IMG/VR virus record: IMGVR_UViG_3300023180_000162
Location: 1-38,005 of that record
DNA length: 38,005 bases
Direction: 5' to 3' (one strand)
DNA from: a virus
The notes beneath the pieces are model-generated. The model made no database searches, was not told the origin of the DNA, and worked only from the letters and a program-made list of their open reading frames with translations. Both the position numbers and the translations under genes were made by a program. Below are positions 1 to 38,005 of the stretch, piece by piece (within the stretch, counting starts at the first letter, position 1; each line of letters begins with the position of its first letter).

Positions 1-359
1 TCTTTGGCAAAGCAGAGAGGGTCTTCCCCAGAAACATAGTAGACCCATGAAATATGAGCAGGATCGTGATTATGGTGGGGAACAGACCTTTTTTCATCAG
101 TAACAGAGTACCAAGTTTTCATGAAGTGGATGTCATAGTCAACCAAGAAAGTCTCAAGGTACTCTTTGAGGTGCTCATTAAGCTCAACAAAAAAAGAGGT
201 GAGGTAAGAGTCATGGTGAACAAGCACCTGACCCTCCATCTCACCAGTCAAACTTTCATCAGTGTTAAATCTATGTTCAGTCCACCTCTTCTCTACCCAG
301 TTGATATACTCAGGCATCTCTGCCTTGTAGATAGAAGTGGGAAATAAATTAACGATCAT
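1..359 (-). CDS. 2OG-Fe(II) oxygenase family protein, 3' end cut by window
   Basis: I translated this by hand from an ATG at 359; 119 codons are open to the window edge, so the C-terminus is missing. The start resembles the other oxygenase at 2481-3101 (both begin with hydrophobic residues then LFPTS). A histidine-rich stretch PHHNHDPAHISWVYYVSG at residues 94-111 matches the iron-binding strand of the TIGR02466/PF13759-type dioxygenases (H-x-H followed by a hydrophobic strand ending in YY). The distal histidine and the 2-oxoglutarate arginine would lie beyond the edge. It overlaps the stop of the preceding 65-aa gene by 11 nt. Family assignment is from motif resemblance; the substrate is unknown. 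Confidence 0.75.
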   Translation of the reverse strand, partial: MIVNLFPTSIYKAEMPEYINWVEKRWTEHRFNTDESLTGEMEGQVLVHHDSYLTSFFVELNEHLKEYLETFLVDYDIHFMKTWYSVTDEKRSVPHHNHDPAHISWVYYVSGEDPLCFAK

Positions 360-546
360 GCTCAGACAAGTATTCTTTTTCATTCTGATAAGGATGCTTC
401 TTACCAGACCAGAGCTCGTATCCTTCTACAAGATCTGGAATCAACCACTGGTCCACCCGATAGCAATACTTCCAGTTGACAGGTTGAATACAATTCATCA
501 CTACAACTTGGAAGAATGCTACCAAGTGGATCCAGAAGCTAAGCAT
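349..546 (-). CDS. Small hypothetical protein (65 aa)
   Basis: Not recognised. The ATG at 546 shares its A with the TGA of mazG (TGATG overlap), which supports translation coupled to mazG and this start. A later in-frame ATG at residue 17 would give a 49-aa product. The first 20 residues are hydrophobic and could form a short membrane segment or signal-like stretch; the rest is polar with several aromatic residues. The stop overlaps the start of the downstream oxygenase by 11 nt. No domain is visible. Confidence 0.55.
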   Translation of the reverse strand: MLSFWIHLVAFFQVVVMNCIQPVNWKYCYRVDQWLIPDLVEGYELWSGKKHPYQNEKEYLSEHDR

Positions 547-950
547 CAGCGATCATCAGCAGAGCGGTTCTCGCTGTAGTAAATATCAAACTCACCACCA
601 GGGTAACGCTTCTCTAGCTTCTTCACGTTGACTTCAATGACCTCATCAAAGGACACGCCTAGTGCTTGAGTTGCCTGAGCAACATACCAAAGAAGATCAC
701 CGAGCTCAATGATGAGATGCTCACGATTATCATCGTTCCAAGGCTTACCTTGGAAGACCATCTTCTTAATGATCTCAAGGAATTCTCCACCTTCAGCATT
801 AATGCCAACGCCAGCAGTAAGAAGACGCTCAATATTGGCACCTTCTCGATCAAGCTCAACAAGGCGGTCAGCAAGATCGACAAAATCCTTAGAAGCATCA
901 GACGTTACAGCGTCAACGAACTGTTCGTAGCGGTCAAAATCAATAGACAT
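546..950 (-). CDS. mazG: MazG-like nucleoside triphosphate pyrophosphohydrolase
   Basis: This 134-aa protein carries the two acidic helical motifs of the all-alpha NTP pyrophosphohydrolase (MazG) superfamily: glutamates at 53, 56 and 59 (EGGEFLE) and E82-L-G-D85, with the aromatic tail LLWYV. Those acidic residues bind Mg2+ in the family, which hydrolyses NTPs to NMP and pyrophosphate. Cyanophages commonly carry such a gene and it has been proposed to adjust host nucleotide or (p)ppGpp pools. That role is inferred here. The gene has its own consensus promoter (973-1002) with a very short leader and no clear Shine-Dalgarno, and it is coupled to the 65-aa gene downstream. Confidence 0.9.
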   Translation of the reverse strand: MSIDFDRYEQFVDAVTSDASKDFVDLADRLVELDREGANIERLLTAGVGINAEGGEFLEIIKKMVFQGKPWNDDNREHLIIELGDLLWYVAQATQALGVSFDEVIEVNVKKLEKRYPGGEFDIYYSENRSADDR

Positions 951-972
951 AATATTTTGCTGGTATCAAGAA

Positions 973-1002
973 ATTATAAGATGGATGCTAGGCGATTGTC
1001 AA
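973..1002 (-). promoter_or_regulatory. Sigma70-type promoter for mazG
   Basis: On the minus strand a perfect -35 TTGACA (plus-strand 997-1002) is separated by 18 bp from a perfect -10 TATAAT (973-978). The box ends 22 nt before the mazG ATG, so the leader would be about 16 nt. The -35 contains the TGA stop codon of the 59-aa gene upstream. Host-type sigma70 promoters are the established early promoters of T4-like phages. Confidence 0.8.
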
Positions 1003-1178
1003 TAGTGGAATTCTTGGTTTCGACGATGGTCGAGGTACTCTAACACTTCTTGCCTCCATTCCATGAGTTCATGGAAGCACTCTTGGTTATGAGCACACTG
1101 TCGGAGTTCAGAGTCTGGCTTTAGCACAGACTCATAGAATAATCCGAGAGCATCGCGACGCTTTTCGTGTTTGTTCAA
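999..1178 (-). CDS. Small hypothetical protein with TTG start (59 aa)
   Basis: I found this by hand translation. The TTG start at 1178 overlaps the TGA stop of gene 41 as TTGA, the same architecture as the many ATGA junctions in this window. It fills the otherwise empty space between 41 and mazG exactly. The product begins MNKHEKRRDALGLFYESVL and is charged and probably helical (many E, R, K, H), with no recognised domain. Its stop lies inside the -35 hexamer of the mazG promoter. It is easily missed because it is under 60 aa and starts with TTG. Confidence 0.6.
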   Translation of the reverse strand: MNKHEKRRDALGLFYESVLKPDSELRQCAHNQECFHELMEWRQEVLEYLDHRRNQEFHY

Positions 1179-2539
1179 AATTGAAATTCCCCAAACTTAG
1201 ATTTCATATCGGAGAAAGACACAACCTCTTGACCTGAATCAAGAATGTTTTGCTGTGCCGACTGTTCACAATCATACAGTCTCATTTTTGCTCTGTCAAT
1301 GCCCACGACAAATCTCTTATTAACCGTAAGATCATTGTATCGGTTCTTCAACTGCTTCACCATAATTTGTCCAACCTGTTCAAGCTCTTCTGTAGAAATA
1401 AGGGCAAACATAAGATCAGCAGTAGCAGGGAGACCAAAGGATTCAGAAGTGTCAGTAAGCTCAACATCGCTGCTACCATAACCAGAACGAGTGGTCTGGG
1501 TGGCAGATACGATAGGGACCTCGGCTTCGACAGCCAAACCTCTAAGCTCCTCAGCAATAGACTTAACAAGTGTATAGGAATTAATATTGGCAGCCCCTTT
1601 GTAACGCGAAGAGGTACAAATATTGAGATAATCCACAAATATGATATCAGGCTTAAAAGACTTTTTGAGATTGAGATCGCTGAGGAGAGCACGGAAGTGT
1701 CCAGCATGAGCAGAGGCAGTAGGGTACTCTTTAACGATCAGTTTGCCTTGGGTCTTCTTAGCAATATTTATGACCTTATTCTCATACATCATCTTCGGAA
1801 GAGTTGTAAGGTCCTGAATGTTTACGTTGAGGAGGTTTGCGTCAATTCGCTCAGCAATTTTCTCCTCTGCCATTTCAAGAGTGATGTAGAGAACGTTCCT
1901 TCCCTGCATGAGACAGGCGCTAGCCATGTGGCACATGAATAGAGATTTCCCGACGCCTGTACCAGCAAGAGCGACATTGAGAGTCTTGTTAGGGAGACCA
2001 CCTTTCGTAATTTTGTTGAAGAGTTCAATATCAAAGGGGATCTTAGATTCAACTTTGTGGTAAGAATCGTACCTTTCCTCATAATCGTCTATGTAATCGT
2101 GTCCAATGTGGTTGTCAAACGAGACGCTAAGAGCCTCGCTGAGGATGTGTGGGATAGCATCAGGAGTCTTCTTCTCATCGCTGCCATCAGCGATCTTGAT
2201 AGACTCCATTAGCGCTAAGTATATAGCACGTTCTTTACACCACTTTTCAGTAGTATCGATAATCCACTTATGATCAGACTTCTCATCGTCAAGAGAATCG
2301 ATTAGAGCATTGATACCCTTGAACTGATCATCAGTAAGGTTCCTGAGGTTCTGGACCTCAATAGTCAATGCTTCTTTTGCGGGGATTTCAGTGTAGTTTT
2401 TGTAGAAATTGTCGATTACTCCGAAGAGCACTCTCTCAGTGCTCTCCGAGAAGTATTCAGGCTTGATGAAGGGAAGAGTCTTACGTAGATACTCCTGGTC
2501 CAACAACAAGTTTTTCAAAATCAGTGTCTCCACCTTCAT
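1175..2539 (-). CDS. gp41: Replicative DNA helicase gp41 (DnaB family)
   Basis: The protein is a RecA-fold hexameric helicase of the DnaB/gp41 family, which unwinds DNA ahead of the phage fork and works with primase. It has 454 aa from the ATG at 2539, close to T4 gp41 (about 475 aa). Walker A GTGVGKS is at 193-199, Walker B (PDIIFVDYLN) near residue 300, and an N-terminal helical domain precedes them. An in-frame TTG at 2557 lies upstream, but the ATG is preceded by GGAG about 10 nt away and begins with [12 protein letters not shown], a family-like start. The first 59 nt overlap the end of the oxygenase gene 2481-3101. The stop is fused to the TTG of the 59-aa gene. Confidence 0.95.
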   Translation of the reverse strand: MKVETLILKNLLLDQEYLRKTLPFIKPEYFSESTERVLFGVIDNFYKNYTEIPAKEALTIEVQNLRNLTDDQFKGINALIDSLDDEKSDHKWIIDTTEKWCKERAIYLALMESIKIADGSDEKKTPDAIPHILSEALSVSFDNHIGHDYIDDYEERYDSYHKVESKIPFDIELFNKITKGGLPNKTLNVALAGTGVGKSLFMCHMASACLMQGRNVLYITLEMAEEKIAERIDANLLNVNIQDLTTLPKMMYENKVINIAKKTQGKLIVKEYPTASAHAGHFRALLSDLNLKKSFKPDIIFVDYLNICTSSRYKGAANINSYTLVKSIAEELRGLAVEAEVPIVSATQTTRSGYGSSDVELTDTSESFGLPATADLMFALISTEELEQVGQIMVKQLKNRYNDLTVNKRFVVGIDRAKMRLYDCEQSAQQNILDSGQEVVSFSDMKSKFGEFQF

Positions 2540-3101
2540 AGATCTCTTGCTCCACAAAGAAGTTAAATGAAATAGTAGAACGAAGCTTACTAGACTTGTT
2601 CAGAGGAGCAGAATGCTCAAGATAAGAGGGGAAGATAATCAAGTCACCTTCTTGTACCCATGGTTCCGCTGCGTTTTCTTTGAAACCATTAGCAGCACGG
2701 ACATGCTCATTGGGATCTAAGAACTTTGTGCCACGGTGTTCGTTAGGATCAAACACCGCATAGTATACAGCAGACCATTGACCAGGGGAATGGGTGTGTT
2801 TTTCCTGCCAGTTTGTAGATTCATAGCAGTTGAGCCAAAGGTCAGTGAGAATTACATTACCATAATTCTTCGTCTCTTCTTGGAACTCATCAAAGTGGGG
2901 AGAGAAGGCTTCGATTGCCTCAGAGATAGGAAAGTATCCACTACCAAAGGTGGTAAAGAGTTGGCAATTCCAATCTTGAGGAGTTAGATTCTCATCTTTG
3001 AATTTATTCTCATTGTAGAATTCGATTACCCGTTGCTTAAGTGCTTCAGGTTCTTCTACATGGTAGCGATAGACGCTAGTGGGAAACAAATCTACTTTCA
3101 T
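2481..3101 (-). CDS. 2OG-Fe(II) oxygenase family protein
   Basis: This 206-aa protein fits the TIGR02466/PF13759-type 2-oxoglutarate and Fe(II)-dependent oxygenases. Iron-ligand candidates are H102 and H104 in [17 protein letters not shown], and H163 in [10 protein letters not shown]174 is the candidate 2-oxoglutarate ligand. The first motif reads H-x-H where classical members have H-x-D. The gene lies between uvsX (ATGA overlap) and 41 (59-nt overlap), so it is translated inside the replication operon. Its substrate, protein or small molecule, cannot be read from the sequence. Confidence 0.85.
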
Positions 3102-4114
3102 TTTTCAGAACCATACTTAAATTCTTGACCAGCAGCCCAATCAAGCTGTTCCATTACTTCGGGCGTGAAATACTTCTCTGGATCACCAAGAATAACAGAA
3201 GGATAAACGGAAGATTCCCCAACAAGGATGCGATTGCCCTTGCGCTGGAATACTCCGTACTTCTCACCCAGTTCCAGTAAGCCGTAATACTTGTCAAGTC
3301 CCCGTGAATCATAGAACAACCTCGTTTCTACTCTAGCATTTTCTCTAGTAAGACGAGACTTTGCTGCTGTTGCTTTGATGATGTTACCCACCACCTCTTT
3401 GCCATCGCGTTCCTTCGACTTGGACAAATATATGATAGTCGATGCTGCGTACTTCAGTCCACTACCACCGCCCATTTCTTTGGTTGGCACATAGGCACCC
3501 ACCACATCATAGGTGTGGTTGGTCACGATCATAGGAACATTCGCCTTACCCAACTTAAGGGTGAGGATACGGAAGATGGACTTAGTAACCTGTGCTCGTG
3601 TCATGTCACGAGTCTCCTTACCTGCCTCAGAGTCTTCAATCTCCTTAGTGGTAGAGAGCATACCCAGGGAGTCAAGCACAAACATCAGAGGTTTGCGATC
3701 GTCTTCCTTCTGTTCCATATACTTATCAAGGATCCTGATGGCTTGTGTACGGAACTCCTGTACCGTAGTCACAGGAACCAGGATCATACGAGAGGAATCG
3801 ATACCTCTCTCTTCAATCATGGTCTTTGAGATTGCCGATTCGCTTTCAAAGTAGACAACTCCTGCCTCAGGGTTTGAAGAGAGGAAGCTTGATACCATAC
3901 CCAGGCAGAAGAATGTCTTACCTGTCGAAGATTCTCCCGCGATTGCGGTAATTTTGTTTGAGGGAATGCCACCAAAAATACTGCCGCTAACAAGGGCGTT
4001 GAAGATATGAGAACCAGAGTCAATATACCCTCCGATATCACCCACAGATCCTTCGGAGAGGAGACCTGCGTAATCATTGTCAATTTCCTTGACAACATCA
4101 TGTAGAAAACTCAT
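3098..4114 (-). CDS. uvsX: UvsX recombinase (RecA-like)
   Basis: UvsX is the phage RecA homologue, forming filaments on ssDNA for strand exchange and recombination-dependent replication. This 338-aa protein has Walker A GESSTGKT at 60-67 and Walker B LMFVLDS at 142-148, with a RecA-like core containing a glycine-rich [11 protein letters not shown] segment. T4 UvsX is longer (about 390 aa); cyanophage versions are usually shorter, as here. It is coupled by ATGA junctions both to gene 43 upstream and to the oxygenase downstream. Its partner mediator UvsY is encoded at 24508-24921. Confidence 0.95.
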
Positions 4115-6612
4115 GCGAATAAAAATTCTAGGTTGGATACTTTCTCAGTCTCCCATCCTATCACGTCGGTGATGATCTGTAAAGGATCGAGAAAGGCTTT
4201 TTGGAACTGAGTGGTGCGATCAATGGCGTTCTCTAGACCCAGTTCTCTTGGGAATGTATTAAGGAAGGAGATAACGTTTTCGCCAATCTTGTTATGCTTC
4301 CTGAGATAGAGATATTTAATTTTCTCACCCTCTTGGATGAGTGGGTACTTGTTTTCTAGATCTTTCTGACCGACATGAAAATTATAAAGCAACGCTCCAC
4401 GAACATGTAGAGGGCAGCCCTTTGAATAGACGGTACCTTGCGCCTTGAACTTGGATATTCCATTGACCGACCTCGGAAACGCAATATCTTCGGGCGGTAA
4501 CGAATCGAATTCATCCCTAAATCTATCTATGTAAGATATCAGATCATCTTCACTTCCTGACATCATGATTGTCAGGGCTTCCTTAATTGCTTTACGGCAG
4601 GGAGCAGGTGTAGAAGACTTGACTGCTTCGATACCCATCATTTTAAGCTTGGGTTCAGCATAGCGTACACCCTCGCTGTCCCAGACGTTGAGAATGTATC
4701 GCTTCTTGGCAGTCCAGATACCACGGTCAGCAATGTTCTCACGCTTCATGAACATCTTCTGATCATAAGCGTTAGCGTATGTGGCTAGTTCTTCGTATGA
4801 TCTTGTGATGAAGGGTTCGATTTGATCCTTACAGGCAGCATCGAGAAAGCTGACGATGCGCGATTTAGGAACATTCGGTACATCAAATACGCGATTAACG
4901 AGTACATCAAGACAGAGATAAATGCTGTCAGTATCACTGGCAATAACATAGTCCTGGTTCTCCGTTTTAAGTAAGTTGTTTAGGTACTGGTTCATTTTGT
5001 TTTCGATCCAGCGGATCGACACCTGACCAGACAAGGTGATTGCCTCGGCGTTAGCGAGGTTATAGTAGCGGAAGTATTGGTTACCGATGGCACCATAAGC
5101 ACTGTTCAGTTGGATCTTACGAGCCATCTGGATGTTGTTGTACTTACTGATTGCCTTCTCGATTTCCTTAGAAGGATTCTTCTCATACTCCTGCTTGGCA
5201 GCAAGCATTAACTTCTTGCTTTGAACACGTTCATTGTAGATCTTCTGCATCATCTGAGGCAGGAAACCATGAATGTCCTTACGGTACTGTGATCCATTAG
5301 CACACAAAGCATACCTAGGGTCAGGCTCAACTGCTTGGTTGAGCAACTTATCTACGGTTGCGTATGGATGCTTTTGAGCAACCAACGTCTCTGGCGAGAT
5401 GTTGTATTGCATGATGAGGTGAGGATATAGCGAGTTGAGGTCAAATGAGACGACCCACTCGTATCTCCCAGGAACAGGCTCTTTAACATACGCACCAGCA
5501 TACTTCTCATTCTTTGAACTACGTTTCGCAGGGGGAACTACGAGGTTCTTGTCCCTCAAATAATTGTAGATAAGAGTATCCCACATGCGTACCTGATAGT
5601 ACACATCTTTCATATTCACCTTGGCGTCATAAGCCAAGGCGATGGCAAGCTCAACCAACTTCATCTTTTCCTCAAGGCGTAGAACAAGCTCCACGTCCTT
5701 GATGTTGTAGTCGATGAACTTCTGCCAGTCACGAGTGTAGAACTCCTTGAAGTTCTCGAACTCACTGTGATCCAACTTATTCTGCCCAAGTTCCACAAAG
5801 GCAATGTGGTCAAGGCGATAAGATTCTTGGTTTGTATAAGTGAACTTCTTATACAGATCAAGATAGTCCAGCACGTTAATGCCGTACATGTTGTACAAGA
5901 TCTGCTGACGACCTTTGATCTCCATCTCCTCCCTGTGGACAATACCCCAAGGGGAGATCTGCTTCATCTCCTTTTCCCCAAACAGACGTTCCAAACGTCC
6001 ACAAATGTAAGGCACATCATACAGCTCGACATTCCACCCTGTAAGAACATCTGGGAATGAAGTCTGCCAATAAGCCAGGAAAGAACGGAGAAGATGTTCT
6101 TCACCGTCGCAAAGGATATACTCCACATCTTTGCGATCCGTATAGTAGGGCTTAGTTCCCCATACTTTAATGAGTTTGCTAGTGTAATCCTGGACTGTGA
6201 TCGACAGAAGAGGTTCAGCGCACTCACGCACGTTAGGGAAACCATTTTCACACGCAACTTCAATATCAAGAGACGTAATCTTAAGAGTTTTAAGATCGTA
6301 GTCCACTTCTCCTGGAAATTCCTCGGAGATATATTGATAGAGGTAACGGTCATATCCATGGACATCAAACCCATCTACATCCTTATACTTGTCAACGAAT
6401 CCTCGTGCCTCTCGGACAGACTCGAACTTGACAGGCTTAGCATACCTGCCATCTAGAGTCTTGTAGTTCGTCTTCTTATCGGTACAAACAAACAAAGTCG
6501 GAGAGAACTTCATCCGTCTTTGGATACGCTCAAGCAGACCGCCAGGTCCCTCTTGATATCCAAGATAGAGAAGGTCATCACCGACCAGTTGTACGTTCGT
6601 ATAAAAACTCAT
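4111..6612 (-). CDS. gp43: DNA polymerase gp43 (family B)
   Basis: The replicative polymerase with 3'-5' proofreading, 833 aa versus about 898 in T4. Exonuclease motifs are SLDIE (D116, E118), GWNVELYDV (192-200) and YNIKDVE (302-308, with D306). Polymerase motif A is SFDLNSLYP with D391, motif B is KIQLNSAYG (499-507), and motif C is SDTDS with D560 and D562. All catalytic carboxylates are present, so the enzyme should be active. It follows the 78-aa protein by an ATGA overlap and leads into uvsX the same way, so polymerase and recombinase are co-translated. Confidence 0.97.
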
Positions 6613-6845
6613 TCAGTCAGAACCTTGTACTTTTCCACCAACGCTGGGTCGGGTTCTAGTATTGTAGCAATGAATGAGGTATAAAGCAACACGTCTTGGT
6701 CCACTGTGTATTCTGGCCAAGGTTCCAACATACCATTAACTATTTTGTATGGTAGGTGGAGGTGGCAAGCAGGCTCCTCGTCAAGTGTCTCCACTTGACT
6801 CAGGACGTACTCCCCCGTCTTCAGCAGCAGCAGGACTATCTCCAT
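6609..6845 (-). CDS. Small GE.V-family protein D (78 aa), Sm-like candidate
   Basis: This is the shortest of four paralogues in the window. It shows the shared pattern: an N-terminal strand followed by KTGEYVLSQV, then LHLPYKI, an EPW stretch, a D-rich turn and a C-terminal FIATILEPDPALVEKY. The pattern suggests a small beta-barrel such as an Sm/SH3-like fold, but that is inference. Its first 65 nt overlap the end of the paralogue at 6781-7260 in another frame, an unusually long overlap. Its stop is fused to the start of DNA polymerase (ATGA). Function unknown; nucleic-acid or protein binding is possible. Confidence 0.75.
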   Translation of the reverse strand: MEIVLLLLKTGEYVLSQVETLDEEPACHLHLPYKIVNGMLEPWPEYTVDQDVLLYTSFIATILEPDPALVEKYKVLTE

Positions 6846-7260
6846 TGTCTTCCTCCAATTCGGCTAACATTTTCTCAGCTTCGTCAAACATATCATCGAG
6901 ATCAATATCTTCGTAACTGAGATTAAATCTTGCCTCATGCTTACGGAAATTCTCTTCGTATCTGGTCTCATCAATGGCAGAAATATACTGCGAAATCAGA
7001 GAGTCTAGTGGCTCATAGACAGTGATCACTTGTGATCCTGGGATAAAGAAATCTCTGTCTTTACTAAGAGGTGCCCAGGGGAACCACTCCAATTGATAAC
7101 CCTTCTCACTATTGAATTCAATATTCTGCTGGACAATATCCAGACGGAAAGGTTTATGCATGTGGTAACCAATAGGTTCACCACTCTCAGGGTGAGCAAT
7201 CTCTTTTACTTCAGAGATTACTTCCTCACCCGTCCTCATGTAAATCAGTTTAATACTCAT
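6781..7260 (-). CDS. GE.V-family protein C (159 aa), Sm-like candidate
   Basis: The N-terminal 100 residues match the family: IYMRTGEEVISEV, MHKPFRL, EWFPWAPLSKDRDFFI, QVITVYEPLDSLISQY. The C-terminal third is an acidic, low-complexity tail (rich in E, D, S, A) ending about residue 159, which looks like disordered extension. This tail region is also read in another frame as the start of the 78-aa protein. The gene begins with an ATGA junction to the 119-aa paralogue upstream. I infer tandem duplication of an ancestral gene; function unknown. Confidence 0.8.
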   Translation of the reverse strand: MSIKLIYMRTGEEVISEVKEIAHPESGEPIGYHMHKPFRLDIVQQNIEFNSEKGYQLEWFPWAPLSKDRDFFIPGSQVITVYEPLDSLISQYISAIDETRYEENFRKHEARFNLSYEDIDLDDMFDEAEKMLAELEEDNGDSPAAAEDGGVRPESSGDT

Positions 7261-7616
7261 TCTTTGTCATCATCAACATAACGATCGCCTTGCTTGGCAC
7301 GTACATTACTCAGATACGTTTGAAGAAGACTAGGTGCTGGGTCCATAATAGAAACCACATAGTCACACTCAATAGCAATACGCTGATCGATAGTGAAGGG
7401 GCACCAAGGGCGGTATCTAATCTTTACTTCCTGATCTTCAAAAGTGTCAAGGTCCACTTGGCTTTCAGGCTGCTCAGCAATCTGTACCGTATAGGGAACG
7501 GTCAGAATATAAGCCTTACGATCACCAGTTTCCTTATCTACTGCTTCTTGAACATCAGCAATAACATGCTCACCTACTTTAGTGAGGATAAGTTTAATGC
7601 GTTCTGCTTCAACCAT
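7257..7616 (-). CDS. GE.V-family protein B (119 aa), Sm-like candidate
   Basis: First gene of the polymerase operon, read from a near-consensus promoter about 22 nt upstream. It carries the family marks KVGEHVIADV, LTVPYTVQI, YRPWCPFTIDQR and YVVSIMDPAPSLLQTYL. These align with the other three members without large gaps. There is no clear Shine-Dalgarno; the predicted leader is about 16 nt. The start ATG at 7616 is the only one fitting the family N-terminus. The biological role is not known, but its position directly before DNA polymerase suggests early expression. Confidence 0.8.
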   Translation of the reverse strand: MVEAERIKLILTKVGEHVIADVQEAVDKETGDRKAYILTVPYTVQIAEQPESQVDLDTFEDQEVKIRYRPWCPFTIDQRIAIECDYVVSIMDPAPSLLQTYLSNVRAKQGDRYVDDDKE

Positions 7617-7638
7617 GATTAACTACAAGTCCATACAA

Positions 7639-7667
7639 ATTATAAGGGGCGGCTTGGTCTTTGTCAA
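7639..7667 (-). promoter_or_regulatory. Consensus sigma70-type promoter for the polymerase operon
   Basis: Minus-strand TTGACA (7662-7667), 17-bp spacer, TATAAT (7639-7644): a perfect match to the bacterial consensus at both hexamers and spacing. The -10 ends 22 nt before the ATG at 7616. The -35 and most of the spacer lie inside the terminator-like hairpin at 7646-7675. Confidence 0.88.
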
Positions 7668-7675
7668 GCCGCCCC
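7646..7675 (-). terminator. GC-rich hairpin behind hsp20, probable terminator
   Basis: An 11-bp perfect stem (GGGGCGGCTTG with CAAGCCGCCCC) and 8-nt loop lie 30 nt past the hsp20 stop. In the minus-strand transcript the stem is followed by TTATAATTTG, a weak U-tract that doubles as the -10 box of the next promoter. It should reduce read-through from hsp20 into the polymerase operon. Confidence 0.75.
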
Positions 7676-7705
7676 CGTGCGCCGACGATATTTGGGCAGA
7701 ATTAT

Positions 7706-8152
7706 TTAGTTGATTTCATACACCTTTAGTGCCTGATGTTCTGGAATGATCTTCTTGAGGGGGATTGTAAGAAGACCATCCTTAAAGGTCACATCTCCTA
7801 CTTCAACATCATCAGCCAAGTTGAATCCTCTAGCGAAGGTTCTCGTCGCCACACCACGATGCATGTACTCCTCTTCCATGGTGTCCTTCGCTGCCTTGGA
7901 CCGAATGAGAAGAACGTTTGTCTCTGTGCTTACCTCAATGTCGTTCTTATCCCATCCAGCAAGTGCTACTTCAATACGCCACTTGACATTGGATTCCTTC
8001 ACAATGTTATATGGTGGGTATTGTCCGCCAGGTTGGTGGTATCCATATGAATGTAGTCTATGGATGATGTCATCCATTCCTACGCTGTATTTGTTTACAG
8101 CATCAAAAAATTTGTCAGCATCTTTCGATGTCCACTTAGACAGTCCAGTCAT
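7706..8152 (-). CDS. hsp20: Small heat shock protein, Hsp20/alpha-crystallin family
   Basis: A 148-aa small heat shock protein, an ATP-independent chaperone that holds unfolding proteins. The alpha-crystallin core runs from about residue 48 to 140, with the strand-turn pattern WRIEVALAGWDKNDIEV, LLIRSKA and the late FKDGLLTIPLKK segment. Hsp20 genes are regular cyanomyovirus components and may protect virion assembly or photosystem proteins; that is inference. It has a strong Shine-Dalgarno (AGGAG, 9 nt before the ATG) and stands alone between two terminators, so it appears to be a separate transcription unit within the replication cluster. Confidence 0.93.
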   Translation of the reverse strand: MTGLSKWTSKDADKFFDAVNKYSVGMDDIIHRLHSYGYHQPGGQYPPYNIVKESNVKWRIEVALAGWDKNDIEVSTETNVLLIRSKAAKDTMEEEYMHRGVATRTFARGFNLADDVEVGDVTFKDGLLTIPLKKIIPEHQALKVYEIN

Positions 8153-8226
8153 TTTTAGCTCTCCTAAAAGCGAGATTGCGTTGTGTGGTCCCCGAAGGCA
8201 ACCGTAATTATATAGTCAAAACTTAT

Positions 8227-8253
8227 AAAAAAAGAGGATCGGATAACCGATCC
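8227..8253 (-). terminator. Rho-independent terminator behind regA
   Basis: On the minus strand GGATCGG-TTAT-CCGATCC forms a 7-bp stem with tetraloop, followed by TCTTTTTTT. It lies about 60 nt past the regA stop and about 75 nt before the hsp20 start. It closes the long clamp-loader gene chain. A TATAAT box follows at 8207-8212, without a convincing -35, and could start hsp20 transcription. Confidence 0.88.
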
Positions 8254-8311
8254 CCCAAGGTAGCGTTTTCCGTATGTGTAGCGTGCCGCACGAGAGCGAC
8301 AGAACTATTTA

Positions 8312-8761
8312 TCAAGCAGAAGTTGCTTCTACAGAATTTGTTTTCTTTTTGCCAATATTATATTTTGATTCCAACGTCCAACCATTCTTATCTTTGTAAG
8401 AAAGAACTTTGATCTGGCTCAAAGGTGCCACGTCTACTACATCAGCAGCGTTGACAATACCAACTAGACCCCAGTCAGACAGGAGTTGAATGATTCTGTT
8501 ACGGCGTTGTACATCATTAAGAGAAAGGTTTGCTTTCTTACCATCAAGGGCAAACAGTTCCTTAAAGTGAACAATGTAATACCTACCTTGCTTGTGAAGG
8601 ATGTGGCAGGATTGGTAGAGTTTCTTTTCCTTACGGGATGCTACTCCGATCCTCGTAAGTGTTTCTCGCACCTTCAGGAAATCATCTGGCTCAGTCAAAC
8701 TCACTTCGACCATATCATCAGGAGTCCATTTAACCTCCTGGTCAGCAAAGGTTGCTGTCAT
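8312..8761 (-). CDS. regA: RegA translational repressor
   Basis: RegA binds ribosome-binding regions of many early phage mRNAs and blocks translation, including those of clamp and clamp-loader genes in T4. The 149-aa protein matches T4 RegA closely in the core: DDFLKVRETLTRIGVA, LYQSCHILHKQGRYYIVHFK, and LLSDWGLVGIV. Compared with T4 (122 aa) it has about 16 extra N-terminal residues and a lysine-rich C-terminal extension. It is joined to gene 62 by ATGA and ends the replication chain; a terminator follows. A GATAAATA motif straddles its stop codon. Confidence 0.95.
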   Translation of the reverse strand: MTATFADQEVKWTPDDMVEVSLTEPDDFLKVRETLTRIGVASRKEKKLYQSCHILHKQGRYYIVHFKELFALDGKKANLSLNDVQRRNRIIQLLSDWGLVGIVNAADVVDVAPLSQIKVLSYKDKNGWTLESKYNIGKKKTNSVEATSA

Positions 8762-9135
8762 TTTCGTCCTCCCATCTCATGTCTGGATCTAATAAATTCA
8801 AGTTGTTCTTCGGTGAGAAGAGTGAGAGCGATCTTTGCTTTTTCGTTACTATAACCATAGTGACGCTTGACAAGATCCAGATCAGTGATCTGTTCTTTCT
8901 TCAACCAAGGTGAAAAACGTTTGCGTTTTCTCAATGTATTTATAAAAAAGTCATATTGAAGTCTATTGTCCAGATGAGCCATCTTGTTCATCTCATTAGC
9001 AAACAAGATAGCATCAATGTGACCAGAGAGACAGCGGTTCACAATGTACGCTGGGTATTTTTTCATCGCATCATCACCAAGGTGCTCCTTAGTTTGATTG
9101 ATCGAGTTCAAATAATCAGAAAGTTCCGCACTCAT
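8758..9135 (-). CDS. gp62: Clamp loader small subunit gp62
   Basis: With gp44 this protein loads the gp45 sliding clamp onto DNA. The 125-aa product begins MSAELSDYLNSINQTKEHLG and contains YPAYIVNRCLSGHIDAILFANEMN, the segment I recognise from T4-like gp62 (written here in two parts: YPAYIVNRCLSGH, then IDAILFANEMN). T4 gp62 is longer (about 187 aa); the cyanophage form is short. The gene sits between an oxygenase (20-nt overlap) and regA (ATGA), in the standard 45-44-62-regA order with insertions. It would be co-translated with its neighbours. Confidence 0.88.
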   Translation of the reverse strand: MSAELSDYLNSINQTKEHLGDDAMKKYPAYIVNRCLSGHIDAILFANEMNKMAHLDNRLQYDFFINTLRKRKRFSPWLKKEQITDLDLVKRHYGYSNEKAKIALTLLTEEQLEFIRSRHEMGGRK

Positions 9136-9715
9136 AATTAGGTGTGATATTCAAAGTTAATGTCAAACGTCTGGTGTCTGATTGACTTGGTTCTGTCTTA
9201 TGTCTCAGCCACCCAGGAAAGAAAACAACGTCTCCCTGCTCCACAGGGATTAGTCTCCATGGTTGTATGTCCATGGGTTCACTGGTTCTAACCTCAGTGA
9301 GTGGATCTCTTACCAATAGGTTCCCAGAGTCTTCTGGCTTGCGTACGTATGCCGTACAGACAATACAAGGACCGTGAGCATGTTCGTCAGTCCAGTCTCC
9401 TCTGAAGTGTTCGTTGAACCAACTATTAGAAATAAAGTGGGGGAAAGAATTTTCATACTTCCATACCTTTTTCAGGTAAGCAAGTTTCTCATCCAACCAA
9501 TAAAGAAATGGATTAAAGAGAGGATCCGTATGTGGAAGACGATGCTCCTTAATCCCATAGAGATTTGCTGTGGATGATCCACCCTTCTCTACAGGTGTAT
9601 CAACGCTGTACTTGGTAACCAGTCGGAATAGCTCGTCGGCTTTTTCAACATAGCGCTCGTCAAATTCAAAGCGATCCTTATATAAGATTGGCGAACTGAT
9701 GTTGACATACTTCAT
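9116..9715 (-). CDS. 2OG-Fe(II) oxygenase family protein
   Basis: A 199-aa member of the TIGR02466/PF13759-type oxygenases. Candidate iron ligands are H112 and H114 (DEHAHGPCIVCTAYV) and H172 (FFPGWLRHKTEP). R182 or R183 would bind 2-oxoglutarate. The first motif is again H-x-H. It starts with an ATGA junction to the 70-aa gene and overlaps gene 62 by 20 nt. Function unknown; its location within the clamp-loader operon implies expression at the time of DNA replication. Confidence 0.85.
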   Translation of the reverse strand: MKYVNISSPILYKDRFEFDERYVEKADELFRLVTKYSVDTPVEKGGSSTANLYGIKEHRLPHTDPLFNPFLYWLDEKLAYLKKVWKYENSFPHFISNSWFNEHFRGDWTDEHAHGPCIVCTAYVRKPEDSGNLLVRDPLTEVRTSEPMDIQPWRLIPVEQGDVVFFPGWLRHKTEPSQSDTRRLTLTLNITPNYECGTF

Positions 9716-9924
9716 GTGATAATTTTGACAGGTCCACGGACACCTGTCCCATTAGAATTAATTTCATAGATCGCAATGCTGCCACTGTTCAGGGTGACAT
9801 GGATCTCATCGCCATTGATGATGGCGGATTGCGAATTGGGGCAGAAGGTACTGAGAACTCCTCTCTTCGTGTGATAGAGAGAGCAATAGCCATTCTTTAC
9901 CCGTACACCTAAACTTCCACCCAT
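9712..9924 (-). CDS. Small hypothetical protein (70 aa), beta-rich
   Basis: Not recognised. The start overlaps the dam stop (TGATG) and the stop overlaps the next oxygenase start (ATGA), so it is clearly part of the coupled chain. The sequence is glycine- and serine-rich with alternating hydrophobic residues and few charges, suggesting a small beta-structured protein: INGDEIHVTLNSGSIAIYEI is a typical strand pair. Two cysteines are present (near residues 14 and 28). No catalytic motif is visible. Confidence 0.65.
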   Translation of the reverse strand: MGGSLGVRVKNGYCSLYHTKRGVLSTFCPNSQSAIINGDEIHVTLNSGSIAIYEINSNGTGVRGPVKIIT

Positions 9925-10784
9925 CAGTCAACACACCATCCATAATTCGTCAAAAGAAGTTCACGACGCTCTTGCTGGTTCTTCATGTAGTCTCCAGTAG
10001 ATCGCATCGTATAAGTATGATCCCAGTCATACTGATGCCACTCATCAAATCTCTGTTGGATATCTGGGTGGTTGTTATATGAGATCATCACATTACTAAG
10101 AACCGAGTCCATGGTATCAGCGAACTTAGCATGATCAAATCCTTTATGCATGTTGCCCTTCTTTCCATACAAAACATCTTTGATGTTATACGGAGGATCA
10201 ACATAAATGAAAGCAGTCTCGTTCACAGAACCGATAGGTGTCTTGTGAGTACAATCAGCAACTACTTCTTCATAAGAAAGATTAGTAATCTTCCAGTCAG
10301 CAATAAGATCGCTGTACTCAGGAAGTTTTTCAATACCTCTCATGGTGAAGTTGTTGTTTGAAGCCTGTCCTGAGAAACTACTCGATTCAGTGAGTCCACT
10401 AAACGAACACTTATTAACAACATAGAAAGCCACAGCACGCTGGAGAGGATCAACATCCTTATCATTGACCTGTACCTTACAAAAATCGAAGAGGGCACGA
10501 GCAGTCTCTGTGTTCTGGTTTTCTTTCTTCAACGACCTGAGTTCTTCAGTCATGCTGGTACCGAACTCACGAAGATTTACCCAGAAGTTATACAGAGGTT
10601 CGTAAAGATCATTCACCCAGATAGGGACATCTGGATACGCTTTAGTAATAGCAATCGCCATAGAACCACCACCTAGGAATGGCTCTCGATACTCGCTAAT
10701 TTCCTTAGGAAGATATTCAAACAGTTTAGGAACTGCTCTGGACTTTCCCCCAGGGTATCGCAATGGCGTCTTCAAAGATTTCAT
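9924..10784 (-). CDS. dam: DNA adenine methyltransferase (Dam/D12 class)
   Basis: A 286-aa N6-adenine methyltransferase of the D12 (Dam) class. The N-terminal PLRYPGGKSR (7-16) and EPFLGGGS (34-41) form the AdoMet-binding region, and the catalytic DPPY is at 196-199. The length matches class members. It could protect phage DNA from host restriction or mark replication timing. No endonuclease partner is adjacent, so it looks like an orphan methylase. It is coupled by ATGA to the oxygenase upstream and TGATG to the 70-aa gene. The recognition site cannot be read from sequence. Confidence 0.93.
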   Translation of the reverse strand: MKSLKTPLRYPGGKSRAVPKLFEYLPKEISEYREPFLGGGSMAIAITKAYPDVPIWVNDLYEPLYNFWVNLREFGTSMTEELRSLKKENQNTETARALFDFCKVQVNDKDVDPLQRAVAFYVVNKCSFSGLTESSSFSGQASNNNFTMRGIEKLPEYSDLIADWKITNLSYEEVVADCTHKTPIGSVNETAFIYVDPPYNIKDVLYGKKGNMHKGFDHAKFADTMDSVLSNVMISYNNHPDIQQRFDEWHQYDWDHTYTMRSTGDYMKNQQERRELLLTNYGWCVD

Positions 10785-11320
10785 GAATAAGTAGCAACTA
10801 AAACAATTCTTCTACAACCAGCTCTTGGTTGTTCTATGTTATGTAGTCCTTCAAAAGTGATAATACCATCTTCGACTGGTATATATCGGGAGACACATTT
10901 ACCATCTTTCCACAGACAAGTTTCGCCAAAGTCAAATCCGCTAAGATAAATGACTAGATTCTTGTGTGGGAAATCATGATCAACATGTGGGACGGAAGGG
11001 AGGTCACTTGACCAATGAGTACAGTTCACATTGATCCTATGAACTACGTTCACATCGATATTATTATACTCGAAGATGTCAGAAAGTACAAGGTTGGCTA
11101 ACTCTATATAAGGAGACATGGGAGTAGAGTACAAAGCGTTTCCATACCCAGGTCTAGCCAGAATAGTGTGACCGTAGAAAGGAACGTTGTCGAACTCATC
11201 GTTCTTCCCTTCTACACTATGTTCGTAATAATACCAAGGAAACTCTTGTCCGTTGACAAGTTCCTTGAATGTTTGGTAGGACTCCCTAAGAGGATTCCTA
11301 AGCTTTGAAATCACACTCAC
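10781..11320 (-). CDS. 2OG-Fe(II) oxygenase (prolyl-hydroxylase-like)
   Basis: This 179-aa protein shows the classical H-x-D of 2OG-Fe(II) oxygenases: H112-V-D114 in PHVDHDFPHKNLVIYLS, then GETCLW, distal H160 (FEGLHNIEQPRAG) and R170. The order and spacing are those of prolyl-4-hydroxylase-type folds. The start is GTG at 11320, overlapping the end of gene 44 by 23 nt; GGAG lies about 9 nt upstream within gene 44. The stop fuses with the dam start (ATGA). Substrate unknown. Confidence 0.8.
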   Translation of the reverse strand: MSVISKLRNPLRESYQTFKELVNGQEFPWYYYEHSVEGKNDEFDNVPFYGHTILARPGYGNALYSTPMSPYIELANLVLSDIFEYNNIDVNVVHRINVNCTHWSSDLPSVPHVDHDFPHKNLVIYLSGFDFGETCLWKDGKCVSRYIPVEDGIITFEGLHNIEQPRAGCRRIVLVATYS

Positions 11321-12245
11321 ACATCATCTCCGTCAGAGCTGCCAAAAGGTTGATCTCTTGATCGGCAACGAAAGCAGACTGATACTGGTACTTGCCGATG
11401 ATGAGCACTGCTTGAGGAATGGAAGCGGGCTCAAGCGTTTGATAAAGGTTGTCATAAAGAGTTCTCAGAATAGTGTTTGCGTCATTGTCAAGGTTATCAA
11501 CTACCCATTGACGAACCTTGCTGAACTGCTTGCCCTTTAGATAAGCAGCGAGGTTACCAATGTGTACCTCACTCAGCGACGCCAGAATGCCAGTGTCGAT
11601 GGATCCCGACGCTGAGTATCGCTGGAGTTCATTGAGGACTCTCCTGAAGTCAGGGAAGTGCTTCTGAATAACCTCTGCCACGACTGCTGGATCATACGAG
11701 ATCCCCTCTCCCTCAAGTATAGTCCCGACACGCTTAAAGAATTGGGCTGCGAGACTGGCTTTTGCTTTGCCTTTGATTGCGAAATCGAAGACTGTACAGC
11801 GAGAATGGAGCGCTGGAATGATGTTGTTCTTGTAGTTACAGGTGAAGATGAATCGACAGTTGCGATGAAACTCCTCAATAAACGCCCGTAGGCAGAGTTG
11901 TACATCGTGGGTCGTGTTATCAGCTTCGTCAACAATGATGACTTTGTGCTTGTTGTCAGCACCAAGTAGTGAGACGGTCGAAGCAAAGCTCTTTGCGGTG
12001 TTCCGTACCGTGTCAAGAAATCGTCCTTCATCAGATCCATTAATAACAATATAGTCTAGACCCAACTCTTCGCACAATGCTTTAGCAATGGTAGTCTTAC
12101 CAATACCAGCAGAGCCAGACAGAAGAAGATTGGGCAATTCTCCTTTAGCAACAAAGGAGTTGAATGTACTCTTCGTTTCAGCAGGAAGAATACATTCATC
12201 AATAGTCTTAGGGCGATACTTTTCTACCCAAAGAAAGTCACTCAT
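11298..12245 (-). CDS. gp44: Clamp loader ATPase gp44
   Basis: AAA+ subunit of the clamp loader, 315 aa (T4 gp44 about 319). Walker A is GSAGIGKT at 44-51; Walker B VIIVDEAD follows near residue 105; sensor 1 FIFTCNYKNN and the arginine-finger LHSRC are present. The N-terminus MSDFLWVEKYRPKTIDE is typical. An in-frame TTG at 12251 would add two residues, but the ATG at 12245 gives the family start and follows the upstream oxygenase stop by 2 nt. Together with gp62 it loads gp45. The stop overlaps the next oxygenase start. Confidence 0.96.
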   Translation of the reverse strand: MSDFLWVEKYRPKTIDECILPAETKSTFNSFVAKGELPNLLLSGSAGIGKTTIAKALCEELGLDYIVINGSDEGRFLDTVRNTAKSFASTVSLLGADNKHKVIIVDEADNTTHDVQLCLRAFIEEFHRNCRFIFTCNYKNNIIPALHSRCTVFDFAIKGKAKASLAAQFFKRVGTILEGEGISYDPAVVAEVIQKHFPDFRRVLNELQRYSASGSIDTGILASLSEVHIGNLAAYLKGKQFSKVRQWVVDNLDNDANTILRTLYDNLYQTLEPASIPQAVLIIGKYQYQSAFVADQEINLLAALTEMMCECDFKA

Positions 12246-12247
12246 AA

Positions 12248-12847
12248 TCAAGTAAAGACAGAGTTGATCAAGATGCGAGACTGATGCTCGCTAGGAGAGT
12301 GCCCAGTGTGGGCGTACCTTCCATTAAATAATACCACACGTCCTGGCTTGGGTGAGATACGTCTCTTGACCTCTACATTATCGGGGAGGTTCAAGGTCAT
12401 GTCAAGCTTCCATTGTGCCAGTTCCATATTTGTCAGTTGCTTGTCATAGATCACGGTGTCACCATCAGTTTCATTGATGTACACAATACAAGCAACATGA
12501 TCTTCACCAATGTCAATGTGTGGTGGGTGAAGATATGGTGGTTTATGAAGTACGGTCATGTCTAATCTACAGCGCATGATATTATCTGCCTGTAGATTGT
12601 CTTTGATCTGATAGATCAATGGAGCAATAAAGAAAGCACAACCTGTATCTAAAAATCGATTGGGTTCCCAGGGAGGGACAATGCCCTGTGAGAACCCAAA
12701 GTCTTCCAGCTTCTCAGAAGAATAGTCCAGAGATTGTGAACTCTGAAAATGCCAATGGAAGTCGGTGCCTGTCAGTAGAGTTTGTAACTCCTTCAGATAA
12801 GAAGGAGAAACAAAATCATCTATGACTTCAATATCAACCTGCCTCAT
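12248..12847 (-). CDS. 2OG-Fe(II) oxygenase (prolyl-hydroxylase-like)
   Basis: A 199-aa protein with the full classical facial triad: H110-I-D112 (PPHIDIGEDHVACIVYIN), distal H180 (LFNGRYAHTGH) and R191 (SEHQSRILINSVF). The sequence begins VDIEVIDDFVS, a common start for prolyl-4-hydroxylase-like proteins. It lies between the sliding clamp (14-nt overlap) and gene 44 (2-nt gap), so a dioxygenase is translated between two replisome components. Function unknown. Confidence 0.85.
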   Translation of the reverse strand: MRQVDIEVIDDFVSPSYLKELQTLLTGTDFHWHFQSSQSLDYSSEKLEDFGFSQGIVPPWEPNRFLDTGCAFFIAPLIYQIKDNLQADNIMRCRLDMTVLHKPPYLHPPHIDIGEDHVACIVYINETDGDTVIYDKQLTNMELAQWKLDMTLNLPDNVEVKRRISPKPGRVVLFNGRYAHTGHSPSEHQSRILINSVFT

Positions 12848-13514
12848 ACTTAGAATCTGGCTCTAGAGCAATCATGTACTCAAGACTGTCAGAGGTACAA
12901 CGCCAGGTGCTAGCACCCTTAGAGCTGATCTTGACTTTGTAGTCGCCAGGAATAACCTTACCGACTAGATTCTCTGCCTTGAGATTGAAGCAGAAGTTTG
13001 CGTCTGCCTCACCAACATCTACAGAATAGGTATTGGAAGAATCATTCTTACGGTCACGAACAACGATAGACACATGACCACCAGGCTCACCTACGATAGA
13101 AATATCTTCTACCTTATAGATGTTAATAGACTGGACAACTCGCTGGAGATCATCGCGACTGAGATCAAACTCAACCTCAACACTAGGAAGGGAAGGTGCT
13201 TTAGTGGGAGGAGCAGTGATGATGCTAGGATCAGCAAAGAAGTATCGTGCCTGGTTGCGACCAGAAGAGATAGTCACATAACTTGGACTATCGAAGGTGA
13301 GTTCACCATCCTGAAACAGGTTAAGCACCTGTACAAACTCACCAAGATCATAGATAGCAAAGTCCTGGGGGAAATCTTCCTCAACAGGAGCACGAGCAAG
13401 AACATTCTTCTGGATAGCCAGAGTAGAAATTTCGTTACCCTTCCGAAACTGGATAGACTTATTGATATTAACGAACGTCTTCAGGATCTGTACGGTTCGA
13501 TTAGAAAGTCTCAT
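12834..13514 (-). CDS. gp45: Sliding clamp gp45
   Basis: The trimeric DNA polymerase processivity factor, also the coactivator of late transcription in T4 where it contacts gp55. From the ATG at 13514 it has 226 aa (T4 gp45 is 228), beginning MRLSNRTVQILKTFVNIN, which parallels the T4 N-terminus. FAIYDLGEFVQVLNLF matches the conserved T4 segment as well. An in-frame TTG at 13544 would add ten residues but is not needed. It overlaps the DUF3310 gene by 14 nt and the next oxygenase by 14 nt. Confidence 0.95.
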   Translation of the reverse strand: MRLSNRTVQILKTFVNINKSIQFRKGNEISTLAIQKNVLARAPVEEDFPQDFAIYDLGEFVQVLNLFQDGELTFDSPSYVTISSGRNQARYFFADPSIITAPPTKAPSLPSVEVEFDLSRDDLQRVVQSINIYKVEDISIVGEPGGHVSIVVRDRKNDSSNTYSVDVGEADANFCFNLKAENLVGKVIPGDYKVKISSKGASTWRCTSDSLEYMIALEPDSKYEAG

Positions 13515-13923
13515 AGGTTTCAGTCTCAGTAGATTGTTCAACAAAATTATACAGTAGGACGCAGTAGTGAATTGCTTTCAAGATGTCATTCTTGGCACTG
13601 CCCTTCTTATCATAACGGCTCAAATACTTAATCGCATTGCTACGGCAGAAGGGTTCACCATCGCCAATGGAAGCAATCAGATCAAGAGTCTGAGTGGGAG
13701 ATTTATCAGAAGTATAGTGCTGACGATACGTCGAAGCAATATAGTCCTTGGCAGTTTTAAGAACTGCGTCCTCATTGAATCGATAATGAGGGAGAGATTC
13801 GTTTACGTTCACATTAAAAATACTGTCAGGTCCGACATAATCTACAACAGGTTCTCTGTCATAGTTCAAAACAATTTTATCTTCTTCCATAGCATCATAA
13901 AGCAGGGACCAAGAGTTAACCAT
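13501..13923 (-). CDS. DUF3310-family protein (140 aa)
   Basis: The C-terminal part resembles DUF3310, a small phage family sometimes labelled nucleotide kinase: an HY...S.TLDLI stretch, then FCRSNAIKYLSRYDKKG, then DILKAIHYCVLLYNF. The N-terminal 60 residues are unrecognised and acidic. The ATG at 13923 overlaps the pebS stop by 8 nt; longer readings run into pebS and begin at non-family residues. Enzymatic activity of DUF3310 is not established. It is placed between the bilin reductase and the sliding clamp. Confidence 0.75.
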   Translation of the reverse strand: MVNSWSLLYDAMEEDKIVLNYDREPVVDYVGPDSIFNVNVNESLPHYRFNEDAVLKTAKDYIASTYRQHYTSDKSPTQTLDLIASIGDGEPFCRSNAIKYLSRYDKKGSAKNDILKAIHYCVLLYNFVEQSTETETYETF

Positions 13924-14542
13924 AGGTAAAGAGGAAGTCATTGACCAAAGACTCTGCCTTCTCCTTACCAAATGTACTAGCAAGATATCCACCAACAGGA
14001 TCAAGTCGCGTCATGTACTTATCGAAGTCAGAGTAAGTGGAAGACATGTCCAGCCCATTGGGCTTCTTACATTCTACCATATCCTTGTAAATGGTCAAGT
14101 ATTTCTTGAACATCTCAAGGTGATCATTAACCTCAGACATCGTACACTTGGCAACATAGATGTTCTCAGAGAAGTGATTACCTGGCTCAAAGAACCTATA
14201 ATCACCCTCTGCCTTAGGGAGATCTGGATGAGAAAACAGGTAGTTCTCTACTGGATGCTGGAAGTCAAATACCAAGATGACCTTCTTCTCAAAGAAACCC
14301 ATCAAGTCCATCCCAAAGCAAGGGAGGTTAGATCCAGTCTTAGGATAGATGATCGTGTTATAGATACACGACTTCTCACTCCAAATCAAAACCTCTCGTG
14401 ACTTAGCAATGTATTGGTTGCTGTAGATCTTAGCAGAGAGGGAGGTTCCTTTCTCCTCCCAGTCTGCCCAGTCACAGATGTTTTCTAGATCAGGGAAGGT
14501 CTCAGAGACCGCCCGCTGATACTCAATCCACAGATCCTTCAT
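13916..14542 (-). CDS. pebS: Ferredoxin-dependent bilin reductase, PebS-like
   Basis: PebS is the cyanophage phycoerythrobilin synthase, reducing biliverdin IXalpha to phycoerythrobilin in two ferredoxin-dependent steps. This 208-aa protein aligns by eye with the P-SSM2 PebS that I remember: YNTIIYPKTGSNLPCFGMDL, then VILVFDFQHP, YRFFEPGNHFSENIYV, YSDFDKYMTRLDPV, and the C-terminal VNDFLFTY. The two catalytic aspartates (105 and 206 in P-SSM2) correspond to D79 and D181 here, spaced 102 rather than 101. It is about 25 residues shorter, all at the N-terminus. It could instead be a related FDBR with different product, but both aspartates favour PebS. It overlaps cobS by 20 nt and the DUF3310 gene by 8 nt. 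Confidence 0.92.
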   Translation of the reverse strand: MKDLWIEYQRAVSETFPDLENICDWADWEEKGTSLSAKIYSNQYIAKSREVLIWSEKSCIYNTIIYPKTGSNLPCFGMDLMGFFEKKVILVFDFQHPVENYLFSHPDLPKAEGDYRFFEPGNHFSENIYVAKCTMSEVNDHLEMFKKYLTIYKDMVECKKPNGLDMSSTYSDFDKYMTRLDPVGGYLASTFGKEKAESLVNDFLFTYG

Positions 14543-15584
14543 CGATGCTCACCTCAGCGTCAACTTTGTCATACAACTCCAGAAAGGCTTGCTTGGTCTC
14601 ATCGTCAAAGCGAGAGATACATGCCTTGATTGCCTTTGCCTTATCATTAAAGATAGCATAGGCACGGGCGATGTGAACAAGGCGACGAGTGGAGATGATC
14701 TCATCAATGCCACCATCAGCAAAGGTCTTGCGGATGATGTCTGCCCAGTCACAGAGATTACGATTGAACATCTCATCCTCACAGTGGTGAGCCAAGATCT
14801 TCTGCTCGATAGCAGGAGTAGGATACTCCTGCTCGAAGGTCACAGGGAAGCGCTCAAGGAATGCTTCATTAAGAACGTTAGTGCCAACAAAGCGACCGTC
14901 ATCGCTACCCTTACCCTTGGTGTTAGCAGTAGCAACTACGGTGAAACCAGGAGCTGCCTTGACATACTTACCAATCTTCTTGAGAAAGACACCCTTACCT
15001 TCAAGAACAGACTGGAGACACAGGATCTTGTTAGATGCCAGGTCAACCTCGTCTAGAAGCAGCACAGCTCCGCGTGAAAGAGCCTCCACGACGGGTCCAT
15101 TATGCCAGACAGTTTCGCCATTAACAAGACGGAAACCACCAATAAGATCATCCTCGTCAGTCTCAATGGTGATGTTTACACGAATGAGCTCTCTATTTAG
15201 AGCGGCACATGCTTGCTCAACACCAAAGGACTTGCCATTACCAGACAGACCAGTAATGAAAACAGGGTAGAAGAAGTTGGACTTGATGATCTTCTTGAGA
15301 TCAGCAAAGTTCCCGAACGGGACAAAGGAGGTATCTTTCTCAGGAATCAGGTCCTGATCTTCCCGCTCGGTAACTTGGATAGAAGGAGAAGAAGCATTGA
15401 AAGTCTGCTCAAGACGCTCCTTGACAGTCAGATCCCAAGTACCACGCTTGACCTTATACTCCTCAAGGTGGCGAGTGATCGTATTGTAGGACACTCCAGT
15501 CACCTTGGCATATGCCTTGACCTGAGCAGCATCAATCAGGGTGCCAAATTGTGCGGAGAGTTCAGCGGCAAAGTTGTGGGACAT
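14523..15584 (-). CDS. cobS: CobS-like AAA+ ATPase
   Basis: AAA+ ATPase of the CobS/MoxR group; bacterial CobS with CobT and CobN inserts cobalt into the corrin ring. Residues 1-60 look like a helical DNA/protein-binding start; Walker A GLSGNGKS is at 112-119, Walker B LLLDEVD at 175-181, and VVATANTKG is sensor 1. cobS is a core cyanomyovirus gene. No CobN-like subunit is visible in this window, so the phage protein may assist a host chelatase or act as a MoxR-type chaperone with the CobT-like protein nearby. The start has GAGG 6 nt upstream. A hairpin and TATACT box precede it. Confidence 0.93.
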   Translation of the reverse strand: MSHNFAAELSAQFGTLIDAAQVKAYAKVTGVSYNTITRHLEEYKVKRGTWDLTVKERLEQTFNASSPSIQVTEREDQDLIPEKDTSFVPFGNFADLKKIIKSNFFYPVFITGLSGNGKSFGVEQACAALNRELIRVNITIETDEDDLIGGFRLVNGETVWHNGPVVEALSRGAVLLLDEVDLASNKILCLQSVLEGKGVFLKKIGKYVKAAPGFTVVATANTKGKGSDDGRFVGTNVLNEAFLERFPVTFEQEYPTPAIEQKILAHHCEDEMFNRNLCDWADIIRKTFADGGIDEIISTRRLVHIARAYAIFNDKAKAIKACISRFDDETKQAFLELYDKVDAEVSIDEGSVD

Positions 15585-15608
15585 TGTGACCTCGTTTGGT
15601 ATGTACTA

Positions 15609-15632
15609 AGTATAGGGGGCATACCGACCCCC
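15609..15632 (-). promoter_or_regulatory. Hairpin plus -10-like box before cobS
   Basis: On the minus strand GGGGG-N8-CCCCC is followed at once by TATACT (15609-15614), which ends 24 nt before the cobS ATG. There is no -35 at the normal distance, so this is either a weak or activator-dependent promoter, or a processing/termination hairpin. It resembles the elements before cobT and before the polymerase operon. Confidence 0.45.
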
Positions 15633-15640
15633 ACTGATCT

Positions 15641-16270
15641 CTAGTGGACAGTTAATCCACTGCCTGCCCCGTAGCCAAAGGTGCCCCTGGGGAAGACATC
15701 AAATCCAATACAGTATCTAGTTCTTCCAGAAAGGTTCTTCTCTACGTTATGAATCAACTGACTAGGGAAGGCAATGATCTTCCCTGTCTCTGGTCTCCAT
15801 CGCCAAGACTTACCAGTAAACAAATTATACCCATCACAATCTGGCTCAAGCGTAGGCATAAAGCAATTAGGAAAATGCTGCCCCTTTTCAAATACAAGAT
15901 CCCCACTGTCGGGACCAACATCCAGATAATATACACCGCTGAATACAGCGTTCATGTGACAATGATTTTGAGCCCAATCATTTTCACCATGCTTAACACC
16001 CCAACCCCTCACAACATCCATGTAGACATTATGAGAAACGTTGAGGTATTCGTGAGCGAAGTATTTGATTGCGTCTTTAATTTCTAACTGAAGATCTTTC
16101 AAGTCAGGAATCTCCCAGATATTTCTCTCGTAAGAGATCCATCCATTGTCAGTGGCAGTGCGGTGGTAGTTAAGATTCTCCACCGCTTTCATCCATTTCT
16201 TTTGGACAGGGATAACACTCTCAAATACTGGAGTGGGAAACAAAGAATGAATTTGAGGACGTGGTGTCAT
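15641..16270 (-). CDS. 2OG-Fe(II) oxygenase family protein
   Basis: A 209-aa TIGR02466/PF13759-type oxygenase. It opens with IHSLFPTPVFESVIP, the characteristic start of this family. Candidate iron ligands are H103 and H105 (QNHCHMNAVFSGVYYLDV) and H174 (IIAFPSQLIHNVEKN); R183 or R185 would hold 2-oxoglutarate. It is coupled to the CobT-like gene by ATGA and separates it from cobS. The C-terminal tail is glycine-rich. Substrate unknown. Confidence 0.87.
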   Translation of the reverse strand: MTPRPQIHSLFPTPVFESVIPVQKKWMKAVENLNYHRTATDNGWISYERNIWEIPDLKDLQLEIKDAIKYFAHEYLNVSHNVYMDVVRGWGVKHGENDWAQNHCHMNAVFSGVYYLDVGPDSGDLVFEKGQHFPNCFMPTLEPDCDGYNLFTGKSWRWRPETGKIIAFPSQLIHNVEKNLSGRTRYCIGFDVFPRGTFGYGAGSGLTVH

Positions 16271-18351
16271 GCGATCATTGTTATAAATTCAGAAAGAATG
16301 CGCTTGCTGGTCTTACGGTTACCGAGTGCTTTCTTAAAAGCGGTACGGATCTGAGCCTTGCTTGCGTCTTCAGCAACCTCAAAAGAATTGCCGCTGTCAC
16401 TGATTGACTTACTGTGAATGAAAAGAGAACGACTGTAGTTGGAAGTCTTACCAATGTAGCATTTCTCTTTCTTCCACTGAGTCTCTGCCTTCACACGCTC
16501 CTCAAAGGTAGGGAGATAGTAACGCTTAACGCTAGTAAAGTCGGAAGTAGAGCAGAGACGAATGTTAATAAAATTACACTGAGGGAAATTCTCTTGAAGG
16601 TTCTGAACTAGAACCTCAGTCTGATTGTCACCAGCATAATAACCACCAGTGAAAAGAGGATAAACCCTTCCAGTCTTGCGATCACGGAGACGAGACTGGT
16701 GGCAGGTTCTACGGACGATCCGATCAAAACCTTTATCAGTTTCGTGGGCTTGCCAACGCATTAGCGGGCAACCTTCACCATCAGTGAGAACAACAACGTG
16801 AACCTTTTCTGCCTTACTGTGCTGCTGGAACTGCTTAATCAACTGGTGCTGAACAAGCAGCGCTTCATTGAGAGGAGTTCCAGAGAGGTACATCTTGCTG
16901 GGAATGCCAACACCATACTGGCGATTAGTGAATGCCCAAGCGTAAGAGAAAAGACGATGAGCAAGAAGATCCTGCTCCTTAGTCTTGGCTCGACTGGAGA
17001 GAACGTTCACCAAAGCAAACCCTTGAGCGACAAGGGTACCTGCTTTCATCGGAGCAAACATAGTGGTATCAGAATTATACCACTCATTAGTGAAGATGTA
17101 CACATCGTAAGGGATACCAACCTTACGGCAGAACATAGTCAGACAGAGCAACTGCTTCACAGTGTCAAGCAGGACATCTTGCATGGATCCAGACCAGTCA
17201 AGATTAAAGATCAGTCCGTGATTCTTACCATCAGGAACGATATTAATCTTACGGAAGATATCATCGTTGAATTTGTAGGTGTGAAGCTTGTTGGTATCAA
17301 GCACACCAGTCCGAGAAGTGTGCGAGCGAGCATAAGCGCTAGCGGCTTTCTTACACTCAAACTCTTTAACAAGATAGTTTACTTCACGAGCAGAATCTTT
17401 CTTGAACTTATCCCAAAAGGAATTGATGTACTCGTTATCCTCTACTCTAAGACCATGCTCTCCAAAGTAAGCTTCAGTGTAATCATTGAGCTTGGTGTAG
17501 TCAATCACTACCTTGTCCATCTCAAAGACAGGGCGCTCAACGTAATAAATTTCGGGGGAGGAAGAATCGACTAAGTTCTGAAGCTTCTCTCGAAGGAGAG
17601 AATCTGTAACGGCTTCATGATCTTCAGCATGACCAGTTCCACCCTGAGGGATTTCTCCATCAGTAGTAGTGGATTCTGTTTCTTGACTCTGAGATTCGTC
17701 AGTCGATTCTCCTTCCCCGTCATCTATATCTTGGTTCGCCTGATTGGGCGCCTGGGAAGATGCCTGACCCGATTGCTGCTGAGGCAGGTTTTCGGTGGGA
17801 GTCTGAGAAGGACGATCCTCCTCTTCCCTGTAGTATTTATAGATTGCTTCTGCCAAATCGATTACATCTTGGAAACCCTCAAGACGATTGGCTTGATCAA
17901 TAAACTTCTTCTCAACAGAAGAAAAAGAAACATCGAAGAAGTTACCAATCTTGAAGAAGATGTTCAGACGATCAATGATGTTCATCTTGCTGACATCAGT
18001 ATCAGCAACTTCAAAGAAATCATCCTCAGCAAACTGCTGGTACCCTTTGTAGAAAGTCTTAGAAAGACCAGCGTAGCGACGCTTCATCAACTTCTCAATG
18101 CGGATATCTTCAACCACATTGATGTAGGAGTGAGGGCAAGTGTAGTGGAAACGCTCAGTGGGGGTATACAAAGCATGACCCACCTCATGCGAGATCAGGA
18201 GATCAGTAACGTGCTCAGGGGCTTTGTTCCAGTTAGGCAGAGTGAGAACACGAGTGTCCACATTGAACTGGGCAGTCTGAACGTTACGGTTCTCAACGAT
18301 CAGGTCTTCCTGAGCGAGCAACTTGGCGAGAGTACCTTTAACTTCAGACAT
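16267..18351 (-). CDS. CobT-like protein: HEVGH metallopeptidase motif plus VWA domain
   Basis: A 694-aa protein with three visible parts. Near the N-terminus is a zinc-protease signature HEVGH at 55-59, with E81 (VVEDIRIE) as a possible third ligand. Residues about 180-250 are a Q/S/T/E/D-rich linker. The C-terminal half is a von Willebrand factor A domain with the metal-ion-dependent site D385-W-S-G-S389 and a later VVLTDGEG. VWA architecture with an acidic linker is that of CobT, the partner of CobS; the HEVGH motif is as annotated peptidase in cyanophage genomes. Pairing with CobS (MoxR/VWA-type) is inferred from proximity. It could be a peptidase processing virion or host proteins. Confidence 0.85.
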   Translation of the reverse strand: MSEVKGTLAKLLAQEDLIVENRNVQTAQFNVDTRVLTLPNWNKAPEHVTDLLISHEVGHALYTPTERFHYTCPHSYINVVEDIRIEKLMKRRYAGLSKTFYKGYQQFAEDDFFEVADTDVSKMNIIDRLNIFFKIGNFFDVSFSSVEKKFIDQANRLEGFQDVIDLAEAIYKYYREEEDRPSQTPTENLPQQQSGQASSQAPNQANQDIDDGEGESTDESQSQETESTTTDGEIPQGGTGHAEDHEAVTDSLLREKLQNLVDSSSPEIYYVERPVFEMDKVVIDYTKLNDYTEAYFGEHGLRVEDNEYINSFWDKFKKDSAREVNYLVKEFECKKAASAYARSHTSRTGVLDTNKLHTYKFNDDIFRKINIVPDGKNHGLIFNLDWSGSMQDVLLDTVKQLLCLTMFCRKVGIPYDVYIFTNEWYNSDTTMFAPMKAGTLVAQGFALVNVLSSRAKTKEQDLLAHRLFSYAWAFTNRQYGVGIPSKMYLSGTPLNEALLVQHQLIKQFQQHSKAEKVHVVVLTDGEGCPLMRWQAHETDKGFDRIVRRTCHQSRLRDRKTGRVYPLFTGGYYAGDNQTEVLVQNLQENFPQCNFINIRLCSTSDFTSVKRYYLPTFEERVKAETQWKKEKCYIGKTSNYSRSLFIHSKSISDSGNSFEVAEDASKAQIRTAFKKALGNRKTSKRILSEFITMIA

Positions 18352-18524
18352 TGTGGTGTTCCGTCGATGTAGATACTATAAGACCCCCGACGCTGGTCGG
18401 AGGTCTTGGTGTGACGCTTTTTGAAGTGGCGCAGTGCCTCCTTCCTCGCTCGCATTGCTTGCGGCTTAAGGTGGCGCTTCTGATCTTTCTTGGAATGGTG
18501 CTGCCAGTTTGGAACGTTAGTCAC
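18300..18524 (-). CDS. Possible small basic protein with GTG start (74 aa)
   Basis: Uncertain gene. GTG at 18524 lies inside the end of the 105-aa gene, with GGAG five nt upstream. The first 46 residues are extremely basic (runs such as KKDQKRH, MRARKE, HFKKRH), like a nucleic-acid-binding peptide. The reading passes through the hairpin before cobT and overlaps the first 52 nt of that gene. It fills a 165-nt space otherwise lacking a gene. The high basicity could also arise from non-coding sequence, so comparative evidence would be decisive. Confidence 0.35.
   Translation of the reverse strand: MTNVPNWQHHSKKDQKRHLKPQAMRARKEALRHFKKRHTKTSDQRRGSYSIYIDGTPQCLKLKVLSPSCSLRKT
18375..18406 (-). promoter_or_regulatory. 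Hairpin plus -10-like box before the CobT-like gene
   Basis: Ten of eleven positions pair in AGACCTCCGAC-CAGC-GTCGGGGGTCT (minus strand), followed directly by TATAGT (18375-18380), which ends 23 nt before the ATG at 18351. No -35 is recognisable at 16-18 bp. It may act as terminator for the small genes upstream and as a promoter for this gene. Confidence 0.5.
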
Positions 18525-18834
18525 GTTGTCTCCAGTCGTCGGGTTTGTCTTGCTTGAACCAGTCTACTATCTCATCGGCACTTTGGAAACCCGTCCTGTA
18601 GTTAGATGGGTCGGGGTCACCCAGTCCCATCTTATTCATAAAATCATCCATGCTACCATCAACCATGTCTGGGTTAGCCGCTTTGCGTCTCGCTTTGTTC
18701 AACCACTCACGAGCAGTAGTATGAGACTTAGCAAGTTTTTCTGCCCATATCATTTCAGATATAGACACCTCTTCGCCCTGTACAATCTTCTTACAGATTG
18801 ATTCTAAGCGAAGGCGATATGCGGTGGATAGCAT
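18517..18834 (-). CDS. Conserved-looking hypothetical protein (105 aa)
   Basis: Not assigned. The ATG shares its A with the TAA of the 64-aa gene upstream (TAATG), so the pair is coupled. The N-terminal 60 residues look alpha-helical (LRLESICKKIVQGEEVSISE, then MIWAEKLAKSHTTAREWLNK); the C-terminal part is acidic, ending in WFKQDKPDDWRQRD. No catalytic motif. It lies in the recombination/CobT interval, transcribed behind gene 46. Confidence 0.7.
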   Translation of the reverse strand: MLSTAYRLRLESICKKIVQGEEVSISEMIWAEKLAKSHTTAREWLNKARRKAANPDMVDGSMDDFMNKMGLGDPDPSNYRTGFQSADEIVDWFKQDKPDDWRQRD

Positions 18835-19028
18835 TAGATGTCCGAAAGATAATGTTCTAGTTGATTGATCTTTTGAAACTCAGCGTACGCCGTTTCCGAA
18901 CGTATGTGAAGAATGTCTCTGATATCGTCCACAATGTAACTTGGATCGATGCCATCGTCAAGGTACTTATCGATTGCCTCCTTGAGGTATCTGTACCTAT
19001 GCCATTCTTGGGAATAAGGTTTGTACAT
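18834..19028 (-). CDS. Small hypothetical protein (64 aa)
   Basis: A 64-aa protein, rich in tyrosine and acidic residues, probably helical (YRYLKEAIDKYLDDGIDPSY, then IVDDIRDILHIRSETAYAEF). It is coupled to the 105-aa gene by TAATG. An inverted repeat with a late-promoter-like AATAAATA lies just upstream. Function unknown. Confidence 0.7.
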   Translation of the reverse strand: MYKPYSQEWHRYRYLKEAIDKYLDDGIDPSYIVDDIRDILHIRSETAYAEFQKINQLEHYLSDI

Positions 19029-19038
19029 AACAAAACAC

Positions 19039-19065
19039 TATAGAGGTATTTATTGATCCTCTATA
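19039..19065 (-). promoter_or_regulatory. Inverted repeat enclosing a late-promoter-like AATAAATA
   Basis: A perfect 8-bp inverted repeat (TATAGAGG / CCTCTATA) flanks an 11-nt loop. On the minus strand the loop holds AATAAATA (19047-19054), one mismatch from the T4 late consensus TATAAATA, and the TAA stop of gene 46. It precedes the 64-aa gene by 10 nt. Confidence 0.45.
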
Positions 19066-20771
19066 ACAGTAGAGAAGTTCAACTTCTTCTCAACACGCAG
19101 CACCCGAGAAAACTTATCTTGTAAAATGTCAGGCTTGTGAGAGATCACAAAGACATTTGAGTTGTCCGCAAAGGACTTAAGAATTTTAATAAAGTCATCA
19201 GTACCAGCATTGTCAAGACTGCTATCAAAGATCTCGTCTAAGCACAGTAGATTAGTACATGCGCTGTTCTTCATCTTAGCAATCATTCGCCAGGTGAACA
19301 ACAGAGCCAAGTCAATTCTCATCTTTTCACCTTCAGAGAAGGAAGCATATGAAAAGTCATCTCTGTACCGTGACTTGATAGTCTCCTCAAAGTTCTCGTT
19401 AAGTTCAAAAGAGACATAGAAGTCTAACTCTTTGAGGTAACGATTAATCAACTGGTTCATGACAGGCAGATACTTTTTAATAATCTGACTCTTAATACCA
19501 GTATCTTTAAGTAGACTCACCACGACTTCGTGGTTAGCAAGTTCTTTCTTTTTGTCCGATATATCTTTCTCAATCTCCAACCCATCATTGATAAGTTGCT
19601 TCAGTTTGTCTTGCTCTCGCTTGACATTCTCCCCGCCACCATCGGTCTTTTCAATACTATCCTCAATCTTTTTAATTGCGGATTGCTTCCAGGAGATCTC
19701 TTTATTTTTAGAAGTGATCTCCTGATTGATAACAGCAATCTCTTTGAGGATAGCATTCTTCTCAGTTAACTGACCATTGATAACTGAGATCTTTGCTTCG
19801 AGATCCGTATTAGCCTTTTCCAGTTCTAACAGTTGAGAGAGAATAGTTTCCTTCTTTTCAGTTCTAAGTTCTTCAGTAATACTTTGCTTACAAGTGGGAC
19901 AGCTATCATTCTTATCGAAGAATTTATGATCGCTATTCAGTTTCTTATTCTTGTCTGTGAACCTAGTACGGTATGTGGACAACTCTTTTAGTTGCTCCTC
20001 ACACTTATCAAAGGGAACTGCTTTCTCATTCAACTCTTCAACAGAAGCAGACCAAGAAGAAATTTTCTTAGTCATATCTTCAATCTCATTACGAAGATCG
20101 GTGATCTGAGATTGACGTTGAACGTTAGACTGGTGACTTTGTTCTTTAAGATCAGCGATAAATCGCTGCTGGATCTCTACTCTCTCCTTAGCCAATTCAA
20201 ACTGGTAATCTTTGTCACGGATAGAGTCCTTGAGACTACGAACACGATCTTTAAGAATAGTGTTCATAGAAGAGAAGATCCTAATATCAAGAAGATCTTC
20301 AATAACCTCCCTGCGGTGGGCAGGAGTGAGTTGCATGAATGGAACAAACGTAGATGATCCGAGGATCACTACCTGCGTAAAAGACTTGTAGTTTAGTTTT
20401 AACACAGACTGTTCCAACCAAGTCTGCTGATCTTTAGCAGAAGCTTCCTGGTTAAGTGGAACACCATTGCGGTGTATCTCAAACAAGTTTGGCTTCTGCC
20501 CGCGAATGATTTTCCATTCGGTAGATCCCACCTTAAACTCTACCTCTACAACACAATCCTTTTCATTGATTGCGTTGACCAGTTGAGGTTTGTTTATTTT
20601 GCGGAAAGGTTTGTTGAACAGAGCAAAGCAAATGGCATCCAACATAGTGGATTTACCTGCTCCGTTGGAGCCGACAATCAGAGTCGAAGGGTTACTTTTC
20701 AGATCAATCTCAGTAAATGAGTTACCCGTTGAAAGGAAGTTCTTCCATCGGATAGTCTGAAATACAATCAT
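19050..20771 (-). CDS. gp46: Recombination endonuclease subunit gp46 (SbcC/Rad50-like)
   Basis: The ABC-type ATPase that with gp47 resects DNA ends for recombination. The 573-aa protein (T4 about 560) has Walker A GSNGAGKST at 34-42, long coiled-coil arms, a zinc-hook CPTC at 291-294, the ABC signature FSEGEKMR and Walker B NLLCLDEIFDSS. All parts for an active Rad50-like ATPase are present. It is separated from gene 47 by a DUF3110-like gene. The ATG at 20771 begins MIVFQTIRWKNFLSTGN, the family start. Confidence 0.95.
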   Translation of the reverse strand: MIVFQTIRWKNFLSTGNSFTEIDLKSNPSTLIVGSNGAGKSTMLDAICFALFNKPFRKINKPQLVNAINEKDCVVEVEFKVGSTEWKIIRGQKPNLFEIHRNGVPLNQEASAKDQQTWLEQSVLKLNYKSFTQVVILGSSTFVPFMQLTPAHRREVIEDLLDIRIFSSMNTILKDRVRSLKDSIRDKDYQFELAKERVEIQQRFIADLKEQSHQSNVQRQSQITDLRNEIEDMTKKISSWSASVEELNEKAVPFDKCEEQLKELSTYRTRFTDKNKKLNSDHKFFDKNDSCPTCKQSITEELRTEKKETILSQLLELEKANTDLEAKISVINGQLTEKNAILKEIAVINQEITSKNKEISWKQSAIKKIEDSIEKTDGGGENVKREQDKLKQLINDGLEIEKDISDKKKELANHEVVVSLLKDTGIKSQIIKKYLPVMNQLINRYLKELDFYVSFELNENFEETIKSRYRDDFSYASFSEGEKMRIDLALLFTWRMIAKMKNSACTNLLCLDEIFDSSLDNAGTDDFIKILKSFADNSNVFVISHKPDILQDKFSRVLRVEKKLNFSTVIEDQ

Positions 20772-20787
20772 GATTTAGATAGACAAA

Positions 20788-21045
20788 TTAGAAATCAGGA
20801 GGGATAACTATCTGATCAGGTGTGACCACATAGTATGGGTAACCATGCTGATGGCATGTGCCAATAGCATCTTCGTCTGACACTTCGACTATACTCATTT
20901 CTGGATAGTCGTCCGCCTCCAGTAATAGACTATAGCGCATCGCATCGTCTTTGTCAACAAAAAGATAAAGTGTCTTTTGTCCGAACTCGTTCTCGACAGC
21001 GTAAGCACCTTCAGTTTCCTTTCCTTTCAGTGCTAGTACGAACAT
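20788..21045 (-). CDS. DUF3110-like protein (85 aa)
   Basis: Resembles DUF3110, a small family mainly of cyanobacteria: AVENEFGQKTLYLFVDKDDA followed by MRYSLLLEADDYPEMSIVEV and a D-E-D-A-I-GTC segment. The function of DUF3110 is unknown. The start shares a base with the gene 47 stop (TAATG). Its position between genes 47 and 46, which in T4 are also near each other, suggests an insertion of host-derived sequence that has become fixed in cyanophages. Confidence 0.75.
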   Translation of the reverse strand: MFVLALKGKETEGAYAVENEFGQKTLYLFVDKDDAMRYSLLLEADDYPEMSIVEVSDEDAIGTCHQHGYPYYVVTPDQIVIPPDF

Positions 21046-22082
21046 TAGACTAACTCCAGCGCTTCTACATACAGAGACTTCATGATATCTTTTAAGCCAT
21101 TCTTATCGTGGTATGTCATTTCATCGACATACTTTTCCAGAATGGTTAGGGTATCTTCCTTCTCTATATCTATATCACTATCAAGGTCGCTGTCAAAGAT
21201 AGAGTCTTCAATGATCTTAACTTCATGGACTCCAGCAATATACAGTTGGCTTACAAAGTAATCAAACTTAGCAGCGTCTGTCTTATCTTCAACAATGACC
21301 TTGATGATCTTTCCTTGATATTGTTCTAACTTTTTAGGGATCTTCTTTTCATTGTAGAAGACCTTCTCATACATTTCGTATGGGTTAGGAACAAAGGTTA
21401 GTTCCAGGGATTCTGAATCCCAGATGTGGAACCCACGGGTGTCTCGGTAATCGTTCCAGTAGAGTTGATAGGGGTTTCCGAGGTAGTGGATGTTCCCTCT
21501 GGAAGATCGGTGATGGTAGTGACCAGACATGACCTGTTTGAACTTCTGAAATAGCTCGCAGCCCAAACCCTTGTCCATGATGTGTCCTCGATGAGCTTCA
21601 AATCCGTTGAGCTCAAGGTGCCCCATCGCACAGTGGCAAATTGTTTCTTCAATAAGTTGGAAAGTCTTTTCAGCATTCTCTTGATTGATCCATGGAATAA
21701 AAAGTAATTTACGACCACCAATCTGAGTCTCAGTTGGTTCGGAGTAAACAGTAACATTACCATACTGACCCAACACATTGTCAAGTGTGTTGATCTCATT
21801 AGTGTCTTTGAAGTAAGCCGTATGGTTACCGACTACAGCATGGACAGCGACGCCCATTTCTTCTAGTCGATCATAATAATTTTTTCGCGCCCATTCTATA
21901 GACCATAGATCTACGTTCCTTCTATTGTCAAAGGTATCACCAAGATCAATGACCGTAGTGATACCTTCTTTCTCTAGAGTTGGGAAGAAAACATTGTTAT
22001 AGAATTTCAAAAAGAAGTCGTGAAATACTCTACTCGACTTCCTAGCACCGAAGTGCTGATCAGTAATAATTGCTATCTTCAC
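21045..22082 (-). CDS. gp47: Recombination endonuclease subunit gp47 (SbcD/Mre11-like)
   Basis: Metallophosphoesterase nuclease partner of gp46. The dinuclear-metal ligands are visible: D8-x-H10, D49 (DLGD), N86-H87 (GNH), H-containing MGHLELNG and G187-H-Y-H-H191. Length 345 aa (T4 about 339). The start is GTG at 22082, overlapping the gene 55 stop as GTGA, the GTG version of the ATGA junction; MKIAIITDQHFGAR is the expected N-terminus. Expressed from the gene 55 promoter. Confidence 0.95.
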   Translation of the reverse strand: MKIAIITDQHFGARKSSRVFHDFFLKFYNNVFFPTLEKEGITTVIDLGDTFDNRRNVDLWSIEWARKNYYDRLEEMGVAVHAVVGNHTAYFKDTNEINTLDNVLGQYGNVTVYSEPTETQIGGRKLLFIPWINQENAEKTFQLIEETICHCAMGHLELNGFEAHRGHIMDKGLGCELFQKFKQVMSGHYHHRSSRGNIHYLGNPYQLYWNDYRDTRGFHIWDSESLELTFVPNPYEMYEKVFYNEKKIPKKLEQYQGKIIKVIVEDKTDAAKFDYFVSQLYIAGVHEVKIIEDSIFDSDLDSDIDIEKEDTLTILEKYVDEMTYHDKNGLKDIMKSLYVEALELV

Positions 22083-22540
22083 TTGGTACGAATCTCAGCG
22101 TTTTCTTTAATAGTATTATAATCGGAATATGAATCCATATCATCACTGTAGAAAACTTCTCCGAAGTCTGATCGTTGTACGATCTTATTCTTAATCTCTA
22201 GTTGGCGTTTTTCTTTCTGAATGCGTCTGAGGAAAGCGTAGTAGATAATCTGAGTGAAGTAAGCAAATGGATTACTGGACTTAGAAGGATCAAAGTTTTG
22301 AATATACTGTACACAGTTTTCAATCCCATCACAAATCATATCTTCTCTGAACATGTAGTTCACGAAGTTAGGCTTGTAAGAAAGATGGGTGGCAATCTTC
22401 AGAAAGCACTCACCAATGTAGTTACTAATTTGAGGACGAGCTTCTCCATTCTCAGCAGCAATCTTACATTGATGCTTGAACTCGATAAGTGCCTCTAGGA
22501 ACTCCTTGTTATTGACGTAGTGTTCTGATTTTTTCTTCAT
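22079..22540 (-). CDS. gp55: Late sigma factor gp55
   Basis: Alternative sigma-family factor that directs host RNA polymerase to late promoters with gp45 as coactivator. The 153-aa protein (T4 185) has a sigma region-2-like helix set: MICDGIENCVQYIQNFDPSK, then NPFAYFTQIIYYAFLRRIQKEKRQ, matching the gp55 core (quoted in parts: NPFAYFTQIIYYAFLRRI, QKEKRQ). It is read from its own sigma70-type promoter (22563-22591), sensible for a gene needed before late transcription. It is followed by 47 via GTGA. Confidence 0.93.
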   Translation of the reverse strand: MKKKSEHYVNNKEFLEALIEFKHQCKIAAENGEARPQISNYIGECFLKIATHLSYKPNFVNYMFREDMICDGIENCVQYIQNFDPSKSSNPFAYFTQIIYYAFLRRIQKEKRQLEIKNKIVQRSDFGEVFYSDDMDSYSDYNTIKENAEIRTK

Positions 22541-22562
22541 AAGGTATGTCTTATGTTCCTTA

Positions 22563-22591
22563 ACTATACCGTGTCATGGTTCGCAAGTCAA
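22563..22591 (-). promoter_or_regulatory. Sigma70-type promoter for gene 55
   Basis: Minus-strand TTGACT (22586-22591), 17-bp spacer, TATAGT (22563-22568), one mismatch in each hexamer from consensus. The -10 ends 22 nt before the ATG at 22540, the same distance as for mazG and the polymerase operon. Confidence 0.72.
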
Positions 22592-22598
22592 GCTTGAC
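22587..22598. repeat. 12-bp perfect palindrome over the gene 55 -35 box
   Basis: GTCAAGCTTGAC is a perfect palindrome and overlaps five of six bases of the -35. It could be an operator for a dimeric regulator. A 12-bp palindrome is uncommon by chance, but I cannot test enrichment. Confidence 0.4.
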
Positions 22599-22648
22599 AA
22601 GACTCCATTTTACCATTAGACTAACAGTGTAGCGGTTCAAAGGATCAG

Positions 22649-23044
22649 CTATAGCTTATCTTTTCTATTATAGAGACCTTCAAGTATTACTCGGGCTTCA
22701 TCAACAGTGCTGATCTTGCCCATAGTACGATCGGAACTCGGTGGGTTGTGTGTTCTTTCTGGGTCTATTTTTTGTAGAGACAATTCATAGAAGATAGCTA
22801 CTTCTGCGTCAACTTCGACGACTGTAATAACTCTATCCTTTGGAAGCAGGAATGTATCTTCTCTAGAGAACTTCATCCAAGGACTTACCTTGGCTCCAGT
22901 CTTATTAGCAATCTGTACCTCTTCCACGACAATAGGATTTTCAAGGATGAGGTATTCTCCACTTTCATCAAAAAATGGGGTGACCATCGAAAGAACTTCT
23001 TCGCCTGAAACCATCTTAATGGCTGCTAGAAATTCTTCTTCCAT
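22649..23044 (-). CDS. GE.V-family protein A (131 aa), Sm-like candidate
   Basis: The fourth paralogue, far from the other three. Shared pattern: FLAAIKMVSGEEVLSMV, ILENPIVV, SPWMKFSREDTFLL and RVITVVEVDAEVAIFYE. It carries a C-terminal extension ending in a charged helix. The ATG at 23044 lies 1 nt past the uvsW stop (TAAAATG) and gives the family N-terminus; an ATG at 23080 inside uvsW is possible and would add 12 residues. There is no clear Shine-Dalgarno. Function unknown. Confidence 0.78.
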   Translation of the reverse strand: MEEEFLAAIKMVSGEEVLSMVTPFFDESGEYLILENPIVVEEVQIANKTGAKVSPWMKFSREDTFLLPKDRVITVVEVDAEVAIFYELSLQKIDPERTHNPPSSDRTMGKISTVDEARVILEGLYNRKDKL

Positions 23045-23045
23045 T

Positions 23046-24518
23046 TTATTTTGTTCGTAAATTAACGTCAATAAATTCATAATTAAACGATTCCTCGTTA
23101 TAAATTTTCACTCTCTCAATGAGGTGATTCATTGTATGATTGCGACGACCACCATTAGAAATGTCGTCTGCGATATCGTATAAGACAGCCTTTCTTTTGT
23201 TGGCTCCCTTGCGGAGCACACGACCGATTGACTGTAGATTTCTTACTCGTGATTTAGAGGGAGAGGCAAAGACTACATTGTGTAGATTACGAATGTTGAT
23301 GCCTGTAGAAAAAGTGCCATAAGAAGCAACAATAATAGAATCTGAAGTAGTCTCTGCGATCTGTCTAGTTTTCTCGCGGTCTTCAGTCTCTACCCCTCCG
23401 TGTACCAGGAATATATTTCTAGTATCCCCGACTTTATTATTTATCAAATCGAAAAGTGGCATCCCATGCTTCTCGACATAATTGAACAGCACAAGAGTAT
23501 TACCTTCCAAGTCACAAACAAGATTCCTAATGAATCTATTGCGACCTTCATGGCTTACTATGTACTCCATCTCATCCTGGTAACTAGCAAACGTTTGCTT
23601 GTCATGTTTGAGTAGAAGAACCTTGATCTCAAACTGGGAGAGGTGTCCTTCTCGGATAAGATTTTCAGTTTTGGTTACTTTGTTACAGGCACCAAAGACT
23701 CCTTCTAGGACAAGTTTATTTGTGGCACACCCATCAAGTGTACCTGTAAATCCTATCCTATACTTACAGTCATGAAGCTTGTTCATGATGTTAGTCAATG
23801 ACTTAGCTTTGAACAGGTGTGCTTCATCACCAATGACAGCACCAAAGTCATTAAAGTATGTTTTGGGTAGTTTGTAGATTGACTGCCAGGTTGTAATAAC
23901 TACATCCTTCTTGGACATGGGCGACGCGCCACCGTAAACCTTGTGGCAATGATGACTAGCGTTCCAACCATACTCCTCAAAGTCCTTGTACATCTGCTCC
24001 ACAAGAGATGTAGTAGGTACAACAATTAATGTCTTTAGATCTTTCTTCTCAAAGAACCTAACAAGAGAATAGATCATCAGTGACTTACCAGAAGCAGTGG
24101 GAGACAATAAGAGTTTCCTCCTATGCCTCATGGCTTCATAGATTGCTTTGTACTGATAGTCTCTTACTTTATGGGGAAGTCCCAATCCTTTGACAAACTC
24201 TCCGACGGCTTCTGGAGTAACGAACTCATCAACTTCCTCAGGAAACCCGTAGAAGTTGTTGTCTTTATATGTGTATTCGTACCCGCGTTCGCGGCAGAAA
24301 TGAGTAACATAAGGGAGAAGACCAGCATAAATCTCACCCGTAGCTGGGGAGAATAGTTTGATTTTTCCATCCCAGAATTTCTTCTTATACGCAGACATGA
24401 ACTTGGCTTGGGGTACCTCAAAGGTAAACTCATCAGCCAACTCATACTGAACGTGGGGTTCACATTCAATTCTAAGAAAGACTTCGTTCTTCTTTTGAAT
24501 TACGACGCTAGACTTCAT
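23046..24518 (-). CDS. uvsW: UvsW DNA/RNA helicase
   Basis: Superfamily 2 helicase that resolves R-loops and branched DNA, switching T4 from origin- to recombination-dependent replication. 490 aa. An N-terminal domain (1-110) precedes Walker A SPTASGKS (139-146), DEAH (231-234), IGFTGTLDG motif III region, and motif VI SIGRVLRKG. The start overlaps the uvsY stop by 11 nt. Together with UvsY, UvsX and gp46/47 it completes the recombination set. Confidence 0.95.
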   Translation of the reverse strand: MKSSVVIQKKNEVFLRIECEPHVQYELADEFTFEVPQAKFMSAYKKKFWDGKIKLFSPATGEIYAGLLPYVTHFCRERGYEYTYKDNNFYGFPEEVDEFVTPEAVGEFVKGLGLPHKVRDYQYKAIYEAMRHRRKLLLSPTASGKSLMIYSLVRFFEKKDLKTLIVVPTTSLVEQMYKDFEEYGWNASHHCHKVYGGASPMSKKDVVITTWQSIYKLPKTYFNDFGAVIGDEAHLFKAKSLTNIMNKLHDCKYRIGFTGTLDGCATNKLVLEGVFGACNKVTKTENLIREGHLSQFEIKVLLLKHDKQTFASYQDEMEYIVSHEGRNRFIRNLVCDLEGNTLVLFNYVEKHGMPLFDLINNKVGDTRNIFLVHGGVETEDREKTRQIAETTSDSIIVASYGTFSTGINIRNLHNVVFASPSKSRVRNLQSIGRVLRKGANKRKAVLYDIADDISNGGRRNHTMNHLIERVKIYNEESFNYEFIDVNLRTK

Positions 24519-24921
24519 ACCCTTTCAACAACTTGGCAAACTCAATCGCGTTCTTGATTTGAAACGACTGATTGTTAATTGCCGTGAGGATGCTCTTTAG
24601 AGCATCTACCATTTGATTGTAGTAACGTAGTTTGAGTTGTGCTTTTTGCCAACTCTCATCAGAGTCGATATAGATCCCAACATCCTGCTTCAGCAGTTTT
24701 AGATGAAAGGGTTTCTCAGATTTACCAGTGTAATACTCCCAAAGGTCACGGTAAAGTGACTTCAACTTTAACTCATGCTGATCCCTCAGCAGAGTAACTT
24801 GATTGAGTAACTGTAGATATTTAGCATGGCGTCTAGGGATCGCCAGAGAGTCGTGGTCTAGTTTTTCATCATCTAGTTGTGAGTCCTTTTGCCACATGGA
24901 CTCAATCATTTCAAGATTCAT
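24508..24921 (-). CDS. uvsY: Recombination mediator UvsY
   Basis: UvsY loads UvsX onto ssDNA coated with gp32. The product is 137 aa, the same length as T4 UvsY. It shows MIESMWQKDSQLDDEKLDHD, IPRRHAKYLQLLNQ and YYTGKSEKPFHLK, which match the T4-like pattern (MW..DS.ID, IP..HAKY, YYTGKA). It lies next to uvsW and is coupled to the tube paralogue by ATGA. Confidence 0.9.
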   Translation of the reverse strand: MNLEMIESMWQKDSQLDDEKLDHDSLAIPRRHAKYLQLLNQVTLLRDQHELKLKSLYRDLWEYYTGKSEKPFHLKLLKQDVGIYIDSDESWQKAQLKLRYYNQMVDALKSILTAINNQSFQIKNAIEFAKLLKGYEV

Positions 24922-25469
24922 AAGCGATTGCCGTCTTTATCAATAAACTCTAGGAGAGTGTACTTAAAGGTTACGTCAGCAGTTACATAATCAATGTCAC
25001 TTTGATCAGAACTGAACCTGATACCACCTAGTTGTGTGGGGAAACAGTTGCTGAAGATAGCAGTAGCACAAATGTTATAGTTGCTGTCCAACACCAACAG
25101 TCTAGCATCTGTAGTAATTTTTTGGAACGCAGTGGATCTACCTTCTTCAGTAATAGATTCAATGTATTCATACCAGTCCTTCTCGTGCTCTGGATTGGTA
25201 AGACCTTTTAGCCAGTTATAGATCTCATAGTAATTATCCAGATCCTCATTAATCATGAAGGTCAACTGTAGATCTCCATACTGGAGCTTGTCACCAGGAA
25301 CCTCATACTGTTTTACCCTGGTATCAAAAACTCTTGTGTTGATATTGATGTCAGGGATATTTACAGACTGGCAAAAATATTCTACATTCTTTGCTCTGTC
25401 CAAGATAAACTTGAACCCAACAGGAGCAAGAAAGTTTTTATTGTCAGGTGTAAAGAGTCTTTTGCTCAT
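24918..25469 (-). CDS. Tail-tube paralogue (gp19-like structural protein)
   Basis: A 183-aa protein that aligns with the tail tube gp19 of this same window: FCQSVNIP and YEVPGDKLQY here against FCKSAALP and IKVPGDRTYE there, each followed by a YxxWxxLTN-type stretch (YNWLKGLTN versus YEKWIELTN). In T4 the tube fold is reused by baseplate tube initiator proteins such as gp54, so a baseplate or tube-cap role is plausible, but the identity is not settled. It is coupled to the 50-aa gene and to uvsY by ATGA overlaps. Confidence 0.75.
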   Translation of the reverse strand: MSKRLFTPDNKNFLAPVGFKFILDRAKNVEYFCQSVNIPDININTRVFDTRVKQYEVPGDKLQYGDLQLTFMINEDLDNYYEIYNWLKGLTNPEHEKDWYEYIESITEEGRSTAFQKITTDARLLVLDSNYNICATAIFSNCFPTQLGGIRFSSDQSDIDYVTADVTFKYTLLEFIDKDGNRL

Positions 25470-25618
25470 TGACTGTACTCGTTAATCATGTCAAGCACTT
25501 CGTTTAGAACGGCGTGAGCCACCATCTTCTCGTTTCTAGTCCACTCGGTTCTCCACTCGCCCTGATCCAAACCATTCTTTAACTTAAGAACACGGGCGTA
25601 GATATCCACCTTAGACAT
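25466..25618 (-). CDS. Small hypothetical protein (50 aa)
   Basis: Found by hand translation. The ATG at 25618 has GAGG five nt upstream; an alternative in-frame ATG at 25633 would give 55 aa but lacks a site. The product starts MSKVDIYARVLKLKNGLDQG and appears helical. The stop is fused to the tube-paralogue ATG (ATGA). It is the first gene after the gp23 terminator and a late-promoter-like motif. Function unknown. Confidence 0.75.
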   Translation of the reverse strand: MSKVDIYARVLKLKNGLDQGEWRTEWTRNEKMVAHAVLNEVLDMINEYSQ

Positions 25619-25654
25619 TATTCCTCTAGGCATAATCAAAAATACGTGCTGATA

Positions 25655-25661
25655 TATTTAG
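25655..25661 (-). promoter_or_regulatory. Late-promoter-like CTAAATA
   Basis: CTAAATA on the minus strand lies 2 nt past the U-tract of the gp23 terminator and about 36 nt before the 50-aa gene. It matches the TAAATA core of the T4 late box. It could restart transcription for the uvsY-uvsW operon. Confidence 0.4.
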
Positions 25662-25663
25662 AT

Positions 25664-25690
25664 AAAAAAAGAGGGACCCGAAGGTCCCTC
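25664..25690 (-). terminator. Strong rho-independent terminator behind gp23
   Basis: Minus strand: GAGGGACC-TTCG-GGTCCCTC followed by TTTTTTT. The 8-bp perfect stem with a C(UUCG)G tetraloop is exceptionally stable. It sits 22 nt beyond the gp23 stop and would fix the 3' end of the abundant capsid mRNA. Confidence 0.95.
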
Positions 25691-25712
25691 CCTTACTTCC
25701 TTTGCGAATGGA

Positions 25713-27080
25713 TCACATAAGGTTCTTGATGCGTACGCGACGATAGTAGGCGTTAGCATTCAGGTTGTTGCTGTTCTGAGGATCGCTATTGCTCAGAGGA
25801 GTCAGACCCTTAGCAAATGGGTTCAGGACCATGCCGTAGCGGGTCTTGAAGCCAATGCGAGGCTGGAAGGTGTCCTGACCAATTGCGCGATACATTTGGA
25901 GAGGAACATATGGGCAATAGAACAGACCAGCGTCATAAGCATTGCTGCCCTTGTAACCGATGACATAGTATTGGTCAGCGGAAACGTTAGCCGAATAAGG
26001 ATCGATGTAGACCTTGATACGACCGTTCAGGGTACCGACGTAGGTGTTACCAGTGTCGTCGATTTCGCCCAGACCACCAACAGCACCATTGATGCCGCTG
26101 CTGTAATCCAGAACACCCGCCATAGCGAGAGCAGAAGCAACGTCAGAGGAGCAGATCAGAACGTTGCCCTTTCCGCGACGAGTTTCCAGGGCGATAGCGT
26201 TAGCATCGCGCTCGATTTGGAACAGGAGACCCTTGAACTTCTCAACGCTCCAACGACCGTTGGAGTCAACGTCAAGGTCAAATACACCAGCGTTAGCGGT
26301 GTTAACTTGAGCACCAGGCTTAGCACCACGATAAACGGTACGGACAACCTCACGGTTGATTTCAGCCAGGATCTCAGTGCTGAGGATGTTGGCAAGCTCG
26401 GACTCAGCATCCAGACCATGAATTGCCTTCAGGTCTTGAGCCAGTTCGACCGAGTAGTCAGCACGCAGGGCACGACCTTTTGCTTCAACGGCAATACGGT
26501 CGATCGAGAATGCCATCTCCATGAAGGCATTACCAGCGCTGTCGCCCAGAGCTTCCATGTCGGAAGTGCTGAACTTGCTGCTAGCCAGATCATATTCGGT
26601 TTCGGTTACGCCACCGCCAGTGGCGTCGTTGATCAGACCAGGGTTCTTCTCGGTGGTAGCGGTAGGAGGTGTAGCACCTTTGGTACCAGAGAATTGAGCA
26701 TCGGGCTCATCGAAGAATGCTTCGGCACCAGACTGATTCACATAGCGCGAACGCATTGCGAAAATCAGACCAGTAGGACCATTCATAGGCTGAACGCCAG
26801 CGATGTCATAAGCAATCAGCTTAGGCATTGCGCGGCGGATCAGGCTGATCAGAATGGGATCGAAACCTGCGACGGCACCAGCATTGGTGGTTTGGGTGTT
26901 GATAGGACCAACGTTAGTAGGTGCCTCGGTGAGGATGGCACGCTCTTCGCGCATGAAGCGCTCTTGGTTCTCCAGGAGTTGTGCGGTTACAGCCTTACGA
27001 TAGTTGTCCTTGATTTCGGGCAGACCATCATGATTAAGGACTGGAGCCCACTTCTCTTGGAGAGATTCGGTGTTAAACAT
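25713..27080 (-). CDS. gp23: Major capsid protein gp23
   Basis: The HK97-fold shell protein, 455 aa (T4 521; cyanophage versions are shorter). The N-terminal region (about 1-60) contains the likely scaffold-facing part cut by the prohead protease; recognisable segments are IRRAMPKLIAYDIAGVQPMN, GLIFAMRSRY, GNAFMEMAFSIDRIAVEAKG and GFKTRYGMVLNPFA (each written as seen, in pieces). The ATG has no strong Shine-Dalgarno (CTCCCGAGATTCCC precedes it), surprising for so abundant a protein. It follows gp22 closely and is closed by the UUCG terminator. Confidence 0.96.
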   Translation of the reverse strand: MFNTESLQEKWAPVLNHDGLPEIKDNYRKAVTAQLLENQERFMREERAILTEAPTNVGPINTQTTNAGAVAGFDPILISLIRRAMPKLIAYDIAGVQPMNGPTGLIFAMRSRYVNQSGAEAFFDEPDAQFSGTKGATPPTATTEKNPGLINDATGGGVTETEYDLASSKFSTSDMEALGDSAGNAFMEMAFSIDRIAVEAKGRALRADYSVELAQDLKAIHGLDAESELANILSTEILAEINREVVRTVYRGAKPGAQVNTANAGVFDLDVDSNGRWSVEKFKGLLFQIERDANAIALETRRGKGNVLICSSDVASALAMAGVLDYSSGINGAVGGLGEIDDTGNTYVGTLNGRIKVYIDPYSANVSADQYYVIGYKGSNAYDAGLFYCPYVPLQMYRAIGQDTFQPRIGFKTRYGMVLNPFAKGLTPLSNSDPQNSNNLNANAYYRRVRIKNLM

Positions 27081-27118
27081 GGGAATCTCGGGAGTTTAGA
27101 ATTGGGTTAACAGTGTGA

Positions 27119-28210
27119 TCACAGACGCTTAGCAAGAGCAGCGACATAAGCGCTCATGCTTTCACTAATTGCTTCTGTATGTACGGCGGATTCTTCAGTA
27201 GCAATCTCTTCTACGGTCTCCACTTTGGGAGCGCCGAAGTAGGATTCCTTAATCTGAACCAGCTTCTCACGATACGACTCTTCGGTACGGAACTCAACGG
27301 CTTCAGCGAGGGAAGTGAACTTATCCTTCTGGGTCTCAGCAAGACCACGGGTCAGTTCATTCAAAATCTCATTCTTACGATAGGCACTTACACTCTCGTG
27401 AAGTTCGACGTTGCGCTCGACCTGCTCATTAAGTCGGGTCTCCATCTCATCAAGCTTTTCGCTCATCTCGGCAACCAGATCCAGCTTCTCAGTAGGAACG
27501 TTGATGTTGCTTTCGATGAACAGTTTTCTGAGTCCATCCATGAACCCTTCTGTGATTTCGGCGCGGAGACCTTGCTCAATAGCAAGTTCGTTCTCCGACA
27601 TCCACTCTTCACAAGCGTAGTTCAGGAAGTTCTCAACACGACCAGCGAAGTCTTCTTTGATTGTTTCAATCTCTTCAGCAATCTTCGCTTCGGTCGATTC
27701 CTTAATAGCAACTACCTGCTCAGAAACCTTTGCGCTAACAGCGGCTTCAAAAACAGTCTTTGCTTTTTGTTGGAATTCTTCGGAAAGATCAGCACCAGCC
27801 AGAACGGCGGCAATGTCCTCGCTGATCTCTTCTTCGCTAACTACCTCACCTTCAGTCTCAACAGAATCAAAGATCTTAGCAGAGAGAGCACCAGGCATAG
27901 CGCTAGAAGCGGCACTAGGCTTGGTCTTCAGGGTGGAGTCTTTAGTCGCAGTTACAGGAGCAGCAGCCTTGGCACCAGGGTTCTCGGTACCCTCGGGCTT
28001 CTCTTTGCTATTGCTAGCAACCTCTTTACCGTCATTTTTCAGATCGGACTTTTGGGCAGCGACGGCACCTTTCTTGATGGCGGCATCGCCAGTGGCGGCT
28101 TCTTCAGAAACTTCATCTACGGTTTCAACCTCTTCAACTACCGCTTCAGCGGTAGCATGAGCTTTCTTTTCCGCGATGAGTTTCTCGAATTTTTCATCGA
28201 TTGTGGACAT
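27119..28210 (-). CDS. gp22: Prohead core scaffold protein gp22
   Basis: Internal scaffold that shapes the prohead and is degraded by gp21. The 363-aa protein (T4 269) is highly charged and alanine/glutamate rich, with low-complexity N-terminal third and long coiled-coil predicted regions after residue 150 (e.g. EKLDEMETRLNEQVERNVEL). Identification rests on composition and on position between gp21 and gp23. It has a strong Shine-Dalgarno (AGGAG) and a perfect late promoter upstream. Confidence 0.88.
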   Translation of the reverse strand: MSTIDEKFEKLIAEKKAHATAEAVVEEVETVDEVSEEAATGDAAIKKGAVAAQKSDLKNDGKEVASNSKEKPEGTENPGAKAAAPVTATKDSTLKTKPSAASSAMPGALSAKIFDSVETEGEVVSEEEISEDIAAVLAGADLSEEFQQKAKTVFEAAVSAKVSEQVVAIKESTEAKIAEEIETIKEDFAGRVENFLNYACEEWMSENELAIEQGLRAEITEGFMDGLRKLFIESNINVPTEKLDLVAEMSEKLDEMETRLNEQVERNVELHESVSAYRKNEILNELTRGLAETQKDKFTSLAEAVEFRTEESYREKLVQIKESYFGAPKVETVEEIATEESAVHTEAISESMSAYVAALAKRL

Positions 28211-28253
28211 TGTTTGCTCCTACGAATAAAAGACTGCGGTAATTTGCTATATT

Positions 28254-28261
28254 TATTTATA
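28254..28261 (-). promoter_or_regulatory. Late promoter TATAAATA before gp22
   Basis: Exact T4 late consensus TATAAATA on the minus strand, 43 nt before the gp22 ATG, with an AT-rich context. It should drive gp22 and gp23, the most demanded late products, using gp55-programmed polymerase. Confidence 0.8.
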
Positions 28262-28263
28262 AA

Positions 28264-28911
28264 TTAGAGACTTCTTAAGAATTCCGCGAACGCGGAAATT
28301 TTTCTTTCTTGAAGTTCCAGGGGGTTTGGTGCGTTATCAAGAGCGTGCTTGATAGCATCGAGGTGAGACTCTTTGAGTCTTCCATCAACCATAACCCACT
28401 CACGTCCCTCATAGATGCCTTCGACGAAAGCATCGGGGGCGGAAGGATCTGCTACGATATCAGCAGCAGTGGCAAGAATGAAGTCATCACCAACAACGTT
28501 GGTAGTACCTTCACGCTTGATTGAACCGAGACCTCTAGAAGAGACTCCCAGTTGTACACCTTCGTCCAAGAGGGACTGGGCAATCTTACCCATAGGTGTA
28601 TCGAGCAACTTTGCCTTGCCAATGAAGTTGGTACCTTCAGGGACAAGCTCCACAATTTTGTGGCTTACTCGGTCAAGATTAATAGTTGGACCATCTGGAT
28701 GACCCAACTCACCAAGAGCGCGACCACGCTTAACAAATTCTTCAGTGTACTTCTGTACCTCACGATTCATGGTATCGTACTTGTACATACGACCATTACG
28801 GTTGGTAATTTCTGTTTGAAGAAAGATTCCCTTGATAAAAGTATTCTTCTTACCGTCGGTTTCTTCGGTAAGAATCTCAATGGATTCAATCTGTTCCGTG
28901 ATCAGTTTCAT
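28264..28911 (-). CDS. gp21: Prohead protease gp21
   Basis: Serine protease of the herpesvirus-assemblin/T4 gp21 type that trims capsid and core proteins. The 215-aa protein (T4 212) has the catalytic histidine H71 in GELGHP and the nucleophile in GVSSRGLGS (S124 or S125). IGKAKLLDTPMGKIAQSLLD is the conserved stretch before it. It overlaps the acidic 88-aa gene by 26 nt. Targets would be gp22 and gp23. Confidence 0.93.
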   Translation of the reverse strand: MKLITEQIESIEILTEETDGKKNTFIKGIFLQTEITNRNGRMYKYDTMNREVQKYTEEFVKRGRALGELGHPDGPTINLDRVSHKIVELVPEGTNFIGKAKLLDTPMGKIAQSLLDEGVQLGVSSRGLGSIKREGTTNVVGDDFILATAADIVADPSAPDAFVEGIYEGREWVMVDGRLKESHLDAIKHALDNAPNPLELQERKISAFAEFLRSL

Positions 28912-29152
28912 CGTTTTCCTGTTCGGGTTCTTCAGTTTCAGCGGTAGCTTCTGGGTTTTCGATCTCTTCCCTGTCGGGCTCTACATCTCCTTCTTCGGGA
29001 ACATGGGGAAACATAGCATTTGCTATGTCTTGCTTAGATGCGTCAACTGCCATAGCAGCTTTAACACTTAGCATGTCCTTCAGTTTTACCAGAGCGTCCG
29101 CTTGGTCATTGTCCCAGAGCAAATCAACGATATCTCGTTCTTGTGTAGACAT
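28886..29152 (-). CDS. Small acidic prohead-core-type protein (88 aa)
   Basis: Located between portal and protease, where T4 encodes core proteins gp67 and gp68. The N-terminal 45 residues form a helix-like segment (ERDIVDLLWDNDQADALVK, AAMAVDASKQDIANAMF); the C-terminal half is nearly all E, D, T and P, very acidic. Size and acidity resemble T4 gp67 (80 aa). Without alignment I cannot prove orthology; position and composition support a head-core role. Confidence 0.7.
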   Translation of the reverse strand: MSTQERDIVDLLWDNDQADALVKLKDMLSVKAAMAVDASKQDIANAMFPHVPEEGDVEPDREEIENPEATAETEEPEQENDETDHGTD

Positions 29153-29171
29153 AATAAATCTTGACTATATT

Positions 29172-30800
29172 TTATTTATTTGTTTTGGAATTTGAACTTG
29201 CCGCAGGCTTGGGTGGATTCTTTGCTTGCTGGATCTGAGCCTTTTTCAGTTCTTGATCCAACGCGGCATTGTCTTGTTCCATATCCATAGCAGTCTGATC
29301 CATAGCAACTTGATCAAGAGGATTGATGATGCGACCCTGCTTGATATCGTCAGCCATTTGATCATCAAGTTCTCTCATCTGAGGCTCAGTTTGATTGAGG
29401 ATCTCAGTGCGAACATATTCCGTAGAGAAGTAGCGTCCCATGTAGGGTTCCATCTGAGCGATGACGCCGAGCTTCTCGTTCAGCATCTCGATATTCTTAA
29501 GTTCTGTGAAGTGATTGTCATATAAGTAGTCATACTGTACATGCTCCTTCATATCCTCCCAATCTTCAGGAGTGATAACACCCTTGAGGATCAGTTGAGT
29601 CTTAAGAACGTCTTGAAACAGTTCGCTAAACTTCTTACGCAGCCTTCCTACAAACTTGGTGAACTTGAGTTCATCGCGCATGATCTCAGAGGATCTGCCA
29701 AGATTGAAACTGGTATTTGAATCGAGTCTACCAGCAGGAACGTTAAGAGCCTTGTAGAGTTTAGTTTGGAAATACTGAATGTCTGTCAGTTCTCCGAGGT
29801 TCTGCCCGCCAGGAAGAGTAGTAATTTCTGTCCCGCGCCCTCCCTCGCGTCTTGGAAGCCAGAAGTCTTCCAACATGGACATGTATTTTCTATCGTCACG
29901 AATCTCACCTGTGTTGGCATCGTACACAAGCTTGTTGCGATAGCGACCCATCACTTCCCTAAGATACTGTTCCGCCTTGACCTTAGGTAGGTTGCCCACA
30001 TCGATGTAGAAAATTCTACGCTCGGGTGCGCGAGAGATACGGTAGATAACCAAAGAGTCCTCAATCATTTGAAGTTGATTGAGTACCTTGATTGCCTTAT
30101 GGAGATAAGACAATACGATATTTCTATTGGTATCCATGATGCCAGACGTTACATACGCGATAGCGTCTTTGGCAATCTTGATACCAGAATTCGCAGAGGT
30201 ATTGTTAAGACCTTTGGGGTTGTATAGGAAGTATTCGTCGATTTTACCGAAGTCCAACTTCATGAACTCTTCAGTGTTCTTCGGATTCTTCTGAATCTGA
30301 CGAATCTTTTTGATCTTCTGTGGATCAATGTAGCGCAGCTCCAGGATACCATCCTGAGGCTTGTTCAAATCAATTACCTTATGATAATACAAACGCCCAT
30401 CAATGTACCAGCGACGGAACATCTCATGGGCTTTTGTATCAAAACCTAGCAGAGTTTTTACGTAATCGAATTCGTTACGCATCATAGTCTTGACGCTCTC
30501 GGATACTTCCAAGTTGTCAAGATTAATCTGAACAGGAGTATCGTTCAAATCTGTAACGATAGCTTCTTGTAGAATGTCCTCGATGGCAGAATCTACTTCA
30601 GGATGCATCGCCATTTGGCGATACTTGGTAACCATGTCATACTCGGTCTTGAAGTTTCCATCAAGATCTACGTACTGACCATAGTAACCACCTGCGATAA
30701 AGCTCGTGGCTCCGTCTTCGGCAGAAGGGGCAACGGGAGAAGGTGCGCTACGCTTTGCCTCCTCCCTCTTCTTGAATGAAAAACCAAAAAGTTCTGCCAT
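29172..30800 (-). CDS. gp20: Portal vertex protein gp20
   Basis: Dodecameric portal through which DNA is packaged; it nucleates prohead assembly. The protein is 542 aa (T4 524). It begins MAELFGFSFKKREE. Conserved segments include YRQMAMHPEVDSAIEDI, ELRYIDPQKIKKIR, and EIMRDELKFTKFVGRLRKKF. The C-terminus is Q/A/D/P-rich and probably flexible. A late-box-like CTAAATA lies 28 nt before the ATG; the Shine-Dalgarno is weak or displaced. Confidence 0.95.
   Translation of the reverse strand: MAELFGFSFKKREEAKRSAPSPVAPSAEDGATSFIAGGYYGQYVDLDGNFKTEYDMVTKYRQMAMHPEVDSAIEDILQEAIVTDLNDTPVQINLDNLEVSESVKTMMRNEFDYVKTLLGFDTKAHEMFRRWYIDGRLYYHKVIDLNKPQDGILELRYIDPQKIKKIRQIQKNPKNTEEFMKLDFGKIDEYFLYNPKGLNNTSANSGIKIAKDAIAYVTSGIMDTNRNIVLSYLHKAIKVLNQLQMIEDSLVIYRISRAPERRIFYIDVGNLPKVKAEQYLREVMGRYRNKLVYDANTGEIRDDRKYMSMLEDFWLPRREGGRGTEITTLPGGQNLGELTDIQYFQTKLYKALNVPAGRLDSNTSFNLGRSSEIMRDELKFTKFVGRLRKKFSELFQDVLKTQLILKGVITPEDWEDMKEHVQYDYLYDNHFTELKNIEMLNEKLGVIAQMEPYMGRYFSTEYVRTEILNQTEPQMRELDDQMADDIKQGRIINPLDQVAMDQTAMDMEQDNAALDQELKKAQIQQAKNPPKPAASSNSKTNK
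29173..29180 (-). promoter_or_regulatory. Late-promoter-like AATAAATA before the acidic core gene
   Basis: AATAAATA on the minus strand overlaps the gp20 stop and lies 20 nt before the 88-aa gene ATG. One mismatch from the T4 late consensus. Confidence 0.4.
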
Positions 30801-30828
30801 CGTATAATGTGGGACGTTCCTACTCGAC

Positions 30829-30835
30829 TATTTAG
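30829..30835 (-). promoter_or_regulatory. Late-promoter-like CTAAATA before gp20
   Basis: CTAAATA, 5 nt past the gp19 stop and 28 nt before the gp20 ATG. The same AACTAAATA string follows the hsp20 stop (7703-7711). Candidate only. Confidence 0.35.
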
Positions 30836-30840
30836 TTGCT

Positions 30841-31446
30841 TCAGATAACGGAGATTTTAGCAGTCTGCGTATTACCGCCACCGCCTTGCTCTTCGTTAGT
30901 CTCAAAGAACTGGTAAGCAAACTCAACATCAAATTCCTCGTAGGAATCGTTGTTGTCGTAGGCAACCGAAACTTGGCTTACGCTGACAGGGAATGCCTTG
31001 ACCAGCTTGTAAGAACGAATCGAAGTGAAACCTTTGTCCGAAGGATTGTTGAACTTATCCAGTTGAGTGATGGTTACATTTCTCAGAACATTGTCAATCG
31101 ACGATGAGGAAACGTTAGCATCTACAGCGTTGGTCAGTTCGATCCACTTCTCATAGGCGCCGCGCAGTTTGAATGCGTCGTCCATGTAGAAGGTTGCGGT
31201 CCAGGATTCATAAGTTCTGTCGCCAGGAACTTTGATCACACGACCACGGAAAGGAAGTTCAACAGTACCTACCGAGGTAGCAGGCAGGGCAGCACTCTTA
31301 CAAAAGAGAGATACCATGTCTGTGTCGGGGGCGCTGAAACCTTCCCCAGTTGGCCAGTCGTGATCAACCGAGAACAGATTAGGGCGTACGCCGCCCCTAA
31401 TCTTAGATTGGAAATTAAGTACGCCTAGTGCGGATACTTCAGCCAT
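30841..31446 (-). CDS. gp19: Tail tube protein gp19
   Basis: Main subunit of the inner tail tube, here 201 aa (T4 163). The tube fold is indicated by RPNLFSVDHDWP, FCKSAALPATSVGTVELPF, VIKVPGDRTYESWTATFYMD and the C-terminal beta region FDVEFAYQFFET. It has a strong Shine-Dalgarno (AAAGGAG) 12 nt before the ATG. A paralogue is at 24918-25469. It follows the sheath gene directly. Confidence 0.93.
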   Translation of the reverse strand: MAEVSALGVLNFQSKIRGGVRPNLFSVDHDWPTGEGFSAPDTDMVSLFCKSAALPATSVGTVELPFRGRVIKVPGDRTYESWTATFYMDDAFKLRGAYEKWIELTNAVDANVSSSSIDNVLRNVTITQLDKFNNPSDKGFTSIRSYKLVKAFPVSVSQVSVAYDNNDSYEEFDVEFAYQFFETNEEQGGGGNTQTAKISVI

Positions 31447-31466
31447 TGTTAGTTACTCTCCTTTAA

Positions 31467-33455
31467 TTAAACTCTGCGGGGGACTACTTCATCGAAGCTA
31501 ACACCACTACGGGTAGCAACGAATGTAAGGGTGATGAAGTTGATCGAGCGTGCTGGCTTGATGTAGATCTCAGCCACAAACTCGTTAGCATCAATCACTG
31601 CTGTAGTGTTGTTTGATGCATCACAAACCACCAGGAAATCAGTTACACCGCGACGAGCTTGAATCTCGCGCAGGAATGGTTCAACAACATTGTTGAAGTT
31701 GTTTCTGGTGAACTCGTCGTTCAGTTCAAACAGGACTCCCTTCGCAGCATTGCTAATAGTCTTCTCAACGACGAGGAAGAGGCGACGAACATTGATGCGA
31801 TCAAAAGCAGATGGTGAAGCGAGAGCGGTCTTGTCACCGAAGAGGATGATGCCCTGACCAGGCAGGCTGGTAACAGGGTTGATGCGTGCCTGATAAAGGG
31901 CATCGCGCTCAGATCTCTTAGGCGAATAAGCAAGCTTGATAGCATTGCGAATGGCACCACGGTTCAAACCAGCAGGAGAGAACCAAGGATCACCATTGGC
32001 TGTAGTAGCAGCGCAGAGACCAGCAACGTCACCGTTACATGGGACCCAGCGATACTTATCATTGAAGCGATCATAAACATACTTCCAACCAGCATCGAAT
32101 ACACCATAAGAGGTGGATTGGAGTTGATCGAAGTAGTTGATCATGTTGTTGGTAGCGGTCATGCTATCCGAAACACCAACAACGTCAGTGCGGTGAGCGG
32201 AAACAAAACCGATACAATCTTTTCTAGCAGAAGCAATCTGAAGAACTCGTGCTGCCTTAGCCAGGGAAGCAGTTCTGCTCGAACCAGAATCACCCATCAG
32301 CAGGTAATCAACGGCGACAGTCTCAGCGTCGGAGAGCAGATCGTAACCAGCCAGAACCTCAGAATCGCTCAGGTTGTAGGCGTCGGCACCAGCAGAGAGG
32401 ACGTAGTTTACTCTACCGATAACATCGAAGGTTGTGCCAGAAGTAGCGCCGAGGTTACCACCACCAGTCGCAAAAGCGTTGGCGGAAATATCCCAGACAT
32501 CATCTTCGTGCTTGCCCCAGTAAACGTAGGCAGAACCGTTCTTGATGTTACCAGGATAGTAGTTAGAAGATCCTTCAGTGGTCTTAGCATCAGATGCCTT
32601 GGAGCCATAGAGGAACTTCTCAAGGACAGTCAGAGGAGTGCCAGTTACACCACCGTCAACGTCATAGACTACAGCGTGGATTTCATCGAAAGCGCCACCG
32701 CGATCTCCAACATACAGGGAGGTGCCAGGGCGACCAGCGAGTTGGTTCCAGCGAAGACCAGGATAAATTTCCTGCTCACTGTACCAATCCATCTCCGAAG
32801 AAATCGTTACATCTGGATCGGAACCATCATCGAGAGAGTCACCACCATTAGCAGAAGCAGTCCAACGACCACCAGTTGCCCAGATGATAGACAGTCTGCG
32901 GGCGTTAGCATCCCAGGCATGAACATAAGCAGTCTTGGTAGCAGCTGCGTTCGCGATCAAATCGCCAGGGTTGATCGTTGCGACAGGTGTTGTAGCCAAG
33001 TACAGGTTCTGATCAGCGCCACGATCAATAGTAGCGACTCTCAGGGAATTGCCATATGTGCCAGATTCCTTAGCAGCATATTCCCAGGCATTAGTGTTAG
33101 CACCAGTGGGGAAGTAGAAGTTACCTTCGTAGTCAGCTTCGTTCTCAATCAGAACGCCAGTGCCGCCTACGCGGGCATTAAGGAGTCCAGTACCAGCAGC
33201 ACGAACAACGTCAAGAACGCCGCCATAGGAAAGGAAACTAGAAGCTACCCACCACGTACCAGCATTGGAATCGTTGGGTTGACCAAAAACGTTAAGGAGG
33301 TCAGACTCGCTAGAGACTCTTGTTGGGACACCTACAGGTCCTTTCTGAAACGCGCCAACGATGGCGCCAACATTAGTTTCTACAGTCTCGACGGATCCAA
33401 GAGTTAGGTCTCTCTCTTGAATCGCTACTCCTGGCGAGAGAAGCGTGCTAGCCAT
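31467..33455 (-). CDS. gp18: Contractile tail sheath protein gp18
   Basis: Tail sheath of the contractile injection machine, 662 aa (T4 659). N-terminal SPGVAIQERDLTLGSVET and AIVGAFQKGPVG are the sheath start; the C-terminal domain includes FGDKTALASPSAFDRINVRR and LFLVVEKTISNAAKGVLFEL, the conserved region that contacts the tube. The middle (about 100-400) is variable, as usual. Strong AGGAG site upstream and AATAAATA at 33496-33503. Confidence 0.96.
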   Translation of the reverse strand: MASTLLSPGVAIQERDLTLGSVETVETNVGAIVGAFQKGPVGVPTRVSSESDLLNVFGQPNDSNAGTWWVASSFLSYGGVLDVVRAAGTGLLNARVGGTGVLIENEADYEGNFYFPTGANTNAWEYAAKESGTYGNSLRVATIDRGADQNLYLATTPVATINPGDLIANAAATKTAYVHAWDANARRLSIIWATGGRWTASANGGDSLDDGSDPDVTISSEMDWYSEQEIYPGLRWNQLAGRPGTSLYVGDRGGAFDEIHAVVYDVDGGVTGTPLTVLEKFLYGSKASDAKTTEGSSNYYPGNIKNGSAYVYWGKHEDDVWDISANAFATGGGNLGATSGTTFDVIGRVNYVLSAGADAYNLSDSEVLAGYDLLSDAETVAVDYLLMGDSGSSRTASLAKAARVLQIASARKDCIGFVSAHRTDVVGVSDSMTATNNMINYFDQLQSTSYGVFDAGWKYVYDRFNDKYRWVPCNGDVAGLCAATTANGDPWFSPAGLNRGAIRNAIKLAYSPKRSERDALYQARINPVTSLPGQGIILFGDKTALASPSAFDRINVRRLFLVVEKTISNAAKGVLFELNDEFTRNNFNNVVEPFLREIQARRGVTDFLVVCDASNNTTAVIDANEFVAEIYIKPARSINFITLTFVATRSGVSFDEVVPRRV

Positions 33456-33495
33456 GCGTGGTACTCCTGATGAAAGATTTCAATTTGTCTAAAAT

Positions 33496-33503
33496 TATTT
33501 ATT
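33496..33503 (-). promoter_or_regulatory. Late-promoter-like AATAAATA before gp18
   Basis: AATAAATA on the minus strand in the 60-nt gap between gp17 and gp18, 40 nt before the gp18 ATG. One mismatch from the T4 late consensus; distance similar to the gp22 late promoter. Confidence 0.6.
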
Positions 33504-33515
33504 AAAATCACAGTC

Positions 33516-35198
33516 TCAACGGAACTCCCACATGAATGATCTGTCACCATACTCATCTAGGTTCCATCTAGACTCACTATCTGTCATATCAGCAGTCCAG
33601 ATGTTACCTTCCGTATCAACAATTTGCTCTTCATCATCAATACCATTTAGGATAAATCCAAATGGCGCCATGTCTTGTTCAATTTGATTCTTCTGTTCTT
33701 CATAGATGCGCTTACGGATATCTTGATCCGTCATCTCTTTGAAGTATTCTTGCTGAACAAGCCAGGCAAAAATAACCAGGCACATAACTAGGTCATCATT
33801 ATGACCTTCATCAGCCTCAAATGATTGCTTGTTTTGGATGAAAGTTGTCAACTCTGAAATGATATTGTAGTCTTTGACCAGTAACTTATCATCTTCAATC
33901 AGGGTCTTAAGGTTAGAGCATCCTTGCGCTTTGACAGTCTTAGACATCTTGACACCCATCTGTGTCTTACCACCAGAGAATCCATGTCCAACAATCTGAC
34001 CAGCACGCCCACGCATAGCGCACATCAATACATTTTCATACTCAATGTCATAGTGAAGCATAGAAGCAACTGCCTCACCAATGTCATTAACCTCTACTAA
34101 TACGTAAGCGTTATTATAACTTGACGCAACTCTTTGAATAACATTCGGTAAGAGCATAGGTCTAATGTCATGATCCCTATACTTTGCCACCAATGCCCAT
34201 GGAGCCTGTGTAATGTCTATAACTACAAACGCACTATAGTCCTGTGATAATCCACGAGACACGTCAACGCACACGATATAGTCATGGTTTTCCACAGCAT
34301 TTTGATATACATCCAAACCTTTATGGCTTGTGATGGGATCATCGTAAACTAGCGTTCTTAATTTAGAAGCATGGATCAGTGTATCAACAGATCCTAAGAA
34401 CTCACACTCAAATTCCTGAGTGAACTGTCGTTCTGATGTGTTAGCAATAGTGGTCTTCTTCCACTCCGCATCTCTTCCTGGTACAAGTGACCAGTGAACC
34501 TCAGTCCAAGTATATCCGTTTCTACCTTTCTGTGCGTCCACCCACAACTTGTAGAAGTGGTTCATTCCATTTGGGGTGGAGATGATGATGACTTTTGTGC
34601 TTTTACCAGAAGTAATAGTAGGATAAACAGAGGCAAAGAATTGCTCCGCAATATGGTTTGGAATGAACGCAAACTCATCGAGGAAGATGATGTTAAACGA
34701 CATGCCTCGGATAGCAGACGCAGATGTAGAAGCTGCCAGTATCTTACTGCCATTCTCAAGCTCCATCGATCCTTTGTTATAGACCACTATACCCTGTTGC
34801 ATCCACAATGGCAACTGCTCGTAAGCCAACTGTAATCTTCCCAGCAGGTCGCGGGCAGTGGACAGTTTGTTTGCCAGGATACCGATGTTTACGTTGTCAT
34901 TAAACAAGGCATAGTGAAGTAGGTACGACACACAGGTAGTAGACTTACCAGTCTGTCGCGGCAACTTTGCGATATTAAATCTATTCTCGTGGAAATTCTT
35001 GATAAGATCTTTCTGGAAATCCCACATCTTAAACGGCACGACGCCCTCGTCAAGAGAGATAATCTTGACATAGTTCATCGCAAAGTATACGGGATCTTCC
35101 TTACACTTCAGGTATTCTTCAATCTGTTCTTTAGTGAACTCAATGGCAGTCCCAACCTTTTTGAGGTTGGGATTACCAAGATAAAAATCTTGAGACAT
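33516..35198 (-). CDS. gp17: Terminase large subunit gp17
   Basis: DNA packaging motor, ATPase plus nuclease. 560 aa (T4 610). Walker A-type PRQTGKST is at 80-87, Walker B FNIIFLDE at 168-175, and ISTPNG is the coupling motif. The C-terminal RNase H-like nuclease begins at CVDVSRGLSQDYSAF with D312 as a catalytic candidate. The ATG shares a base with the fibre gene stop (TAATG). The small terminase gp16 is not in this window. Confidence 0.96.
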   Translation of the reverse strand: MSQDFYLGNPNLKKVGTAIEFTKEQIEEYLKCKEDPVYFAMNYVKIISLDEGVVPFKMWDFQKDLIKNFHENRFNIAKLPRQTGKSTTCVSYLLHYALFNDNVNIGILANKLSTARDLLGRLQLAYEQLPLWMQQGIVVYNKGSMELENGSKILAASTSASAIRGMSFNIIFLDEFAFIPNHIAEQFFASVYPTITSGKSTKVIIISTPNGMNHFYKLWVDAQKGRNGYTWTEVHWSLVPGRDAEWKKTTIANTSERQFTQEFECEFLGSVDTLIHASKLRTLVYDDPITSHKGLDVYQNAVENHDYIVCVDVSRGLSQDYSAFVVIDITQAPWALVAKYRDHDIRPMLLPNVIQRVASSYNNAYVLVEVNDIGEAVASMLHYDIEYENVLMCAMRGRAGQIVGHGFSGGKTQMGVKMSKTVKAQGCSNLKTLIEDDKLLVKDYNIISELTTFIQNKQSFEADEGHNDDLVMCLVIFAWLVQQEYFKEMTDQDIRKRIYEEQKNQIEQDMAPFGFILNGIDDEEQIVDTEGNIWTADMTDSESRWNLDEYGDRSFMWEFR

Positions 35199-38005
35199 TA
35201 TGCGGAAGTTCTATATGTAAAATCAACAAACACGGTACCGAGACCAATAGCACAGTTGCTAGAGCTAATCAGAGAACCTCTCTGATAGTCAGCGTTCAAA
35301 CCTTGGAGAAGAACGTACTGATTCTGAGAGCCAGCATGAGTAACAATCATATCTCTGGAGTCATCCAAGAAGATTGCCTGAGCAGTATTCAGGAAGTGAC
35401 CAGAATCGTTCTCCATGATGACACGCTGTATAGCATTATCACTACAGGAAACGTCAGGTTGGAATGGCAGTGGGAATCTCAGTTCACCACCAATCAAACT
35501 ATTGTCAAGGATATTGACAACCATCTTGGCATACACATGAACCATTCTACCGACTTTGGTGTAGTAGCCAGTAGAAGTATTTGACATACCCGCTCTGTTT
35601 GTATTGGCAAAGTATGGGGTAGCATCGAAACTACCTTCTTCATAGTGATCAAGGACTTCTCTAGTGGCACCAATAAGTGAGGTTTGGTTACCAAAGTCAA
35701 TACCCTTATCTGCCTGAAGAACGAGGTTACCATTCGAGTTGAATCGAGCGGCTTCAGTGAGGGTACCAAACTGGGATGTCAGGAACTTAATTGCGCCCCC
35801 TTCTTGACCATTGGTAGTAGATTCAACCTCAGCAAAGATACCGCCGTAGTTAACGTTAGCGTTATCAGCAGCGTTTCTACCACGGAAGTCAATACGACCA
35901 GGCTGGTGTCCTACACCGATAGTACCCGACTTGTAGAGAACAAGGTCAGGAGCGGTAGTAGAAGAGTTAGTTGTGTTCTCAATAATGATCTGGTCAGTCG
36001 TGTCACTACCTTTGATGTGGAGTTGACCAGCAGGATCATCAATACCCAAACCAACCAGTTGACCTCTAAGGACAAGAGTGTCATACAGAGCACCAGCATC
36101 CATGGTCTGAAGTCTCATCAGACCTCTTTCGGATCCAGCAGCAGTCAGGTGAATGTCAGTTTGGATGCTTCCATAATATAGGTCGGTGGTATTAGCAGCA
36201 TTTCTGCCACTAAACACGATGGCACCAAGTTGATCAGCAACAGCAGCAGAAGCACTTTCTCTTCTAAGAATGAAGGTGGGACCGAGGAGAGCATCATCAG
36301 CAGCAAAGTTAACAATAGACTGCTCAGCATTTACTGTGTATCCAGATCCTGCGGTGATGCCGATGTTAGACGAGGAGAAGTTGATGTTGCTATCAGAAAC
36401 TTCAAACTCTGGAGTTCCATCGTTGTTTGTATCAATTTCAAACGCGACTTTAGATGTTGCGCTGTTACGCTTACGGAAACCAAACTGGGCAATAATAGAG
36501 CCACCGTTGTTTCTGAAGTCGATGTGACCCAGGTCATTACCATCCGCAACAATAGAGTCAGAGGTAAAGTCAATGCCACTATGCTTGAACGTGATGTTCG
36601 CAGCACTATCTACTGTACCAACGTTGTCTGTGTTCTGGAGAAGCAAAGATCTGGGACCAGCACCACCAGATGTAATATCAGCAAATGTTACATTGGAATT
36701 AGTAGCAACATCTTGACCGATAGAAATCTGACCAGAGACTGCTGAATACGTGACACCAGTGCCACCACTGAGGTGTTGACGAGTTTCAGCAGCAGAGCCA
36801 CCAGTGTAGGTGATGACGCCAGTAGCAGAATCATAAGCGAGAGATCCATCACCACCAAGATCAGTGACAGAAATGTGGGCACGGACTTCGGCAGCGCTGG
36901 GACCAGTATAATCAAACTGACCAGAAGTAGCATTGTAAGTAAGAGAACCGTCTCCACCATTGTCTACAAGCGAGATTGCGCTACGTGCTCTAGCATTAGT
37001 GAAGTAGATATTAGTGCTACCTTCAACAACAGAATCAGTGTCAAACTCAGAAAAATCGACAGCGAGTGTCAGTTGATCGTTAGCATCATCATATGTTTTA
37101 TTGATGCCTGTTCCACCTTGAAGGAGAACCGCTACACGATCATCGACTCTTTCATTAGTGAAGAACAGATTGGTTGGAGATACCGCGGCTTCCGAAATAT
37201 CATCCAGGTCCAACGTAATATTTGCGCTTCCGTTAAAGGAAATGCCATTGATTGTTCTAGCAGTTTCAAGCGTAGTTGCGGTTGAAGCATTACCAGTCAG
37301 GGGACCAGTGATGCTAGCAAACTGTACACTGTCAGAAGTTCCAACGGCTTGACCGATAGCAACTACACCACTGCTGATTGAAACTCCTGTACCACCTGAG
37401 AAATGGGCACGGGTTTCTGCTGCGCTAGGTCCAGTATATGTAAATACACCTGAGGTGGAGTTATAGGCAAAAGATCCGTCACCACCTGCGTCGGTTGCCG
37501 AGACAGCAGCACGCGCTCTGGCGTCTGTGAAGTAGATATTTGTGGGAGTGGCACTCTCTTGGATATTGTCGGTGACGAGAGTAATATCAGCAGTACCGTT
37601 AAAACTAACGCCACTAATGTCGCGAGCAGTTTCAAGCGCAGTAGCTGTAGAAGCATTACCTGTTAACGCCCCCGTAATCGCTGTAATGTTAGCGGCATCA
37701 GCATAGATATTAGCCCAGCGGGTACCCGTGGCACCCAAGTCCCAAGTGCTATCCACGTCAGGATAGATATGCTGATTGAATGTCCAAGCGTCATTGACGT
37801 TGGACCAAAGAATAGTTTTATCTGAGGTTCCCTTAAGAACGATCCCGCCCCCATCGGCTCCAGCATCAGTCGGGGTAGCGGTAGAACCTAGTTCAAATGT
37901 CTTGTCATCAATTGTGACAGTCGTCGAATTCACAGTCGTGGTCGAGCCATTGACTGTGAGATTACCTGTGACTACCAGATCGTTTGGAATGGTTACATCA
38001 TTCGC
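35198..38005 (-). CDS. Large repeat-rich fibre/virion structural protein, 5' end outside window
   Basis: The frame stays open to the last base, so at least 935 aa are seen and the true start is upstream; an internal GTG at 37933 is not the start. The N-terminal part has VTGNLTVNG and VTIDDKTFELG, and a DLGATGTRWANIY stretch common in phage fibre-like proteins. Repeats follow: TGNASTAT.LETAR.I (twice, 366 bp apart) and TG.SAAE.R.H (three times). The C-terminal 150 residues (YEEGSFDATPYF, GYYTKVGRMVHVYAKM, FPLPF) look like a host-facing or trimerising domain. Adjacent to gp17; no receptor is inferable. Confidence 0.82.
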   Translation of the reverse strand, partial: ANDVTIPNDLVVTGNLTVNGSTTTVNSTTVTIDDKTFELGSTATPTDAGADGGGIVLKGTSDKTILWSNVNDAWTFNQHIYPDVDSTWDLGATGTRWANIYADAANITAITGALTGNASTATALETARDISGVSFNGTADITLVTDNIQESATPTNIYFTDARARAAVSATDAGGDGSFAYNSTSGVFTYTGPSAAETRAHFSGGTGVSISSGVVAIGQAVGTSDSVQFASITGPLTGNASTATTLETARTINGISFNGSANITLDLDDISEAAVSPTNLFFTNERVDDRVAVLLQGGTGINKTYDDANDQLTLAVDFSEFDTDSVVEGSTNIYFTNARARSAISLVDNGGDGSLTYNATSGQFDYTGPSAAEVRAHISVTDLGGDGSLAYDSATGVITYTGGSAAETRQHLSGGTGVTYSAVSGQISIGQDVATNSNVTFADITSGGAGPRSLLLQNTDNVGTVDSAANITFKHSGIDFTSDSIVADGNDLGHIDFRNNGGSIIAQFGFRKRNSATSKVAFEIDTNNDGTPEFEVSDSNINFSSSNIGITAGSGYTVNAEQSIVNFAADDALLGPTFILRRESASAAVADQLGAIVFSGRNAANTTDLYYGSIQTDIHLTAAGSERGLMRLQTMDAGALYDTLVLRGQLVGLGIDDPAGQLHIKGSDTTDQIIIENTTNSSTTAPDLVLYKSGTIGVGHQPGRIDFRGRNAADNANVNYGGIFAEVESTTNGQEGGAIKFLTSQFGTLTEAARFNSNGNLVLQADKGIDFGNQTSLIGATREVLDHYEEGSFDATPYFANTNRAGMSNTSTGYYTKVGRMVHVYAKMVVNILDNSLIGGELRFPLPFQPDVSCSDNAIQRVIMENDSGHFLNTAQAIFLDDSRDMIVTHAGSQNQYVLLQGLNADYQRGSLISSSNCAIGLGTVFVDFTYRTSA
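37140..37675 (-). repeat. Tandem-like repeat in the fibre gene
   Basis: Two related blocks of about 55 codons lie 366 bp (122 codons) apart; the 13-mer gcagtttcaagcg is identical at 37260-37272 and 37626-37638. Both encode TGNASTAT, LETAR, SFNG and PTN-FT. The similarity suggests duplication, and could promote recombination or length change between strains. Confidence 0.7.

Follow-up and report, generated by a model that had tools for sequence, protein, structure and literature searches.

Does a widespread phage gene pair that is usually labelled as vitamin B12 genes act in B12 synthesis, or does it do something else? cobS ranks with the most frequent auxiliary metabolic genes found in marine cyanophages and is generally assigned to B12 synthesis; whether it acts in this pathway during infection has been stated to be unknown (PMC9983427). 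The question is raised here by a 38,005-base virus record, a fragment of a marine T4-like cyanophage, which is referred to as the window. Should the usual partner of cobS be an active protease, the B12 reading would have to change, and point mutants could put the question to the test. We favor, with a probability of roughly 55%, the reading that the pair is an ATP-driven MoxR/VWA remodelling metalloprotease of the replication phase rather than a cobaltochelatase.

Gene order in the window

The CobT-like gene (16267..18351) encodes a predicted metallopeptidase-VWA protein of 694 aa that matches phrog_459, labelled 'peptidase', over its full length (E 5.6e-236). The CobS-like gene (14523..15584) encodes a MoxR AAA+ ATPase of 353 aa with a full-length match to phrog_249 (E 3.9e-136), and the two genes thus belong to the known phage pair. 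Both genes, the oxygenase gene between them and all features within them described below lie on the minus strand. The earlier note had proposed that HEVGH (residues 55–59; 18175..18189) and a VWA MIDAS are joined in one CobT-like ORF; this was borne out, and the MIDAS is complete, with DWSGS at residues 385–389 (17185..17199) accompanied by T492 and D524, as judged from motif and alignment. In the phage CobS, both Walker A (residues 112–119; 15228..15251) and Walker B (residues 175–179; 15048..15062) are conserved. An AAA+ protein with both Walker motifs and a VWA protein with a complete MIDAS, the two elements of a MoxR/VWA system, are therefore present together. A helix-turn-helix in the N-terminus of CobS is not claimed, as the Pfam matches reached E-values of 0.025 and 0.11 only. 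At another viral locus (L022:5426-8470), the CobS gene is split just after Walker B (LLLDE) in a split-intein-like manner, with an N-part containing NAKHPFIV, an intervening 484-aa ORF and a C-part that ends in THN before CDLASN.

CobS lies one gene further on, and the place between is occupied by a 2OG-Fe(II) oxygenase (PF13759 and phrog_81, by domain and family match; 15641..16270). The ATG of this gene overlaps the stop of the CobT-like ORF as ATGA, and its end lies 56 bp from the start of CobS, which agrees with the order described earlier from the letters alone. On this basis the oxygenase had been proposed as the hydroxylase subunit of a three-part machine, a proposal favored by the overlap of its start with the peptidase stop and by the presence of the same gene in this position in two close relatives. 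However, those two relatives, which belong to one clade, account for every homologue found in 70 CobT-like/CobS gaps (2/70), while 35/70 gaps are shorter than 200 bp with no gene between, and the other gaps contain unrelated ORFs. Owing to this distribution, the oxygenase is a local insertion or passenger outside the core pair, and its membership in the machine is highly improbable. Two further genes of the window are recorded here as observations. A ferredoxin-dependent bilin reductase (PF05996, phrog_7278; 13916-14542) begins within CobS, sharing the last 20 bp of that gene. A second 2OG oxygenase-like gene (12248-12847) lies between the clamp and clamp-loader genes; its match to PF13640 is below threshold, and its best family, phrog_274, is labelled DNA endonuclease V.

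Conserved motifs and predicted fold of the CobT-like protein

For the conservation analysis, 80 viral loci were fetched, which together with the window gave 78 proteins (the window and 77 relatives). D.SGS and ED.R[IV]E were found in 78/78 proteins and HExxH in 77/77 proteins that include its region, the sole protein without it (L062) being cut off by a contig end before that region. Such retention indicates that the motifs are not due to chance. All three occur in each of 47 representatives below 88% identity, and HExxH, the second acidic motif and the MIDAS stay unchanged even in relatives with as little as about 31% identity. Among 42 aligned sequences, the invariant positions are H55, E56 and H59 of the presumed zinc-binding and catalytic motif, E81, D82, R84 and E86 of EDIRIE (residues 81–86; 18094..18111), the presumed third-ligand helix, and D385, S387, S389, T492 and D524 of the MIDAS. 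Both sequence motifs of a zincin-type metallopeptidase, HExxH and a conserved acidic motif downstream, are thus found. A degenerate zinc site in relatives had been named as an observation that would speak against a protease; degeneration is absent from this family, and two more distant phages lack the motif. These are Pseudomonas phage nickie, which has SEISK (L252:3483-5567), and Stenotrophomonas phage BUCTxx99, which has REVST (L253:3483-5468). Both retain the CobT-like protein and its AAA+ neighbor despite the loss of HExxH; therefore, peptidase activity is not always needed. HExxH is kept in the proteins of phages GTE7, DLP6, B1VFA, SSU5 and ICP2, and further viral loci carry it in 44/46 ORFs, the other two being short ORFs from loci where the match spans the C-terminal part alone.

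The CobT-like protein is found in 467 records of the phage collection. The cyanophage counts, taken by name rather than by record-by-record matching, are identical for the CobT-like protein and CobS (365/61/24; portal, 381/62), as expected if the two proteins are kept or lost together. CobS was not seen in the available flanks of the divergent loci L069, L071, L073 and L076, and no relatives were returned when contigs were scanned with the DLP6 protein. HExxH and MIDAS are absent from the two neighbors examined in Staphylococcus phage 676Z, and the motifs are likewise absent from the six genes adjoining the RFC gene in haloarchaeal virus HVTV-1, of which about half the genome was read. Modules of this phage family also appear in cellular assemblies (L087-L099; a Nonlabens isolate, a 'Euryarchaeota' MAG and Planctomycetota MAGs), where they are probably phage contigs in bins.

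The full structural model (mean pLDDT 78.6) comprises an N-terminal domain, a disordered linker (residues 183–243; 17623..17805; pLDDT < 50) and a VWA domain (residues 378–600; 16552..17220). Among the top Foldseek matches of the full model, beside many unrelated VWA proteins, is the VWA domain of NorD (chains 9qhe and 9qh6), solved with NorQ in NorQD complexes. Modelled alone, the putative N-terminal zincin-like metallopeptidase domain (residues 1–180; 17812..18351) reached a pLDDT of 92.6. The top ranks of its VIA-align 2 search are zinc metallopeptidases, including ArdC, selecase, abylysin, jannalysin, BlaR1, IrrE and Wss1; the best Z is 7.3, and scores of 6–7 are middling on this scale. 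No Foldseek match of this domain fell below E 0.001, and the PDB sequence search gave no match.

Cellular relatives, hosts and the vitamin B12 label

HExxH is absent from 25/25 cellular CobT, 7/7 CbbO and 9/9 NorD sequences, all drawn from one sampled phylum. The CobT set was collected with TIGR01651; CbbO and NorD were chosen as VWA genes next to CbbQ_C genes. In the phage, CobT, CbbO and NorD proteins alike, the MIDAS is preceded by an element of the G-x-[LV]-D type. In profile comparisons, the phage N-terminal domain aligned with the N-terminal region of CbbO at P 5.5e-8 and with CobT at P 0.011, and nothing significant was obtained for NorD, the N-terminus of which has been described as lacking obvious homology (PMC9976466). 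All 7 CbbO proteins keep HxAAH, with two histidines and no glutamate, and CbbO also retains an ED.RV motif. The phage and CobT families are bridged by a CobT-like ORF of Escherichia phage CMS-2020a (L084), a phage that also encodes a CobS homologue; the protein carries HEVAH and matches both PF06213, the CobT family (6.3e-27), and phrog_459 across the HExxH region (1.8e-6). Reading the cellular CobT motif as HDxxxH is doubtful, since the CMS-2020a profile alignment sets HEVAH against DSLAL (a low-scoring domain, 6.4 bits); with either alignment, cellular CobT has no HExxH.

The alignment with CbbO bears on whether the phage machine cuts its target at all. A remodelling or metal-insertion co-chaperone of the NorQD/CbbQO kind, in which HExxH only holds a metal or the structure, would agree with this alignment, with the NorD VWA among the structural matches and with the retention of the protein in nickie and BUCTxx99. 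Nevertheless, E56 does not vary within the phage family, while CbbO retains the two histidines without the glutamate, which suggests that the glutamate is needed; we regard a non-proteolytic role as improbable.

The usual auxiliary-metabolic-gene reading of cobS holds that phage CobS and CobT form a cobaltochelatase motor that uses host CobN and raises B12 output, and hijacking of CobN by viral cobST has been suggested (Liu et al. 2021, PMC8651126). In favor of this reading, CobN occurs in 101/101 and CobT in 0/101 genomes of the cyanobacterial host order, and the L084 match to CobT points the same way. CbbQ_C was found in just 1/101 of these genomes, on a contig equal in length to a phage-type contig already recovered. 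The phage CobS, however, scores 69.3 bits against TIGR01650 (CobS), for which the curated cut-off is 558.55, and it forms a clade of its own, with a moderate tie to cellular CobS (93/83) across long branches; the rooting of this tree is tentative because most MoxR outgroup rows failed the Walker A filter. No match to the CobT models TIGR01651, PF06213 or PF11775 was obtained for the window protein, the intact peptidase site is left unexplained by chelation, and the pair is also found in a phage of Escherichia, yet CobN had no match in the E. coli control genome. The absence of CobN from the window, as noted earlier, was confirmed and carries little weight because the window is only a 38 kb virus fragment. 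A CobN or chelatase partner with proven activity had been named as contrary evidence: CobN is indeed available in the host order, but CobT is lacking there and the phage proteins are not known to have chelation activity. Together, the host counts weaken CobN hijacking, and no more than that; overall, there is a slim chance that the pair is a chelatase motor. As a separate observation, a sample of Pseudomonadota showed a CobN-family match in 26/31 CobT-positive genomes and none in 5/31, and Caulobacter vibrioides gave CobT and CobS matches with no CobN match; in both cases the assemblies may be incomplete.

Proposed action in infection and comparison with known systems

The pair repeatedly lies among replication genes. 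In the window it is near gp46, gp45 and gp44, its surroundings matching T4-type SbcC-like, clamp and clamp-loader PHROG families. Elsewhere, it is flanked by ligase and polymerase (SSU5), primase, ligase and DnaE (nickie), primase and DnaE (BUCTxx99), primase (ICP2), DNA polymerase III alpha (B1VFA), UvsX and gp41 (DLP6), and a replication protein and polymerase (L213); in Gordonia GTE7, two neighbors were tested and no function was assigned. This tally covers a few lineages, judged by visual inspection and with no background count for comparison, and gene surroundings give only a weak indication of the target.

In the proposed mechanism, CobS would form a MoxR-type AAA+ ring in which the VWA domain of the CobT-like protein docks, binding the target through its MIDAS, while the flexible linker would join this domain to the N-terminal zinc metallopeptidase domain. 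By analogy with the twisting mechanism of NorQD (PMC13036017), ATP hydrolysis may put torsion or tension on the target or the linker, and the intact peptidase could then cut the target, a phage or host protein, probably in the replication phase of infection. We infer the complex, zinc binding, proteolysis, timing and target from the features described above. Of the remodelling machine first suggested for this locus, the metallopeptidase-type site and a target that is probably not chelation are retained, and the hydroxylase is dropped.

The same machine could instead act late, in assembling virions and processing their structural proteins; this role was suggested for the MoxR and metallopeptidase-vWA genes of jumbo phages by Iyer et al. 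(2021, PMC7824862). An intact peptidase site would suit this timing equally. The location of the pair beside replication genes in a number of unrelated phages argues against it, as does the lack of a late-promoter motif directly upstream of either the CobT-like or the CobS gene. Moreover, T4-type phages already possess the gp21 prohead protease. Late action is therefore considered unlikely, and action in the replication phase remains our preferred reading. An AAA+-coupled metalloprotease that removes or cuts proteins bound to DNA or belonging to the replisome would fit such a role. A broader and tentative proposal is that this protease serves phage genome replication, that its peptidase-dead relatives include the cellular co-chaperones CobT, CbbO and, perhaps, NorD, and that the B12 label of cyanophage cobS is wrong. 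If true, this would hint at where the N-terminal domains of CobT and CbbO came from; NorD had no significant match here.

The pair and the peptidase fusion have already been published (PMC7824862, PMC8651126). The contrast between intact viral and degenerate cellular sites and the replication neighbourhood are added here, neither having been found in the literature examined. Compared by description, the group 2.2 jumbo-phage pair shares the N-terminal metallopeptidase architecture and the pairing and differs in the virion assembly proposed for it (PMC7824862). The viral cobST cluster includes the cyanophage pair by name, and its authors regard the peptidase label as a misannotation (PMC8651126); the intact HExxH found here speaks for that label. 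Cellular CobST shares the AAA+ and VWA partnership, and its N-terminal domain is linked to that of the phages through proteins such as L084, whereas its CobT lacks HExxH and the phage CobS stands in a separate clade. CbbQO and NorQD share the MoxR/VWA architecture, and CbbO the alignable N-terminal region; they differ in the glutamate-free HxAAH of CbbO and the absence of the motifs from NorD. DUF2201_N (PF13203), a putative metallopeptidase, is weakly matched by one relative (L091) at 17.4 bits, below the 23.2-bit cut-off, and the window protein gave no match to it. Closest is the T4-like cyanophage pair of phrog_459 ('peptidase') and phrog_249 ('porphyrin biosynthesis', CobS), which agrees with the window in families, order and neighbourhood and differs from it in the 2OG oxygenase inserted between the two genes.
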